Shown here: piece after piece, positions 1 to 64,000 of the stretch
Position numbering within the stretch: the first letter of the stretch is position 1
How the letters are laid out: every line of letters begins with the position of its first letter
Origin: Rheinheimera mangrovi
GTDB taxonomy: Bacteria; Pseudomonadota; Gammaproteobacteria; Enterobacterales; Alteromonadaceae
Length of the DNA: 64,000 bases
Direction: 5' to 3'
Assembly: GCF_003990335.1 (NCBI RefSeq)
Contig: NZ_CP034683.1
Span: forward strand, 62,001-126,000
Program-made: the position numbers and the translations under genes
The notes under the pieces: generated by a model
Told to the model about the DNA's origin: nothing
What the model saw: the letters and a program-made list of their open reading frames with translations, nothing else
Databases searched by the model: none

Positions 1-938
1 AGCAGGCTAAAGTGCAACTGACCTTGTTCCATGGCCGTGGCGGTACTATAGGCCGTGGTGGTGGTCCTGCTCACGCTGCTATTTTATCCCAGCCGCCAGG
101 ATCGCTGGCCGGTGGTTTGCGGGTCACTGAACAAGGCGAGATGATCCGCTTTAAGTTTGGTTTAAATGGCTTAGCGCAGCGTAGTCTGGCCTTGTATGCC
201 AGTGCCGTATTGGAAGGGGTGTTATTACCGCCACCTGTGCCGGAGCAAAGCTGGCGTGAGTTGATGCAGCAATTGGCTACAGTGTCCTGTGATGCTTACC
301 GTGCTGTGGTACGGCATCACCCTGATTTTGTGCCTTATTTCCGCGCTGCTACACCAGAGCTGGAATTGGGCCAGTTACCGCTTGGCAGTCGTCCGCCAAA
401 ACGTAATCCAAATGGCGGTGTTGAAAGTTTACGTGCCATTCCATGGATTTTTGCCTGGTCGCAAAACCGCCTGATGTTACCGGCCTGGTTAGGCGCAGGT
501 AGTGCGTTGGCCGTTGTTGTTGAGCAAGGTAAAACTGAGCTGTTGACGCAAATGCGCGCTAAATGGCCGTTTTTCGCCACCCGTTTGTCGATGCTGGAAA
601 TGGTGTATTTAAAAGCGGATGCAGAAATTGCCGCTTATTACGACGAAAAACTGGTACCGGAGCACTTATTGCCTTTAGGTTTGCAATTGCGTCAGCAGTT
701 AGCTGCAGATACAGCTTTGCTGTTAAAGCTGATCCAAAGCGATACGCTGATGGCGAAAGAGGCCTGGATCCGCGAGTCTATTATGCTGCGAAATACTTAT
801 GTCGACCCGCTGCACATACTACAGGTGGAGCTGTTAAATCGGGTAAGGCATGAACCTGAAACAGTGAACGACAGTATTAAACGCGCTTTGATGGTGACTA
901 TTGCCGGTATTGCTGCTGGTATGCGCAATTCTGGTTAA
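1..938 (+). CDS. ppc: Phosphoenolpyruvate carboxylase, C-terminal part (cut by window edge)
   Basis: PEP carboxylase adds bicarbonate to phosphoenolpyruvate to give oxaloacetate, refilling the TCA cycle in the cytosol. The frame is open from the first bases, so the gene starts upstream of the window. The visible ~311 residues begin with the glycine-rich catalytic loop [16 protein letters not shown], followed by [20 protein letters not shown], both hallmark PEPC segments. The protein ends MRNSG, close to the MRNTG terminus typical of the family, so the 3' end is intact. A strong terminator follows 20 bases later. Identification is secure; only the N-terminal two thirds is unseen. Confidence 0.97.
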
Positions 939-957
939 GAGACTGTTTTTAAATGAG

Positions 958-986
958 AAAGGGCATACAATGTATGCCCTTTTTTG
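958..986 (+). terminator. Rho-independent terminator of ppc
   Basis: An 11-bp perfect stem (AAAGGGCATAC / GTATGCCCTTT) with a 3-base loop is followed by a T run. It sits between the convergent ends of ppc and the TonB-dependent receptor gene. On the other strand the T run is short, so it may also weakly terminate the receptor transcript. Confidence 0.9.
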
Positions 987-1000
987 TCTAAAATTACAAC

Positions 1001-3292
1001 TTAGAAAAAGTTCTTTTTAAACTCAACACCGATGATACGAGGTTCGTTAACAAAACCTGTCAGGTTGTTGAAGTCGATAGCACCTTTTAAGTTTTCTTCG
1101 TCGGTGATATTACGGCCAAATAAAGCCACTTCGTAATCGTTATCAAAGTTCAGATAACCAATACGTAAGCCTGCTTCGAAGTTGCCATTGGTGCGGTATT
1201 CCATAGATTCATACAGGAACAGGTTGGTTTCACCCTGACGGGCTACGTCACCATAAATATAAATCTCACCTGTGCTGACTGGAATATCGTAACGGGCATT
1301 GACCGTTAAAATAGTTTCAGGAGCTTGTGGGAAAGGGTTGCCGTCAATAAAGACTAAACCAGCGCCACCAGCAGGGTCTGTTGGTGTACAAGCGCCTGAA
1401 CCACAAGGAGCAACCAGTAAGTTTTGATCCTTCAGCTCAGTGTTGTTGTAGCTGAAACCGCCGCCCACGACCAGGCTCTTGGTAGCACGCCATTCAGCAT
1501 CCACTTCGAAACCATAACCCACACCTTTATCGGCATTGATCAACTGGTTACCCTGAGTTTCACCACCAATAGCAGATAACTGAATATCGTCAATGGTGTA
1601 ATAAAACAGAGCACCGTTCAGGCGCAGTGAATCGTCCAGTAAGTCAGACTTAGCACCCACTTCAAATGAAGTAATGGTTTCTGAATCTGCGACTGAAGGT
1701 GCTTTTTCGAAAGCAACGTCACGGCCCTGAATAGACTGAGCACGGAAACCGCTGGCAACACGACCAAACACGCTGGTTGAGTCTGTCAGACGATAGTTAG
1801 AGCTTAACTCCCAACTGACCTGACCGTCATCGACTTTGATTGGGTCGTAAACCTGGATGCTGGCTGAAGGATTGCCATTGGCATCAGGCACAACTAAAGC
1901 TACACCGTCTACGTTTTGCTGGCCTACCCAGAAGGTTTTTTCGTCGTAAGTGTAACGAATACCACCTGTGATATCCCAGCGATCGGTCAGGTTGTAAGTG
2001 GATTGACCAAACACAGCCCAGCTTTCGTTACCATGGTAAACCGTGGTGGCACCAAAGAAACCGTCGATACTGGTGACGCCAAACGAAGAGTCAAAATAGA
2101 AGGCTCCAACCTGCCACTCTAAAGCTTCAGTGGTGTCACTGGCTAAACGAAATTCCTGAGTAAACTGTTCCAAATCATCCAACTGGTCTTCAGTTACAGC
2201 ATCAAAAGGAATAAAACCAGGGCCCATTTGTTCAGGAATGTTGTCAAAGTTAGAGTCGATGCGGTGACCACCGTCAATATCACCTTTACCTTTACCGTCA
2301 GCATTTTCCTGAGCCGTGATAGAGGTGAAGGTCATACCGTCAATATCAAATTCCAGCGTTAATGAAGCACCGAAATTTTCGTATTTTTGGAAGTTACCAT
2401 CACCCTTGTCGTAATAAACGGTATCACGGTCAAAGTTGTCATTCAGCTCATTACTGCCTGGAGTCAGGATATTGGCTCTGAATAAAGTAGAGGTACCATC
2501 CAGCTTACGACCATGCACATTCAGCAAGGCAGAAAAGGCATCAGTGTCATATAAAAACTGTAAACGACCTGCTTTTTCATCATGACCACCAGTGAAGTCT
2601 TTTTCACCAGTAAAACCGTTGTTGACATAGTCATCACGGTTTTGGTTCATTAAGGATATACGGGCAGACAATTCGTCAGTTAAACCACCACCAGCAGCAC
2701 CTTCTACGTTAATAGTGCCGAAGCTACCAACAGTCGCTTTGGTATAAGCTTCGAAGTCCTGAGTGGGTTTCACTGAATTGAATTTCACAATACCAGCTGT
2801 GGTATTACGGCCAAACAAAGTGCCTTGTGGGCCACGGATCACTTCAGCTTGCTCGATATCAAATAACGGGAAGCTCTTGAGGATCACGTTTTCCATCACT
2901 ACGTCATCCATTATCACAGAAACTGGCTGAGAAGCGGCCAGATCAAAATCTGTGTTGCCCAAGCCACGAATGTAAAAACGTGGTGCCGCACGGCCGTTTG
3001 ATGATTCAGCATATAAACCTGGAATTTTGCCAGATAAAGCCTGGATATCCTCGCCGCCTGCAAACAAAGCGTCGAACTTTTCACCGCTTAATGTTGCAAT
3101 AGAGATAGGAACTTCCTGGGTGCTTTGCACACGTTTTTGTGCTGTCACCATAATGCGTTCCAATTTGGTCTCTTCAGCAGCCTGGTCTTTGTCACTTTCC
3201 TGCGCTAATAAAGCAGGAGAAAGACCCATGGCTGCAGCGAGCAGGCTGGCCTGAATACTCAATGCCAGCACAGACTTTTTGCATGTTTTCAT
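1001..3292 (-). CDS. TonB-dependent outer-membrane receptor
   Basis: Outer-membrane beta-barrel transporter energised by TonB-ExbBD; the substrate cannot be told from sequence. A signal peptide ending near SPALLAQ is followed by a TonB-box-like ERIMVTAQK, a plug domain with VIRGPQGTLFGRNTTAG (about residues 150-168), and a barrel ending in aromatic FKKNFF, the usual C-terminal signature. Length of about 763 residues is normal. I prefer the ATG at 3292 over the TTG one codon upstream; AAGG lies upstream. The gene is alone, with its own promoter-like sequence upstream and no siderophore or polysaccharide cluster beside it. The plug resembles the FyuA/CirA-like receptors common in Alteromonadales. 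Confidence 0.92.
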   Translation of the reverse strand: MKTCKKSVLALSIQASLLAAAMGLSPALLAQESDKDQAAEETKLERIMVTAQKRVQSTQEVPISIATLSGEKFDALFAGGEDIQALSGKIPGLYAESSNGRAAPRFYIRGLGNTDFDLAASQPVSVIMDDVVMENVILKSFPLFDIEQAEVIRGPQGTLFGRNTTAGIVKFNSVKPTQDFEAYTKATVGSFGTINVEGAAGGGLTDELSARISLMNQNRDDYVNNGFTGEKDFTGGHDEKAGRLQFLYDTDAFSALLNVHGRKLDGTSTLFRANILTPGSNELNDNFDRDTVYYDKGDGNFQKYENFGASLTLEFDIDGMTFTSITAQENADGKGKGDIDGGHRIDSNFDNIPEQMGPGFIPFDAVTEDQLDDLEQFTQEFRLASDTTEALEWQVGAFYFDSSFGVTSIDGFFGATTVYHGNESWAVFGQSTYNLTDRWDITGGIRYTYDEKTFWVGQQNVDGVALVVPDANGNPSASIQVYDPIKVDDGQVSWELSSNYRLTDSTSVFGRVASGFRAQSIQGRDVAFEKAPSVADSETITSFEVGAKSDLLDDSLRLNGALFYYTIDDIQLSAIGGETQGNQLINADKGVGYGFEVDAEWRATKSLVVGGGFSYNNTELKDQNLLVAPCGSGACTPTDPAGGAGLVFIDGNPFPQAPETILTVNARYDIPVSTGEIYIYGDVARQGETNLFLYESMEYRTNGNFEAGLRIGYLNFDNDYEVALFGRNITDEENLKGAIDFNNLTGFVNEPRIIGVEFKKNFF

Positions 3293-3415
3293 CAATGTTT
3301 TTACCTTAGTTTTAGGCTGTTATGTATTTTCTGGTGCGTCCTGCGGAGTGGTTATCGAAGCGAACCCTACAAACTCTGGAGTGACCACAGTGTTTGCTTT
3401 GATAACTTGTCTGCT

Positions 3416-3445
3416 ATTATAGCATTTAGCAGTGAATTTTGCCGA
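3416..3445 (-). promoter_or_regulatory. Candidate sigma-70 promoter of the TonB receptor gene
   Basis: Read on the minus strand, a perfect TATAAT (3421-3416) is preceded after 18 bases by TCGGCA (3445-3440), a 4/6 match to the -35 consensus. It lies about 125 bases upstream of the receptor start codon. No Fur-box-like palindrome was recognised. Confidence 0.45.
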
Positions 3446-3547
3446 TCTTGTAGATAAAACGCTTAAAAATCATCTGGTTTTTGAAGTTTATTTGCACATT
3501 ATCTACTTAAGTAAAGCTTGGTTTACCTGATGCTAACTTATGCCAGC

Positions 3548-4498
3548 TCAAGCTTGGATACGTAAAAGGGCGGTATAAATTGAGCAGCGACCCTGATGAG
3601 AAGAATAATAACTGATGAGTAGTTTATTTTGCTGCAGAACCATACCTGCATAACTGGTATCTCCACCCGAAGGTAAAGCCATTATTTCAGTCAGCTCGCC
3701 TGAGCTCTGATCCAGAGTCACCAGGCTGGTTCTTACGGTTTCGTTGTAAAGCCTCACTACCGCCAACATTTTTCCATCAGTAGTAAAAATAGCCTGCGGA
3801 CCACCAATACGGCAGCCAATATCTAACCATTGCCAGTGCGTGTAAGGAGGTAAAGAATGGCCAAGCTGGCCATGGTCAGGATCTTTGCGTAATAAACACC
3901 AGGCTGTGTCTTGGTTATCAAATAACAAAGCCGCCTCATTGGCATATCCTTCCGCATAAATTCTTGGTGCTATCACCTCAAACTGAGCTGACGCCTTTTG
4001 TTGATATAGACGAATATGCCGGTCAGAGCCACATTTATAGGCGACTGCATAAGCCTGATCACGCAGCCAGCTTAAACGCCATACCCAATATTCAGCTTCG
4101 CCCACAGCCTGAGGTTCAGGCCAGGTTTTTCCATCAGTTGAATGCCAAAGATAAGACTGGTAAGCCTGTCGTGTTTTGTCATGAAAAGCCGCAGCTGCAA
4201 GCAACTGTAGCTTACCGTCCGGGGTAACCGTCAGTTTACCGTCCCGCAAGTCTGCGACTGGATTTTGTAATACAGCTACAGTGCGCCATTTTTTACCCTG
4301 TACTGAGTTCATAATTCGCAGCACACCATCTTTGGAGTGATGGCTGGATGCCTGACGAAACACCAAATAATAACGTTGCCTGAAGTAACATAAGTCTGTA
4401 AAAGCGTTATGTTTTCCTGCTTTCCACGCCCTGTTTACCCAGAGTAGTTCCAGGGTCGGTGTTGCTGTTGCTTCCGTAGTTTTTGTTGTCATTGCCAT
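3548..4498 (-). CDS. Sialidase-like beta-propeller protein of unknown function
   Basis: 316 residues with recurrent blade-like motifs (YYLVFRQASSHH, LWHSTDGKTWPEPQ, DGKLTVTPDGKLQLLA), resembling six-bladed sialidase / glycosyl-hydrolase-like propellers. The Asp-box-like STDGKTW is visible. No signal peptide is seen: the N-terminus is short and Thr/Ala-rich (TTKTTEATATPTLEL), so the protein may be cytosolic or the start may be misplaced. The 3' end lies 252 bp upstream of the TonB receptor gene on the same strand. The catalytic residues of true sialidases cannot be assigned, so I give a fold-level call only. Confidence 0.6.
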   Translation of the reverse strand: MAMTTKTTEATATPTLELLWVNRAWKAGKHNAFTDLCYFRQRYYLVFRQASSHHSKDGVLRIMNSVQGKKWRTVAVLQNPVADLRDGKLTVTPDGKLQLLAAAAFHDKTRQAYQSYLWHSTDGKTWPEPQAVGEAEYWVWRLSWLRDQAYAVAYKCGSDRHIRLYQQKASAQFEVIAPRIYAEGYANEAALLFDNQDTAWCLLRKDPDHGQLGHSLPPYTHWQWLDIGCRIGGPQAIFTTDGKMLAVVRLYNETVRTSLVTLDQSSGELTEIMALPSGGDTSYAGMVLQQNKLLISYYSSHQGRCSIYTALLRIQA

Positions 4499-4659
4499 TA
4501 ACTGGTAGTATTTTTAGTGTTAATAACTTGTTTATTTTTGTGACTTATCTACACTGGTGTTTAGGTTAAAAACAATTCCTTCATCCGTGTCGGGTTTATG
4601 CCTGTCGGCACAAAGTGGATAGTCTTTTTGCAGTGTACAAAACTGTGAGGAGTTTCACT

Positions 4660-5919
4660 ATGACGACAGAGCAAAGTTTATTCAGACCCAAAGCACTGTT
4701 GGCACAACAGCAACGGTTGGAAGGACAGGTCAGTATTGTCCAGCCTGTCAGTACTTCACTATTGTGTATCTGTTTGGTTGGTATTGTTGTCAGCTTGCTG
4801 CTGTTTTTAAATCAAGCGAGTTTTTCCCGCAAAGAGACAGTGAGTGGTTATCTTAAGCCGTCCAGTGGTGTTGTCCGGGTCCAAAGCCAACGTTCAGCTG
4901 TACTTAAACAGCTTTATATTCATGATGGTTCTGAAGTTCAGGCAGGTCAAAAGCTGGCCCTGCTCAGCAGTGACGAATATCTGACAGCCGGGCATAGTCT
5001 GACCGCTCATTTACAAAACAGCTTGTCGCTTCAACTGGCACTAAATTCGCAAAAACAGCACGAGCTTATTCAAAGTTATGCTCAGCAGTATCAGCAATTG
5101 TCGGCGCAAATAAGTAATGTTAAGCAGCAGCTTGCAGAAAATAAACGCCAACAGCAGTTGCTGTCCCGGCGCATAGATTTACAGGCGCAACGTTTGCTGT
5201 CTCAGCAGCAACTGGTATTAAAAGGACATGTGGCTAAGTTGCAGCTTGAGCAGCAGCAAGACCAGCACCTGATGTTGCAGCAACAATTAGCTGAGGTGCA
5301 AACTTTAGCTCAATCCATTCTGCAGCAGCAGATCCAGTGGGAAAACCAACTTCAAACTTTACCTGTTGATCAGCAACGCCAAATTCAGCATTTGGAAGCG
5401 GAACGGTTGCAATTTGAGCAGCAAAAAACCGAGTTATTGGCTCGCGGCGAAGTTGTTTTGATCGCTCCCGTGGCTGGCAGAGTAACCAATCTGCTGGTCA
5501 GCGAAGGTCAGCAAGTGCAAGGGGCTCAGGTGTTAATGCAACTGCTGCCACAATCTGGTTTTTTGTACGCTCAGCTATTGGTACCAACCCGAGCCTTTGG
5601 ATTTATTCAGCCTGGCCAAATCACCTGGCTTCGATTTGATGCCTTTCCCTATCAGCGTTTTGGTTTGTCTCAGGGAGAAGTTCACCAGCTTTCAAAAGCA
5701 GTGCTGATGGCGCAAGACCCTGATAGTCCGGTACAGATTAAGGAGCCGGTTTATCAGGTGCAGGTGCGCCTGAATCAACAATTTATAGAAGCTTATGGCG
5801 AACAGATGCCATTGCAGGCCGGTATGTTGTTAAGTGCCGACATCGTACTAGAGCAGCGCTCAGTGCTGAGTTGGTTACTTGAGCCGCTGGTCAGTTTAAA
5901 GGGGCGTTTTCAGATTTAG
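4660..5919 (+). CDS. HlyD-family membrane fusion protein of a peptide exporter
   Basis: Periplasmic adaptor that couples an inner-membrane ABC exporter to an outer-membrane channel in type I secretion. It has an N-terminal cytoplasmic segment, one membrane span (about residues 27-48), a lipoyl/biotinyl-like half (VVRVQSQRSAVLKQLYIHDG), a long Gln-rich coiled coil (about 90-260), a second lipoyl half (VAGRVTNLLVSEGQQV) and a beta-barrel domain. I chose the ATG at 4660 because TGAGGAG lies just upstream. It is followed after 24 bases by a small membrane protein and then by a C39 ABC transporter, the arrangement of bacteriocin/microcin secretion. No TolC gene is adjacent. Confidence 0.88.
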   Translation: MTTEQSLFRPKALLAQQQRLEGQVSIVQPVSTSLLCICLVGIVVSLLLFLNQASFSRKETVSGYLKPSSGVVRVQSQRSAVLKQLYIHDGSEVQAGQKLALLSSDEYLTAGHSLTAHLQNSLSLQLALNSQKQHELIQSYAQQYQQLSAQISNVKQQLAENKRQQQLLSRRIDLQAQRLLSQQQLVLKGHVAKLQLEQQQDQHLMLQQQLAEVQTLAQSILQQQIQWENQLQTLPVDQQRQIQHLEAERLQFEQQKTELLARGEVVLIAPVAGRVTNLLVSEGQQVQGAQVLMQLLPQSGFLYAQLLVPTRAFGFIQPGQITWLRFDAFPYQRFGLSQGEVHQLSKAVLMAQDPDSPVQIKEPVYQVQVRLNQQFIEAYGEQMPLQAGMLLSADIVLEQRSVLSWLLEPLVSLKGRFQI

Positions 5920-5943
5920 ATCAGATTGCTCAGGGAGGATATG

Positions 5944-6258
5944 ATGGCTGATCGCATCGGAAAATGTAGGGCTTTGCTGAATAGTTTTATTCTGAGTAGC
6001 TGCGCGCTTTTTATGCTCTTTTCTGCGCTAAACGCTATAGAGAAAGGTCGTATCTGGGACTTTCTGCTCTGCAGTGGTTGTGTTTTAACTATCCTGCTTG
6101 GCCCAAAAGACAGTGAGTTTTTTAAAACAAAAATTTCAGGCTTCAAGGATCTGAACAAGCTCGATTTTTATACAGACCCGCTCACTGCTGCTTTTTTGAT
6201 CATGTCACAGTTCATGATGGTGGCAGGTCTGCTGGGTATTGTGCTGTTTGGGCGGTAG
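5944..6258 (+). CDS. Small three-span membrane protein between exporter genes
   Basis: About 104 residues; I do not recognise the family. Three hydrophobic segments are visible: SFILSSCALFMLFSALNAI, WDFLLCSGCVLTILLG and AAFLIMSQFMMVAGLLGIV. A strong GGGAGG sits 5 bases before the ATG at 5944; an ATG directly upstream at 5941 is also possible. It lies between the HlyD adaptor and the C39 ABC transporter (9-base gap to the latter), so it is probably translated with them. It could be an exporter accessory subunit or an immunity-type protein; the sequence cannot decide. There is no double-glycine leader, so it is not itself an obvious substrate. Confidence 0.7.
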   Translation: MADRIGKCRALLNSFILSSCALFMLFSALNAIEKGRIWDFLLCSGCVLTILLGPKDSEFFKTKISGFKDLNKLDFYTDPLTAAFLIMSQFMMVAGLLGIVLFGR

Positions 6259-6267
6259 GGCATTCAG

Positions 6268-8382
6268 ATGCAAATTATCTACCAATCCGAAGCGGCAGAA
6301 TGTGGGTTAGCTTGCCTGGCTATGGTAGCCGGAGCTTATGGTTATAAAACTGATATGGTCAGTTTGCGTCAGCGTTATCCTTTGTCGCTCAAAGGCGCTA
6401 CTTTGCAGCACTTGATGCAACTTGCCGATCAACTTGGGTTGGCTGCCCGGGCTTTGCGACTGGAGCCGGCAGAGCTGTCGCAATTAAAGCTTCCTTGTAT
6501 TTTGCATTGGCAAATGAGTCATTTTGTAGTGCTGGTGAAAGTCAAAGGTCAAAAGGTTCAAATCCTTGATCCTGCATTTGGCCAGCGTGAATTGAGCTTT
6601 GCTGATATCGACCAGTGCTTTACCGGTGTAGCGCTTGAGCTGAGTCCAACCAAGGTTTTTAAAAAGGAAGATCAACGCCAAAAGTTAAGGATGCGGCAGT
6701 TTTGGTCTTCTGCATCTGGTTTGTGGACTGCGTTACTACGGATCCTGTTGATGTCTCTGGTGTTGCAGTTTTTTTTGCTGGTTGCACCTTATTATATGCA
6801 ACTGGTGGTGGATGAGGTGTTGGTAAGTAGAGATCTGGATTTATTGCATGTGTTGGCTGCGGGTTTTGCGCTGCTATTGCTGTTACAAATAGTGACGAAT
6901 GTGCTGCGCAGCTGGTTAGTACTGCACTTAGGGTCGGTTTTAAATCTGCAGTTAGCAACTAATTTGTTTCGGCATTTGCTGCATCTGCCGCTGAGTTTTT
7001 TTGAGAAGCGCCATATGGGCGATATTGTGTCGCGTTTTGGCTCCTTGCAGCAGTTGCGTGAATTGCTGACCAATAGCCTGATTGAAGCTCTCATTGATGG
7101 TCTTATGGCCTGTACAGTGCTGGTGCTGCTTTTTGTTTATCACCCAGTGCTGGCTGCTGTGGTTCTGATCGCCGTACTGCTTTATGCAGTGTTGAGATTT
7201 GTTTTTTACGCCCCTCTTAAGCAATGTACCGAGCAAGGGATAGTAGCTCGGGCCAAAGAACAATCCGGCTTTATGGAAAGTGTGCGAGCTATTCAATGTT
7301 TGCAGCTGTTTTCAAAACAAAGCCAAAGGTTAAGCCTGTGGCAAAATCAGTATTCAGATGCAGTCGATCAGCAATTCAGGTTGGGGCGCTGGCATATTTC
7401 GTTGCGGGCTGTGCATCAGTTACTGTTTGGTGCTGAGCACATAGTGGTCATTTATCTGGCGGCTTTGGCGGTGATCGACAATGCTTTTAGCGTCGGGATG
7501 TTATTTGCGTTTGCCAGTTACAAAGCGCAGTTTACCCAAAGATCCGCTGCTTTTATTGACCACTGGGTTGAATTCAGGATGCTTGAACTGCACTTGCAGC
7601 GTCTGGCCGATATTGCACTCACGGACACTGAAAAGTCTGGGGAGAGTCAGCCGTATTTACAGTTGCAGGGGCATATTGAATTGCGTGATGTGGACTTTCG
7701 TCAGACAGAGCAGGAGCCCTGGCTGTTTCATCAGCTTAATTTCCGGCTGTCGCCAGGTGAAAGTGTCGCAATTGTTGGGCCTTCCGGGACAGGAAAAACC
7801 AGTTTATTAAAAATTATTCTGGGATTAGCCAATGCACAGCAAGGTAAAGTGCTGGTGGATGGTATGGAGCTAAATAGCTTTGGCTTACAGCACTATCGCA
7901 GCCAAATTGCCGCTGTCATGCAGCATGATCAGTTGTTATCAGGTTCTGTGATGGACAACATCAGCTTTTTTAGCCCTAAACCAGATTTACAGCATTTGAT
8001 GTCTTGTGCTGAACTTGCTGCTATCCATCAGGATATTGTAACCATGCCTATGGGCTACAATACCTTGGTTGGAGATATGGGCTCGGCCTTATCCGGAGGG
8101 CAAAAACAACGCTTATTGATTGCCAGAGCTTTGTACCACAGGCCTAGAGTATTACTGCTTGATGAAGCCACCAGTCATCTGGATTTGATGCTGGAGGCCA
8201 GAGTTAATCAGGCCATTCGGCAATTAAAGGTGGCACGTATTATCGTGGCACACAGGCCTGATACTATTTTAAGTGCGGATCGAATTCTATTATTGCAACA
8301 AGGCCAGTTGACCGATATTACATGCGAGTTTCATCAACTGCATCGATCTCCCGGGTCACTTAACCATGCTGGGACGTCTTAG
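6268..8382 (+). CDS. Peptidase-containing ABC transporter (C39, bacteriocin-type exporter)
   Basis: Inner-membrane exporter that cleaves double-glycine-type leader peptides and pumps the product out. Order: C39 peptidase (residues 1-125) with catalytic Cys12 in AAECGLACLAM, His85 in SHFVVL and Asp101 in LDPAFG; six-span membrane domain (about 155-430); ATPase domain with Walker A GPSGTGKTS, signature LSGGQKQRL, Walker B VLLLDEA and H-loop VAHRP. All catalytic residues of both enzymes are present, and the 704-residue length fits the family. It closes the three-gene exporter unit starting at 4660. No leader-bearing substrate gene is visible beside it. It overlaps the convergent VOC gene by 4 bases. 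Confidence 0.92.
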   Translation: MQIIYQSEAAECGLACLAMVAGAYGYKTDMVSLRQRYPLSLKGATLQHLMQLADQLGLAARALRLEPAELSQLKLPCILHWQMSHFVVLVKVKGQKVQILDPAFGQRELSFADIDQCFTGVALELSPTKVFKKEDQRQKLRMRQFWSSASGLWTALLRILLMSLVLQFFLLVAPYYMQLVVDEVLVSRDLDLLHVLAAGFALLLLLQIVTNVLRSWLVLHLGSVLNLQLATNLFRHLLHLPLSFFEKRHMGDIVSRFGSLQQLRELLTNSLIEALIDGLMACTVLVLLFVYHPVLAAVVLIAVLLYAVLRFVFYAPLKQCTEQGIVARAKEQSGFMESVRAIQCLQLFSKQSQRLSLWQNQYSDAVDQQFRLGRWHISLRAVHQLLFGAEHIVVIYLAALAVIDNAFSVGMLFAFASYKAQFTQRSAAFIDHWVEFRMLELHLQRLADIALTDTEKSGESQPYLQLQGHIELRDVDFRQTEQEPWLFHQLNFRLSPGESVAIVGPSGTGKTSLLKIILGLANAQQGKVLVDGMELNSFGLQHYRSQIAAVMQHDQLLSGSVMDNISFFSPKPDLQHLMSCAELAAIHQDIVTMPMGYNTLVGDMGSALSGGQKQRLLIARALYHRPRVLLLDEATSHLDLMLEARVNQAIRQLKVARIIVAHRPDTILSADRILLLQQGQLTDITCEFHQLHRSPGSLNHAGTS

Positions 8383-8744
8383 CTTTTCGGTTGCCAAAGT
8401 TCAAACCTGTTGCCTTCAGGATCCATAGCCCAGCCAAATTTACCATAGTCACCATCTTCAATCTGGTCATCAACCCAGACATCAGCAGCTTTAAGCTGCT
8501 TTAACATGGCATCTAAATCAGCGACCCTGTAATTCACCATGCTTTGTTGGCTCTGAGCGCCAAAATAAGTTGTGTCGGCAGCAAAAGTGGACCAGACAGT
8601 TTCATCCCCAGCTTTAGCTATAAAGCTGCCATAAGGTGCATCAGGAGATAGCGGAACCCCTAAATGCTGTTGATACCAAAGTGCCAGCGCCTGAGGGTTT
8701 TTTGCGCGAATAAATACGCCGCCTATACCTGTGACTTTTTCCAT
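8379..8744 (-). CDS. VOC-family (glyoxalase-like) protein
   Basis: 121-residue single VOC module, metal-dependent enzymes or binding proteins acting on small molecules. Paired beta-alpha-beta-beta-beta units are visible: VTGIGGVFIRAKNPQALALWYQ at the start and DPEGNRFELWQPK at the end, the latter carrying the usual metal-ligand glutamate. AGGAGGG lies 5 bases before the ATG. It sits 12 bases downstream of the methylthioribose kinase homologue in the same direction, so the two may share a transcript. Substrate unknown; family assignment is solid. Confidence 0.85.
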   Translation of the reverse strand: MEKVTGIGGVFIRAKNPQALALWYQQHLGVPLSPDAPYGSFIAKAGDETVWSTFAADTTYFGAQSQQSMVNYRVADLDAMLKQLKAADVWVDDQIEDGDYGKFGWAMDPEGNRFELWQPKS

Positions 8745-8756
8745 CGAGCCCTCCTG

Positions 8757-9929
8757 TTACTCTGCCAGTTTCGCCAGTAAGTTTGCTGGTGTTATCTGTT
8801 GGCGTTGCACAATTAGATACTGCCCCAGCTCCAGTAGTTGTCGCTGAACCTTAAGTTTAAAGCTTGCATCCGTCAGTTGCTGTAATTCCGGTGCCGGTGC
8901 CCAGCCTACAGTGCGACGGATCAGTTCACAGCCAGCATAACCTAAAGTATCCTGCCATAACTGCTGTAAAAACCGCTGCTGATAAAGCGAGTTCTGAAAA
9001 CTCTGGTCTTTGGTTTCTTTTTGCATCAGAGTGCTGAACACAGCAGAAAACTCCTGCCAGAATACATCGATTTGGTTTGATAAATAGGGTCGCCCAGATA
9101 CAGAGTCGGTTGGGTTTTGGGTCATTAAATTTAAAATAAGGCTGGCGATAAAAGTACCGGTATCAAAAGCTATAGGGCCATAGCAGCCAAATTCTGCGCC
9201 TATCACTTTATATTCTTCATGGCTTACCAAGACATTACCGCAGTGCAAATCGCCATGCAATAAAGCCTGAGGTTTTGCTAAAAAGTCTGCTTTCAGTTGT
9301 GCTACTTCCGCCTGAAGCTCTTCATTGAGCCATAAATTCCGGACTTCAGGCAGTTGCGAAAAGCTCAGGCTATTGCGTTCGTGGTTGCAGTAGGGATCGG
9401 TGAAGACTAAATCCTCAGTCACAAGGCAGAGTTCAGGATTGTTAAATTGCAGCTGCCTGGCTTTTTTAACCGGACCTGTTAAGACAAAATCGCTACTGTA
9501 AAAGCTGGTTTTTGCCAGATAACGGCCCAGATGAATGCCGATACCTTGTGGTTGTTGTTTTGTATGAAGCGCTGTCCGAAGCACGCTGCAATCTGATAAA
9601 TCCTCAAGCAGTAAAGCGGCAAGCTCCTGGTCATAAAACAACACCTCCACCAGATACTCAGGGCTGATTTTGGCGTGGTGCTTTAATACATCAGCTTCAA
9701 TTTGTGCTCTGTGTAAACTAACAGGCCAGTGCTGGGTTAAACCTGAATGTTCAGGCAAAGCTTGTTTGACGATAAGGCTAGTGCCTCTGTTATTTTTTAC
9801 TCTGAACACCTGATTCAGGCCGTTGGTGTCTAGCTGTTCTGCGGTTAACTGACTATGGTCACCAAACAAATCGCTATGCTTGTCGGCAAATAATGCGGCG
9901 TCTTTTGGGCTTAGGCGTTGATAAGGCAT
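8757..9929 (-). CDS. mtnK: 5-methylthioribose kinase homologue with altered metal motif
   Basis: MtnK phosphorylates methylthioribose with ATP in methionine salvage. The 390 residues match the family along their length: LIVKQALPE (ATP-site lysine), FYSSDF, NPELCLVTEDLVFTDPY, catalytic loop HGDLHCGNVL (Asp227), YAGCELIRRTVGWAP. The oddity is the metal-binding motif after the loop: family members have D-x-E (as in IDPEFAFYGP), but here it reads IGAEFGCYGP, with Gly244 in place of Asp (codon GGC at 9200-9198). One base change from GAC would explain it. The start is ATG 9929, after which similarity begins; an ORF extension to 9986 is possible. Other salvage genes lie at 57.7-60.3 kb, not here. 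Confidence 0.88.
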   Translation of the reverse strand: MPYQRLSPKDAALFADKHSDLFGDHSQLTAEQLDTNGLNQVFRVKNNRGTSLIVKQALPEHSGLTQHWPVSLHRAQIEADVLKHHAKISPEYLVEVLFYDQELAALLLEDLSDCSVLRTALHTKQQPQGIGIHLGRYLAKTSFYSSDFVLTGPVKKARQLQFNNPELCLVTEDLVFTDPYCNHERNSLSFSQLPEVRNLWLNEELQAEVAQLKADFLAKPQALLHGDLHCGNVLVSHEEYKVIGAEFGCYGPIAFDTGTFIASLILNLMTQNPTDSVSGRPYLSNQIDVFWQEFSAVFSTLMQKETKDQSFQNSLYQQRFLQQLWQDTLGYAGCELIRRTVGWAPAPELQQLTDASFKLKVQRQLLELGQYLIVQRQQITPANLLAKLAE

Positions 9930-10028
9930 TGAGTCACAGGTCCATAAAAATAAAAGGCCATCATCGCAAACCCTTTTAGGCTGCACAATGGCCTTTTAAT
10001 GCTGAGAATCAGTTGGCTGGAACAGATA

Positions 10029-10820
10029 CTAAGGTTGTACTGCCGTAAAGCGCAGCAAAGCTGCTGTGCGGGCTTTATAAAAGGCTAGACCTGAGTCATT
10101 CAGGCTGTAGTTATCAATGCCTTGAATAGTCGTCAGAAACTGCTGCTCTATCGAGCCATTCAGGCAAGCCTTTTGTGTAGTGGCCATAGGTTTAAAGGTC
10201 AGGCGCAGGCCTTCTGCTTTGTACTCACCGGTAAACTGGTTACAGCCAGCAAAGCCACTGACTCTGGCGTCCTCACCAAACTGCAGATAAGGAGTCAGAT
10301 CAGGTTCTGTGGTTGGAACCTCTTGCCCCATTAATTCAGTCAGTTTCCAGCGCACCCCCGTCAGTTTATGCTCTGCGACAAGGCTTTGTTTAGTCAGCTT
10401 GTAGTTGTCCGCTAAATCACCTGTGATCAACTCACCTTGCATATCCAGTTGGATCAACTGATTCTCTATTACTTTGTACAAGGCAGGCCCTTCTTTCTGA
10501 TCTAGCAGGCGAATCACAGAACCTTTTACATCCCACTCGAAGCTGCCTTGTTGTTTAAAAGGTGTGGCCTCTTTACCAAGATAAGTTGTGCTGAGCTGAT
10601 AGCTATTGTCCATATTCAGCGTTAACGAGGTCTCTATACCTTCACAGTCGGCACAAGGCACAACCCCTTTATAAACACCGGCCCAGTCTAAGGAATTGGC
10701 GCTGTTGTGATGGTCGTAGGCGGTTTGGGCCTGAGCTGCGGCAGATGGTTCGGTTGGCGCAGGCCCACAGGCGGCTAAAACCAACCAGGCTGTCAGGCTT
10801 AATATCAGTGGTTTAAACAT
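10029..10820 (-). CDS. NlpE-like / META-domain lipoprotein
   Basis: Envelope lipoprotein with a lipobox (LAAC) at about residue 17. The N-terminal half resembles the NlpE copper-homeostasis/surface-sensing domain: WAGVYKGVVPCADCEGIETSLTLN carries the CxxC pair. The C-terminal half is a META (HslJ-like) domain, from about ALTGVRWKLTELMGQ to FAGCNQFTGEYKAEG. NlpE in E. coli activates the Cpx response; the fused META domain suggests a stress or inhibitor-resistance lipoprotein, but its role is inferred. The start is ATG 10820 because GGAG lies 7 bases upstream; the longer frame begins inside the leader. Confidence 0.85.
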   Translation of the reverse strand: MFKPLILSLTAWLVLAACGPAPTEPSAAAQAQTAYDHHNSANSLDWAGVYKGVVPCADCEGIETSLTLNMDNSYQLSTTYLGKEATPFKQQGSFEWDVKGSVIRLLDQKEGPALYKVIENQLIQLDMQGELITGDLADNYKLTKQSLVAEHKLTGVRWKLTELMGQEVPTTEPDLTPYLQFGEDARVSGFAGCNQFTGEYKAEGLRLTFKPMATTQKACLNGSIEQQFLTTIQGIDNYSLNDSGLAFYKARTAALLRFTAVQP

Positions 10821-10943
10821 ACTTAATCTCCATCTTTCGGTCATTCAGGGCATTTTTACTTCGTTGCAGTGTAAAGACTGCGGGCTTTACCAAAACTGAA
10901 TTAACAGGAAAAACATGGCACCAACCTGTATTCACAACCGCTG

Positions 10944-10968
10944 GTCACAGTGAGCTGGAGCCTGTGAC
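10944..10968. promoter_or_regulatory. Inverted repeat in the divergent promoter region
   Basis: GTCACAG and CTGTGAC arms separated by 11 bases lie between the divergently transcribed lipoprotein and RND-pump genes. It could be a regulator operator or a short hairpin; there is no T run. No regulator gene is adjacent. Confidence 0.35.
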
Positions 10969-11026
10969 AGCACTGGGTACACTGATCAGCATTAGCTATC
11001 TTGTCCCTGAAGAGTAGAGCAGAACC

Positions 11027-14000
11027 ATGAACTTAACCCGAAGCAGTATAAAAAATCCGGCCGCTGTGGTGGTGGTCAGCCTGATTATGGTGTTATTTGG
11101 TTTGCTCGCTGTGGCTAAGTTGCCTGTTCAGCTTTTACCTTCGATCGAGCAACCACAAATTTTTATTCAAAATGGCTGGCGGGCCGCAGCGCCTGAAGAA
11201 ATGGAATCCACCATTATTGAACCGCAAGAAGCAGCGCTGCGCACTGTGCCGGGCGTGACAGAAAGCAGCAGCTTTATTGGGGCTGGTTTTGGTTTTATCA
11301 CTCTGACTTTTGATGTAGGTCAGGATATGCAACAAGCCATGCTGAATGTGATCAATGCGTTAAATCAGGCCCCTCCACGTCCGCGTGAAGCGGCTGAACC
11401 TGTGGTTTCACTGAACAGTGGTGCTGGTCCTGTCGCCAGTTTATTAATCCGTAAGCTGGATGAAAATGCCGACGCTGATTTTACGGCTCTGCAACCCGTG
11501 ATTGATGATGTGGTGTACCCCAGATTAAAAGCCATAGCTGGTATGTCCCAGGTTGATTTATCCAGTCGTCGCGCTAAAGAACTGCATATCGTATTTGACC
11601 CTTATCGTTTAGCCGCCCTGGGCTTGTCCGTAGATCAATTAAGTTCACGTATTGGCCGAGCCAGCAATGTATCAGGTGGTTTTGCTGAGGTGGGGCGGCG
11701 GGAATACACAGTGCGTTTTGTCGGGCAGTACAACCCGGTACAATACGAGCAAATGGTAGTGGCTTATCAAAACGACAGGCCTGTTTATTTGCGTGAGGTG
11801 GCCGAAGTAAAAATTGATTATGCCGAGCAGGCTGGTTTTACCAAACGTAATGGCTATCCGGCTTTTTACATCACTTTACAGCGTGCCGCCGGCTCCAATA
11901 CTGTTGAAATTCTTGATGCGCTGAACAAAGAAATCGCCGACTTAAATCAAAATGAGCTGCAGAATAAAGGCATTGAAATAGTGCTGAGTTTTGATGCCTC
12001 TGTGCATATCAAAAGAGCCATTGAGCTTGTGAATGGCAATCTGGTTTTGGGCATAGCTCTAGCCCTCGGTATTTTGTATCTGTTTTTACGCGGCTGGCAG
12101 GCCACTCTGTTGATCGGTTTAACCATCCCGGTTTCGTTAATGATGTCCATAATGGTGCTGGATTTATTTGGCCGCTCACTGAATGTTGTGTCTTTGGCAG
12201 GACTGGCTTTTGCGGTAGGTATGGTGTTGGACGCTGCCATCATAGTGCAGGAAAACATAGTGCGCTTATTGCAACAGGGTCTGGCGCCTGAGGTTGCGGT
12301 GAAAAAGGGTGCAGCTCAGGTCAGTAGCGCACTTTGGGCATCTACAGCAACCACAGTGGCTATCTTTGTTCCTGTATTGTTTATGCAGGGAGTTGAAGGG
12401 CAGCTGTTTTATGATTTGGCGCTGACTTTGGCTGTAGCGGTGACATCGTCTTTACTGGTGGCCTTAACCGTCTTGCCTGTTGCATCTTTGTACTGGTTAA
12501 AGCCCCAATCCGGGCAAGAATCGGTGTTGTTGTTTTGGCAAAAGCTAGCTAGCAATCTGAGCCGCTTTACTCAGAGCCGAAAAAGGGCCTGGGCCTGGAC
12601 AGCTTTGTTTGTGCCGGGAGCGATATTCCTGATTACTTTATTGTTACCTAAAGCCGACTTTTTGCCTCAGGCTTCCATTGATACAGTTTTTTCCGGTTTT
12701 TCTCTGCCGCCAGGTGCCAATATGCAGGTACTGGAGCAAGAGATAGGCGATCTGCTGGTGGCCCGGCTGCGGCCTTATTATCAGGAGAAAAAATATCCGG
12801 CTATTAAGGGTTATAACCTGTCGATCAACAGGGGCTTTAACGTACTTTTTGTCTATGCCGAAGACCCGGATAGCATAGCGGATATGATTAAATTATTGCG
12901 GGAAGAAATTCTGGTGGGATTGCCTGATACCAATGCCTTTAGCGTACAAGGTTCGTTATTTAACTTTGGTTTTGGCAGTGGTCGCGAGTTAAATTTAGAT
13001 TTTCAGGGCCCGGATGTGCCGCAGCTTATGCAGCAGGCGGCTGACGCCATGCCAAAAATTGAGCAATTACTGCCCGGAGCCACAGTGCGACCAGTGCCTG
13101 ATTTGGCCTTGGCTCAGCCTGAATTACGTTTAACACCAGACGAAACCCGCATAGCGCAAAGTGGCGTGGACCGTTTTACCGTGGCCACTATGGTGCGAGC
13201 TGTCACAGACGGTATTTATATTGGTGAGTACTTTGATGGTAACGAGCGGATGGACATTATCCTCAAAGGGCAAGGCTGGCAAACTCCAGAGCAATTAACT
13301 GCGACACCTTTGTATACACCAGGCTCTGGTGGTCAAACCTTAGGTCAGTTGAGTGAGCTGAATTACACCACTGGACCCACATCTTTGCAGCGGGTCAACG
13401 GTCTGCGAACTATCAGTTTACAAATCACACCTCCTGCCACCATGGCGTTGGATGAAGCTATGCAAATTTTGCAACGTAAGCTGATGACCCCTTTACGTGA
13501 TGAAATGCCACAACAAATTTCAGTGCAGTTTCGTGGCAATGCGGACCGGTTATCTCATGCCATGACAGAGATGGGGAAAAACTTTGCTGTGGCTGTGTTT
13601 ATTCTGTTTTTACTGATGGCCGCTTTATTCCGTTCTGCTAAGGACAGTTTATTGGTGGTGCTGACTATACCTATGGCCATTCTGGGTGGCGTGGTAGCGC
13701 TCAGGATCCTGAATTTGGTGACTTTCCAGTCGCTGGATTTACTGACCATGATAGGTTTTGTCATTTTGCTGGGGCTGGTGGTGAATAACGCGATTTTATT
13801 AGTGGATCAGTGTCGGCAAGGTCAGCGCGAGGGGCAGTCCCTTGATCAAGCTTTGTATCAGGCTATTTTAACCCGCGCCAGACCTATTTTTATGAGCACC
13901 TTAACCAGCATATTTGGCATGTTACCACTGGTGCTTGTACCTGGTGTGGGTTCGGAAATATACAGGGGTTTAGCTGCTGTGATTGTCGGCGGTATGACCT

Positions 14001-14113
14001 TTAGCATGCTGTTTAGTCTGGTATTAATTCCGGCTTTATTGCGTTTGACATCCACAGCCCGCCAAAACGACCGGGCTCCTCTTTCTTTGGAGATCTCTGA
14101 TGCAACTTCATAA
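11027..14113 (+). CDS. RND efflux pump, inner-membrane permease subunit
   Basis: 1028 residues of the HAE-type RND superfamily: a proton-driven trimeric pump exporting hydrophobic or amphiphilic compounds through an adaptor and outer-membrane channel. Twelve membrane spans in the usual 1+5 / 1+5 pattern, with two large periplasmic loops; the first loop starts at VQLLPSIEQPQIF. Span 4 has GMVLDAAIIVQENI, keeping one relay aspartate, and span 10 has GLVVNNAILLVDQ in place of the AcrB lysine segment, a pattern also common in HAE relatives. It overlaps its adaptor gene by 14 bases. The permease precedes the adaptor, the reverse of acrAB order. No outer-membrane factor is encoded nearby. Confidence 0.95.
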   Translation: MNLTRSSIKNPAAVVVVSLIMVLFGLLAVAKLPVQLLPSIEQPQIFIQNGWRAAAPEEMESTIIEPQEAALRTVPGVTESSSFIGAGFGFITLTFDVGQDMQQAMLNVINALNQAPPRPREAAEPVVSLNSGAGPVASLLIRKLDENADADFTALQPVIDDVVYPRLKAIAGMSQVDLSSRRAKELHIVFDPYRLAALGLSVDQLSSRIGRASNVSGGFAEVGRREYTVRFVGQYNPVQYEQMVVAYQNDRPVYLREVAEVKIDYAEQAGFTKRNGYPAFYITLQRAAGSNTVEILDALNKEIADLNQNELQNKGIEIVLSFDASVHIKRAIELVNGNLVLGIALALGILYLFLRGWQATLLIGLTIPVSLMMSIMVLDLFGRSLNVVSLAGLAFAVGMVLDAAIIVQENIVRLLQQGLAPEVAVKKGAAQVSSALWASTATTVAIFVPVLFMQGVEGQLFYDLALTLAVAVTSSLLVALTVLPVASLYWLKPQSGQESVLLFWQKLASNLSRFTQSRKRAWAWTALFVPGAIFLITLLLPKADFLPQASIDTVFSGFSLPPGANMQVLEQEIGDLLVARLRPYYQEKKYPAIKGYNLSINRGFNVLFVYAEDPDSIADMIKLLREEILVGLPDTNAFSVQGSLFNFGFGSGRELNLDFQGPDVPQLMQQAADAMPKIEQLLPGATVRPVPDLALAQPELRLTPDETRIAQSGVDRFTVATMVRAVTDGIYIGEYFDGNERMDIILKGQGWQTPEQLTATPLYTPGSGGQTLGQLSELNYTTGPTSLQRVNGLRTISLQITPPATMALDEAMQILQRKLMTPLRDEMPQQISVQFRGNADRLSHAMTEMGKNFAVAVFILFLLMAALFRSAKDSLLVVLTIPMAILGGVVALRILNLVTFQSLDLLTMIGFVILLGLVVNNAILLVDQCRQGQREGQSLDQALYQAILTRARPIFMSTLTSIFGMLPLVLVPGVGSEIYRGLAAVIVGGMTFSMLFSLVLIPALLRLTSTARQNDRAPLSLEISDATS

Positions 14114-15167
14114 ATGGGTTCTGACGACGGCTTTATTTTGTTCATCTTCCCTTATCGCGCAAACGCCGCCTGATAAGGTGGTCAGTGTGGCCCAAGTGCA
14201 GCAGCAGGTGATGTTGCCACACACTATGGTTACAGCTCAGGTACAAAGCCGGTATCAGGCTGATGTGACAGCCGGAGTTGAAGGCCGGTTATTGTGGCTG
14301 GCTGAGCCCGGTACTCAAATTAAACAGGATGAAGTGATAGCGCGTTTAGATACCACGCCTTTGCAGTTGCGGGTGAACGAAATGCATGCCCGTATCAGCA
14401 AAGCTGATATTCAGTGGCGACGTTTGCAAAAAGATACTGCGCGTTTGCTTGAACTCAGCAAAAACAATAGCGTGGCTTTAACTCAACTGGATCAAATCAG
14501 TGCTGATCGCGACGGCGCAGAAGCTGAACTGAAATTATTGCGCGCCCAGCTGGCGCAACTGCAGGATCAAATTGATCGCAGCTCAGTCAAAGCGCCTTTT
14601 GCCGGCGTGGTTGCGCAACGTTTCCATCAGTATGGTGAAGATATCAGTAGAACGGACGCTTTAGTGCGGCTGGTCAATTTGAGCGATCTAGAAGTTGTGG
14701 TGTTTGCGCCGCTGAAATATGCCGCCTTTTTGCAGCAAAACCAATTGCTGCAGGTATTTCATAGTGGCGGCGAAAGTCAGCTGCCTGTGCGCAATCTGAT
14801 CCCAGTCTCTGATATGCGTTCACAAACTTTTGAAGCTCGTATCAAAGTGCCGGAGCAGTTACTGGCTAACTTCCAGGTTGGTCAGTTAGTCTCCGTCGCT
14901 GTACCAACAGCTATTGCTCGTCAGCAGCTGCTAGTGCCACGGGATGCTGTGGTAGTAAAAAGTGAAGGCCAGTTTGTGTTTGTGGTCGATAGCGAACAAA
15001 AAGCTCAGCAAAAGGCAGTGGTCTTAGGCCAGGGCATGGGGAAGTTAATTGCTGTAGATGCAGAATTGTCAGCGGGTGAACAAATCGTGATCCGTGGCGG
15101 CGACACCTTAACTCAGGGCGATAAAGTAAAGGTGCTGACCGACAAAGAGTTCCCGATTAAAACTTAA
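14100..15167 (+). CDS. RND efflux periplasmic adaptor (membrane fusion) subunit
   Basis: 355-residue adaptor with an N-terminal signal peptide (ALFCSSSLIAQ), a lipoyl half (YQADVTAGVEGRLLWL), a helical hairpin (about residues 95-150), a second lipoyl half (IDRSSVKAPFAGVVAQRF) and barrel plus membrane-proximal domains (LVPRDAVVVKSEGQFVFVV). It bridges the RND permease and an outer-membrane channel. It is translationally coupled to the permease by overlap, and its stop overlaps the convergent creA by 4 bases. It lacks a lipobox, so it is probably not a lipoprotein. Substrate of the pump is unknown. Confidence 0.92.
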   Translation: MQLHKWVLTTALFCSSSLIAQTPPDKVVSVAQVQQQVMLPHTMVTAQVQSRYQADVTAGVEGRLLWLAEPGTQIKQDEVIARLDTTPLQLRVNEMHARISKADIQWRRLQKDTARLLELSKNNSVALTQLDQISADRDGAEAELKLLRAQLAQLQDQIDRSSVKAPFAGVVAQRFHQYGEDISRTDALVRLVNLSDLEVVVFAPLKYAAFLQQNQLLQVFHSGGESQLPVRNLIPVSDMRSQTFEARIKVPEQLLANFQVGQLVSVAVPTAIARQQLLVPRDAVVVKSEGQFVFVVDSEQKAQQKAVVLGQGMGKLIAVDAELSAGEQIVIRGGDTLTQGDKVKVLTDKEFPIKT

Positions 15168-15634
15168 GGCGTTTTGGCTGGCACCTTATCTTGCCATGCA
15201 GCAGTGCCCCAAAGTGGCACGCTGGTCAGCGAATGTTTGTAGCTGCCGGTGCTTTCTTTGGTGGAGTAAGACAAATACAACAAAGTCTGACTGCTACTGT
15301 CCAAAATACGTCGAATTTTTAAGTTCTTAAATAAAATGCTTTTGGAAGTGCTGAAAATCACTTCGCCGTTTTTAGAACGATCGATGTCTTTTAGCATAGC
15401 TGTGGTGATTTCACCGGTTTGACGACAGGCAATGGACATATCGGACGGGTCGGCAAAATCCAGATTGGCCTCTACATGGCTGATATGACAAGTCACACCT
15501 GGAATTTTGGGGTCGTTAAAGGTCTGAATTTTAATGTCTTTAGTGGTGAATAAACCTAAACTGACATCTGCTACTTCTTTGTCAGAACAAGCCGCAAGAC
15601 CAAGAGCGGTAAAAACCAAAAGCCATTTTTTCAT
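15164..15634 (-). CDS. creA: CreA family protein
   Basis: 156-residue secreted or lipid-anchored protein (leader with LAAC). It matches CreA across its length: VTCHISHVEANLD, SIACRQTGEITTAM, GEVIFSTSKSILFKNLKIRRI and LLYLSYSTKESTGSYKHSLTSVPL. The biochemical role of CreA is not established; in E. coli it lies upstream of creBCD, but here no two-component genes are adjacent. The lipobox cysteine is a variation from E. coli CreA, which has a plain signal peptide. Confidence 0.88.
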   Translation of the reverse strand: MKKWLLVFTALGLAACSDKEVADVSLGLFTTKDIKIQTFNDPKIPGVTCHISHVEANLDFADPSDMSIACRQTGEITTAMLKDIDRSKNGEVIFSTSKSILFKNLKIRRILDSSSQTLLYLSYSTKESTGSYKHSLTSVPLWGTAAWQDKVPAKTP

Positions 15635-15667
15635 AATTCAGTCATCCTTTTAATTGTTCTGAATCTA

Positions 15668-15847
15668 ATACCCAAAGTAATTGATGTTGCAGCGCGACGA
15701 CAAGTGAGCGAGACCCCAGCAGCATAGTAGTCCTATGTGTAATTGGATTGAAGCGAGAACTCGCAGCTCATATCAATCATCACATACCACAAACTACTGG
15801 TGCGAGTAGCGTAGTCAACAAAGCTGCAGCTTCAAGTACGCAGGGTA
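15668..15847 (+). repeat. Dispersed palindromic repeat, copy A (with internal insertion)
   Basis: Starts ATACCC and ends GGGTA, with internal GACCCCAG...CTATGTG and GTAGTCAACAAAGCTGCAGCTTCAA shared with copies B-F at 52.8 and 54.4-55.4 kb. It carries about 55 extra bases in the middle compared with the ~125-bp form. It fills the gap between creA and the slyD-like gene. Confidence 0.75.
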
Positions 15848-15874
15848 AAAAAACGGAGTCTTGCGACTCCGTTG
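15846..15874 (-). terminator. Rho-independent terminator of the slyD-like gene
   Basis: On the minus strand: ACGGAGTC, loop GCAA, GACTCCGT, then TTTTTT. It is a perfect 8-bp stem located just after the slyD-like stop codon and abuts repeat copy A. Confidence 0.9.
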
Positions 15875-15881
15875 ATTTTGT

Positions 15882-16367
15882 TTAGTGTCCGGCGTGGCCG
15901 TCTAAACCATGCACATGGCCATGAGCCAATTCTTCGTCTGTGGCATCGCGGACTAAAATCACTTCCACATCAAAAGTCAGGTCAATGCCTGACAGTGGGT
16001 GATTACCGTCTACAACCACTTCGTCTTCTGTCACGTCTAATACAATAACTGACTGCTCACGGCCGTCCGGGCCTGCAGCGCGAAAACGCATGCCAACCTG
16101 CACATCCATGCCTTCGAATAAATTACGTGGTACCGCCTGAGTTAACTCATCGTGGCGATCACCATAGGCTTCTGCTGCTGGTACTTCAGCTTTGAATTTG
16201 TCGCCCACAGTTTTACCCAGTAAAGCCTGCTCTAAACCGTGAATTAAAGCGCCAGTACCAAAAATAAATACCAGCGGTTCTCCGCCAGCTGAACTATCTA
16301 ATTCGTTGCCTGCTTTGTCAGCCACAGTGTAATGAATGGCGACTACTTTTTCTGCTTGTATGCTCAT
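15882..16367 (-). CDS. slyD: FKBP-type peptidyl-prolyl isomerase, SlyD-like
   Basis: 161-residue cytosolic prolyl isomerase and chaperone. FKBP half-domains (YTVADKAGNELDSS, LVFIFGTGALIHGLEQAL) flank the inserted chaperone flap (AEAYGDRHDELTQAVPRNLF), followed by VVVDGNHPLSGIDLTFDVEV, typical of SlyD. The tail HGHVHGLDGHAGH is a short metal-binding His-rich end, shorter than in E. coli SlyD. GAGG lies upstream of the ATG. It could equally be named as the FkpB/SlyD group; the flap favours SlyD. Confidence 0.9.
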   Translation of the reverse strand: MSIQAEKVVAIHYTVADKAGNELDSSAGGEPLVFIFGTGALIHGLEQALLGKTVGDKFKAEVPAAEAYGDRHDELTQAVPRNLFEGMDVQVGMRFRAAGPDGREQSVIVLDVTEDEVVVDGNHPLSGIDLTFDVEVILVRDATDEELAHGHVHGLDGHAGH

Positions 16368-16378
16368 GCAAACCTCAG

Positions 16379-17353
16379 TTACGCGAGTGAATAGGGCAAA
16401 GGTGATATAACTACAACCGATGCATCCGGAGTTGCTAATCGCAGTGGATCAGCTGGGTTAATATCGTTCGGTAACACCGCCAACACCCAAAGTTGCCCCT
16501 GAATATTCACCGCATTAATGACCTGGCCAACCCGACGCCAGTTTTCCGACCATTGTACTTCAATATCTGTACCGCTGGCCGGAGTTTCCTCAGTCTGACT
16601 TTTGAGGATGTAAGCTGCTCTTTTATTTTTACCCAGATATTTCATTCGGGCCACAGTTTCCTGGCCTATATAACAACCTTTGGTAAAACTAATGGCGTCG
16701 ATACTTTGTAAATTCAGCATCTGTGGCACATATTCGCCGATCACTGCCTGCTCTAAATAGGAAAAACCCTGCTGGATATGCTGGGCTAACCATAAGGTTG
16801 GAGCTGCTAAGTAGGCGGATTGTTCCGTCAATAATTGCCTGGCATGAGCAAAATCCAGCACTAACAGGTAATGCTCATCAGCTAAACGCAGCAATTTACC
16901 GCCAGCAACTGAGCTTAACTGGCCGGCAGCGGCCGGCTGGGTATACCCCAATTTCTCTAATAAAGCGGCACTACCGACACCACTGATCCCCAAAATCGCC
17001 AGACTGTCATGGCCTGCCTCAAAGCTGACTTTAGAAAACACGCCAAATTTTTTCAGTTGAGTGGCTGAGGCCTGCAGTTCGTCACGAAAGCCTATGTACC
17101 ACAAGGCGTCGCCGTCGGCACATAAATGAAACTGGGCCCACATTTTACCTTTGGCATCACAATGAGCGCCGCGCAAGAAGTTTTCGGCTGTCAAAGTGTT
17201 TAAATCCGCAGTCACCTGACCTTGCAGGTATTTTCGGTTATCCGGCCCTGCAATAATGAGGCTCTCAAAGCCCGGCAGCGGACTGATAAAGGCGCCTTGC
17301 ACCGAAGTCGATAAAGAAGCGAGTTGATCTGCACTGATCCAGGATGCTTGCAT
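16379..17353 (-). CDS. ygfZ: Folate-binding protein YgfZ
   Basis: 324 residues, GcvT-like fold, with the family signature KGCYIGQETVARMKYLGKN around residue 225. YgfZ uses tetrahydrofolate to support iron-sulfur enzymes such as the tRNA methylthiotransferase MiaB. It lies divergently from sdhE, as in many gammaproteobacteria where ygfZ neighbours sdhE-ygfX. The region just upstream of the slyD-like gene ends 11 bases away, so the two may be co-transcribed. Confidence 0.93.
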   Translation of the reverse strand: MQASWISADQLASLSTSVQGAFISPLPGFESLIIAGPDNRKYLQGQVTADLNTLTAENFLRGAHCDAKGKMWAQFHLCADGDALWYIGFRDELQASATQLKKFGVFSKVSFEAGHDSLAILGISGVGSAALLEKLGYTQPAAAGQLSSVAGGKLLRLADEHYLLVLDFAHARQLLTEQSAYLAAPTLWLAQHIQQGFSYLEQAVIGEYVPQMLNLQSIDAISFTKGCYIGQETVARMKYLGKNKRAAYILKSQTEETPASGTDIEVQWSENWRRVGQVINAVNIQGQLWVLAVLPNDINPADPLRLATPDASVVVISPLPYSLA

Positions 17354-17467
17354 AAGGGTAAGTCTCTTAGAATACTAAGTCGATCATTGGGGGATTTAGC
17401 CAAAAGCTCAACCCCTGTATGGTTTTTTTGTTAGAATCCGGCTATTACCAACAAAAGGAAAGCTGTA

Positions 17468-17719
17468 ATGAAAGAATTAATGGGTAAACCCCGCCTGCGT
17501 TGGGCCTGTCGTCGTGGCATGCTGGAACTGGATGTTTTGTTGGCTCCTTTTGTTGAAGAAGGTTATGACGCGTTAACAGATGCACAAAAATACACTTTTG
17601 AAGCCTTATTAGCCTGTGACGATCCGGATTTGTTCGCCTGGTTTATGGGCCATGGCAAATCCACCGATCCAGAGCTGCAGGCTATGGTGAATATCATTGT
17701 TAACAGAGTACGGGTATAA
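17468..17719 (+). CDS. sdhE: Succinate dehydrogenase flavinylation factor SdhE
   Basis: 83-residue protein that promotes covalent FAD attachment to SdhA and FrdA. The hallmark RRGMLELDVLL motif lies near residues 15-26, with YEALT/FEALLACDDPDLFAWF after it. AAAGGAAAG precedes the ATG. It overlaps the downstream ygfX by 23 bases, as in the classical sdhE-ygfX pair. Confidence 0.95.
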   Translation: MKELMGKPRLRWACRRGMLELDVLLAPFVEEGYDALTDAQKYTFEALLACDDPDLFAWFMGHGKSTDPELQAMVNIIVNRVRV

Positions 17720-18143
17720 CCTTAGTTTTGTGCCATCCCGTATGCGCCGGATTGTCTATCTGGCGCAAAGCTTATTCATACTGCTTATTTTCCTGCTGCA
17801 ACCTTTTTACGCGCTATGGTGGCTGGTGCTTTGGCCCTGGTTATTTTTTTGTTTTTATCAACTGTTACGGCAATGGCAGGAACCCGTCAAAGCGCGACTG
17901 CTGTTTTTAAGTGAAAAGGGCGAACTGAAGTGGTGGCAGGATGAACTGCCCGCCGGGCAGTTGTCGGCAGAGTCTTTAGTGTCGCAGCTAGGGATTTGGT
18001 TACGCTGGCAGGACACAGAACAGCAGCCACAGCAATTATGGTTATACAGAGATAACTTATCGGAAGAACACTTTCGCAGTCTGGCTCGGGTATGCCAGAC
18101 TGTGAAATGGCAACATCACGCCGATTCAGCGAACCGGCGTTAA
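17697..18143 (+). CDS. ygfX: YgfX-like membrane protein
   Basis: About 148 residues with two membrane spans near the N-terminus (about 20-55) and a soluble tail with [24 protein letters not shown]. It resembles YgfX, the inner-membrane partner of SdhE, once proposed as a toxin (CptA). The start is uncertain: TTG at 17697 gives [14 protein letters not shown], which aligns with the YgfX N-terminus; GTG and ATG codons a little downstream are alternatives. Its end overlaps the convergent nadB. Confidence 0.8.
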
Positions 18144-19730
18144 TATGGTAGGGGTGGGTTCTGCTAACTGATCCGGATAATCCAAATTGTAATGCAGGCC
18201 GCGACTTTCTTTACGTGCCATGGCACTGCGGATAATCAGCTCCGCTACCATAGTTAAATTACGCAGCTCCAGTAAGTTGTTACTGACCCTGAAATTACGG
18301 TAATAATCCTGAATTTCACGCTGTAATAATTCAACTCTGTGCAAGGCCCGCTCTAAGCGTTTTTCCGTGCGAACTATGCCAACATAATCCCACATAAACA
18401 GGCGTAACTCGTGCCAGTTGTGAGTAATCACTACCTCTTCATCTGAATCAATTACCCGACTTTCATCCCAGCTGGGCAAACCGGAGATCAGGCTGGTTGA
18501 GTCCAATTGTTGCTTTATATGCCGCGCTGCAGCTTGAGCGAAAACGATACATTCCAGCAAAGAATTACTGGCCATGCGGTTCGCGCCATGCAGACCTGTG
18601 TAGGCTACTTCACCTACGGCATACAGATTATCAATATCAGTTTGGCCATTGAGGTTCGTCATCACACCACCACAAGTGTAATGCGCTGCCGGCACCACAG
18701 GAATAGGCTGCTTAGTGATGTCTATGCCGACACTTAAGCATTTGGCGTAAATAGTCGGGAAATGCTCAATAATGAAGTCTTTTGGCTTATGGCTAATGTC
18801 CAGATAGACACAATGAGCCCCTAACTTTTTCATTTCATAGTCGATGGCGCGGGCCACGATATCGCGTGGCGCTAATTCAGCTCTTTCATCAAAATCCGGC
18901 ATAAATCTGCTGCCATCAGGTCGCTTCAGATAAGCCCCTTCACCACGCATAGCTTCGGTGATCAGATAATTTTGCGCTTCAGGATGATACAAACTGGTTG
19001 GGTGGAATTGATTAAATTCCATATTCGCCACGCTGCAACCGGCCCGCCAGGCCATAGCTATGCCATCGCCGCTGGCTACATCAGGATTACTGGTGTACAG
19101 ATAAACTTTACTGGCACCGCCTGTTGCCAGCGCAATGCATTTAGCACCTATCACTTCAACATGCTCTTCGTCACGGTTCCAAACATAAGCGCCGTGACAC
19201 TTTTGTTCGGCTAAACCTAACTTTCGGGAGGTGATTAAATCTATCGCGTTGTAATTTTCCAGCAACTGAATATTCGGATGGCCTTTAACTTGCTCAACTA
19301 GCGTGATTTGCACTGCACGGCCAGTGGCATCTGCAGCATGCAAAATACGTCTGTGGCTATGACCACCTTCACGGGTCAGATGGTATTTTAGTACGCCATC
19401 TTCATCTTTGTACTGATCAAAAGGCACCCCCTGAGCTATTAACCACTCCATAGCGTCTTTGGCGTGCTCAGCAGTAAATTGCACAGCAGCTGCTTCGCAT
19501 AAACCTGCGCCAGCTATTAAGGTATCGTCCACATGAGAGGCAATACTGTCATTTTCATCGAAAACAGCGGCTATGCCGCCCTGAGCATATAAGGTAGAGC
19601 CTTCACGTAAGGGGCCTTTACTCAACACTATCACTTTGGCAGTGTCGGCCAGATGCAAAGCCAGCGATAAACCCGCAGCGCCGCTGCCGATAATTAATAC
19701 GTCACAAAGATGTTTTTTTTGTTGTTGCAT
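18126..19730 (-). CDS. nadB: L-aspartate oxidase
   Basis: About 534 residues. It oxidises L-aspartate to iminoaspartate, the first step of de novo NAD synthesis. FAD-binding [19 protein letters not shown] at the N-terminus, [49 protein letters not shown] and [14 protein letters not shown] are all typical of NadB, and the C-terminal helical domain ([19 protein letters not shown]) is complete. I chose ATG 19730; the GTG three codons upstream has no better RBS. It is divergent from rpoE, the same neighbourhood as in E. coli. Confidence 0.96.
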
Positions 19731-19942
19731 GGGATACACTTATTCAGTCAAAAACACATAAATGTCTGTAATTTGGGTCTTTATACGCTACTTTCCGGCA
19801 GCTGGCCGTGCTATCTGCGGCAAATTGTAACTTTTTTTACTTATTCGCAGAACTATTCATATAGCTTCCAGTCATAAGGGTACGCTTGACGAGCGCCAGT
19901 TGCAAAAAGAAAGTAGTATTTAGCATTAGGGGAAAGGCTCGG

Positions 19943-20518
19943 ATGAGCGAGCAAGAATTGGATTGGCAGATTGTCCAGCGGGTACAGCAAGGGGATAAAG
20001 CAGCTTTTAACCTGTTGGTGAAAAAATACCAACATAGAATTGCGAACTTAATCTCTCGTTATGTCTCTAACCATGGCGATGTAGCAGACGTAGCTCAGGA
20101 AGCCTTTATTAAAGCTTACCGTGCTATTCCTGGCTTTCGTGGCGAGAGTGCATTTTACACCTGGTTGTACCGGATAGCTGTGAACAGCGCTAAAAATTAC
20201 CTGGTAGCGACGGGACGCAAGCCACCATCTACAGACGTAGATGCGGACGATGCCGAGTTTTATGACGGCAGCGATGCGTTAAAAGAGCAAGATTCTCCGG
20301 AAAAACTATTGTTATCTGAAGAAATCCGGCACGTCGTGTTCGATACCATCGAAAAGTTGCCAGACGAGTTGCGTACAGCTATAACCTTGCGCGAATTGGA
20401 TGGTTTAAGTTACGAAGAGATTGCGGAAGTGATGGGTTGCCCTATAGGGACAGTCAGAAGTCGTATTTTCCGTGCACGTGAAGCTATTGATGCGCAGTTA
20501 AGACCGCTCATTAGCTGA
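19943..20518 (+). CDS. rpoE: RNA polymerase sigma factor RpoE (sigma-E)
   Basis: 191-residue ECF sigma factor controlling the envelope stress response. Region 2 (FNLLVKKYQHRIANLISRYV, DVAQEAFIKAYRAIPGF) and region 4 (ELRTAITLRELDGLSYEEIAEVMGCP) are intact. The start is ATG 19943 with AGGGGAAAG just upstream, giving exactly the E. coli length; an in-frame extension to 19886 is spurious. It heads the rpoE-rseA-rseB-rseC operon. No clear sigma-E autoregulatory promoter could be placed by eye. Confidence 0.97.
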   Translation: MSEQELDWQIVQRVQQGDKAAFNLLVKKYQHRIANLISRYVSNHGDVADVAQEAFIKAYRAIPGFRGESAFYTWLYRIAVNSAKNYLVATGRKPPSTDVDADDAEFYDGSDALKEQDSPEKLLLSEEIRHVVFDTIEKLPDELRTAITLRELDGLSYEEIAEVMGCPIGTVRSRIFRAREAIDAQLRPLIS

Positions 20519-20541
20519 ACCTCTACTAAACAGGAATCGGT

Positions 20542-21180
20542 ATGTCGTCAGAAAAATCAGATTGGCTCTCGGCCGCTAGTGATAACCAAGCTATCAGTCC
20601 GGAACAATTAGACCGTTTACTGCAAGATGCTGAATTACAGCAAAGCTTTGCGCGTTATCATTTGATTGGTGCAGCCATTCGTAATGAGTTGCCAGCTCAA
20701 CTAGATATGCAGTTTGCAGATAACTTTGCCAGCCTGTTGGATCAGGAACCTGCTTATCAGTTAGAGAGCAGCCCTAAAGTGCACAAACAGAATGCGCCAG
20801 TATCGTTTTGGACAAAACTGGGTGAAGCCGCCAATACAGGTTGGTTTAAAACCGGCTTTCAGGGCACTGTCGCCGCCAGCGTGGCACTAATTGCAGTGTT
20901 AGGCGTGCAACAATTTCAGAGCGCTGGTCAGGATTCAGATCTGAACTCGCCTTTACCTGTGTTACAAACCCAGCCTGTTGCCGGTTTTGCTACTCCGGTC
21001 AGCCTGAGCCAGACTTCAGTGGATTCCCGTTTTGAACAGGAACAACGTCAGGCTATGCTGGAACAACAAAAACGTTTGCAGCAATTACTGCAAGCCCACC
21101 GTCAGCAAATCAGAGTGATGGACACTGCGCAGCAGAGCACTCCAGAAACTCCAGCTGAGAAACCAAGACAAGAGCAATAA
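20542..21180 (+). CDS. rseA: Anti-sigma-E factor RseA
   Basis: 212-residue single-span inner-membrane protein that holds sigma-E until DegS and RseP cut it. The N-terminal cytosolic domain (SDWLSAASDNQAISPEQLDRLLQD, FARYHLIGAAIRNELP) binds sigma-E; a span near residues 108-128 (VAASVALIAVLGVQQF) follows; the periplasmic tail is Gln-rich. It lies 23 bases after rpoE and 2 bases before rseB. Confidence 0.93.
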   Translation: MSSEKSDWLSAASDNQAISPEQLDRLLQDAELQQSFARYHLIGAAIRNELPAQLDMQFADNFASLLDQEPAYQLESSPKVHKQNAPVSFWTKLGEAANTGWFKTGFQGTVAASVALIAVLGVQQFQSAGQDSDLNSPLPVLQTQPVAGFATPVSLSQTSVDSRFEQEQRQAMLEQQKRLQQLLQAHRQQIRVMDTAQQSTPETPAEKPRQEQ

Positions 21181-21182
21181 AT

Positions 21183-22106
21183 ATGGGTTGGAAAGGCTTA
21201 AGCTGTGCCTTGATCATCTTGTTATACTCCAACCTGAGCTTCGCCGAAGTCTCGGGTTGGGATTGGTTTGAGCGTAGCCAAAGCTCAGTCCGTCAATTTA
21301 ATTTCGAAGCCTCTTTTGTTGTCATCAAACCTAACCAAGTCGACAGTTACCGTTGGGTACATGGCGTTGATAATGGCTCTGAGATAGAGCAATTGATGCC
21401 GCTGGAGCAAAGTGGTGTTGAGATACTGCGTCGTGATCAACTGGTTTATTATATTGCGCCTGAAAAAGCCCCTTTAGCCACAAGCAGCAATACCATCAAA
21501 GAATTACCTGCTTTGTTATATCGTGATATTACCTCGATCAAAACTTTGTATGATGCAGTACCTGGTGGCTCCACTCAATTATCTGGCCGCTCTGCACAAT
21601 TATTGCGGTTAACACCGCTGCAAAATGGCAGGCCAGGCTATTGGCTATGGCTAGATAGCCAAACCGGTTTTCCACTTAAAATTGATACTTTGACGGTGCA
21701 AAACGAGGTGTTGGAACGCTGGGTTGTGACTCATATTCAGCCGCATACTGCATTGCCTGAGGCTTTGAGTGTGGCCGCTAATGCTGTATTACCTGCAGTT
21801 GCCGAGGCTATGCCAACTACAGCTTTGCCCGAAAGTCCGCTGGAGCTGTCCTGGTTACCTGAAGGTTATCAACAAGTGGCTGTCACAGCTGCTATGGTGC
21901 CACCACAAGTGCTGGAACAATGGCTATTGTCCGATGGTTTGCATCAAGTGTCTGTGTTTGTGCAGCCTAGTGCAAGCTTGCCCGCTCAAGCGTTCCGTGA
22001 TGGTGCTACGACCATTTTCGTGATGCCTAAAAATCAGTTTGACGTGACAGTGATAGGCCCGGTGTCTATTGAAAATGCCCGTCAAATTGCCGAGTCGGTG
22101 CGTTAA
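21183..22106 (+). CDS. rseB: Sigma-E regulatory protein RseB
   Basis: 307-residue periplasmic protein (signal peptide ending near NLSFAEV) that binds RseA and senses lipopolysaccharide or misfolded lipoproteins. The lipoprotein-carrier-like fold is seen in FNFEASFVVIKPNQVDSYRWVH and GRPGYWLWLDSQTGFPLKID, with a smaller C-terminal domain (about 210-305). It is directly followed by rseC with no gap. Confidence 0.92.
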   Translation: MGWKGLSCALIILLYSNLSFAEVSGWDWFERSQSSVRQFNFEASFVVIKPNQVDSYRWVHGVDNGSEIEQLMPLEQSGVEILRRDQLVYYIAPEKAPLATSSNTIKELPALLYRDITSIKTLYDAVPGGSTQLSGRSAQLLRLTPLQNGRPGYWLWLDSQTGFPLKIDTLTVQNEVLERWVVTHIQPHTALPEALSVAANAVLPAVAEAMPTTALPESPLELSWLPEGYQQVAVTAAMVPPQVLEQWLLSDGLHQVSVFVQPSASLPAQAFRDGATTIFVMPKNQFDVTVIGPVSIENARQIAESVR

Positions 22107-22565
22107 ATGCTCGAAGAAATTGCCACTGTGATGAAAAGCCAGAGCGATGGCGTCTGGTTGAAAACCCAAAGTGTCAGCAGCTGTAATGCCTGTCAGGCTA
22201 ACAATGACTGCGGCACAGGCGTGGTCGCTAAAGCTTTAACTCCCCGTGAAAACCTGTTTTTTGTCAAAAGTGGCTTACAGCTGTTGGAAGGTCAAAAAGT
22301 AAAAATTGCGGTCAGTGAGCAACATCTGTTGTCTGCGGCCGCTTTATTGTACTTGCTGCCGTTGTTTTGTCTGATAGCTGTGGCTGCATTGCTCAGTCGT
22401 TTGCAATTGGCAGAAAGTGCCATAGTACTGGGATCTTTAACCGCATTAATCGCTGGTTTTGGTATGGCCCGTTTTTTCAGCGGCCCGGCAGCAAAGCAAG
22501 AACAGATCGAAATTCTTGCGGTATTGCCAGAACTGGCTGTGCAACATATCCGTATCACAGACTAA
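22107..22565 (+). CDS. rseC: SoxR-reducing / sigma-E operon protein RseC
   Basis: 152-residue inner-membrane protein with an N-terminal cysteine cluster (SSCNACQANNDCGTG) and two membrane spans (LLSAAALLYLLPLFCLIAVAAL and SAIVLGSLTALIAGFGMARFF). RseC is the last gene of the rpoE operon; relatives take part in electron transfer to SoxR through the Rsx complex. The order and the cysteine pattern make the call secure. Confidence 0.92.
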   Translation: MLEEIATVMKSQSDGVWLKTQSVSSCNACQANNDCGTGVVAKALTPRENLFFVKSGLQLLEGQKVKIAVSEQHLLSAAALLYLLPLFCLIAVAALLSRLQLAESAIVLGSLTALIAGFGMARFFSGPAAKQEQIEILAVLPELAVQHIRITD

Positions 22566-22725
22566 TCCTTTGCCGAAATCCGCTGTAACATCTGAACACA
22601 TAGCAACCAATGCAGAGATCGAGTACAATTCGCGGCAAATTTATCTGAATCAACTTTGGTGTTCGCCCGGTTTATGACCATAAGGGTCAGAGTGGGGCCA
22701 CCTGATAGCAGCTTTAGCGGAAAAA

Positions 22726-24525
22726 ATGCCAAAAATTACTCATATTCGTAACTTTTCAGTCATAGCCCACATCGACCACGGCAAATCTACGCTGTCTGAT
22801 CGTCTGATCCAACACTGTGGTGGTTTAACCGATCGTGAAATGCAGGCACAGGTTTTAGATTCTATGGATCTGGAACGTGAGCGCGGCATCACCATTAAAG
22901 CGCAAAGCGTGACCCTGCATTACAAAGCTAAAGACGGTGAAACCTACCAACTGAACTTTATCGACACGCCAGGCCACGTTGACTTTACCTACGAAGTCAG
23001 CCGTTCTCTGGCTGCTTGTGAAGGTGCGTTGTTAGTAGTTGACGCAGGTCAGGGTGTAGAAGCTCAGACCGTAGCGAACTGCTACACAGCGCTGGAAATG
23101 AACCTCGAAGTTTTGCCAATTCTGAATAAAATCGACTTACCTCAAGCCGATCCGGACCGCGTGGCTGAAGAAATTGAAGACATTATCGGTATCGAAGCTG
23201 TTGGCGCGGTGCAATGTTCTGCCAAAACAGGTTTAGGTATTGAAGATGTATTGGAGACTATAGTCGCCAACATTCCTTGCCCTGAAGGTGATATCGATGG
23301 TCCTACTCAGGCCTTAATTATCGACTCATGGTTTGACCCTTACCAGGGCGTCGTGTCACTGGTGCGTGTAAAACACGGCAAAATCCAGTTAAAAGACAAA
23401 ATCAAAGTGATGTCGACTGGCATGGTATATGAAGTCGACAAAGTAGGTGTGTTTACACCGAAAGCCAACAACACAGGTATTTTAAGTACAGGTGAAGTAG
23501 GTTTTGTGATCTGTGGTATCAAAGAAATTAAAGGTGCGCCGGTAGGTGATACTTTAACTTTAGCGAAAAACCCGGCTACTGAACCCTTACCAGGCTTTAA
23601 GCGGATTAAACCTCAGGTTTACGCCGGTGTTTTTCCTGTATCTTCAGACGATTACGAAGATTTCCGCGATGCGTTGGAAAAACTCAGCTTAAACGATTCG
23701 TCGTTATTCTATGAACCAGAAAGCTCCAGCGCTTTAGGTTTTGGTTTCCGTATTGGTTTCCTGGGTATGTTACACATGGAAATTATTCAGGAACGTTTAG
23801 AACGTGAATACGATCTGGACTTAATCACCACAGCGCCTACCGTAGTGTACGAAGTGATTACCAAAAATGGTGAAACCGTGATGGTCGATAACCCCAGTGC
23901 ATTACCGCCAGTGGGCAATATCGATGAAATCCGTGAGCCTATAGTGGAAGCTCATATTCTGGTGCCGCAGGAATACTTAGGTAACGTGATTAACCTCTGT
24001 ATTGAAAAACGTGGTGTGCAGATCAATATGACCTACCATGGTCGTCAGGTGGCTGTAGTGTACGAACTGCCAATGGCTGAAGTGGTGATGGATTTCTTTG
24101 ACCGTTTAAAGTCAACCAGTCGCGGTTATGCCTCGCTGGATTACGCCTTTAAACGCTTCCAGACCTCAGATATGTCGCGGGTAGACATTCTGATTAATGG
24201 TGAACGGGTAGACGCCTTAGCTATTATTAGCCACAAAGATTTTGCCCAAAGCCGTGGCCGTGAACTGGCAGAAAAACTGAAAGATCTGATCCCTCGCCAG
24301 ATGTTTGATATTGCCATTCAGGCCGCTATTGGTGCACACGTGATTGCCCGAACTACTGTGAAGCAGTTACGCAAAAACGTATTGGCTAAATGTTATGGCG
24401 GTGATATCAGCCGGAAGAAAAAGCTGTTACAGAAGCAAAAAGACGGTAAAAAACGTATGAAGCAGGTAGGTAATGTGGAAGTTCCACAAGAAGCCTTCCT
24501 TGCCATTCTTAAAGTCGGTAAATAA
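22726..24525 (+). CDS. lepA: Elongation factor 4 (LepA)
   Basis: 599-residue translational GTPase that acts on stalled or initiating ribosomes. G1 [10 protein letters not shown]2 [11 protein letters not shown]3 DTPGHVDF, G4 NKID are visible, then the EF-G-like domains and the LepA-specific C-terminal domain ([20 protein letters not shown]). It begins a second housekeeping operon, 14 bases upstream of lepB, as in E. coli. The 160-base gap before it shows no obvious consensus promoter. Confidence 0.98.
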
Positions 24526-24539
24526 CAACAAGGGCAGTT

Positions 24540-25463
24540 ATGGCAGGTTATTTTGCAATTCTCCTCGTAGTATTGACTTTGGCCAGTGGTTTAATCTGGC
24601 TGATCGACATACTGGTATTTGCGCCTAAACGCAAAGTTAAAGTTGCGACCGCTCAGGCTGCTGCAGCCGGCGGCCTGCCATTACATGCTATTGAACAACT
24701 GGAAAAACCTTCTTATCTGGCAGAAACAGCCAAAGAAATTTTCCCGTTAATTCTGGCCATTACCATTATCCGTTCGTTTTTATACGAGCCGTTCCAGATC
24801 CCATCAGGTTCAATGATGCCAACCTTATTGGTCGGCGACTTTATTCTGGTGGAGAAGTTTTCATACGACGTCAAAGACCCGGTGTGGCGCAAGTCGTTGA
24901 TCACTACGGGTCGGCCAGAACGGGGTGACGTGATTGTATTTAAGTACCCTGTTGATCCTACTGTCGATTTTATTAAACGCACAGTTGGCTTACCGGGTGA
25001 CCGCATTATTTACAAAAATAAGCAGTTGTACATCCAGCCTGCTTGCACAGCGGCAGACAAAAGCACTTGTCCGGGATTAGAGGCTGTGCCTTTAACTCTG
25101 CAAGCTGAAGGTGAGTTTATGGATGGTGAATTACCTACTAAACGCTATTCAGAGCAATTGGGTGAACGTAAGCACGACATACTGCAGCATCCGTTTAATG
25201 CTGAGCAGTTGATGAACTATTACAAGCAGCCTGGTACTGCGATTGAAGAGTTTATCGTGCCTGAAGGTCATTACTTTGCCATGGGCGATAATCGCGATAA
25301 AAGTAGTGATAGCCGTTTCTGGGGTTTTGTACCTGAAGAAAATCTGGTGGGTAAAGCAGTATTTATCTGGATGAGTTTTGAATTTAGCGACGATCCGAAC
25401 AACTGGCTGCCTGCATGGGTACCGGTCGGAGTGCGTTTTGAACGATTAGGCAAAATTAATTAA
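24540..25463 (+). CDS. lepB: Signal peptidase I
   Basis: 307-residue membrane protease that removes signal peptides at the outer face of the inner membrane. Two N-terminal spans are followed by the catalytic domain: Ser91 in [14 protein letters not shown] and Lys146 in [12 protein letters not shown], exactly the E. coli numbering, and the C-terminal [17 protein letters not shown] box. Its stop codon overlaps the rnc start (TAATG). Confidence 0.97.
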
Positions 25464-26137
25464 TGCAAAAACCTGTCAGCGGCCTGATGAAAAAGCTGGG
25501 TTACCAGTTTCAACAGGTCGCGTTGCTTGAACAAGCCCTGACTCACCGCAGTTGTAAAGGTGAACACAATGAACGGCTGGAATTCTTAGGTGATGCCTTG
25601 CTCAGCATGGTGATTGCTGAAGCCCTGTATAACCACTTCCCGAAAGCCCGTGAAGGCGATTTAACCCGTATGCGCTCCTCTTTGGTCAAAGGCATCACTT
25701 TGGCTGAAATAGCCAAAGAACTGGAACTGGCTGAATACTTGCGGCTTGGCCCTGGCGAAATGAAAAGCGGTGGCTTACGCCGCGAATCTATCCAGGCAGA
25801 CGCAGTGGAAGCCATACTGGGTGCTATCTTTTTAGACGCCGGTATCGAAGCCTGTAAAGAACGGATATTAAGCTGGTTTGGTAGCCGTTTAACCGGTATT
25901 CAGCCAAGCGTACAAAAAGACAGTAAAACTCAGCTGCAGGAATATCTGCAGGGGCGTCGTTTACCTTTACCTTTGTACGAAGTGATCGATACTCAAGGTG
26001 ACGACCACGATCAGGTGTTCACTGTGCGTTGTACTGTGCAGGGCAGAGCCCCTGTGATCGCGTCTGGTAATTCCAGACGTAAAGCTGAACAGGATTCAGC
26101 ACGGATTTTGTTGGAACAAGTTAAAAATGACCTCTGA
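25463..26137 (+). CDS. rnc: Ribonuclease III
   Basis: 224-residue double-strand-specific RNase for rRNA and mRNA processing. The catalytic signature [14 protein letters not shown] is at about residues 36-50, with a second acidic patch in [16 protein letters not shown]; the dsRNA-binding domain runs from about residue 152 ([15 protein letters not shown]) to the end. Its start is coupled to lepB and its end overlaps era by 11 bases. Confidence 0.98.
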
Positions 26138-27023
26138 AACTTTTGCCGGACTGGTTGCCATAGTTGGCCGTCCGAACGTGGGTAAGTCCACATTATTAAA
26201 CCAGCTGGTGGGTCAGAAGGTCAGTATTACTTCGCGTAAACCACAGACCACCCGTCACCGTATTGTTGGCATAGACACACAAGATAATTACCAGACGGTT
26301 TATGTTGATACACCAGGTCTGCATATCGAAGAAAAACGTGCTATCAACCGTCTGATGAACAAAGCTGCAGCCAGCACTATTCTGGATGTGGAACTGATTA
26401 TTTTTGTGGTCGAAGGCACCCGCTGGACAGACGACGACCAGATGGTATTAAACCGTCTGATCGCGGCAAAAAAGCCGGTGCTGTTAGTGGTGAATAAAGT
26501 CGACTTATACAAAGACAAAGAAGAGTTGTTACCGCATTTACAGTGGCTGAGCAGCCAGCTGAATTTCCAGCAGATCATTCCGTTATCTGCGGAAAAAGGC
26601 ACCAATGTGCAGGAACTACGTGCGCTGGTACAAAAACAATTACCGCCATGTGAATTCTTTTTCCCTGAAGAATATGTGACCGACCGCAGCAGCCGCTTTA
26701 TGGCGTCCGAAATAGTACGGGAAAAGCTGATGCGTTTCCTCGGTGACGAATTGCCTTATGCAGTGACGGTTGAAATTGAACGCTTTAAATGGGAAGAAAA
26801 ACACTACCATATCGCCGCTTTAGTGCTGGTTGAACGCGACACCCAAAAGCAGATGGTGATAGGTAAAAAAGGCGAACGCATTAAAACCATCGCCACTGAA
26901 GCCCGCAAAGATATGGAAACCTTATTTGAACAGCCGGTGTTTTTGCAGGTCTGGGTCAAAGTGAAATCAGGCTGGGCTGATGACGAGCGCGCTTTGCGCA
27001 GCTTAGGTTACGGCGAAGACTAA
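26127..27023 (+). CDS. era: GTPase Era
   Basis: 298-residue essential GTPase for 30S ribosome maturation. G1 [10 protein letters not shown]3 DTPG, G4 NKVD in the N-terminal half; the C-terminal KH domain carries [21 protein letters not shown]. It overlaps rnc by 11 bases and is followed after one base by recO, the usual rnc-era-recO order. Confidence 0.98.
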
Positions 27024-27024
27024 A

Positions 27025-27705
27025 ATGGACAATCGCAGCTGGCCAGCTTTTATTCTGCACAGCCGCGCTTTTAAGGAACAGCAGTTGTTATTGCAGCTGC
27101 TGGTACCTGAACTGGGGCGGGTCAGCGCTGTGATCCGCAAATCCAGCAGTAAGAAACAACAACGCTTGTCGCTACAGCCTTTCCAGTTATTACAACTGGA
27201 GCTGTTGGGCCGATCTGAATTAAAGACTGTCAGTAAAGCGGAAGAAGCAGGCCCAGCCTTTTTGCTGCAAGGCGAAAAGCTATTTGGCGCCATGTATTTA
27301 AACGAGCTGATTTGCCGTTTATGGCCGGAAAACGTTGGTTCGGACGCGTTATTTGAGTTGTATCAACAGAGTTTGCAGCAACTACTCACTGAAGATCTTG
27401 AACCCTGTTTACGTCAGTTTGAATTTTCCCTGCTGACCGAGTTAGGCCAGCCTGTGGACTGGGATTACGATTCTGAAGGTGAAGCTTTGCAAGACGGTGC
27501 TTTGTATCAATGGTGGCCCGAGCAAGGCTGGCAAATTGCCGGCAAAGGCTGGAAAGGCGAAGTACTCAAAGCCATAGGCCAGCAGCAATGGCAGCAAAAC
27601 GACGTATTAAAAACCGCCAAGCAATTAAGCCGCTTATTATTAGCGCCTTTACTTGGTAGCAAACCTTTAAGTAGCAGAGCATTATTTCAACCTGTCAGGA
27701 ACTAG
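27025..27705 (+). CDS. recO: DNA repair protein RecO
   Basis: 226-residue recombination mediator of the RecFOR pathway. The N-terminal OB fold ([29 protein letters not shown]) and a helical C-terminal part are visible. Zinc-finger cysteines seen in Gram-positive RecO are absent, as in other gammaproteobacteria. It lies between era and pdxJ, 2 bases from the latter. Confidence 0.95.
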
Positions 27706-27707
27706 CT

Positions 27708-28439
27708 ATGAGCGCCATTTATTTAGGTATCAATATCGATCACGTCGCCACTTTACGTCAGGCCCGTGGCACTTATTACCCTGAACCTGTGCATGCGGCT
27801 TTATTGGCTGAGCAATTTGGCGCTGATGGTATTACGGTGCATTTACGTGAAGACCGCCGTCATATTCAGGACCGTGATTTATTTGTGTTGCGTCAAACCA
27901 TAGCCACCCGGTTAAATTTTGAAATGGCCGTGACTGAAGAAATGTTAGGCATTGCGGCCCAGCTCAAGCCTGAATTCTGTTGTTTGGTGCCGGAAAAACG
28001 CCAGGAATTAACCACAGAAGGTGGTCTGGAAGTAGCAGGTCAGTTCGATAAAATTCAGGATGCTGTGCATCGCCTGCAGCAAGACAATATTTTAGTCTCC
28101 TTGTTTATTGACGCCGATGAAAAACAAATAACTGCGGCAGCCAAAGCCGGTGCGCCTTATATTGAAATTCATACAGGTCAGTACGCTGAGGCGACGGATC
28201 CTAAAAAGCAAAAAGCAGAACTGCAGCGGATCACTGAAGCCGCTGCTTATGCCGCTTCCTTGGGTTTAACAGTCAATGCTGGTCACGGCCTGCATTACCA
28301 TAACGTACAGCCTATAGCCGCTATTCCCCAGATGTACGAGCTGAATATTGGTCATGCTATTGTGGCCCGCGCTATCTTCTCTGGTTTAGGCCCGGCAGTA
28401 GCTGAAATGAAACGCCTGATGGTGGAGGCGCGCCGTTAA
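27708..28439 (+). CDS. pdxJ: Pyridoxine 5'-phosphate synthase
   Basis: 243-residue TIM-barrel enzyme that condenses 1-deoxyxylulose 5-phosphate with 3-amino-2-oxopropyl phosphate to give pyridoxine phosphate. Family segments: [15 protein letters not shown] at the start, [40 protein letters not shown] and [12 protein letters not shown]. Its stop codon overlaps the acpS start. Confidence 0.98.
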
Positions 28440-28816
28440 TGGCCATTGTTGGTTTAGGCACGGACATAATTGAAATAGCGCGTATAGAGCAAAGCCTGAC
28501 GCGCTCTCCCCGTTTAGTGCAACGGGTATTGACGGAGTCTGAGCAGCAAATTTTAGCGGCCCATGGCCAGCCTGCACGGTATTTCGCCAAACGTTTTGCC
28601 GCTAAAGAAGCGGCAGCAAAGGCGCTTGGCACCGGCATTGGCCGAGGTATTTCCTTCCAGCATTTTACCGTCAGTAACGACCCTTCAGGTCGGCCGCAAC
28701 TTGAACTGACAGGCCCTGCCAAAGCGCTGGCTGATTCAATGCAAGTGCGCTCAGTCTGGCTCTCCATCAGCGACGAGCAGGCGTATGCCTGTGCTACAGT
28801 TATTCTTGAATCCTAG
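28439..28816 (+). CDS. acpS: Holo-acyl-carrier-protein synthase
   Basis: 125-residue phosphopantetheinyl transferase that activates the fatty-acid acyl carrier protein. GLGTDIIEIARIE carries the metal-binding aspartate and FAKRFAAKEAAAKALGTGI is the signature helix. It is the last gene of the lepA operon. The 138 bases after it hold a weak stem (GCGCCCT...AGGGCGT) without a T run. Confidence 0.97.
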   Translation: MAIVGLGTDIIEIARIEQSLTRSPRLVQRVLTESEQQILAAHGQPARYFAKRFAAKEAAAKALGTGIGRGISFQHFTVSNDPSGRPQLELTGPAKALADSMQVRSVWLSISDEQAYACATVILES

Positions 28817-28954
28817 CCGCGCCCTAACGAATGGATTATCAGGGCGTACTTAAGTTCAGAGTGCGCCACGAACTCCGGCAAATCATCGCTTGCTATGGGG
28901 ATGAGTGACAGGCTGAAATTCGTGGGCATCCCTCAGGACCTGGTCCAATAAAGC

Positions 28955-29734
28955 TTAACTGGCGGTCCCGTTCACTTCGCCATTCAGATAGGCTTTGATT
29001 TGTTGGCCCATCATAGTGAAGTAATCAAGAATGCTCTGGCGTACCGGTTCCATTTCTGACGCTGTTATGTTCTGAAAATCTTTCGGGTCTTCAAAATTGT
29101 CCAGTATTTTATGTTTCGCTTGATAATTAGTCAGCGTTTCCAGTTTCGGCATCAGCGTCAGGTCGACAGGCTGATGAATGGTTTCAACACTGATAGCAAA
29201 AGCGGCAGAGCTGAAGTAGTTGTCCATACCTAAAAAGCTGCGGGTAAACAGACCGTAGCCCTGGCTGTAAAACTCGTTGCAGCCATAGTTACCGCATTCG
29301 AGATAAGCCAGAGACGGGGTTTCATACACGCTGATCACGACTTGGATCCCTTCGGCCAGCAGGCGTTTGCGCAGCAGGTCCTGCTCCATCGTAAATTGCC
29401 AGTTTTGATCCCGCACTTCGACAAAGTTCAGAGGTTGCAATGGCATCCGATTCCATTTGCTCAGGTCCACCACCTCAAAACGTTCAGGCCGCTCTAACTG
29501 AGCTTTTAAGGTGTCAAAAATGCTGTTGGACATCTGCCATTGAAAAGGGTAACTGGTATTGAAATTATTAAATACAGTGGTGCCTATATGGCTGTGATTG
29601 ACATTGTCTCCTGCTACAACCAACACTCCTATTTTGGTTTTAGCAGGTAAATTCAGGCTGGGTGTAGGTGGAACATAGGTAGTGGCACAAGCACTCAACA
29701 GCAGGCTTAATGCCAGGGCAAGCCAAACTTTCAT
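28955..29734 (-). CDS. Conserved hypothetical lipoprotein
   Basis: 259 residues with a clear lipobox (LLLSACATT) at about residue 16, so likely anchored in the outer membrane. I do not recognise the family. After a Pro-rich linker (PPTPSLNLPAKTK), a mixed alpha/beta domain begins IGVLVVAGDNVNHSHIGTTV; two cysteines occur close together in LECGNYGCNEFYSQGY. AAGGAAAG precedes the ATG. It is convergent with acpS. Confidence 0.65.
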   Translation of the reverse strand: MKVWLALALSLLLSACATTYVPPTPSLNLPAKTKIGVLVVAGDNVNHSHIGTTVFNNFNTSYPFQWQMSNSIFDTLKAQLERPERFEVVDLSKWNRMPLQPLNFVEVRDQNWQFTMEQDLLRKRLLAEGIQVVISVYETPSLAYLECGNYGCNEFYSQGYGLFTRSFLGMDNYFSSAAFAISVETIHQPVDLTLMPKLETLTNYQAKHKILDNFEDPKDFQNITASEMEPVRQSILDYFTMMGQQIKAYLNGEVNGTAS

Positions 29735-30237
29735 AAGCTTTCCTTAGTAAAAAAATCCAGTGGAAATGAATGGGAAAAATCCTGCTTTTTATAGCAGTAA
29801 GTTTACTGTTTTTAAACAACTTTATTCACTGGGGTATGCACTGAAAGGCTGAGTTCTTACCCTTTGCCCCGCAGTTTAATTTGTTGAAAACATGCTAAGA
29901 CATTAAAAATTAATCTTTATCTTGCTCACAGCGTCAGCTCATACATTCGACACGAACACAGCCGATTTTTAGTTGGCTCACTCAGAAGAGTATAAACCTA
30001 TCTTTAGGGGTAAAACGCAAGACCTGTCACTGTTTCATGATTGCACATCTTGCAATGTGCAGTATCTGATCATAAGTCTGCGTTTGGATCAACTACCAGC
30101 TGGGTATTCAAAAAGCGTCCGTGGTCTTGCTCTATGTTTAAGATGCACAAAGTGATTATTTCCCCAAAATTGATTTTTAGTCATTCTATTGATGCTCGCG
30201 ATTAGTTAACATCACAAATATATTATTTACATTTTTT
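29735..30237. other. 503-base AT-rich intergenic region
   Basis: I find no supported gene here. A 60-codon frame at 29973-30155 has no RBS and no protein-like character. A perfect dyad TGCACAT / ATGTGCA with a 6-base spacer lies at 30042-30061 and could be a regulator site. The composition is visibly more AT-rich than the preceding operon, consistent with the start of an accessory region. Confidence 0.5.
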
Positions 30238-30639
30238 ATGGGTGACACTGTGCGCTTGATGCTTTTCTTGTTTTTGGTTTGCTTTTCAGCTTCTTCAGAG
30301 GCACTTATCAAAGGCTATATCGATAGCGTGAGGGCTCGCTCTGATGGAAAAGTCAGGATTAGTGGTTGGGCTTGTGATAGTGGAGTCTCATTGTCTATCA
30401 ACGTGCATATTTATTTGGGTGGACCTGCAGGAAAAGGTGGCACTCTCTATAAAGGGGCAACTGCAAACCAGGCGAGCTCAACATCCATTGCGGCTAGTTG
30501 TGGCACCACAGATATTCCTCATCGCTACTCATTGGAAATGTCTCTCAACGATGTAACCCTTTGCCAGCAGTTTGAGCCCAAAAGAGCTCTGGTTAATCGA
30601 GGATTGGGCATTACGCAAAGCTCAGGCAAGACTGTATGA
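30238..30639 (+). CDS. Small secreted protein resembling the N-terminal domain of RHS proteins
   Basis: 133 residues: a signal peptide (LMLFLFLVCFSASSEA) then a domain with KGYIDSVRARSDGKVRISGW, ACDSGVSLSINVHIYLGG and PAGKGGTLYKGA. This GWACD...VHIYLGGPAG pattern is one I associate with the N-terminus of some large secreted RHS-repeat proteins; that link is from memory and not tested. If correct, this is a shortened remnant or stand-alone copy; an RHS fragment lies 3.3 kb away on the opposite strand, beyond two insertion sequences. No good RBS is seen, so ATG 30238, GTG 30250 and ATG 30259 remain possible starts. Confidence 0.5.
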   Translation: MGDTVRLMLFLFLVCFSASSEALIKGYIDSVRARSDGKVRISGWACDSGVSLSINVHIYLGGPAGKGGTLYKGATANQASSTSIAASCGTTDIPHRYSLEMSLNDVTLCQQFEPKRALVNRGLGITQSSGKTV

Positions 30640-30796
30640 TTCAAATCAATCCAAGTAATGAAGACGGGTTAGGTCAGGTATAATAATCTATAAAACTAAA
30701 CTGAACCTTGGAGCATTTAGGGTCAGGTCTAATGTGATGACTCGCCTCCCATCCTGACTTAGGATGAGGTGACCAAACCGAAAGAGGCGAATCATC

Positions 30797-31813
30797 ATGC
30801 TTATCAAAACATTAGGTGTAGATCTTGGCAAGCTCAGTTGTCATGTGATTGGGCAAGATCAGCACGGAAAAGTAGTAGAAAAGCGCAAAATACTGATCAG
30901 TAAGTTTGCAGAATATCTGGCAAATTTACCGCCATGCGCTGTGTTTTTTGAAGCCTGTGGTGGCGCACATCATTGGTGCCGTAAAGCCAGAAGCCTTGGC
31001 CATCGGGCTGACATGATACCGGCCAATTTCGTGAAGCCTTTTGTAAAGTCGAACAAAAACGACTTCAACGATGCCGAAGCCATTTGCGAAGCGGCACAGC
31101 GGCCGACGATGCGTTTTGCGCATGTTCGCAGTGAAGAGCAACAAGCCTTTGGCTGTTTACTCAAGTTACGTGAGCAGTTGGTAGAAGAGCGCACAGCGGT
31201 CAGCAATCAGGCGCATGCGTTTCTGTTGGAATTTGGTATTCAGCAGAAAAAGGGCCGTGCTTTTATCGGCACTGTAGCGGATATGACTGAAAATCCTGAT
31301 ATTAATTTACCTGAAGCGCTGCGTCTGGCGCTGTTCCGTCTGGTGGAGCGTTATAAAGCGGTTGATAAAGAAATCAGTGAGTTGGAACGGGATATCACGG
31401 CGATTAACAGCCAGAACGAGAACTGCAAGCGTATGCAAAGCATTCCGGGTGTAGGTTTAATTACCTCGAGCTTTATTGAATCATGGGCTGGCAGTTGCAA
31501 CCAGTTTAAAAGTGCCAGAGACTTTGCGGCCTGGGCAGGATTAGTACCAAAACAGCATTCAACAGGCGGAGTAAGCAACCTGCTTGGGATCAGCAAACGC
31601 GGTAACAGCACGTTGCGTAAATACCTGATCCACGGTGCACGCTCGGTTATCCAATGGAAGCTCGAAGAAGATCATGCCTGGAGCCCGTGGATTAAAAAGC
31701 TGTTAAGCAGTAAGAAAAAAACAGTGGCGGTGGTCGCTATGGCCAATAAACTGGCCCGCATTATCTGGGCCGTATTAACAAAAGAGCAGAATTACGCAGC
31801 AGTCGCTGCATAA
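30797..31813 (+). CDS. IS110-family transposase (copy 1)
   Basis: 338-residue DEDD-type recombinase. The N-terminal RuvC-like DEDD domain has GVDLGKLSCHV (first Asp), FFEACGGAHHW (Glu) and KNDFNDAEAICEA (last Asp pair). The C-terminal domain has the helix-hairpin-helix IPGVGLITSSFIESW and the conserved serine region SKRGNSTLRKYLIHGAR. All key residues are present, so it should be active. GAGG lies upstream of the ATG. It is identical to the copy at 32736-33752. Confidence 0.95.
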   Translation: MLIKTLGVDLGKLSCHVIGQDQHGKVVEKRKILISKFAEYLANLPPCAVFFEACGGAHHWCRKARSLGHRADMIPANFVKPFVKSNKNDFNDAEAICEAAQRPTMRFAHVRSEEQQAFGCLLKLREQLVEERTAVSNQAHAFLLEFGIQQKKGRAFIGTVADMTENPDINLPEALRLALFRLVERYKAVDKEISELERDITAINSQNENCKRMQSIPGVGLITSSFIESWAGSCNQFKSARDFAAWAGLVPKQHSTGGVSNLLGISKRGNSTLRKYLIHGARSVIQWKLEEDHAWSPWIKKLLSSKKKTVAVVAMANKLARIIWAVLTKEQNYAAVAA

Positions 31814-32030
31814 ACCGGGTCACACCGAGTTTGCAACACGATGGCAATAAGGCAACAACCATGATCGGAAACCTGTCAGGGGCAAAAGCACATAGATGCT
31901 GAAGGTCTTATTAGGGCGATGATGGGCGAACAACATAGCGGGCGGGCACAACAATAAAGTGCCAACAGACTCCGGATAGATTGACGCAGACTTATTTGCT
32001 AACCGTGCTTGCAATATGGAGGCGAGTCAT
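31814..32030 (+). ncRNA. Candidate bridge RNA (seekRNA) region of IS copy 1
   Basis: IS1111-type elements carry a guide RNA in the non-coding stretch between the transposase stop and the right end; this 217-base stretch is that position. Within it, CAGGGGCAA (31877-31885) is complementary to TTGCCCCT, the right half of the observed insertion site, and AGGTCTT (31903-31909) repeats the left half plus junction. They are separated by a small hairpin AGCA-CATAGA-TGCT (31887-31900), so the two guides would face each other in one loop. A second hairpin, GGCAC/GTGCC, is at 31945-31963. The exact RNA ends and the donor-binding loop were not assigned. Confidence 0.65.
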
Positions 32031-32033
32031 AGA

Positions 32034-32154
32034 TTGCCCCTTGCCCAAAAGCAATTTGTTGATTAAATTTCAGTGATGTTAATAAACAAATAACAGAAAA
32101 AACCGTAGAGAACAGTAAATAAAACTATCTTTCAAAGATCGGGGCAAGGGGCAA
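32034..32154 (+). repeat. MITE-like element, copy 1 (left arm displaced by IS)
   Basis: 121-bp non-coding element with terminal inverted repeats TTGCCCCTTGCCC and GGGCAAGGGGCAA. Its outer arms extend the inverted repeat: GACCTGACCCT follows at 32155-32165, and the matching AGGGTCAGGTC (30719-30729) has been pushed away by IS copy 1. The interior is AT-rich and has no ORF. It appears identical to copy 2 at 32395-32515. Confidence 0.85.
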
Positions 32155-32169
32155 GACCTGACCCTGAGG

Positions 32170-32385
32170 TACATCCTGAAGCTTTGTTTTCAAACCCATC
32201 ACAAAAAGCTCTTCCGCGCGACTGTTCGAAACAAGCCTGAATTCTTCCGCAAAGTGCGAACTCATAAAAAGCCGGATTGGGCCGTTGTTGAAATTATTCG
32301 TTTAAAAGCTCTGATGCCAGACACAGGGTGCAGGACTTTGGCTGACTTATTTAACCGTCGTTTTGTCGCACTTCGCAGCATTTAG
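32170..32385 (+). pseudogene. Fragment of an integrase/transposase N-terminal region
   Basis: An open frame without a start codon, about 71 residues ending at TAG 32383-32385. It contains KKPDWAVVEIIRLKALMPD and GCRTLADLFNRRFVALRS, which I recognise as the N-terminal helix-turn-helix part of a DDE integrase family widespread in proteobacteria. The catalytic core is missing. Both edges coincide with the outer arms of MITE copies 1 and 2 (GACCTGACCCTGAGG before, AGGGTCAGGTC after), so it is a remnant trapped between two repeats. Confidence 0.65.
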
Positions 32386-32394
32386 GGTCAGGTC

Positions 32395-32515
32395 TTGCCC
32401 CTTGCCCAAAAGCAATTTGTTGATTAAATTTCAGTGATGTTAATAAACAAATAACAGAAAAAACCGTAGAGAACAGTAAATAAAACTATCTTTCAAAGAT
32501 CGGGGCAAGGGGCAA
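32395..32515 (+). repeat. MITE-like element, copy 2 (right arm displaced by IS)
   Basis: Same 121-bp sequence and orientation as copy 1. Its left outer arm AGGGTCAGGTC is in place at 32384-32394; its right outer arm GACCTGACCCT is now at 33820-33830, displaced by IS copy 2. Confidence 0.85.
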
Positions 32516-32518
32516 TCT

Positions 32519-32735
32519 ATGACTCGCCTCCATATTGCAAGCACGGTTAGCAAATAAGTCTGCGTCAATCTATCCGGAGTCTGTTGGCACTTTATTGTTG
32601 TGCCCGCCCGCTATGTTGTTCGCCCATCATCGCCCTAATAAGACCTTCAGCATCTATGTGCTTTTGCCCCTGACAGGTTTCCGATCATGGTTGTTGCCTT
32701 ATTGCCATCGTGTTGCAAACTCGGTGTGACCCGGT
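32519..32735 (-). ncRNA. Candidate bridge RNA (seekRNA) region of IS copy 2
   Basis: Mirror image of the region in copy 1. The presumed guides are at 32664-32672 (complement TTGCCCCTG on the plus strand) and 32640-32646 (AAGACCT on the plus strand). The same reasoning and uncertainties apply; both copies would make the same RNA. Confidence 0.6.
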
Positions 32736-33752
32736 TTATGCAGCGACTGCTGCGTAATTCTGCTCTTTTGTTAATACGGCCCAGATAATGCGGGCCAGTT
32801 TATTGGCCATAGCGACCACCGCCACTGTTTTTTTCTTACTGCTTAACAGCTTTTTAATCCACGGGCTCCAGGCATGATCTTCTTCGAGCTTCCATTGGAT
32901 AACCGAGCGTGCACCGTGGATCAGGTATTTACGCAACGTGCTGTTACCGCGTTTGCTGATCCCAAGCAGGTTGCTTACTCCGCCTGTTGAATGCTGTTTT
33001 GGTACTAATCCTGCCCAGGCCGCAAAGTCTCTGGCACTTTTAAACTGGTTGCAACTGCCAGCCCATGATTCAATAAAGCTCGAGGTAATTAAACCTACAC
33101 CCGGAATGCTTTGCATACGCTTGCAGTTCTCGTTCTGGCTGTTAATCGCCGTGATATCCCGTTCCAACTCACTGATTTCTTTATCAACCGCTTTATAACG
33201 CTCCACCAGACGGAACAGCGCCAGACGCAGCGCTTCAGGTAAATTAATATCAGGATTTTCAGTCATATCCGCTACAGTGCCGATAAAAGCACGGCCCTTT
33301 TTCTGCTGAATACCAAATTCCAACAGAAACGCATGCGCCTGATTGCTGACCGCTGTGCGCTCTTCTACCAACTGCTCACGTAACTTGAGTAAACAGCCAA
33401 AGGCTTGTTGCTCTTCACTGCGAACATGCGCAAAACGCATCGTCGGCCGCTGTGCCGCTTCGCAAATGGCTTCGGCATCGTTGAAGTCGTTTTTGTTCGA
33501 CTTTACAAAAGGCTTCACGAAATTGGCCGGTATCATGTCAGCCCGATGGCCAAGGCTTCTGGCTTTACGGCACCAATGATGTGCGCCACCACAGGCTTCA
33601 AAAAACACAGCGCATGGCGGTAAATTTGCCAGATATTCTGCAAACTTACTGATCAGTATTTTGCGCTTTTCTACTACTTTTCCGTGCTGATCTTGCCCAA
33701 TCACATGACAACTGAGCTTGCCAAGATCTACACCTAATGTTTTGATAAGCAT
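32736..33752 (-). CDS. IS110-family transposase (copy 2)
   Basis: 338 residues, identical to the product of 30797-31813, with intact DEDD residues and the C-terminal serine region. Transcribed toward copy 1, so the two transposase genes converge on the MITE pair. Confidence 0.95.
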   Translation of the reverse strand: MLIKTLGVDLGKLSCHVIGQDQHGKVVEKRKILISKFAEYLANLPPCAVFFEACGGAHHWCRKARSLGHRADMIPANFVKPFVKSNKNDFNDAEAICEAAQRPTMRFAHVRSEEQQAFGCLLKLREQLVEERTAVSNQAHAFLLEFGIQQKKGRAFIGTVADMTENPDINLPEALRLALFRLVERYKAVDKEISELERDITAINSQNENCKRMQSIPGVGLITSSFIESWAGSCNQFKSARDFAAWAGLVPKQHSTGGVSNLLGISKRGNSTLRKYLIHGARSVIQWKLEEDHAWSPWIKKLLSSKKKTVAVVAMANKLARIIWAVLTKEQNYAAVAA

Positions 33753-33819
33753 GATGATTCGCCTCTTTCGGTTTGGTCACCTCATCCTAAGTCAGGATGG
33801 GAGGCGAGTCATCACATTA

Positions 33820-33878
33820 GACCTGACCCTGAGGTACTCTTCAAAGATCGGGGCAAGGGGCAAGACCTGACCCTGAGG
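33820..33878. repeat. MITE outer arm plus truncated third MITE copy
   Basis: GACCTGACCCTGAGG (33820-33834) is the displaced right arm of MITE copy 2. From about 33841 a 23-base right end of the MITE (TCAAAGATCGGGGCAAG...) follows, then a second GACCTGACCCTGAGG (33864-33878). The unit therefore lost most of its body. The RHS remnant begins immediately after. Confidence 0.75.
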
Positions 33879-33891
33879 TTTCCTGAGGTTT

Positions 33892-35122
33892 CTAAGTCAC
33901 ACCCGTACTTTGGCCTCTGGCGTTCACTGCTGTGGTCAGGTGATAGACAGTACCCGCACTGCCGCTGCTGTAGTCTGTGGTTTTATAGGCGGCACCAAAA
34001 CTGTAGTCAGTGCGGATTTTAGGGCCTATGATGCTGCCAGAGCTTGGGTAGGTCAGCTCATAAGGACGGCCGTAGCTATCATAGGTGCTGGATGTGGTGT
34101 AACTCGCCCCGCCTGTGCTGATGGTTTTACTGCTGACCAGCGCTTTGCTGTTGTACAGATAACTTTCTGAATAGGCAGGAGTGACCGTGCTGTCGCAGGC
34201 CGTATTACTGGCCGTCCACTGTTTCATACCCATCAGCTGATTGACGTTGTAGCTGGCCGCTGTACTGCCATAACTCCAGCAGACTGTGCCGCTGGGGTCG
34301 TACCGCCTTATCATCTGACCTGCGTTGTTGTATTCAAACACTGTGGTTTGGGCTTTGGCATTGGTTTGGCTTATCAGCTCGCCAAAGCCATTGGTCACAT
34401 AACTCCAGCTGCCTTTGTCCAGATCTGTCATGGCGTATTTGCGGCCATAGGCGTCGTAGCTGTTACTGACCCGGGTCACGCCAGCAAAGCTTGCTGTTAA
34501 TAAATCACCATAGGCGTTGTAGCTAAAGCTCAGTACACTGCCTTTATGGTCTGTGGTGCTGACCGTCTGGCCTAAATAGTTGCTTTGGCTGCTTTTCGTT
34601 TTCAGTAAGGCATCGGTGTTCGTCGTGGTATAACCGCTGTAGTCCACCTTCGATACGCCACCATTGGCCATCGTGGTTTGTGTCGCCCGCCCCAAAGCGT
34701 CGTAACTCACCGTACTTACATAGCTGGACACACTGCCAATATGAGGCTCAAACACCTGAGAAGGACGGCCTTGATTATCATAAGTTTTACGGCTAACCGA
34801 ATACGCGCCCGACACTGGCAGCTTGGTTTTACTGCCCACTTCGCGGCCATATTTATCAATAAACTGCTGCTGCTCCGCGCCAGTCACACTGCTGGTCACT
34901 ACTTTGATATAGGCGTCCGGAAACAGGGTTTCACAGGAATTACAGAAGCTTTTGCTGACAGTGCCCGTCACCGCTGTATCACTGGCCAGCGCCCCTTTGA
35001 CGGAGCTGCTGGTACTCTGGCCAAAGGCGTCAAAGTTGGTGGTGCTGCTTTGGTTATTTGGGCTTACCACAGTAATCGAGGTGATCAGTGCTGGGGTAAA
35101 ACTTGCGGCTGCTACATCGAAT
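33892..35122 (-). pseudogene. RHS/YD-repeat protein remnant
   Basis: About 410 codons with successive YD repeats: DNQGRPSQVFEPH, YDALGRATQTTMANGG, YNAYGDLLTASFAGVT, YDAYGRKYAMTDLDKGSW, YDSYGRPYELTYPSSG. RHS proteins are normally well over 1000 residues with a secretion signal and a C-terminal toxin or core domain. Here there is neither; the frame opens after a stop at about 35123 and ends at a stop where the MITE fragment begins. The GTG at 35070 is only the first possible start codon. It is probably the middle of a larger gene cut by repeat insertions. Confidence 0.8.
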
Positions 35123-35247
35123 TAACGCGAAGCAGATGTTTTAACAATCGATGCTACTGCTGTATTGGCGAGCATAAACCCTGGCCGCTACCCATGTTGA
35201 AGCGTCTTGAGGTATAAAGAGCTTACATTTGGCCGTTGGTGAAAAAG

Positions 35248-36036
35248 ATGCAAAAAGGTAGTTTGGTGTGCGTAGGCACAGGTATGACGTTGGGTTCTCA
35301 TATCAGTCCTTTATCCCGCAGTTATATAGAACAAGCTGATGTAGTTTTTGTATTAGTGGCTGACGGTACGACTGAGCTATGGGTTCAGGGCATGAATGCC
35401 GATGTACGCAGCCTGCAGCCTTATTATTGTGAAGGTCAGTCGCGTAAGATCACCTATAAACAAATGGTGGCAGCACTGCTTGCCGAAGTCCGTTTGGGCA
35501 AAAAGGTCTGTGGGGCTTTTTATGGTCATCCCGGAGTGTTTGCCTGGGTGCCACATCAGGCTATTAAAGAAGCTATAGCTGAAGGGTATCGGGCTCATAT
35601 GGAGCCGGGTATTTCCGCTGAAGATTGTTTATACGCTGATTTGGGTTTAGACCCCGGCACTTATGGCTGCCAGCATTATGAAGCCAGCAACCTGATGTTT
35701 TATCAGCGCACCATCGACACCGCCGCTTATTTGATTTTATGGCAGATAGGAGTCGCAGGTGATAAATCATTGGCGAAATTCAGCACAGGCAGTGCGTATC
35801 GGGAAGTCTTGGTTGAACTGTTAAGCCAATGGTATCCGCTGGACCATCAGGTGATTTTATACGAAGCCGTCACTTTACCTATTCAACAACCTCGTATTGA
35901 GCGAATGGCTTTGTCTGATTTACCTCAAGCCCAAATGGACTTAAAAACCACTTTAGTGATACCTCCAGCCAGTGTTGCTAAGCCCAATCAGGCTATTTTA
36001 GATAAGCTAAAAGCTGTAGTAGCTCAGGACGCATAA
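35248..36036 (+). CDS. Borosin-type peptide alpha-N-methyltransferase (SonM-like)
   Basis: 262-residue enzyme of the tetrapyrrole-methylase fold that, in borosins, methylates backbone amides of a precursor peptide using SAM. From memory it closely follows SonM of Shewanella: GSLVCVGTGMTLGSHISPLS at the start, the SAM-site YGHPGVFAW (92-100), MEPGISAEDCLYADLGLDPG (118-137), LLSQWYPLDHQVILYEA and IQQPRIERMAL. Tyr59/Tyr60, Arg66 and Tyr70 lie where the catalytic Tyr/Arg residues of OphMA and SonM occur. ATG 35248 gives an N-terminus like SonM; a TTG at 35236 would add four residues. One base separates its stop from the GNAT start, and the precursor gene lies downstream. It lacks a fused peptide tail, hence the split type. 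Confidence 0.88.
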   Translation: MQKGSLVCVGTGMTLGSHISPLSRSYIEQADVVFVLVADGTTELWVQGMNADVRSLQPYYCEGQSRKITYKQMVAALLAEVRLGKKVCGAFYGHPGVFAWVPHQAIKEAIAEGYRAHMEPGISAEDCLYADLGLDPGTYGCQHYEASNLMFYQRTIDTAAYLILWQIGVAGDKSLAKFSTGSAYREVLVELLSQWYPLDHQVILYEAVTLPIQQPRIERMALSDLPQAQMDLKTTLVIPPASVAKPNQAILDKLKAVVAQDA

Positions 36037-36037
36037 A

Positions 36038-36574
36038 GTGAATACAGATTGGCATAAGGCGGCAGTTGCAGAAAACTTTGAGATCACTACAGCGCGTTTG
36101 TTGATCCGCCCTTTGGCTGAACAGGATTTACAGCTGTACCTGGATTTATACACTAATGCAGAGACTATGGTGTTTGTTGGTGAACCTTTGCCGCCCGAAC
36201 AGGCCACTCATAGCTTTGAAGTGGCGTTACGATTAAATGCTAAAACCCCCTTTAAGCGGCTATTTCTGACCATTGTTGAACAAGGGCGATGTGCAGGTTT
36301 GTGTGCTATCAACCAATGGAGCAGTGAAACCGGCATAGCAGAGGTTGGCATTATGTTGCTGCGGCCCTGGCATGGTCAGGGTTATGCAACAGAAGCTCTG
36401 GGTGCATTAATTCAACGAGTGCAGCAGCAGTTTTATGGTGCAGTGATCAAAGGTGATTTAGATCCTAATAATCAGGCCGCAGTGCAGCTGGTATTAAAAA
36501 CTGGCTTTCAGCCTGACGTGCACCATGCCAGAACCTATTGGGTGAAGCCGAACTATGCAATAGCGCCATTGTGA
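36038..36574 (+). CDS. GNAT-family N-acetyltransferase
   Basis: 178 residues with a RimJ/RimL-like N-terminus (ITTARLLIRPLAEQDLQLYL), strand pair GIAEVGIMLLRP and the acetyl-CoA pyrophosphate loop RPWHGQGYATEAL (about 110-122), then DLDPNNQAAVQLVLKTGF. It starts with GTG 1 base after the methyltransferase stop, so the two are likely translated together. Its place between a borosin methyltransferase and its precursor suggests it modifies the peptide or provides self-protection; this is inference, as GNAT proteins also acetylate ribosomal proteins and small molecules. Confidence 0.85.
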   Translation: MNTDWHKAAVAENFEITTARLLIRPLAEQDLQLYLDLYTNAETMVFVGEPLPPEQATHSFEVALRLNAKTPFKRLFLTIVEQGRCAGLCAINQWSSETGIAEVGIMLLRPWHGQGYATEALGALIQRVQQQFYGAVIKGDLDPNNQAAVQLVLKTGFQPDVHHARTYWVKPNYAIAPL

Positions 36575-36703
36575 TAAAAACTTAAACAGAGAACTGGTTC
36601 TGCATGCTTGTGCTTTTAATTTTATCGTTTTAAAGTGGATTTGCGTCAGCACTTCTGGCATCTGATTTTTAATGATGCGTTGTTTTGTAGTTTTGGAGTC
36701 GTT

Positions 36704-36973
36704 ATGTCAAAAATTATCAGTTTGTTAGAAAGATTGGGCGAGAATGCAGAGTTCCGCTATGCCAACGCCGAACAATTAGCTGTATTAATTTCGGATACAG
36801 ACCCTGCGCTAATAGACGCTGTAATTAGCGGAGATCAGCAAGCTTTAGAGGCAATTTTAGGGGCGCGCTCTAATATAGTCTGTGCGATTTACCCCGCAGA
36901 TGAACCTCATCAAGATGAGCCTGCTGACGATGAGCAGGACGAGGACAAAATACATTTGAAACATTGTGGCTAA
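36704..36973 (+). CDS. Split-borosin precursor peptide (SonA-like)
   Basis: 89 residues. Residues 1-52 form a helical binding domain (SLLERLGENAEFRYANAEQL, DPALIDAVISGDQQALEAIL) that aligns, from memory, with the borosin binding domain of SonA: shared LGx(N/D)A and I(D/N)AV(M/I)(T/S)GD. A short hydrophobic stretch follows, SNIVCAIYPAD (56-66), the likely methylated core by position, then a strongly acidic tail (DEPADDEQDED) ending IHLKHCG. GGAG lies 5 bases before ATG 36704; an upstream frame extension to 36635 is spurious. It is 129 bases after the GNAT gene and 9 before a GGDEF gene. It has no signal peptide. Confidence 0.82.
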   Translation: MSKIISLLERLGENAEFRYANAEQLAVLISDTDPALIDAVISGDQQALEAILGARSNIVCAIYPADEPHQDEPADDEQDEDKIHLKHCG

Positions 36974-36982
36974 TTCTGCCCA

Positions 36983-38743
36983 ATGAGGCATACAAGAAGT
37001 TCATTTCCAGTCTGCAAACCGCACTTGCTAGTGTGGTTTATTTTTTTATTTGCTTTTCCTTTGGCCCCTGTCTGGGCTGACGTTTTCGTTGAGCAGTTAG
37101 TTAAAGCAGATCAAATAAAAAACACTGATTTTCAAATCTTTCGTCAGCAATTGGAGCTGTTAAAAAAAGACTCTGGCTCATTCTCTGATTTTGAAACTGA
37201 CTATTTGCACTTACTGATGGCTTATGAAGCGGCCTATATGGGCAATACGGAGAAAACAATTGAATTGACAACAAGCCTGATTAGTTCAGGAACTCACACC
37301 GACATTAGTTTTCGGGCTAAAGCTCTCGCAATAAATAGTTTAGTGGTCGCCAGACGTTATCTGGATGCGTTTAATTATCTGGAGCAGTTAATTGCTCAGT
37401 TACCCGATGTGCGAGCTGCTTTGGCGCGAGAACAAGGTTTGATGGTTATAGCTATGATGTACAGATACATTGACCGCTATGAGTTAACTATCGAATATAC
37501 CCGTATTCTAGAAGGCGAGAAGCCTAGAAATACGGCTATATGTACAGCAAGACAACTCCGATTAGACGCATTACTGGCTTCAGGCCAATATGATTTATTT
37601 GAACAGGAATATGAGCAAGGCATTAGCGTATGTGAATTAAGTAAGAATTTGCTCTTTGCCACTTTGATTCGATTATACAAAGCGCAATATTTACTAACTC
37701 AAAATAAAGACAACGAAGCTCTTCGTCTTATTTTAGATAGTTATCCTGCAGCAGAAAAAACGCATTATCAGCGTTTGATGACTGAGCTAAATAGCATATT
37801 GGCGCAGATTTATGCCAAAACGAATCAGAATCAACAAGCCAGGCACTATGCAACACTAGTGGTTAGTCATAATGTTACCGGTGACGATGTTGCTACTTTG
37901 CCTATAGTGAATACTCTCAAGGTATTGGCAGAGTTAAACAAACAAGAAAAAAACTACAAGCAAGCATTGGATTACCACGAACAATATATGGCCGCTTTTA
38001 CTGCGTATATGGATGATAAATCGGCGCAACAAATGGCTTACCATACAGCGCATTCGGAAATTATGGCGCAAAACCAAAAAATCGCCTTGCTGGATAAAGA
38101 CAACCAATTGCTACAGTACGAACAAACTGCGCTTAAGCATCAGGCTACGTTTAACAAACTACTGATTGCTGCTTTAATTGTGCTGGTGCTGGGCCTTACG
38201 ATACTGGCGTATCGTAGTTATGTCGCTCGCCAGCGTTTTAAAGCTTTGGCTGAATACGACGATCTCACCGCTATAAGCAACAGATACCATTTCTCGGCCT
38301 CGGCGAAAGGCGCTTTAGCTTTGTGTGAAAAAGGCCAGTTACCTGCTGCTCTTATCGTATTTGATCTGGACCATTTTAAACAAATTAACGATCAGTATGG
38401 CCATGCCGCTGGCGATTGGGCTTTGCGTCAGACTGTTGATACTTGCCGTAACTTTATGCGCAATAACGATGTATTTGGTCGTATTGGTGGTGAAGAGTTC
38501 GCCATTTTTTTGCCTGGTTGTCAGAGTGACAAGGCCCACTTATTGGCTGATATTTGTCGTGATGCAATTAACAGTATTGATACTGCAGCTTCGGGTTATG
38601 AGTTTAAATTAAGTGCTAGTTTTGGCGTCACTTCTGCTGAACTTTCAGGTTACCATTTAACCAAACTGATCGAAGATGCAGACACTGCCATGTATCAGGC
38701 TAAGCAGTTGGGGCGAAACAAGGTGCATTTTTTTAACGGCTAA
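36983..38743 (+). CDS. TPR-containing membrane diguanylate cyclase (GGDEF)
   Basis: 586 residues: signal peptide (WFIFLFAFPLAPVWA), a periplasmic helical region of TPR-like repeats (about 35-360), a coiled stretch, one membrane span (LLIAALIVLVLGLTILAYRS, about 393-412), and a cytosolic GGDEF domain. The catalytic motif reads GGEEF in FGRIGGEEFAIF with DLDHFKQINDQYGH before it, so c-di-GMP synthesis should be intact. No inhibitory RxxD site is obvious before the GGEEF. It starts 9 bases after the precursor stop, so read-through transcription is likely. Confidence 0.88.
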   Translation: MRHTRSSFPVCKPHLLVWFIFLFAFPLAPVWADVFVEQLVKADQIKNTDFQIFRQQLELLKKDSGSFSDFETDYLHLLMAYEAAYMGNTEKTIELTTSLISSGTHTDISFRAKALAINSLVVARRYLDAFNYLEQLIAQLPDVRAALAREQGLMVIAMMYRYIDRYELTIEYTRILEGEKPRNTAICTARQLRLDALLASGQYDLFEQEYEQGISVCELSKNLLFATLIRLYKAQYLLTQNKDNEALRLILDSYPAAEKTHYQRLMTELNSILAQIYAKTNQNQQARHYATLVVSHNVTGDDVATLPIVNTLKVLAELNKQEKNYKQALDYHEQYMAAFTAYMDDKSAQQMAYHTAHSEIMAQNQKIALLDKDNQLLQYEQTALKHQATFNKLLIAALIVLVLGLTILAYRSYVARQRFKALAEYDDLTAISNRYHFSASAKGALALCEKGQLPAALIVFDLDHFKQINDQYGHAAGDWALRQTVDTCRNFMRNNDVFGRIGGEEFAIFLPGCQSDKAHLLADICRDAINSIDTAASGYEFKLSASFGVTSAELSGYHLTKLIEDADTAMYQAKQLGRNKVHFFNG

Positions 38744-38822
38744 GCGTATAGCTTGCCTGAAGTCTGATTCTTGGTGATGTAGGTAAAACAAGATTGTGTC
38801 GACAAGCGAATAGGGAGATGCG

Positions 38823-40013
38823 TTGAAAGCATTTTTGTGGTCATTGTGTTTGCACATCGTGTTGTTAGGTTTATTAACCTATCATCATTTTGCGCCGGAT
38901 GATGCCGCAAAAACAGTGCCAGAGCCTCCTATTCTGGCTTACGCTTATCAGCCAATTAAAGCCAAAACAGCTCCGGCAGTGGTCACGCCTGTCGCTGTTC
39001 CTGCCAAAGTGGTGACACCACAACCTCCTGTCAAAGCGGTTAAAAAAGGTGAAACCAAGGCGGTAGTTAAAAAAGCTGCAGTGAAAAAGCCAGCGGCAAA
39101 GAAAGTCGTGCCGAAAAATGAGCCAACCAAGGCAAAGCCACAAGTAAAAACCAAACCAGCCATAGTCAAAGCTGCCTCTGTTCAGCCACAGCGCAAACCT
39201 TTTGTGCCCGTGCGCAAGCCCGCTATGGTCAAGCCTATGCCTGTAGCAGCTAAACCCTTGCCAAAGCCTGTGATCAAACAGCCAGAAGTAGTAGCAGCTA
39301 AGCCATTGCCAAAGCCTGTGATTAAACAGCCTGAAGTGGTAGCAGCGAAGCCGTTACCAATGCCTGTGATTAAACAGCCTGAAGTGGTAGCAGCGAAGCC
39401 GTTACCAATGCCTGTGATCAAACAGCCAGAAGTGGTCGCAGCTAAGCCGTTACCAAAGCCTGTGATCAAACAGCCAGAAGTAGTAGCAGCGCAGCCATTG
39501 CCAAAGCCTGTGATTAAACAGCCAGAAGTGGTCGCAGCCAAAGCATTGCCAGAGGTTTTACCCAAACAAGCTGATGTTGCGTCAGCACAAGCCATTCAGC
39601 TGAAAGCCAATCAAACTGCCACAAAAAACACCGCAGATACTACGACACAACAAGCAACCACAGCTGTGGCTGCTTCTTTGGAACAGCAGAAAACCACAGC
39701 CAATAAAGCGTTACAGGCTGCCAAACAAGGGGATGCTTCAGGCTCTGCCAGTTGGAAAGAAAAACAAAAACAGCTGGCACTGGAGATCACGGCACTAAAA
39801 GCTGAACAAAAGCCGGAAATGGGCAGGAAAGTAAAAGCCTTTGCTGACGGCAGCATGCTGATTGACACTAATCCAGGCTGCTGGAAAGTTCCTCCTGCTG
39901 AGTCTCGTAAAAATGCCATCTGGTTGTCAACCAGTGTGCCTTGTAAAGCCGATACCACAGTGGAACAAATCAACGACATTTTGCAGAAGCGCCGCACTTA
40001 CTCTAACGATTAG
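38823..40013 (+). CDS. Membrane-anchored Pro/Lys-rich protein with 16-residue tandem repeats
   Basis: 396 residues. One N-terminal span (FLWSLCLHIVLLGLLTY), then a TonB-like Pro/Lys/Val-rich stretch that would cross the periplasm, six near-identical repeats of AAKPLPKPVIKQPEVV plus a seventh degenerate one, a Gln/Ala region, and a C-terminal globular part (MLIDTNPGCWKVPP, WLSTSVPCKADTTVEQINDIL) with two cysteines. AGGGAG precedes the TTG start. The layout resembles TonB/TolA-type linkers, but the C-terminus is not a TonB domain I recognise. Function unknown. It is convergent with barA (4-base overlap). Confidence 0.7.
   Translation: MKAFLWSLCLHIVLLGLLTYHHFAPDDAAKTVPEPPILAYAYQPIKAKTAPAVVTPVAVPAKVVTPQPPVKAVKKGETKAVVKKAAVKKPAAKKVVPKNEPTKAKPQVKTKPAIVKAASVQPQRKPFVPVRKPAMVKPMPVAAKPLPKPVIKQPEVVAAKPLPKPVIKQPEVVAAKPLPMPVIKQPEVVAAKPLPMPVIKQPEVVAAKPLPKPVIKQPEVVAAQPLPKPVIKQPEVVAAKALPEVLPKQADVASAQAIQLKANQTATKNTADTTTQQATTAVAASLEQQKTTANKALQAAKQGDASGSASWKEKQKQLALEITALKAEQKPEMGRKVKAFADGSMLIDTNPGCWKVPPAESRKNAIWLSTSVPCKADTTVEQINDILQKRRTYSND
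39246..39533 (+). repeat. Six 48-bp tandem repeats inside a coding region
   Basis: Six 48-bp units encode the AAKPLPKPVIKQPEVV repeat, with a K/M swap in units 3 and 4 and Q for K in unit 6. Units differ at a few silent positions, so copy number can change by slippage or unequal exchange without breaking the frame. Confidence 0.9.
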
Positions 40014-42784
40014 CCTGATACTTTGGTTTGTATTGGCTCAGTCACCAATGGTGGCCAGCTTTTGGCGTCCTGTAATAAAGACTGGATCCTGTCCTGTAAT
40101 TCAAACAACTCAGGCTCCAGTTGCTCTGGTTGTTTACCTTTTTTCAGTTCGGTTTCAATTAATTCTGTCAGTTGTTTCAGTACGGGCAGACCTGTATAGC
40201 AGCTGGCTCCATGTAATTTGTGGATATGTTGCAGCAGTTGTTCTGCGTCCTGTTGTTGCATCGCCTGTTGAATAAGCGTCAGGCTATCGGGTAAAGACTG
40301 TACCAACATCCATAACATTTCTTTGGCTAAATCCAGTTTACCGCCTGCTCTTTGTAATGCCAGAGTCCAGTCCAACTGTTTGCTTTGTGGCAGTTGGTTT
40401 TCACTGAGTGAAGCCGCCAGCGCTTGCTGAAAATCAGGACAACATTCGCGCAAGGTGTAATGCAGCAGTTTTTCATCGAGAGGTTTGGTTAAAAACTCAC
40501 AAAAACCTAAAGCTAAAAGCCGTTCTCTTTCGCCTTCTACAGCGTGAGCTGTCACCGCAATAATAGGAGTGGCTTCATTCAGCGAACTTTGTTGAATACG
40601 CTGACAGGCCTGAATACCGTCCATCACCGGCATATTAATATCCATAAAAATTAAATCGTAATGCTGTTGGTTGGCCTTTTGCCAGGCTTCAGCGCCATTA
40701 CGGGCTGAATCGACTTGTTCCACCATTTCAGAAAGCAGGGTATTAATCAGTTTTAAGTTGGCTTCGTTATCGTCCACCGACAGCACCCGCAGGCGAGCTT
40801 TAGGTTTGTCCTGCAGCGGGTTTTGCTCAGGGAAATCCAAATAAGGCTGCGCCAAAGTCATCGCCAGTTTACGGTAATGCGCAGGCTTGGATAACACAGC
40901 TTTGGCGCCCGAGGCTTGCAGTACTTCGCGTAAATTCGGTGACAGGGTATTGACCAGTAAATACAACTGTTCGCTATGTAGCTGCAATTGTTGCAGTAAC
41001 TCAATTACCTGATTGACCTGATTCAGCGAAATAGAGCGGCCAATCAACGCCATATCAATGTTGGGCTGCAAGGCAAGCGTCTGAGTCAACTGGCTCATAT
41101 TGCTACAACTGATGATATTCAGTCCCCACTGATCCAACTGTGCCAGCATAGCTTCGCGCGAGTACTGCTGAGGTTCAAAGTACAGTAAGGTTTTTTGCTT
41201 CAGTTCTTCCAGCGGCAAAGGCTCTGCTATGGATAGATGATGGCGTTTACACAGCAAGGTAAACCAGAAGGTCGAGCCTTCACCGGCTTTGCTGTCAAAA
41301 CCAATTTTGCCACCCATAGCCGTTACTAAGCGCTGCGAAATGACTAAACCTAAACCTGTGCCACCATAACGACGGCCTATGCTGTTGTCGGCCTGTGCGA
41401 AACCACCAAACAAGCTTTTTTGTTGATCTTCAGTAATACCAATGCCTGTATCCTGCACCGAAAAGCGCAATTGCCATTGCTCATCCGGCATAGGACGACA
41501 ACTGACGCGGATCACCACACTACCTTGTTCGGTAAATTTAATCGCATTACCGGCAATATTGGTCAGAATTTGATTAATCCGTATCGGGTCAGCAATTAAA
41601 TCATCGGGGCAGCTGTTTTCAATCAGTAGTACCAATTCCAGCTGTTTATCAAAGGCATTGGAGGCTAATAACTCCACACAATCGTTTAATAAGTCGCGTA
41701 ATGAAAAAGGCTCGGGGTTAATGGGCATCCGGCCCTCTTCCAGTTTGGCGTAATCCAACACATCGTTAACCAGGCTAAGTAAGCTATTGGCTGACTTTTG
41801 AATAGTGGCCAGATAATCCTGCTGGTTATGAGTCAGGTTAGTTTTCAGTAACTGCCGGGCAAAACCAATAACGGCGTTGAGAGGCGTACGTAATTCATGA
41901 CTCATTTTGGCGAGGAAGTCGGATTTGCTGCGGTTATCTTCCATCGCCTTTTTACGGGACAGGTCCAGCTCAATATTTTGCATCTCCAGCTGTTCCATGC
42001 TTTGTTGCAAGTCGCTGGTCGACTGTTCAATGCTTTGCTGCATTTCTTCGTCATGGGTTTTAAGAGCTGTCGCCAGCGCATTGATGCCAGTGCGTAATTG
42101 TTCCAGTTCGCCTAAAAAAGGCTGTTGTAGCTGGCTTTGGTAATGACCTTCGCGCAGTTGCTCTATGACATCACCCATCTGCTGCAAAGGGCTGCTTACA
42201 CGCTTGATTAGGCGCATGCTGAAATACACACAGGCGGCAAGCCCAAGCAAAATAATGATCAAGCTGCTGAGCAGGGAGGTTTGCTGTGCCAGCATCACCT
42301 TGTCTTTGGCCACCTGAACTGAGATATAACCCAAAGGCTGATCGGCAGGATCTGTGCTGAAATCAGCTTGTTCCGGCAAAATGGGGGTGCGGATCACCAA
42401 CCAGTTGCCAAGGTCTGTGATGGTACTTTGCTGCGGAATAGCGCTGTCCCGAGCGTACTTCAGCATGGCAAAGTCTTTATGATAATTGGTGGTGACAAAC
42501 AGCTCGTGGTCGGCATTAAAAATGGCGATACTTTTCACCAGTGCCGAATTTTTTCTATGACTGACATCCAGCAAACGTTTGACGTCTTGTCTGCTGTTGT
42601 GTAATAAGGCATGTTCACTGGCAATAGCTAAAGGGACTGCAATGTTTTCAGCCTGATCTTCCAGATACTGGGCCAAATCATGATGGCGGGCATAGCTAAA
42701 ATAACCCCCAAGGCATAAACTGACCAGCAAGGTCGGCACCAGGGTGGTCAATAAGACCCAATCTCTTAAACCAATTTTCGTCAT
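40010..42784 (-). CDS. barA: Hybrid sensor histidine kinase BarA
   Basis: 924 residues, close to E. coli BarA. It senses metabolic state and drives the UvrY/GacA regulator and the Csr system. Order: N-terminal span (LLTTLVPTLLVSLCLGGYF), periplasmic sensor, second span (about 172-192), HAMP (about 192-245), coiled coil, HisKA with SHELRTPLNAVIGF, ATPase with NILTNIAGNAIKFTEQG and GGTGLGLVIS, a degenerate receiver, a true receiver (SVDDNEANLKL, DLIFMDINMPVMDG) and a C-terminal HPt (HIHKLHGASCYTG). It is divergent from rlmD, as in E. coli. The uvrY partner is not in the window. Confidence 0.94.
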   Translation of the reverse strand: MTKIGLRDWVLLTTLVPTLLVSLCLGGYFSYARHHDLAQYLEDQAENIAVPLAIASEHALLHNSRQDVKRLLDVSHRKNSALVKSIAIFNADHELFVTTNYHKDFAMLKYARDSAIPQQSTITDLGNWLVIRTPILPEQADFSTDPADQPLGYISVQVAKDKVMLAQQTSLLSSLIIILLGLAACVYFSMRLIKRVSSPLQQMGDVIEQLREGHYQSQLQQPFLGELEQLRTGINALATALKTHDEEMQQSIEQSTSDLQQSMEQLEMQNIELDLSRKKAMEDNRSKSDFLAKMSHELRTPLNAVIGFARQLLKTNLTHNQQDYLATIQKSANSLLSLVNDVLDYAKLEEGRMPINPEPFSLRDLLNDCVELLASNAFDKQLELVLLIENSCPDDLIADPIRINQILTNIAGNAIKFTEQGSVVIRVSCRPMPDEQWQLRFSVQDTGIGITEDQQKSLFGGFAQADNSIGRRYGGTGLGLVISQRLVTAMGGKIGFDSKAGEGSTFWFTLLCKRHHLSIAEPLPLEELKQKTLLYFEPQQYSREAMLAQLDQWGLNIISCSNMSQLTQTLALQPNIDMALIGRSISLNQVNQVIELLQQLQLHSEQLYLLVNTLSPNLREVLQASGAKAVLSKPAHYRKLAMTLAQPYLDFPEQNPLQDKPKARLRVLSVDDNEANLKLINTLLSEMVEQVDSARNGAEAWQKANQQHYDLIFMDINMPVMDGIQACQRIQQSSLNEATPIIAVTAHAVEGERERLLALGFCEFLTKPLDEKLLHYTLRECCPDFQQALAASLSENQLPQSKQLDWTLALQRAGGKLDLAKEMLWMLVQSLPDSLTLIQQAMQQQDAEQLLQHIHKLHGASCYTGLPVLKQLTELIETELKKGKQPEQLEPELFELQDRIQSLLQDAKSWPPLVTEPIQTKVSG

Positions 42785-42870
42785 CTGTAGCGCTGCTTGA
42801 TAGAATAGTCCGGAGCGAATTTATAATGACACAAGGCTTACTAAAAGCCCACCACAGGTACTAAGTCCAG

Positions 42871-44211
42871 ATGGTCAAAATTTATCAGGCTGCCAAAGGC
42901 ACCAGAGATAAACCTCAACAGTTAAAACAAATTGAACTACAGATTGAACGTCTGGATCATGAAGCGCAGGGCATAGGCTTTGAGCAAAAGCGGATCGTGT
43001 TTGTCAGTGGTGCTTTGCCCGGTGAGCGGGTGAAGGTACAACTGACCGAACAAAAAGACAAATCGGCCAAAGGCAAGGTGGTGAAAGTGCTGCAAGCCTC
43101 GCCGTTGCGACAGGCACCTATCTGTAAGCATTTTGCCGACTGCGGTGGTTGTCAGTTGCAGTATTTGTCGGCAGAACACCAACTGGAGCTAAAACAGCAG
43201 GGCGTAGATCAACTAATCCGCCATCAAACCGGCTTGGCCAGCTTACCCTGGCAAATGCCGCTGAAAAGCGAAGGTCAGGGTTATCGCCGTAAAGCCCGTA
43301 TTGGCGTGTGGTTTGATAAAAAAACACAGCAATTTACTGTAGGTTTTCGCAAAGCCAATGACAAAGTCATTACCTCCATTGAGCACTGTTTAGTGCTCAG
43401 TCCGGCTTTAACTTCTGTGTTTAGTGTATTGCAACAACAGCTGCCAAAACTGCAACATGGCTCTGCTATTACTCATGTTGAAGCGCTGGATGCAGACGGT
43501 CAGGTGTATTTAATAGTAAGACATATCCGTGCTTTGCCAGAATCAGACAGGCAGGCTTTGCTCCAGTCCTGGCCAGAGGCCATATGGATAGGCGAAGCAG
43601 AGCCTGAACTTTATCAGCATTGGCAAGTCGGAACTGCAGAGCCTTGTTACCAGTTACCAGCATTTGGATTAAAGCTGCAGTTTTCCGCTGCAGATTTTAT
43701 TCAGGTAAATCAGAGTATTAATCAGAAAATGGTGCAACAGGCACTGGATTGGCTCAATCCGCAGCCTGATGACCAGGTATTAGAGCTGTACTCTGGTATT
43801 GGTAACTTCAGTCTGGCGTTAGCGCAGCGCTCCAAATGGGTGCATGGGCTGGAGGGTGTCACCACTATGGTGCAGCGGGCAGAATCCAATGCAGTATTAA
43901 ATAACCTGACCAATCTGAGTTTTAGTCAGGCTGATTTGCATTTAGCATGGCCCAAAGCCGAGTGGAATAAGCCGAAGTACCAAAAAGTACTGCTCGATCC
44001 GGCTCGTGCTGGTGCTGTGGGGGCAGTGGAGCAAATAGCTGCTTTAAGTCCGGCACAGATATTGTACGTGTCCTGCAATGCAGTTACTTTTGCCAGGGAT
44101 GCAAAAGTTTTACTGGCTTGTGGTTATCAGCTGGATAAAATCAGTGTGATGGACATGTTTCCACAAACCAGCCATCTGGAGTTGATGGCCTTGTTTCACA
44201 GGAGAAAGTAA
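42871..44211 (+). CDS. rlmD: 23S rRNA (uracil-1939-C5) methyltransferase RlmD
   Basis: 446 residues: TRAM domain (about 20-80, GIGFEQKRIVFVSGALPGE), iron-sulfur cluster cysteines in CKHFADCGGCQLQY with a further cysteine later, and a SAM methyltransferase domain with LELYSGIGNFSLALA, LDPARAGA and the catalytic cysteine in YVSCNAVTFARD. It lies 3 bases upstream of relA, the E. coli order. Confidence 0.96.
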   Translation: MVKIYQAAKGTRDKPQQLKQIELQIERLDHEAQGIGFEQKRIVFVSGALPGERVKVQLTEQKDKSAKGKVVKVLQASPLRQAPICKHFADCGGCQLQYLSAEHQLELKQQGVDQLIRHQTGLASLPWQMPLKSEGQGYRRKARIGVWFDKKTQQFTVGFRKANDKVITSIEHCLVLSPALTSVFSVLQQQLPKLQHGSAITHVEALDADGQVYLIVRHIRALPESDRQALLQSWPEAIWIGEAEPELYQHWQVGTAEPCYQLPAFGLKLQFSAADFIQVNQSINQKMVQQALDWLNPQPDDQVLELYSGIGNFSLALAQRSKWVHGLEGVTTMVQRAESNAVLNNLTNLSFSQADLHLAWPKAEWNKPKYQKVLLDPARAGAVGAVEQIAALSPAQILYVSCNAVTFARDAKVLLACGYQLDKISVMDMFPQTSHLELMALFHRRK

Positions 44212-44214
44212 CGA

Positions 44215-46407
44215 ATGGTGACGGTAAGGCAATCACATAGCGCCGAATACCACCCAGGCGGCACTCAGAGCTGGTTAACTGCTTTGGGTTTACCTGAAGC
44301 AAAAACCAATGCGCTGCTGGATGCTGAACTCTGGTTACATCAGCAGAATTTAACTGACCAGGAACCCGAAGTACAAACGGGTTGGGAAATGGTCGAAATT
44401 CTGGCTGATTTGCGTATGGACAAAGATGCCTTAACTGCTGCCTTATTATTTCCTTTGGTGGACGCCAAGCTGATTGAACTGGATCAGGTAGAAACACAGT
44501 TTTGCCCGGCCGTGCTGACCATGCTCAACGCAGTGCGCCAGATGGAGGCCATTCGTTCTATTCCGGTTGGACCAAATCAAAGCAGTAACCCGCAACAAGC
44601 CGACAACCTGCGCCGTATGTTGCTGGCCATGGTAGAAGATGTGCGCGCTGTGGTGTTAAAGCTGGCGGCACAAATTTGTTACCTGCGTTCTGTTAAAAAC
44701 GCCGATGAAGAAACCCGGGTACTGGCTGCCAAAGAAACCAATGCTATTTTTGGCCCGCTGGCTAACCGTTTAGGTATAGGTCAAATCAAATGGGAGCTGG
44801 AAGACTTAGCATTCCGCTACCTGCACCCACAAACCTACAAACAAATTGCCAGTTTGCTGGAAGAAAAACGCTTAGACCGCGAACAATATATGCAGGACTT
44901 TGTCGCTTCAGTGCGGCAGAAAATGCAGGACGCTGCGATTTCGGTCGAAGTGTACGGCAGGCCTAAACATATTTTCAGTATCTGGAAAAAGATGCAGAAA
45001 AAGCAGCTGGCTTTTGATCAACTGTACGACATCCGTGCTGTACGTATTGTCACCACCAAAGTACAAGATTGCTACGCAGCTTTGGGTATAGTGCACACCT
45101 CCTGGCGTCATCTGCCTAAAGAATTTGACGATTACATAGCCACACCGAAACAAAACGGTTACCAGTCTATTCATACCGTCGTACTTGGCCCGGCTGGCCG
45201 CCCTGTTGAAATTCAGATTCGGACTCATCAGATGCATGACGACGCCGAACTGGGCGTAGCGGCACACTGGCGTTATAAAGAAGGCACAGGCCATGCGGGT
45301 AAAGAAGGCCAATTGGACGAAAAAATTGGCTGGTTACGCAAACTGCTGGCCTGGCAGGAAGAGTTGGTCGATGGCTCGGATTTAGCCGAAGAATTAAAAA
45401 ATCAGGTTACCGAAGACAGGGTGTATGTGTTTACCCCTAAAGGCGATATTGTTGATTTGCCAGTAGGTTCCACGCCGCTGGACTTTGCTTATTATGTGCA
45501 TTCTAATGTGGGCCACCGCTGCATAGGTGCGAAGATCTCCGGCCGCATTGTGCCTTTTACCTATCAGCTGAAAACCGGCGATCAAATTGAAATATTAACA
45601 GGCCGCGAGCCGAACCCAAGCCGCGACTGGTTAAACCCGAACTCAGGCTATTTAAAATCCAGCCGTGCCCGTTCCAAAGTACAGTACTGGTTCCGCCTGC
45701 AGGACAGAGATAAAAATATAGCGGCTGGTAAAGAGCTGCTGGATACCGAATTAAGCCGCCTGAATCTTAGTATCGACAGTATTCCTAAAGTGTTGGCGCG
45801 TTTTAACGTCAATACCATGGAAGAGTTACTGGCCGGTATTGGTGGCGGTGAAATTAAAGTCACCCAAGTAGTGCATTATGTGCAGAGTCAGTCAGGCAAA
45901 ATTCAGCAGCCTGAAATTGACCCACGCCTGATCAGCAAACCTATGTCGGCCCAGCCAAAAAGTCATGTGGTGGTGCAAGGCGTAGGTAATTTATTGACTC
46001 ATATGGCCGGTTGCTGTCAGCCGCTGCCTGGAGACGCCATAGTAGGTTATATCACTCAGGGCCGCGGTATTGCTGTGCACCGCGACGACTGCGATCAGTT
46101 TAAAACCTTGCAGGAAGCGCATCGTGAACGCGTGGTGGAAGCAACATGGGGCGATAAATATGCCTCAGGTTATGAAGTCACTATTCGTATTGTGGCGCAT
46201 GACCGCAATGGCTTATTGCGCGATATCACCAGCATTCTGGCCAATGAAAAAGCCAACGTGCTGCGGATGAGCAGTAACTCGGATATAGCCCAGCAAACAG
46301 CCACTATTATTATGACGATGGAGCTGTATAACCTGGATTCACTGAACAAACTGCTGACTAAAGTCAGCCAGATTGACGATGTGATCGAAGCGAAACGGTT
46401 TCATTAA
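44215..46407 (+). CDS. relA: GTP pyrophosphokinase RelA
   Basis: 730-residue ribosome-bound alarmone synthase that makes (p)ppGpp during amino-acid starvation. The N-terminal hydrolase domain is degenerate (VLKLAAQICYLRSVKNADEE, no HDxxED), which marks RelA rather than SpoT. The synthetase domain has YGRPKHIFSIWKKM and YDIRAVRIVT; TGS (VYVFTPKGDIVDLPVGSTPL), a Cys/His-rich zinc-finger region (HMAGCCQPLPGDAIVGY) and an ACT domain follow. AGGAGA precedes the ATG. Confidence 0.97.
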   Translation: MVTVRQSHSAEYHPGGTQSWLTALGLPEAKTNALLDAELWLHQQNLTDQEPEVQTGWEMVEILADLRMDKDALTAALLFPLVDAKLIELDQVETQFCPAVLTMLNAVRQMEAIRSIPVGPNQSSNPQQADNLRRMLLAMVEDVRAVVLKLAAQICYLRSVKNADEETRVLAAKETNAIFGPLANRLGIGQIKWELEDLAFRYLHPQTYKQIASLLEEKRLDREQYMQDFVASVRQKMQDAAISVEVYGRPKHIFSIWKKMQKKQLAFDQLYDIRAVRIVTTKVQDCYAALGIVHTSWRHLPKEFDDYIATPKQNGYQSIHTVVLGPAGRPVEIQIRTHQMHDDAELGVAAHWRYKEGTGHAGKEGQLDEKIGWLRKLLAWQEELVDGSDLAEELKNQVTEDRVYVFTPKGDIVDLPVGSTPLDFAYYVHSNVGHRCIGAKISGRIVPFTYQLKTGDQIEILTGREPNPSRDWLNPNSGYLKSSRARSKVQYWFRLQDRDKNIAAGKELLDTELSRLNLSIDSIPKVLARFNVNTMEELLAGIGGGEIKVTQVVHYVQSQSGKIQQPEIDPRLISKPMSAQPKSHVVVQGVGNLLTHMAGCCQPLPGDAIVGYITQGRGIAVHRDDCDQFKTLQEAHRERVVEATWGDKYASGYEVTIRIVAHDRNGLLRDITSILANEKANVLRMSSNSDIAQQTATIIMTMELYNLDSLNKLLTKVSQIDDVIEAKRFH

Positions 46408-46423
46408 TTTTAAATTCAATAGC

Positions 46424-46444
46424 GCCGGAGTTTTATGCTCCGGC
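46424..46444 (+). other. Hairpin between relA and mazG
   Basis: GCCGGAG / CTCCGGC with a 7-base loop, immediately after relA. There is no T run, so it is more likely an mRNA-stabilising or partial-termination hairpin than a full terminator. Confidence 0.5.
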
Positions 46445-46460
46445 CTCTGCAGGACAGACT

Positions 46461-47255
46461 GTGTCACAACCACTTCAGCAATTATTAGCCATTATGGCCA
46501 GACTTCGGGACCCGGAAAACGGCTGCCCCTGGGATAAAGAACAAACTTACCAAACCATAGTGCCTTATACGCTGGAAGAAGCCTATGAAGTGGCCGATGC
46601 GATAGCTCGTGAAGATTATGCCGAGTTAAAAGACGAGCTGGGCGACTTGTTATTTCAGGTGGTGTTTTACGCCCAGATTGCCAAAGAGGAAGGCCGTTTT
46701 GAGTTTGACGACTGCGCTCAGGCCATTAACGACAAACTGATCCGCCGCCATCCTCATGTGTTTGCTGATATGAATTTGGATAGCAGCAAAGCCGTGCTGC
46801 AAAACTGGGAAGCGATAAAAACCACAGAACGCACGGCCTCCGGCAAAACATCAGTACTGGACAATATCCCATTGGCGATGCCGGCATTAAGCCGGGCTTA
46901 CAAATTGCAAAAACGTTGTGCTCAAGTCGGGTTCGACTGGCCTGATGTAGAAGGGGCCTGGGATAAAGTGCAGGAAGAAATTCAGGAAGTCGCCGAATTA
47001 CCTGCAGGTGCGGCTGAGCTGGAAGAAGAGCTGGGAGATTTAATGTTTGCGCTGGTCAATGTAGTGCGTAAACAAGGTTTTGACCCGGAAAAAGTCATGC
47101 GCCAGGCCAACAATAAGTTTGAGCGGCGGTTTCGGCAGGTAGAACAGGCGCTGCTGGATCAAGGCTCTAGTCCGGCACAAAGCGATTTGGGTGCGATGGA
47201 GTCGTTGTGGTTAGAGGTAAAACAACAGGAAAAACAAGCAAAAATAAAAATTTAA
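46461..47255 (+). CDS. mazG: Nucleoside triphosphate pyrophosphohydrolase MazG
   Basis: 264 residues that hydrolyse NTPs to NMP and pyrophosphate; in E. coli it lowers ppGpp effects and removes abnormal nucleotides. Two MazG domains are visible: the first with GCPWDKEQTYQTIVPYTLEE and ELKDELGDLLFQVVFYAQ, the second with EIQEVAE and EEELGDLMFALVNVVRKQG, both with metal-binding ExxE/ExxD motifs. GTG start with AGGAC upstream. It follows relA, as in E. coli. Confidence 0.96.
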   Translation: MSQPLQQLLAIMARLRDPENGCPWDKEQTYQTIVPYTLEEAYEVADAIAREDYAELKDELGDLLFQVVFYAQIAKEEGRFEFDDCAQAINDKLIRRHPHVFADMNLDSSKAVLQNWEAIKTTERTASGKTSVLDNIPLAMPALSRAYKLQKRCAQVGFDWPDVEGAWDKVQEEIQEVAELPAGAAELEEELGDLMFALVNVVRKQGFDPEKVMRQANNKFERRFRQVEQALLDQGSSPAQSDLGAMESLWLEVKQQEKQAKIKI

Positions 47256-47340
47256 CGGTTAAAAACTGATCAAAACTTGACGCTTTTTTAATTTGTTCAA
47301 TACTCTGGTCTGGAATAATTAAAATATTAAAGCCAGATCA

Positions 47341-47673
47341 ATGACTAAGACATACCCCATATTTCTCTCCTGCCTCTGCCTGCTTTTTTTAAGCTCCTGC
47401 GCAGAGGACTATAGTTCCAGAATTAAAGCCCCCGAACTGACAGTGGTGAACTCCACTGGTGAAACCATAGACCGTATTGTCGAACGCTCCTGTGACGCCA
47501 ATGACGACAGCAACGACAGAGTACTGGCGCGTGAGCTGAAAACCGGCCGTAGTCTGGTGATCCCTCTGGCTGTAAGCTGCAGTAATCTGGAAGCTTTTAA
47601 CAAAGAAGGCAGGGTGGTTGGCCGTCAGGCTGAAGTGTCGACCCCACCTGACTTGTATTGGCAAATCTACTGA
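47341..47673 (+). CDS. Small hypothetical lipoprotein
   Basis: 110 residues with a lipobox (FLSSCAEDY) near residue 20. The mature part contains a beta-rich segment (LTVVNSTGETIDRIVERSC) and two further cysteines (RSCDAND, AVSCSN) that could form a disulfide. I do not recognise the family. It lies 51 bases upstream of a second lipoprotein gene in the same direction. Confidence 0.6.
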   Translation: MTKTYPIFLSCLCLLFLSSCAEDYSSRIKAPELTVVNSTGETIDRIVERSCDANDDSNDRVLARELKTGRSLVIPLAVSCSNLEAFNKEGRVVGRQAEVSTPPDLYWQIY

Positions 47674-47724
47674 TGCTCTATACGCACTGAACTTCCACTC
47701 GAATAAAGAAAAAGGAATAGAAGT

Positions 47725-48630
47725 ATGAATAATCTGTTGAAACTTATTTGTCTGACAGCACTTGCAGTATTGATGACAGGTTGTAGCTCTTATGACTATT
47801 ACCAGGTGGAATCGAATTTCAAAATGAGTGCGGCGAACGACAGAATTCCGGCTACTATCACCAAAGGGCAGGGCTTTGAGGCTAACTTCCCACGCCTGGC
47901 CACTATTGCGGTAAAGGCCCCTGATTTTTGTGTCAGCGAATCACAATCTCAGCGCACCGGTACAGCCCGCGCTGAAACCAATGTAATGCAAACCACTTGT
48001 GGTGTTGAAATGGCACAAATCGAAAGCTCGTTGGCCAAAGCGGGTTTTGGGGTGATCAGCTGGAAAGTACTGCAAAACGAAATGACAGTATCGACCTCCC
48101 ATCTGGATGCAGCGAAAAAACTCAGAGCAGATGCGATGTTTCAGATTAACTCGCTGGAGCGTGGAGTCACTCAGGCAGGTCAGGACGCACGCTGGGACAG
48201 ACGTTTTTACATCACGAATGGGGGCAGCAAAGTGCCGACAGCTGTCGACAGTTATATGGCCAATTTACTCGACACTTATGCCAAACAAAACGAACAAGCC
48301 ATGATCGCAGGTATTGAGGTACTAAGCGCCAGCATCAACGCCAGCGTGACTTTAGTCGAAAATGGCCGTGCTATTTGGTTTTACGAGTGGAACAATGTGC
48401 AATCGCAGGAAGATGCCGATCAAATAGTCGCTAACACTTATGTCTACTGTGTTGACGGCTACTGCCAGCCTTATGTACCGCAGGAATACGCCACTTACAA
48501 TGATCAATTGGTACAAGGCACCAGTGACGCTGTATCTATAGGCGCCAAAGCTGCAGACCGCCGCCGTTCAGTGCACGATAAGCTGATGAAGCAAGTCGTG
48601 GAAGATATGGTGGGGCGTTTTACTTTGTAA
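47725..48630 (+). CDS. Hypothetical lipoprotein
   Basis: 301 residues, lipobox LMTGCSSYDYY near residue 20. The domain beginning FPRLATIAVKAPDFCVSES and continuing VEMAQIESSLAKAGFGVISW, with LDAAKKLRADAMFQINSLE, resembles proteins that assemble near the outer membrane (a CsgG-like nucleotide-free alpha/beta fold), but I cannot assign it firmly. AAAAGGAAT precedes the ATG. A terminator follows it, so 47341-48630 may form a two-gene unit. Confidence 0.6.
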   Translation: MNNLLKLICLTALAVLMTGCSSYDYYQVESNFKMSAANDRIPATITKGQGFEANFPRLATIAVKAPDFCVSESQSQRTGTARAETNVMQTTCGVEMAQIESSLAKAGFGVISWKVLQNEMTVSTSHLDAAKKLRADAMFQINSLERGVTQAGQDARWDRRFYITNGGSKVPTAVDSYMANLLDTYAKQNEQAMIAGIEVLSASINASVTLVENGRAIWFYEWNNVQSQEDADQIVANTYVYCVDGYCQPYVPQEYATYNDQLVQGTSDAVSIGAKAADRRRSVHDKLMKQVVEDMVGRFTL

Positions 48631-48658
48631 TCTAAATGCACCGCTAGGTTATTTGGAC

Positions 48659-48688
48659 AAGGCCGCTTTTTAGCGGCTTTGTTTTTGG
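48659..48688 (+). terminator. Rho-independent terminator after the lipoprotein pair
   Basis: GCCGC / GCGGC stem with a T/A-rich loop followed by TTTGTTTTT. Confidence 0.8.
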
Positions 48689-48727
48689 TAGCGTTCGGTT
48701 AGGTTAAAAGCGTTTCGCCGCTGGCGA

Positions 48728-48899
48728 GATACTTTCTTTTGCTTCGCCAAAAGAAAGTATCCAAAGAAAGTGCAGGAAGCACTTTCTAACAGCCGAAGGC
48801 TGGCCCGCAGGGTGAATTGCAGGGATGCAATTCATAAAAGGCGACCCCAGGTGCAGCGACAACGCTTGCGTTGAACAGCTTTAGCTGGCCCCGAAGGGG
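48728..48899. repeat. Chain of seven consecutive perfect hairpins, non-coding
   Basis: Seven perfect inverted repeats follow one another: GATACTTTCTTTTG (14-bp arms, 48728-48761), AGAAAGTGC (9-bp, 48765-48787), CAGCC (48790-48802), GAATTGCA (8-bp, 48814-48833), CAACGC (48860-48873), CAGCT (48876-48887) and CCCC (48889-48899). Reading frames across it have no protein character. The remainder to about 49200 is GC-richer and holds one more stem (AAGCCAA/TTGGCTT). It could be a structured RNA, a repeat element or a nucleoid/recombination site; I do not recognise it. Confidence 0.6.
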
Positions 48900-49200
48900 T
48901 ACGAACGAAGTGAGTATAAAGCCCGGCCCAAAATCGTGCGTCCAAGGCGGCTGGGCAACTCGCTCGTCGCTACCGCTCCTCACTCAAACACTCCCAGCCT
49001 TAAAACCTTGGCCACCCAATTTTGTCTGGGTTGATTCGGGCTTTCGGTAAGCCAACAATTTGGCTTGCCGCCGAATAAACGTACTGAGCTCAGCGAAGTA
49101 CCGGTACCGCGCCCCAATGGGGGATTGGTGTCAGTAGTTGGAATTGATTTTCCAATGATCGACACCAAAGAGATAAAAGTAGCAATGACGCGCACTGTAA

Positions 49201-49215
49201 GACCTGACCCTGAGG
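49201..49215. repeat. MITE outer-arm motif
   Basis: GACCTGACCCTGAGG, the same 15-mer found at 32155, 33820 and 33864, stands alone here just past the 3' end of the DUF6236-like gene. It may mark a former repeat insertion. Confidence 0.6.
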
Positions 49216-49228
49216 TTGCTATCAATTC

Positions 49229-50068
49229 TCAGCCGAATTGCTCCCTTGCGCTCATTAGGTAAGCCAGCCCTTTTTGGTTCTGATACATGACTTCTGGAAC
49301 AGACTGTTTGATCAAGTTGAAGTTTATTGCTCCCAATACCGCACCAGCTGCGGCGCCAAGGGGTATAGGAAAACCAAATAAAGTTGCAGCACCTATACCC
49401 GCCAGCCCATGAGTGGATAGATTCGCTGGGTTCAAACTTAGAGAAAAAGATTTCATTATTCTCTTTGGAAAGCTTTCTTGCGTTACTCTATCAATATTTA
49501 ATATTGCCTCTTCTAGCCTATTCAACGTTTGAATTTTTGATCTCGGAACGTCATTCGAATTAACGATGTTTAGGTACAACTCACCTACATAATTTTTGAA
49601 AGCGATATATTCATCTTTTCTTCGTAACTTAAACTCTAATATATCCTCAAAAGGTACGTCAGAAGTTGGGACTGGCATACATTTATGCAGCTCAAATTCA
49701 ATCAGATTCTCTTCTTTAGCCCTATCACCGATTAAACAAAGAGCGTTTGAAGACTGGGCTAAACTCCATTGTCCAGGCTCTCGTTCGTTCATTATCCTAA
49801 AGGCTTCAATCTGGGTCTGAATAACACCGTAGCCAATATTCCCTGAAAACCGCTCGAGCCTGATATCAGTTCTTTGTAGTACCCCTTCATCAATTAAAAA
49901 CTGCAGTTCGGGACTTGTTCCTACATTTAGGATGTTACTAGTAGGAAATTCAATATGATCCCAATATAGCAAGCACTGACGCAGTGTTTGTCCCGACAAA
50001 CCTCGCAATTCTAAATTGCGTCCATCGAAACTAAAATCTGGAGAAATGATAATTCCTTTTTCTAACAC
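49229..50068 (-). CDS. DUF6236-like hypothetical protein, probably acquired
   Basis: 279 residues. The N-terminal KGIIISPDFSFDGRNLELRG and YWDHIEFPTSNILNVGTSPE resemble DUF6236-type proteins of unknown function; a hydrophobic C-terminal stretch (GLAGIGAATLFGFPIPLGAA, then AGAVLGAINF) suggests a membrane or self-associating segment. AGGAGGG lies 6 bases before GTG 50068, which I prefer to the ATG at 50128. The gene is clearly more AT-rich than its neighbours, stands alone and is bordered by repeat sequence, which argues for horizontal gain. A defence or toxin role is possible but unsupported. Confidence 0.6.
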   Translation of the reverse strand: MLEKGIIISPDFSFDGRNLELRGLSGQTLRQCLLYWDHIEFPTSNILNVGTSPELQFLIDEGVLQRTDIRLERFSGNIGYGVIQTQIEAFRIMNEREPGQWSLAQSSNALCLIGDRAKEENLIEFELHKCMPVPTSDVPFEDILEFKLRRKDEYIAFKNYVGELYLNIVNSNDVPRSKIQTLNRLEEAILNIDRVTQESFPKRIMKSFSLSLNPANLSTHGLAGIGAATLFGFPIPLGAAAGAVLGAINFNLIKQSVPEVMYQNQKGLAYLMSAREQFG

Positions 50069-50409
50069 GGTATCCCTCCTGAAGTCTATAACGCTTGTTA
50101 GACGATGCCACGCCCTCAAGTTGGGCATTATCTCGCCTTCTTTCTTGATACCAAATTAGCGCCAATGTACCTGTTTTTCAATGCTTTTGTTCTTAGATAC
50201 CTTAAATGGTTTCAGGCAAAATTTGTACACGCAGTGTGCTAGTTATTCTTTCATTTACTCAAACGCTGTAACAAGCGACTTAACTGCTGATTATCTAAGG
50301 TTTTAGACAACACATCAGCCCGCCTTAACAACTTATTCACCAAACTAAACCAACCGTCCGTGGTCTGCGTATAATATGAACTTTGTGATAACAAGCGGCG
50401 AGAGCTTTT
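50069..50409. other. Intergenic region with folE promoter and a protein-like antisense frame
   Basis: A perfect TATAAT at 50370-50375 lies 35 bases before folE; no good -35 is seen. On the minus strand 50251-50397 encodes about 48 codons ending WFSLVNKLLRRADVLSKTLD then NQQLSRLLQRLSK and a stop, which looks protein-like (amphipathic helices) but has no RBS. It may be the tail of a lost gene. Confidence 0.4.
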
Positions 50410-51054
50410 ATGTTAACTGAATCTGCTTTAGTGGTGCGCAGCGCTCTGGAAGCTGCGGGGCTGGAAACGCCTATGCTGGATAATGGTTTGTCGAGTGATC
50501 AGAAAAAACAGCGTTTAACTGAACTGATGACGCAAGTGGTGCAGACGCTTGGGCTGGATCTGAGTGACGATAGTCTGGCAGAAACTCCGGCTCGTATTGC
50601 CAAAATGTATGTGGATGAAGTGTTTTCTGGTTTGGATTACAGCACTTTTCCTAAGATTTCCATGATCGATAATAAAATGCGTGCAGAAGAAATGGTCAAG
50701 GTGCAGAACATTAGTTTTACCAGCACCTGTGAGCATCATTTTGTCACTATAGATGGCACTGCGACTGTAGCTTATATACCGGGCCAGAAAATTATTGGTT
50801 TGTCGAAGCTCAATCGTATAGTGAGGTTTTTTGCGCAGCGGCCGCAGGTGCAAGAGCGTTTAACTCAGCAAATTCAAGTGTCTTTGCAGGCCTTGTTGGG
50901 GGTGAAAGACGTAGCGGTCAGCATCGATGCTGTGCATTATTGTGTGAAGTCCCGTGGTGTGATGGATACCAGTTCCAGCACTAAGACTATGGCTTTGGGT
51001 GGTGCTTTTAAAACCGACGCTGCAACTCGATCTGAGTTTTTATCGAATTTTTAA
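50410..51054 (+). CDS. folE: GTP cyclohydrolase I
   Basis: 214-residue enzyme converting GTP to dihydroneopterin triphosphate, the first step of folate synthesis. Signature segments: [32 protein letters not shown] (zinc Cys and His), [20 protein letters not shown] and [15 protein letters not shown] with the second zinc cysteine. Length is normal. It is a single gene with its own promoter region. Confidence 0.97.
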
Positions 51055-51148
51055 ACCATGCACCCCTGAATTACTCGGGGGATAAACTGGCTGATTGTGA
51101 TTACAACTGGCACACTAGGCGTATTACTAGTTGCCAAAGGTTGTTGCT

Positions 51149-51553
51149 ATGTTAGCCGGTATTCATCATGTGGCGCTGATTTGCAGTGATTATCAGCGCT
51201 CCAAGCATTTCTATACTGAAATTCTGGGTTTAAAAGTTCTGGCTGAACATTACAGAGCTGAACGCTTGTCTTACAAATTGGACTTACAGTTGCCTGATGG
51301 TAGCCAGTTGGAGTTATTTTCTTTTCCAAATCCACCGCCTCGCCCTAGTACACCTGAAGCTCAGGGCTTACGCCATCTGGCTTTTCAGGTGCTGGATGTC
51401 GCTCAGGTGGTATCACATTTAGAGCAGCATGGCATCGCAGCTGAGCCTGTGCGGATTGACCCCTATACAGAACGGGCTTATACCTTTTTTAAAGACCCTG
51501 ATGATCTGCCACTGGAACTTTACCAAATAGTGCCAACTGAGCTGAGGCGTTAA
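51149..51553 (+). CDS. VOC-family protein, YaeR-like
   Basis: 134 residues: IHHVALICSDYQRSKHFYTE, LPDGSQLELFSFPNPPPRPS, GLRHLAFQVLDV and FKDPDDLPLELYQ, the pattern of YaeR/GloA2-type VOC proteins with His and Glu metal ligands. Substrate unestablished. AAAGG lies upstream of ATG 51149; the frame to 51131 is only an extension. Its 3' end overlaps the convergent phosphodiesterase by 65 bases. Confidence 0.85.
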   Translation: MLAGIHHVALICSDYQRSKHFYTEILGLKVLAEHYRAERLSYKLDLQLPDGSQLELFSFPNPPPRPSTPEAQGLRHLAFQVLDVAQVVSHLEQHGIAAEPVRIDPYTERAYTFFKDPDDLPLELYQIVPTELRR

Positions 51554-52628
51554 AATCAAAGGCTGCAGCGGCTTTCGGTTGTATCGCCTGATAATCAAAA
51601 CCCAGAGCTGCAGCCAATGTTGCAGCCATCTGGCCTTGTTGCCAGCTTCCGTTGGTGCGAATTAAACCTGCAGCCGGAATCTCTGGCCCCATAGCGGCCA
51701 GCCAGATTTGTTCTGAGCCTGCTATTTGTGGCACTGGCCCTTTGTAACCTGGCACTGCTGTGCTTTTACCATGAGAGCGCCACTGAGCTGCTTCGCCACG
51801 GCCATGATCGGTGCTGATCAATAATGTGGTTTGGTCGCGGTAATAAGGGTCGTTTTGTAGTTCCTGCCATAAGTCGGCAATAAACTGATCACTGCGGTGA
51901 ATAGCCGCTAGGTACTGATCGTATTGGCCTAAATGGGCAAAATCGTCGGCTTCACCCAGGGCTATATACAGCACTTTAGGTTTATGCAGACGCATATGCT
52001 CCAGCGCAAATTCCTGAGTAAATACATCCAGTCGTACTGAAGCAAAAGGGCTGGGTGTTTTCGCCTGCAACTGGTTTAAATACTTTTGTTTTTCGCTCAG
52101 TTTACCTTGTTCCGACATAAAACCTGCATTCACCGTCAGGCCTGAACGCTTTGTATTTAAAATGTAAGGGAATAACTCCCAGGAGCCAAAAGCCGCAACT
52201 TTATGCCGCATTTGAGGTTGTTGGTTTAACCATTCCAGTACTGTGACATTAGGGTTGGCTATTTTGTTATTGCTGTGAATAGCCGGGTCGGAAAAACCAG
52301 CCAGTAATTCCTGATAACCAGGGTAAGAAATCTGATAAGGGTTGCTGACATTAATGGCCGACCCCTGACTGCGGTCGCCGACCGTAATGCCGCGCTGCTT
52401 CACTGTGTTATGTAAAAAGGGCATTAAAAGGTCTGGCTGGCCTGGTTTAAAGGCCCGGATCAATTCCGGTGTTTTCACCCACTGGGATTGTTGATTAAGG
52501 GTTGGATCTGCTCCGGCAAAAACTTCCTGCCAACGCACTCCGTCTATGCTGACCAATACAACTTTAGGTTCAGCCTTCAGGCTAAGTGGCAGTAAAAACA
52601 CCAGTAACACAAGCCAGTTTAACTTCAT
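51489..52628 (-). CDS. Secreted phosphodiesterase / alkaline-phosphatase superfamily protein
   Basis: 379 residues with a signal peptide (LVLLVFLLPLSLKAEPK). Metal-site motifs of the alkaline-phosphatase/nucleotide-pyrophosphatase superfamily: VLVSIDGVRW (Asp), the presumed nucleophile Ser in PYQISYPGYQELL, EADDFAHLG and STDHGRGEAAQWRSHG. Some relatives use Thr at the nucleophile. Likely acts on phosphate esters in the periplasm; substrate unknown. I chose ATG 52628 because the signal peptide starts there. Confidence 0.82.
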   Translation of the reverse strand: MKLNWLVLLVFLLPLSLKAEPKVVLVSIDGVRWQEVFAGADPTLNQQSQWVKTPELIRAFKPGQPDLLMPFLHNTVKQRGITVGDRSQGSAINVSNPYQISYPGYQELLAGFSDPAIHSNNKIANPNVTVLEWLNQQPQMRHKVAAFGSWELFPYILNTKRSGLTVNAGFMSEQGKLSEKQKYLNQLQAKTPSPFASVRLDVFTQEFALEHMRLHKPKVLYIALGEADDFAHLGQYDQYLAAIHRSDQFIADLWQELQNDPYYRDQTTLLISTDHGRGEAAQWRSHGKSTAVPGYKGPVPQIAGSEQIWLAAMGPEIPAAGLIRTNGSWQQGQMAATLAAALGFDYQAIQPKAAAAFDFNASAQLALFGKVPVADHQGL

Positions 52629-52799
52629 CGTTTTACCCCAACAGCAGTGGATTGGGGCAGATCCTGCCAGTGGCACATGACAACAAAGCTTAAAACTGAT
52701 GGCAATTCGGTGACATCAATAGTATTCAGGCTAAAAAAGCTTGCGTTGGCTCTGTTCTGCGCTGAAGATAGCCTTCTATAAAAATAGCCGTCTGGAAGT

Positions 52800-52925
52800 A
52801 TACCCGTCGCCCTTGAAGCTGCAGCTTTGTTGACTACGCCATCTCGCCCCAGTCACATAGGTTAACTATGCTCCTGGGGTCTCACAGGCTTGTCGCCTCG
52901 CCGCAATTTCAAGTTGCTTGGGTAT
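52800..52925 (-). repeat. Dispersed palindromic repeat, copy B
   Basis: ATACCC...GGGTAT termini, 126 bp, in the reverse orientation to copies A, C and D. It contains CCCAGTCACATAG...CTATG-CTCCTGGGG, the internal hairpin of the family, and lies 42 bases before the symporter start codon. Confidence 0.85.
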
Positions 52926-52967
52926 ATATAACAGGCGGTAAAAATAAAAATACCAAGGTGCGTGTCT

Positions 52968-54359
52968 ATGTCCGATTTTAGTTTTCAGCAGGCCTTTGAA
53001 TGGTTAAGTTCTGCCATTGCCTCACTAGTGTTTTATGCCATTCCTATTAACGGTGCTGCTTTACCTGTCACAGTGCTTTGGCTGGTACTGGGCGCTATTG
53101 TCTTTACCTGTTATCTGGGGTTTATCAATATCCGTGGTTTTCGCCATGCGATACGGGTGGTGCGTGGCGATTACGCCGATAAAACCGACAAAGGCGATAT
53201 CACTCAGTTTCAGGCCTTGTCTGCGGCTTTATCCGGCACAGTGGGCACAGGCAATATTGCTGGTGTGGCTGTAGCCATAGCTTTGGGTGGGCCTGGAGCG
53301 ACCTTCTGGATGATAGTGGCTGGCTTTTTGGGCATGACCACTAAGTTTGTCGAATGCACGCTGGCGGTGAAATACCGGGTCTATAACGCCGATGGCAGCA
53401 CTTCGGGTGGCCCTATGTACTACATCAAAGCGGCTTTGGATAAATACGGTTTGCCCCGGGTCGGTAGTTTTTTAGCCGCCTTTTTTGCTATTGCCTGTGT
53501 CTTTGGTTCGGCCGGTTTTGTCCACGTGAATCAGGGCTTTTCGCAAGTCAAACTGGTGACAGGTTTTGATAACGCCTGGGTGTTTGGCCTCATTTATTCA
53601 TTTTTGGTTGGCCTGGTCATAGTGGGCGGCATTCAAAGTATTGCCCGTGTCACCAGTAAATTAGTGCCTTTGATGTGCGCAATTTATTTGTCGGCGGCAT
53701 TTGTATTTTTGGCTATGCATTTTGACGCTATTCCGGCGGCCATTTGGACCATATTGAAAAGCGCTTTTGCGCCTGAAGCTGCTTATGGTGGCGTGATAGG
53801 TGTCATTATTCAGGGCTTTCGCCGCGCTGCTTATTCCAACGAAGCTGGTATTGGTTCCTCGCCTATAGCGCATTCAGCTGCCCGCACTAAAGATCCTGTG
53901 TCTGAAGGTTTTGTTGGTTTGTTGGAGCCTTTTATCGACACTGTCGTCATTTGTACTATTTCCGCCTTAGTGATAGTGGTCAGCGGCGTTTATCTGCAGC
54001 CTGGTCTGGATGGTGTGCAAATGACGTCCGCTGCTTTTGGTTCCGTCTTTGACTGGTTTCCGCTGGTGCTGATGGTCGCATTGCTGCTCTTTGGTTATTC
54101 CACTGTCGTCAGTTGGTCTTTTTATGGCCTGAAGTCCTGGACTTATTTATTTGGCCACAGCGATTTTACCCAGCGTAGTTTTAAAATACTGTTTTGTTGT
54201 GTGGTGGCTATTGGGGCTGTGCCTAATATGCTGGCGGTGTTTGATTTTATCGATTCGATGATCTTTTTAATGGCGGTACCGAATATTCTGGCGTTGTATT
54301 TGTTATTGCCGGAAGTAAAGCAGGATTTAAAGGCCTACCTTTTAAAGCGCAAGGGTTAA
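52968..54359 (+). CDS. Sodium:alanine symporter (AGCS family)
   Basis: About 463 residues, 10 or more membrane spans. Hallmarks: GTVGTGNIAGVAVAIALGGPG, TKFVECTLAVKYR, GGPMYYI and the family signature NEAGIGSSPIAHSAAR. It imports alanine or glycine with Na+ (or H+). I prefer ATG 52968 (AAGG 9 bases upstream) to GTG 52962. It stands alone between repeat copies B and C. Confidence 0.95.
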   Translation: MSDFSFQQAFEWLSSAIASLVFYAIPINGAALPVTVLWLVLGAIVFTCYLGFINIRGFRHAIRVVRGDYADKTDKGDITQFQALSAALSGTVGTGNIAGVAVAIALGGPGATFWMIVAGFLGMTTKFVECTLAVKYRVYNADGSTSGGPMYYIKAALDKYGLPRVGSFLAAFFAIACVFGSAGFVHVNQGFSQVKLVTGFDNAWVFGLIYSFLVGLVIVGGIQSIARVTSKLVPLMCAIYLSAAFVFLAMHFDAIPAAIWTILKSAFAPEAAYGGVIGVIIQGFRRAAYSNEAGIGSSPIAHSAARTKDPVSEGFVGLLEPFIDTVVICTISALVIVVSGVYLQPGLDGVQMTSAAFGSVFDWFPLVLMVALLLFGYSTVVSWSFYGLKSWTYLFGHSDFTQRSFKILFCCVVAIGAVPNMLAVFDFIDSMIFLMAVPNILALYLLLPEVKQDLKAYLLKRKG

Positions 54360-54385
54360 AACTTAAAGGCCAAAGAATACACTGC

Positions 54386-54634
54386 ATACCCTAAATCATT
54401 GGAGTTGCAGTAAGGCGACAAGGGAGTGAGACCCCAGGAACATAGACCTCTATGTGACTGGGGCGAAGGAGCGCAGTCAACAAAACTGCAGCTTCAAGGA
54501 TGACGGGTATTCCCCTAAATCATTGGAGTTGCAGTAAGGCGACAAGAGAGTGAGACCCCAGGAACATAGACCTCTATGTGACTGGGGCGAAGGAGCGCAG
54601 TCAACAAAACTGCAGCTTCAAGGATGACGGGTAT
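54386..54634 (+). repeat. Dispersed palindromic repeat, tandem copies C and D
   Basis: Two adjacent ~125-bp copies (54386-54510 and 54511-54634) that are nearly identical. Each can fold: outer arms ATACCC/GGGTAT with TTGGAGTTGCAG against CTGCAGCTTCAA, and inner CCCCAG..ACATAG / CTATGT..CTGGGG. The last base coincides with the stop codon of the DUF3010 gene. Confidence 0.9.
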
Positions 54635-55056
54635 TACTTAGCCAGGTAAGCGTAGGCGGTGATAAAAGCAGTTTCCTGAAAACCTTTTAAGCCTGTTTCT
54701 TTAAAGTCAACAGGCACAGGATGACGTGACAGTTGCTCTTTTATAAAAGCGCTGGTCAGAATTTCAGTTTTGACATCAGGTAATAACTGCAGTGCAGCTT
54801 CCATCTTAAAACCTACAGCTCCACCGGCAAACTTGCCTTTTTGTGGTCTTTCCCGAATCACAAAAGTATCGATTTTGTAGTCTTCAGCCAGTTTGGCAAA
54901 AACAAATTGGAATTTCTTCATTTGCTCACTGTCCTGATCTTTTAACAGCGGCAAACGCACAGTGCGGCAGTCCGGAATATCAAACAGGCCGTTATTGGCA
55001 GCCAACAAACATAAAATGGCTTCACTGCCTTTCATTTCAACACCACAAACGCGCAT
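54634..55056 (-). CDS. DUF3010 family protein
   Basis: 140 residues matching DUF3010: MRVCGVEMKGSEAILCLLAA at the start, KFQFVFAKLAEDYKIDTFVI, GKFAGGAVGFKMEAALQLL, and GFQETAFITAYAYLAK at the end. The fold resembles an RNase H-like domain, but no function is established. Its gene ends directly in repeat copy D. Confidence 0.85.
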   Translation of the reverse strand: MRVCGVEMKGSEAILCLLAANNGLFDIPDCRTVRLPLLKDQDSEQMKKFQFVFAKLAEDYKIDTFVIRERPQKGKFAGGAVGFKMEAALQLLPDVKTEILTSAFIKEQLSRHPVPVDFKETGLKGFQETAFITAYAYLAK

Positions 55057-55195
55057 AGGAATTTCTCTCTAACTCAAGTTGAGCATATTATGACAGCTAA
55101 ATACGGAAAAACTATAGCCAGGCTGATTGATGTTGCATGCAAGAAGATAAAGCAGGCTGTCAACTGTAGGGGCGTGGGTTTATCCCCGCCCGTGT

Positions 55196-55459
55196 GGCTG
55201 CAAGTCGGCGGGAAAGCCCCTAAGTAATTGCTGTCAGAGCGAGGCGACAAGGGATTGAGTCCCATGGAGCATAGTTCACTATGCGACTTGGGCGAAAGCG
55301 CGCAGTCGACGACGCTATGGCTGCAAGTCGGCGGGGAACCCCCTAAGTAATTGCTGTCAGAGCGAGGCGACAAGGGATTGAGTCCCATGGAGCATAGTTC
55401 ACTATGCGACTTGGGCGAAAGCGCGCAGTCGACGACGCTATGGCTGCAAGTACGACGGG
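55196..55459 (+). repeat. Dispersed palindromic repeat, tandem copies E and F (123-bp period)
   Basis: Two tandem units with a 123-bp period plus a partial third at the left edge (GGCTGCAAGTCGGCGGG at 55196 and 55319). They are diverged from C/D but keep AGGCGACAAGGGA, the CATAG/CTATG hairpin and GCGCAGTCGACGACG. A 129-codon frame across them is a product of the repeat and not a gene. Confidence 0.85.
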
Positions 55460-55460
55460 G

Positions 55461-55507
55461 CAAAGAAAAAAGCAGACAAACCTGACAGGGGAGGCGATTT
55501 GTCTGCT
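55461..55507 (-). terminator. Rho-independent terminator of the TPR / 41-residue ORF transcript
   Basis: On the minus strand, GCAGACAAA (55506-55498), a 17-base loop, TTTGTCTGC (55480-55472), then TTTTTTCTTT. It lies 76 bases after the small ORF stop, so the small ORF is inside the transcript. Confidence 0.85.
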
Positions 55508-55582
55508 CACAGTGAGGTCAGATCTTCGTTGAATGCTTTGGCCGGGGAAGCCAGGCATCGCTACAACAAGACCTTATTACTG

Positions 55583-55708
55583 CTAAAAATCTTCGTTTTC
55601 AATATCCCACTGGCTTACCGAAATCTGTCGGTAAAAAGACCAGTGTTGTAACAACCAGTTCAGCCAATGGTGGTGAACATCGTGATCCTGCGGTATATGG
55701 AATGACAT
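55583..55708 (-). CDS. Unlisted 41-residue small protein
   Basis: An ORF too short for ordinary callers. It has a strong AGGAGG 8 bases before the ATG (55708). The sequence starts MSFHIPQDHDVHHHWLNWLL and ends SQWDIENEDF: a His-rich start, an amphipathic Trp/Leu-rich helix (WLNWLLQHWSFYRQI) and an acidic tail. It lies 71 bases downstream of the TPR gene in the same direction, with a terminator after it. Family unknown; the RBS and composition are the support. Confidence 0.6.
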   Translation of the reverse strand: MSFHIPQDHDVHHHWLNWLLQHWSFYRQISVSQWDIENEDF

Positions 55709-55779
55709 ATCTGTCTCCTCCTAAATCCGGGCACTTACGCTAGTAAAGCGCCCAGTTTAGAGCCGTTAGATGACAATAC

Positions 55780-56310
55780 CTAGTTGGTCACATTTAATGT
55801 TGACGCTGTGTACACAGGGCTGACGGCTTTCATTTTTTCATTTAAAAGCGCCAGGTTGTGTTGGTTAATTTCACTTTGCTCCAGCGTAGTGGCCTGTTGA
55901 AAATCAGCTAAAGCTGCAACAGGATCTTGCCCCATCAAACGGGCGACACCACGGTTAGTGTGAGCAAATGAGCGCATTTCGCGTTTGTAGCTGCTGTCGG
56001 AGCCTTCGGCGCGACGGGCGGCATAAATGGCTGAACTGCATGCTTGCTCTGCCTGTTTAAATTCCGCCATGTGGGTGTATGCCACACACAAGCTCATGTG
56101 CTTACTGAACGAGTCTGCTTGCTTGTCTGTTGCAGCTGTTGCTTCTGCAACGCCATCCTGATACAGACCTGCTTTAATTTTGCTCACGCCAGGGGTATCT
56201 TCAATCAATACCATCTTAAATCCGCTGGTGGCTGCGCTGGCGACAAAAGAACTTGAGGCCAACAGCATCACTGCTACTTTTTTGCCAAAGCTAAGGGATG
56301 TCGCTTTCAT
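55780..56310 (-). CDS. Secreted TPR-like protein
   Basis: 176 residues with a signal peptide (VMLLASSSFVASAA). The mature protein contains TPR-like helices: LCVAYTHMAEFKQAEQACSS and ANRGVARLMGQDPVAALADF, QQATTLEQSEINQHNLALLN. GGAGAG precedes the ATG. Role unknown; such periplasmic TPR proteins often act in complexes. The 41-residue ORF lies downstream. Confidence 0.75.
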   Translation of the reverse strand: MKATSLSFGKKVAVMLLASSSFVASAATSGFKMVLIEDTPGVSKIKAGLYQDGVAEATAATDKQADSFSKHMSLCVAYTHMAEFKQAEQACSSAIYAARRAEGSDSSYKREMRSFAHTNRGVARLMGQDPVAALADFQQATTLEQSEINQHNLALLNEKMKAVSPVYTASTLNVTN

Positions 56311-56531
56311 AATTTACTCTCCAGTACTCATCAGTAATTTCATTTCAAAGTGCAGGTTGTTCACTGCACTGTGCTTACTTTAGAAAGTTCCTGACGAACT
56401 GACAAAGGATATAAATCCACCTGATAGATGAGCAAAATTCATCTGTGGTGCGACAAAAAATGTAACCTGAAGTTGATAGGCAGTGTTTCGCGGCTGTCTT
56501 GCAGCAGAGATGTTGGGCCTGGGGTCAGCTC

Positions 56532-56553
56532 TTACCTACATCCCTGTAGGTAA
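56532..56553. other. Perfect 9-bp hairpin in intergenic DNA
   Basis: TTACCTACA / TGTAGGTAA with a 4-base loop, between the TPR gene and the LysR gene. It has no T run on either side, so it is not a typical terminator. Confidence 0.45.
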
Positions 56554-56596
56554 CAACAGATATAAAAAACGAGGCGGGGTTCAGAGTAACGGGTAG

Positions 56597-57481
56597 TTAA
56601 AATGCGCGCTGAAAGCTTTGCAAGATCCAATTCACCAGCAGTTGGATCTGTGGTTTGTTCGGGTCGGTTTCGTGTTGCACCAGATAATATTTATCCCGGC
56701 TTTCCAATTCTTCACTAAACAAACGTTTTAAGCTGCCGCTGGCAAACCAGGAGTGGCTGATAGGCCAAGGCACCAATGCTATGCCTAAACCTTGCTGCGC
56801 TGCACGAGCTACGCTGAACATGCTGTCGAGCTGGATCACTTGCTTAGGGGTAAAGACTTCCAATTCAAGTTGCTCAGCCCATTGATGCCAGGACCAGGGC
56901 CTGGCCTGATGCACCAGACAAGGCACTTTGGTTAAGGCATCAAAGCCTAATCCATCCAACTGCTGATACAAAGCAGGGTTGCAGGCTGGTACATAACTAA
57001 TAGGAAACAGCTCGTGGGCTATTTTGTCTGTAGGTCTACTACTGGCTAATAAAATCTGCAGATCAGTGTGTTTGGCCGGATCCTGCCGCGATTTTATCGT
57101 TTCCACTTTCAGGTTGATATCCGGATGCTGTTCTGACCAGCCCACCAGCTTTGGTACAAATAACTCACTGGCAAAAAACTCAGGCATCGAAATACTGATT
57201 TCAGTTGGATTTTTTTGCAGGCTAAAAGTGCGTAAAGTTTGCTCCAGCTCTCTCATTAACGGCAGCAAGGCCTGATAAAAAGCTTTTCCCTGCGGAGTCA
57301 GTTCTACAGAGCGGGTTTGGCGCAGAAATAAATCCAGTCCAAGCTCTGATTCCAGTTGTTTAATTTGATGACTAACAGCTGAAGGGGTCAGATACAACTG
57401 ACGGGCGGTTTCTTTAAAACTTAAGCAGTCGGCGGCGACACAAAAACAGCGTAGGCCGCGCATCGAACTATGTATGGCCAT
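56597..57481 (-). CDS. LysR-family transcriptional regulator
   Basis: 294 residues. N-terminal winged helix-turn-helix RCFCVAADCLSFKETARQLY, LTPSAVSHQIKQLESELGLD, LFLRQTRSVELTPQGKAF; then a periplasmic-binding-like effector domain. It resembles GcvA-type regulators. The neighbouring gene upstream (mtnB-like) runs in the same direction 188 bases away, so a divergent target is not obvious. Confidence 0.92.
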   Translation of the reverse strand: MAIHSSMRGLRCFCVAADCLSFKETARQLYLTPSAVSHQIKQLESELGLDLFLRQTRSVELTPQGKAFYQALLPLMRELEQTLRTFSLQKNPTEISISMPEFFASELFVPKLVGWSEQHPDINLKVETIKSRQDPAKHTDLQILLASSRPTDKIAHELFPISYVPACNPALYQQLDGLGFDALTKVPCLVHQARPWSWHQWAEQLELEVFTPKQVIQLDSMFSVARAAQQGLGIALVPWPISHSWFASGSLKRLFSEELESRDKYYLVQHETDPNKPQIQLLVNWILQSFQRAF

Positions 57482-57668
57482 AGGAATTCACAATTGTTAC
57501 CAAAGACACAGAACTCAAGCAAAAATGGAACCACAAGTTCATGGCATTGATTATAAAAGGTTTTTTAATTGTTCAATATGCAAATTGAACCGAGGACGGT
57601 CAGCTTTGCACTAATGTGGTGCGTTGTTGCCAGTCAAAACACTAGTGCTGAGTATAGCGTCTGTTTTA

Positions 57669-58292
57669 TTAATTAAAATGACAACTTGCTTTGATTCGTT
57701 CCAGTTCGCAGCCAATCAAAAATTGCCATGCCTCCAGATGCCGTTTTGCGTTGTCTATGGTGTCTCCCCAGACATATAAGCCATGTCCACGAATTAAAAA
57801 AGCATGAGCAAGAGTACCCCGCTCAAAGCGTTGGTGCAATTCCTGCAGAGTTAATTCTGTCGCTTGTGGGTCTAAAATAGCCAAAGGGCAGCAGCTGCGT
57901 TGCGGCTCTGAGACTGCTACTACATTTTGCAACTCATAACCTACAAACAGATGTTGGTCAGCTTTGATTAAACGCGAAAAAACCGTAGCTTGCAGGCCGT
58001 GAGTTTGCAGTATCACCTTATGTTGCGGGCTTTGCTGATACAAAAACTGATGGATAGCTATTGCCGTATCTGACTGATTTTGGCGGGTCCAGTCGTACGA
58101 AAACAAATCGGCAGGGCTTAGTTCGTTTTTATCTTTATCTGGTGCTGTGAAAAGCGCGCTATGCTCAGAGGTGCGAACAGAAAAAAGTCCGCTGCCTGCA
58201 GGTAGCCACTGACGTTGAGCTATCCAGCGACCTAAGGTACAGAGCTGGATTGCATAAGGGTTTAACTGATTCGTTTGAATAGATTGGTTCAT
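57669..58292 (-). CDS. mtnB: Methylthioribulose-1-phosphate dehydratase homologue (MtnB-like)
   Basis: 207 residues of the class II aldolase fold. MtnB dehydrates methylthioribulose-1-phosphate in methionine salvage. Matching segments: GRWIAQRQWLPAGSGLFSVR, FLYQQSPQHKVIL, GYELQNVV (Glu120, the catalytic position) and FLIRGHGLYVWGDTIDNAKRH with zinc ligand His170. The usual zinc pair His-Thr-His reads Gln96-Thr-His98 here (codon CAA at 58007-58005), and the SSNYS-like segment is SGLFS. It may be active with a changed site or have drifted. Start is ATG 58292; the RBS is weak. It is divergent from the YbdL-like gene. Confidence 0.82.
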   Translation of the reverse strand: MNQSIQTNQLNPYAIQLCTLGRWIAQRQWLPAGSGLFSVRTSEHSALFTAPDKDKNELSPADLFSYDWTRQNQSDTAIAIHQFLYQQSPQHKVILQTHGLQATVFSRLIKADQHLFVGYELQNVVAVSEPQRSCCPLAILDPQATELTLQELHQRFERGTLAHAFLIRGHGLYVWGDTIDNAKRHLEAWQFLIGCELERIKASCHFN

Positions 58293-58398
58293 CTTGATGT
58301 TTAGACGTCTACACATGAAACTGTCTGGATGATAGCATTCGTTCCATTATCAGGCCAGTCAGTTTTCTATTGTTTTTGTGCGGCAGTGAGATTCTATT

Positions 58399-59556
58399 AT
58401 GAAGTTACAAAGTAAATTACCCTCCTTAGGCACAACCATATTCAGCCAGATGTCACAGCTTGCGGCAGAACACCAGGCTATTAATTTATCTCAGGGTTTT
58501 CCTGATTTCCCATCCAATCCGCGTTTGATTGAATTGCTGGCCGAATCAGCCCGTGAGGGGTTGAATCAGTATGCACCTATGCCTGGAGTGCTGGTGCTGA
58601 GGCAACAAATAGCAGCTTTAGTGCAACGCTGTTATCAGCGAGCAGTCTGTGCCGATCAGCAAATCACAGTCACCAGCGGTGCCACAGAGGCTTTGTTTGT
58701 TGCTATTCAGGCATTAGTCCGCTCCGGCGACGAAGTCATAGTTTTTGATCCTGCTTATGACAGCTACCAGCCAGCAGTCGAACTGGCTGGCGGCTTTACT
58801 GTGCATGTGCCTTTGTTGCCGCCTTTGTATCAGGTGGATTGGGCTCAACTGGAAAAACAAATCAGTAAAAAAACACGGCTGATTATTGTCAACAGCCCAC
58901 ATAATCCAACTGGAGCTGTGTTTAGCCATCAGGACTGGTTATCGCTGCAGGCGCTGGTGTTAAAGCACCGTTTGTATTGCATCAGCGATGAAGTGTATGA
59001 GCATTTAGTCTTTGATGGAACGCCGCAATTAAGTGCCAACCAATACCCCGAATTGGCTGAACGTACAATGGTGGTGTCGTCTTTTGGCAAAACTTTTCAT
59101 GTCACAGGCTGGAAGCTGGGTTATGCCGTGGCGCCAGCTGAGTTGACGACGGAATTTCGAAAAATTCACCAGTATGTCACCTTTTCAAGTTTCACACCGG
59201 CGCAGCATGCGATAGCTCAGCTGTTGATTGAGCAGCCAGATGAGGTATATGAGTTGGCGAGCTTTTATCAGCAGAAGCGCGATCAATTTAGAGAAGGTTT
59301 GGCCCATTCAGCCTGGTCTTTATTGCCTTGCCGTGGCAGTTATTTTCAGCTGGCCGACTACAGTGCTTTCAGTGATTTGGATGATGTGGCTTTTTGTCAG
59401 TGGTTAACCCGGGAGCACAAAGTGGCTGCGATTCCGTTATCGGTGTTTTACCGTCAGCCGCCCAGTCAGCGTATAATCCGCTTTTGTTTTGCCAAAGAGC
59501 CTCAGACTTTAACTTTGGCGACGGAGATTTTATGTCAGTTATCCGTGTTGCGTTAA
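58399..59556 (+). CDS. ybdL: Methionine aminotransferase, YbdL-like
   Basis: 385-residue class I PLP aminotransferase. YbdL transaminates methionine and its keto acid (KMTB), the last step of methionine salvage, and glutamine. Motifs: INLSQGFPDFPS, YAPMPGVLVLRQ, VTSGATEALFVAI, VNSPHNPTGAVFS, SDEVYEHL and the PLP lysine in SSFGKTFHVTGWKLGY. It overlaps the amidase gene by 25 bases, which fits coupled transamination and removal of 2-oxoglutaramate. Confidence 0.9.
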   Translation: MKLQSKLPSLGTTIFSQMSQLAAEHQAINLSQGFPDFPSNPRLIELLAESAREGLNQYAPMPGVLVLRQQIAALVQRCYQRAVCADQQITVTSGATEALFVAIQALVRSGDEVIVFDPAYDSYQPAVELAGGFTVHVPLLPPLYQVDWAQLEKQISKKTRLIIVNSPHNPTGAVFSHQDWLSLQALVLKHRLYCISDEVYEHLVFDGTPQLSANQYPELAERTMVVSSFGKTFHVTGWKLGYAVAPAELTTEFRKIHQYVTFSSFTPAQHAIAQLLIEQPDEVYELASFYQQKRDQFREGLAHSAWSLLPCRGSYFQLADYSAFSDLDDVAFCQWLTREHKVAAIPLSVFYRQPPSQRIIRFCFAKEPQTLTLATEILCQLSVLR

Positions 59557-60314
59557 TTCAGTCCGAACTGGTCTGGCAGAACAGTGCAGCCAACCTCCAG
59601 AATTTTGAACAGCAAATCCAAAAGCATAAAGATGTGCAGCTTTTTGTATTGCCTGAGATGTTTAATTCAGGTTTTAGCATGGATTCAACGCGTATTGCTG
59701 AAACTATGGAAGGCCTTACAGTACAATGGATGCAGCAGCAGGCTAAGCGTGCAGATGCTGCCATATGTGGTTCAGTAGCTATTTCAGTCGAAGGTCAGAT
59801 TTTTAACAGATTATTGTTTGTGACGCCCTGTGGTTTGGTGCAGTTTTACGACAAACGCCATCTGTTTCGGATGGGGGGTGAACAGCAGCATTATCAGCCG
59901 GGTTCAGAGCGGGTGATTGTCTCTTACCTCGGATTCAGGTTTTGTTTGCAGGTTTGCTACGACTTACGTTTTCCGGTATTCGCCCGCAATCAGCAAGATT
60001 ACGACGTACTAATTTATGTGGCGAACTGGCCAGAACCACGGCGCCAGGTGTGGCGCACGTTATTACAGGCTCGCGCTATGGAAAATCAGGCCTATGTAGT
60101 GGGTTGCAACCGTATCGGTTTGGATGGCAACGGCCTGAATTACAGTGGTGACAGTATGGTGGTGGATTATTCAGGACAGATTCTGGCGGAACTGGCCTTC
60201 AGCCAAAATGGAGTGGTGACAGCAGAGCTGAATCTGACTGCTTTACAACAATTTAAACAAAAGTTTCCGGCTTATCTGGATGCGGATGCTTTTTCATTGA
60301 CGTCTTTACTTTAG
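59532..60314 (+). CDS. yafV: Omega-amidase, YafV/MtnU-like (nitrilase superfamily)
   Basis: 260 residues with the nitrilase catalytic triad: Glu42 (VLPEMF), Lys108 (FYDKRHLF) and Cys142 (LQVCYDLRFP). Omega-amidases hydrolyse 2-oxoglutaramate or 2-oxosuccinamate left by glutamine-dependent transaminases, pulling methionine salvage forward. The start is ATG 59532 with GGAG 7 bases upstream, inside the aminotransferase 3' end; the much longer frame from 59394 is spurious. Confidence 0.9.
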   Translation: MSVIRVALIQSELVWQNSAANLQNFEQQIQKHKDVQLFVLPEMFNSGFSMDSTRIAETMEGLTVQWMQQQAKRADAAICGSVAISVEGQIFNRLLFVTPCGLVQFYDKRHLFRMGGEQQHYQPGSERVIVSYLGFRFCLQVCYDLRFPVFARNQQDYDVLIYVANWPEPRRQVWRTLLQARAMENQAYVVGCNRIGLDGNGLNYSGDSMVVDYSGQILAELAFSQNGVVTAELNLTALQQFKQKFPAYLDADAFSLTSLL

Positions 60315-60322
60315 GAGAATCC

Positions 60323-61504
60323 ATGTATCAGCGGCAAGTGACGATACTGGTGTATTTAAGTTTTATGTTATTGGGTTTACTCAGTATTTTGTGGGGTATT
60401 TTGTTGCCCGACATCATGGAGCAGTTGCAGATGTCGCCCGCTGCCAGTGGTTTGTTTTTTGCCTGTATGTCACTGGGCTCCATTACCGGCGCTTTTTTAG
60501 GCGGTAAATATGTACAGAAGTTTGAATTTGTGCCGCTTTTTGCCGTGCTGCAACTGATACTAGTGGTGCTGATTGTTGGAGCATCGCTGGTACAGTTTTG
60601 GCCTGTATTGCTGTTTTTTGTGTTTACTCTGGGGTTAACCTGCTCAGGATTATTTACCATAGGTCATACCTTGATCGCCCGGCTTTATGTCGAAAAACGA
60701 GCCCGAATGATGGGTTTTATGGATTTTATGTTTAGCTTGGGTACTTTAGCTGCACCTTTGTATGTGGTGGTGTTGTATTGGGGCGTTGAAGACTGGCGCT
60801 GGCCACTACGGTTATTGGCGGTAATGCTGGCAGGTACAGCGGCTTATGCATGGTATTTAGGTCGCACTCATCAAAGCCCTGCTCATATGACACATGCGAA
60901 GGGCAGCTTGTCCTACCGTCAGGTGATGAAAAAACCAGTATTTTTTGCTTTGGCCTTAATGATGTTTGGGTACGGTGCAGTTGAGTGGGGTCATGGCAAC
61001 TGGTTTGTCACCTATGCCAGCCAAGGCTTAGCTTTAAGCACCGAACAGTCCCGCTTAATTTTTGCCTTTTTTACCGGTGGTATGGTGCTGAGCCGGTTAA
61101 GTTTTTCGCTGTTTTTACGTTGGTTTACCAGCGCTCAGTTACTGATGATTCTGGTGCTTTGTGCCTTTTGTGGCGCTGTGTTAGTGAAAATCACTGCAGT
61201 GCCGGCTTTATTGCAACTGGGTAACTTTGCTTTAGGTTTAGGTTTAGGGGCTATTTTCCCGCTGATGCTAACGGCTGCTATGGATCTGGATAGTGATAAT
61301 GGCCCAGTCTTATCTGGCCTAGCCAATATTGGTGGCTCTATTGGCTATCAGGCTGCGGCTTTAGGCACAGGCTTAGCTGCACAACAAGTAGGTATAGCCA
61401 CAGCTTACTGGCTGATCCCTATACTGGCGGTCTGGCTGTTAGGCACCGTCAGTTATTTCAGCTATTTGTTGCATAAAAAACACTCAAAACCAGTGCGAAT
61501 TTAA
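60323..61504 (+). CDS. MFS transporter
   Basis: 393 residues with 12 predicted membrane spans, beginning ILVYLSFMLLGLLSILWGIL. It belongs to the major facilitator superfamily, resembling the TsgA/FucP-like members; substrate unknown. TAGGAG lies 7 bases upstream of the ATG. It follows the amidase by 8 bases, so it may be part of the ybdL-yafV unit. Confidence 0.88.
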   Translation: MYQRQVTILVYLSFMLLGLLSILWGILLPDIMEQLQMSPAASGLFFACMSLGSITGAFLGGKYVQKFEFVPLFAVLQLILVVLIVGASLVQFWPVLLFFVFTLGLTCSGLFTIGHTLIARLYVEKRARMMGFMDFMFSLGTLAAPLYVVVLYWGVEDWRWPLRLLAVMLAGTAAYAWYLGRTHQSPAHMTHAKGSLSYRQVMKKPVFFALALMMFGYGAVEWGHGNWFVTYASQGLALSTEQSRLIFAFFTGGMVLSRLSFSLFLRWFTSAQLLMILVLCAFCGAVLVKITAVPALLQLGNFALGLGLGAIFPLMLTAAMDLDSDNGPVLSGLANIGGSIGYQAAALGTGLAAQQVGIATAYWLIPILAVWLLGTVSYFSYLLHKKHSKPVRI

Positions 61505-61605
61505 CTTTTTTGCTGCATTTGTTTGTTTTTTGATCGGCTTGCTCTTGATTCTGAACGGCTTTAGGCGCATAACCTAAGGCCGTATGACCTGCAAAAATTT
61601 AAACT

Positions 61606-62028
61606 ATGACTACAAGTATTCAATGGGCCGAATTAGCCCGCGCTGCGAAGGCAGCATCTGAACAGGCCTATGCGCCTTACAGTAAATTCCCGGTAGGTGT
61701 CGCAGTTCAGGCCAGCAGTGGCAAAATCTACTCTGGCTGTAATGTGGAAAATGCTTCTTATGGCGGTACTATTTGTGCTGAGCGCAATGCGATAGCTGCT
61801 GCCGTGGTGGCGGGTGAACGTCAGTTTGTTGGCCTTATGGTGTACACCCCGCAAGATCAGCTCACCCCCCCTTGTGGTATTTGTCGGCAAGTCATAGCGG
61901 AATTTTTCACGCCAGACAGCCCGGTGCGTAGCTGCAATCATTTAGAGCAACAACAGGAATGGACACTGGAACAATTATTACCCAGCGCTTTTACGCCGTT
62001 GTTTCTGGCCAATAGCAAAAAATTCTGA
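61606..62028 (+). CDS. cdd: Cytidine deaminase
   Basis: 140-residue zinc enzyme converting cytidine to uridine. Zinc and catalytic motifs: GCNVENASYGGTICAERNAI (Cys and Glu) and PPCGICRQVIAEF (two Cys). It is the short tetrameric form. It lies 14 bases upstream of deoA, making a pyrimidine-salvage pair. Confidence 0.97.
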   Translation: MTTSIQWAELARAAKAASEQAYAPYSKFPVGVAVQASSGKIYSGCNVENASYGGTICAERNAIAAAVVAGERQFVGLMVYTPQDQLTPPCGICRQVIAEFFTPDSPVRSCNHLEQQQEWTLEQLLPSAFTPLFLANSKKF

Positions 62029-62042
62029 GTCTGGAGTACATA

Positions 62043-63359
62043 ATGTTATTACCTCAGGAAATTATTAAACAAAAACGTAATGGCGGTGTTTTAACAGAAG
62101 CTGCTATCGCACAATTTGTCCGTGGTTTAACGGATCAAAGTTTTAGTGAAGGCCAAACGGCAGCCCTTGCTATGGCTATCTATCTGAATGGCATGAGTAC
62201 AGCAGAAACTGTAGCGTTAACCCGCGCTATGCAGCATTCAGGTGCTGTGATGGATTGGACATCCATGCTGGATGGTCCTGTGGTGGATAAACACAGTACC
62301 GGTGGAGTAGGGGATAAAGTCAGTTTAATGCTGGCCCCTATGATTGCGGCCTGTGGTGCTTATGTGCCGATGATTGCTGGCCGTGGTTTAGGCCATACCG
62401 GTGGCACTATCGACAAACTGGAAGCCATTCCAGGTTATCAGTGTCAGCAACCTCTGGATAAAATTCAACAACTGGTGAAGCAACAAGGTTGCGTTATCGT
62501 GTCGCAAAGTGGTGAGCTAGCGCCTGCTGACCGTCGCTTGTATTTAATCCGTGATGTCACTGCCACTGTCGAGTCTATTCCGCTGATTACCGCTTCTATT
62601 TTGTCGAAAAAGCTGGCCGCCGGTCTGCAGGCTTTGACGATGGACGTGAAAATTGGCTCAGGCGCCATTATGAAAAATGTCGCCGATGCTTCTGCTTTAG
62701 CGAAAAGTATTGTCAATACGGCCAAAGGGGCTGGTGTACCTACTCAGGCTTTGTTAACAGATATGAACCAGACTTTGGGCGCTACCGCAGGTAACGCGCT
62801 GGAAATACTGGAAACTCTGGATTATCTGACAGGAAAATACCGCGAGCCCCGTTTGCATCAGGTCACCTTAGAATTAGGTGCCAGCATGTTGCAGTTAGGT
62901 GGCTTGTTTAACGATAAAGCCAGCGCTATTGCAGCTTTGGAGCAAAGTTTGACTTCAGGTAAAGCTGCTGAAATTTTCAGTAAAATGGTGGCGGCTCAAG
63001 GTGGGCCAGCAGATTTACTGGAAAAACCAGAGCTGTATCTGGCTAAAGCCAAAGTGGTGCTGGATATCAAAGCCCCTGTGGCTGGTTATCTGAATAAAGC
63101 CGACACCACTGCTGTTGGTATGGCGGTAGTGCGTTTGGGCGGTGGTCGTGCTCACCCAGATCAGGTGATTAATATGGCGGTGGGGTTCAGCGATGTGAAG
63201 GCATTGGGCGAAAAAGTGGCTGCAGGTGATCTATTAGCCCGGGTTCATGCTGATACAACGGAAGCTGCAGAGCACGCCAAAAATGAGTATCTGGCCGCTT
63301 TAACTATTGAAGCAACAGCAGTGACAATCGATCCAATTATCCACTTAGTGATTGATTAA
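62043..63359 (+). CDS. deoA: Thymidine phosphorylase
   Basis: 438 residues. It cleaves thymidine and deoxyuridine to base and 2-deoxyribose-1-phosphate. Signature KHSTGGVGDKVSLMLAPMIA, AGRGLGHTGGTIDKLEAIPG, LTMDVKIGSGAIMKN, and C-terminal GGGRAHPDQVINMAVGF. GGAGTAC precedes the ATG. With cdd it forms a salvage operon; udp/deoC-type genes are not in the window. Confidence 0.97.
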   Translation: MLLPQEIIKQKRNGGVLTEAAIAQFVRGLTDQSFSEGQTAALAMAIYLNGMSTAETVALTRAMQHSGAVMDWTSMLDGPVVDKHSTGGVGDKVSLMLAPMIAACGAYVPMIAGRGLGHTGGTIDKLEAIPGYQCQQPLDKIQQLVKQQGCVIVSQSGELAPADRRLYLIRDVTATVESIPLITASILSKKLAAGLQALTMDVKIGSGAIMKNVADASALAKSIVNTAKGAGVPTQALLTDMNQTLGATAGNALEILETLDYLTGKYREPRLHQVTLELGASMLQLGGLFNDKASAIAALEQSLTSGKAAEIFSKMVAAQGGPADLLEKPELYLAKAKVVLDIKAPVAGYLNKADTTAVGMAVVRLGGGRAHPDQVINMAVGFSDVKALGEKVAAGDLLARVHADTTEAAEHAKNEYLAALTIEATAVTIDPIIHLVID

Positions 63360-63475
63360 TAATCAAAAGATCTGATGACCTGAAAGATTCTGTTTAGGTC
63401 ATCAGCTTGCGACGAACGATCTTGTTGCTATGAAAGGCATTTGCTACTGTACTGGCTTCTTTGCATGGAGGCTGG

Positions 63476-64000
63476 ATGAAGAAGTTAAGTAGTTGTATCT
63501 TAATGCTGTTATGGACTTTCACTGTGTCTGCTCAACCTGTGATGCAGTGGTATACCAGCCATTGGCCACCCTATCGTATCAGTGAAGGGATTTATGCTGG
63601 CCAGGGCTCCTTTGACTTAATGCTTAAGCTGCTTATTGACGCATTACCGCAGTATCACCATCAGATCCATCAAATTCATTTGGCCCGTATCGTCAAAGTC
63701 TCTGCGACCACCAGCGAAAACCACTGCACCTTTGGTTTGCGTTATACGCAAGATCGGGATAAGCGTACTTATTTTTCTCAGCCAGCAGGTTTATTACCTA
63801 ATCTTGCTGTCAATAGCCTGCAGCAAGATAGCAAACTGAAAACCTTCGACCCTCAGCAGGCCGTGCAAATGAGCACACTGGTGAAAAGCCCGGAGTTACT
63901 AGGCCTGATTGAAAATGACAGAGCTTATCCTGCCGTAATTGCTGCACAAATTGATAAAGCAGGCAGTAATCTGGGCAGTAGCTCGATGACCACCATGAAC
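63476..64000 (+). CDS. Solute-binding-like protein, TIGR02285-type (cut by window edge)
   Basis: The frame runs off the end after 175 codons. Signal peptide (LMLLWTFTVSAQPV), then QWYTSHWPPYRISEGIYAGQ and GSFDLMLKLLIDALPQYHHQ, typical of periplasmic binding-protein type 3-like proteins often annotated as TIGR02285. GGAGG precedes the ATG. The rest lies outside the window; ligand unknown. Confidence 0.7.
   Translation, partial: MKKLSSCILMLLWTFTVSAQPVMQWYTSHWPPYRISEGIYAGQGSFDLMLKLLIDALPQYHHQIHQIHLARIVKVSATTSENHCTFGLRYTQDRDKRTYFSQPAGLLPNLAVNSLQQDSKLKTFDPQQAVQMSTLVKSPELLGLIENDRAYPAVIAAQIDKAGSNLGSSSMTTMN

Follow-up and report, generated by a model that had tools for sequence, protein, structure and literature searches.

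The RRNPP peptide receptors are cytoplasmic proteins. In the ComQXP pherotype loci of Bacillus, conserved parts flank a variable stretch made up of a modifying enzyme, the precursor and the sensor domain of the receptor. Among borosins, the system to set beside the locus described here is the type IV split borosin SonM/SonA of Shewanella oneidensis; as of 2021, no split-borosin pathway had been tied to a final natural product, according to the SonM/SonA paper (PMC8429565). In the main text of that paper, GGDEF, diguanylate and signal do not occur; our literature search found no paper joining borosins with diguanylate cyclases, and an earlier notice of the sensor link may nevertheless exist. 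Here, we report a split-borosin locus of Rheinheimera mangrovi in which the precursor gene is directly followed by a TPR-GGDEF sensor gene, the same neighbor being found in nearly all related loci. We consider it somewhat more probable than not that these genes form a four-gene operon making a peptide signal together with its periplasmic TPR receptor, which would in turn make c-di-GMP. The sequence-only reading of this DNA, which had named a methyltransferase, a GNAT enzyme and a precursor, ended one gene short: no partner is more constant than the adjoining TPR-GGDEF gene, and no part of the locus tells more about it.

Gene order and the methyltransferase

The analyzed stretch, hereafter the window, comprises 64,000 nucleotides of R. 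mangrovi contig NZ_CP034683.1 (positions 62,001 to 126,000, forward strand), and all coordinates are given within it. ORF calls place four genes on the plus strand in the order methyltransferase, GNAT, precursor and sensor:

35248 to 36036, plus strand: borosin alpha-N-methyltransferase, SonM type, 262 aa (PF00590, SonM match, residues kept)
36038 to 36574, plus strand: GNAT acetyltransferase-like enzyme, 178 aa, GTG start (PF13302, E 1.2e-20)
36704 to 36973, plus strand: precursor, 89 aa (ORF; SonA by profile)
36704 to 36862, plus strand: precursor residues 1-53, borosin-binding leader (profile match to SonA, E 5.7e-7)
36863 to 36901, plus strand: precursor residues 54-66, putative core ARSNIVCAIYPAD, presumed limits, with Cys60 and Pro64
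36902 to 36973, plus strand: acidic tail of the precursor, residues 67-89, with the stop codon (computed pI 4.3)
36983 to 38743, plus strand: TPR-GGDEF sensor, 586 aa
36983 to 37081, plus strand: sensor residues 1-33, predicted signal peptide (hydrophobic stretch; low pLDDT)
37082 to 37957, plus strand: sensor residues 34-325, TPR domain predicted to be periplasmic, including Cys187 and Cys217 (AlphaFold helices)
37958 to 38227, plus strand: sensor residues 326-415, a long helix plus the membrane span at 392-410 (AlphaFold model)
38228 to 38743, plus strand: sensor residues 416-586 and stop codon, GGDEF domain (motif GGEEF; PF00990, E 4.9e-41)

The ORF coordinates, order and spacing of the sequence-only reading hold, i.e., the precursor begins 667 nt past the methyltransferase with the GNAT gene in between, and the GNAT assignment itself is borne out by the match to PF13302. 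The methyltransferase matches the Pfam family TP_methylase (PF00590, E 1.1e-16); against the PDB, 25 sequences were matched, of which the best six, with E values of about 2e-86 to 9e-86, belong to SonM and mutants of it and the remainder are OphMA, dbOphMA and MroMA entries, i.e., fungal borosin enzymes. It is identical to SonM at 140 of 254 positions (55%), in agreement with the earlier view of a SonM-like borosin methyltransferase in this fold family. Residues Y60, R66, Y70, Y92, F98 and W165 align with SonM Y58, R67, Y71, Y93, F99 and W166, respectively, the roles of which are taken from PMC8429565; the first three are the catalytic Tyr, Arg and Tyr, in keeping with the earlier placing of Tyr and Arg residues at the catalytic positions. 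Identity as a cobalamin/siroheme methylase is ruled out by the SonM and fungal borosin matches and the 55% identity to SonM; the outcome named beforehand as fatal to the borosin assignment, such methylases as the only best matches, did not arise in the PDB search. In the host genome (4.63 Mb, one contig), TP-methylases are found at four places and this methyltransferase is matched once.

We fetched 80 related loci, 81 with the window. The methyltransferase has a relative in 21 of 22 genomes of the genus, its own included, and is 91-94% identical to that of ten of the fetched loci, mostly named Rheinheimera, which have synteny in common. A GNAT gene lies within 2.5 kb of the methyltransferase on the same strand in 67 of the 81 loci and in none of 16 control stretches of 5 kb; a precursor is present in 78 of 81, window included. 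Methyltransferase and precursor are thus encoded by separate genes, as had been proposed, and stand together with GNAT in most of the 81 loci. The locus is almost certainly a split borosin, belonging to type IV or to a later-named subtype. It resembles SonM/SonA in its separate methyltransferase and precursor, its catalytic residues and, by profile, its leader; it differs in having a core with Cys and an acidic tail, where SonA has a short C-terminal core, and in having a GNAT gene, none being found in the SonM-type locus L203.

The precursor peptide

As a single query against the PDB, the precursor did not recover SonA, all 20 rows being armadillo-repeat proteins. With a 13-row precursor profile, SonA occupied the first seven of nine rows through the leader region (best E 5.7e-7), so the SonA-type leader claimed earlier is recovered by profile and not by single sequence. 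The AlphaFold model has four leader helices at low confidence (pLDDT 64.7), too poor for a structure search. The prediction of a core unlike that of SonA followed by an acidic tail also stands: Cys60 in the core is conserved, and the tail has a computed pI of 4.3. In a 34-row precursor alignment, Cys60 and Pro64 are nearly invariant; a Cys falls within positions 46-90 of the untrimmed ORF for 88 of the 101 distinct precursor ORFs. The SonA-type precursors of L171-L173, L175 and L203-L205 have neither a conserved core Cys nor an acidic tail.

Several relatives carry additional precursors. Some close ones have a second precursor gene 5' of the methyltransferase (L006:4774-5052, L007:7678-7941, L008:7672-7935 and L012:7673-7936), which was not found in the window. 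Two clusters with two sensor genes each have precursors with apparently two core-like stretches (L220:4185-4595 and L221:4138-4440), and L040, L043 and L045 combine several precursors with two sensors and have cores such as FCCLINPAKP, with two adjacent Cys.

The TPR-GGDEF sensor

The sensor gene starts 9 bases after the precursor stop. The AlphaFold model of 415 residues has a mean pLDDT of 92.8 with helices over 32-321, and the top structure-search matches of the predicted TPR fold are the pheromone receptors Rap and NprR. The predicted solenoid shape is shared with these RRNPP receptors at 7-14% sequence identity; the window sensor differs from them in being predicted to be exported and membrane-anchored, in its GGDEF output and in a ligand predicted to be N-methylated. 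With a predicted signal peptide and a membrane span, it does not share their cytoplasmic location; given this predicted export, it may work like an RRNPP receptor and is not classed as one. The output domain is that of a diguanylate cyclase, i.e., an intact GGDEF domain with GGEEF, and GG[DE]EF is kept in 89 of 89 sensors.

The Cys187/Cys217 pair is likewise present in 89 of 89 sensors; the structure alignment of the sensors covers 78 of 88 available sequences, window included. We considered this pair as a partner of the core Cys and rejected it, the pair being equally constant beside SonA-type cores without Cys; for the same reason, it is probably structural. A terminator-like hairpin with a T-run lies at 37016-37039 within the signal-peptide codons, and similar hairpins occur in 13 of 92 sensor ORFs and in none of a control stretch unmatched for composition; attenuation between precursor and sensor is possible.

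Linkage of the sensor to borosin genes

By profile, a sensor is located just downstream of the borosin genes in 79 of the 81 loci, the contig ending at the methyltransferase in the other two (L046 and L084); with the window's domain as query, the weakest matches are those of L055 (E 2e-3) and L057 (E 2e-5). The sensor was found in none of 75 upstream control stretches, and since its domain is single-copy in the window's genome, abundance does not explain the adjacency. Neighborhood clustering over the 81 loci placed the sensor in 77 and the precursor in 73, and the next family in only 23; the methyltransferase cluster apparently merged with the GNATs through long ORFs.

An order-wide sample of 148 genomes was searched with matches counted at E 1e-20 or better, and at most 12 sensor candidates were scored per genome, so that sensor counts are lower bounds. 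At least 35 genomes have the sensor family (at least 69 places), 37 have the methyltransferase (54 places) and at least 30 have both. A sensor lies within 6 kb of at least 43 of the 54 methyltransferase places, and 55 of the at least 69 sensor places have a methyltransferase within 6 kb. The other 11 methyltransferases have a TPR protein with histidine-kinase similarity directly downstream in 10 cases, three confirmed by Pfam and the rest called with a kinase query together with the sensor profile; none was found downstream of the methyltransferase in the L207 region. These TPR-histidine kinases have no Cys pair, so the relationship of their TPR parts may be only a distant one.

The link extends to the SonM/SonA system. 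Within one genus, a search of 117 genomes gave a SonM match in 101, one of them at 100% identity; that genome is presumably S. oneidensis MR-1. The order there is SonM, a 71-aa precursor and a 596-aa TPR-GGDEF ORF that begins at the base right after the stop of the SonA-type precursor, so that the sensor gene is the one directly following the precursor gene, as it is in the window. The first 56 residues of the 71-aa precursor equal PDB SonA, and it contains both Leu63 and Ile65, the SonA residues given as methylated in PMC8429565.

Polymorphism and co-segregation

In 12 close Rheinheimera loci, conservation changes sharply along the operon. Mean identity is 94.5% for the methyltransferase, 57.2% for GNAT, 73.3% for the precursor leader, 77.6% for the core, 46.4% for the precursor tail, 51.6% for TPR, 87.0% for linker plus membrane span and 95.4% for GGDEF; the flanks Era, PdxJ, AcpS and RecO are at 98.5, 97.8, 97.1 and 93.6%, respectively, and the downstream kinase at 96.5% (11 close loci). 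GNAT, the precursor C-terminus and TPR thus make up a polymorphic block that has conserved sequence on either side, the methyltransferase before it and the GGDEF domain after it, from which we infer an exchangeable signal-receptor specificity. The lower conservation of TPR relative to GGDEF recurs in six further groups, one pair per locus being taken, and the SonM-type loci L203 and L204 are 93% identical in methyltransferase, 40% in TPR and 72% in GGDEF. As a result against this reading, the presumed inner TPR helices, assigned by alternation and not by coordinates, are not more variable, being slightly more conserved (0.56 vs 0.46).

Within the genus, precursor and TPR domain diverge together. 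Core plus tail correlates with TPR at a Mantel r of 0.89 (p 2e-4), which stays at 0.88 given the flanks and 0.85 given the methyltransferase; the corresponding values against TPR are 0.69 for GNAT, 0.49 for the methyltransferase (p 0.002), 0.36 for GGDEF (p 0.013) and 0.24 for the flanks (p 0.11). Synonymous divergence (dS) was compared in 13 chosen pairs. In seven of them TPR is saturated, and in three it is below both methyltransferase and LepA: L012/L013 (0.16 vs 0.91 and 0.62), L008/L010 (0.10 vs 0.53 and 0.20) and L007/L011 (0.02 vs 0.16 and 0.16), a pattern as after allele exchange. In many pairs, dS of the linker and of GGDEF is elevated as well; at the DNA level, the old divergence therefore extends into the GGDEF part.

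One genome pair provides its own controls. Its methyltransferases are 95% identical, and the sensor adjacent to the precursor is at 38% in TPR and 95% in GGDEF; the cluster's second sensor is at 74 and 74%, and an orphan sensor elsewhere at 82 and 92%. In this pair, TPR hypervariability goes with the position beside the precursor. For the pairing, 80 of 92 sensor ORFs were matched with a precursor. Eight loci have two precursor-sensor pairs, and their real pairing gives the highest distance correlation (0.93), as 2 of 256 assignments do with the mirror image counted; the loci are related, and linkage alone could suffice.

Proposed function and alternatives

In the peptide-signal reading, the SonM-type enzyme would hold the precursor by its SonA-type leader and methylate backbone amides of the core, as the homology suggests, and GNAT may add a second, lineage-specific modification such as acylation. 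A protease would then free the core. In Shewanella and some relatives this is probably the upstream pepsin-like protease, a gene found in 20 of the 81 loci, one such protein matching PF00026 and the family being related to the shewasins, which reportedly have been linked to borosin precursors in a paper; our literature search found no paper joining borosin with shewasin. The name shewasins refers to the pepsin-like proteases of Shewanella (PMC4814920). Unlike in Shewanella, none was found in the window's genome, in a search run without a positive control. The hydrophobic N-methylated peptide would reach the periplasm or other cells, perhaps by diffusion, which we propose because the operon encodes no exporter; N-methylation is said to favor membrane permeability (PMC8429565), and this could explain the missing exporter. 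The lack of an exporter gene and of a protease match nevertheless counts against the reading. The peptide would then bind the periplasmic TPR domain and switch the cytoplasmic GGDEF, and c-di-GMP would change.

A different job for the borosin, such as antimicrobial, Cys metal binding or inhibitor, is a considerably less probable account, under which the TPR-GGDEF protein would sense another cue and only time peptide production. The nearly invariant core Cys suits metal or thiol chemistry, and the methyltransferase is missing within 6 kb of 14 of the at least 69 sensor places, five of which lie in genomes that gave no match to this enzyme. Beyond the genus, moreover, core and TPR do not co-vary: over the 70 loci retained from the 80 pairs, with methyltransferase distance removed, core vs TPR gives 0.01 (p 0.42), leader vs TPR 0.56 (p 0.001) and core vs GGDEF a weak 0.17 (p 0.003). 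This gives no support to core-receptor matching beyond the genus, although saturation of so short a core is possible at that depth. If the sensor read an unrelated cue, however, it need not switch alleles together with the precursor, and TPR is hypervariable beside the precursor but not in the orphan sensor of that genome pair; the output also varies (GGDEF, kinase or none) while the TPR part persists.

Self-recognition or immunity, i.e., a peptide acting on competitors and a TPR protein that binds it, protecting or identifying kin, seems improbable to us. Matching polymorphism is expected of toxin/immunity pairs as well, and one genus has TPR-only exported proteins beside the methyltransferase, up to four in tandem; the invariant GG[DE]EF of the sensors and the histidine-kinase outputs elsewhere nevertheless point to signaling. 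That the sensor is a bystander retained by shared synteny is unlikely, the least probable of these accounts, for although close relatives do have the flanking synteny in common, no further family beyond methyltransferase (with GNAT), precursor and sensor exceeds 23 of 81 loci, and SonM-type loci and other genera show the link again.

The peptide-signal reading is the one we favor. As in a pherotype, precursor and receptor sensor domain are variable, the output is conserved and the parts co-segregate, which fails for the core alone across the 70 loci. The layout is that of the ComQXP loci, i.e., a variable modifying enzyme, precursor and receptor sensor domain flanked by conserved parts, with GNAT, N-methylation and a diguanylate cyclase in the window in place of isoprenylation and a histidine kinase. 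The wider claim, that Gammaproteobacterial split borosins, SonM/SonA included, are N-methylated peptide pheromones with a Rap/NprR-like periplasmic TPR receptor wired to c-di-GMP or a histidine kinase and with exchangeable specificity alleles, we hold to be evenly balanced. If it is true, the peptide quorum sensing of Gram-positive bacteria would have a RiPP-based counterpart in Gram-negative ones, and a Gram-negative peptide-signaling route into c-di-GMP would be added. A puzzling class of peptides may thus be a chemical signal, as suggested by the receptor-like neighbor in nearly every relative, and a constant neighbor whose polymorphism matches theirs offers a concrete role for bacterial borosins that can be tested.

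Surroundings of the locus

Four orphan sensors with no borosin gene nearby (L184, L185, L217 and L218) served as control; by sequence appearance, the neighbors of L184 and L185 resemble sugar-transport genes. In the window, no Rfam family reached its gathering score, and promoter-like sites were not above shuffles (6 vs a mean of 7.8). Between acpS and the methyltransferase, a segment of ~6.4 kb (28817-35237) is absent from L005, which has 83 nt there, and its first 1.2 kb is shared by L006. It contains two copies of one 338-aa ORF, oppositely oriented and by sequence appearance an IS110-type transposase, and also an RHS-like fragment; the operon may no longer have the promoter context it originally had. 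Downstream of the sensor, a proline-/lysine-rich ORF (38823-40013) contains repeats of a KPLPKPVIKQPEVVAA-like unit and is weakly similar to TolA, and its cluster covers 11 loci.
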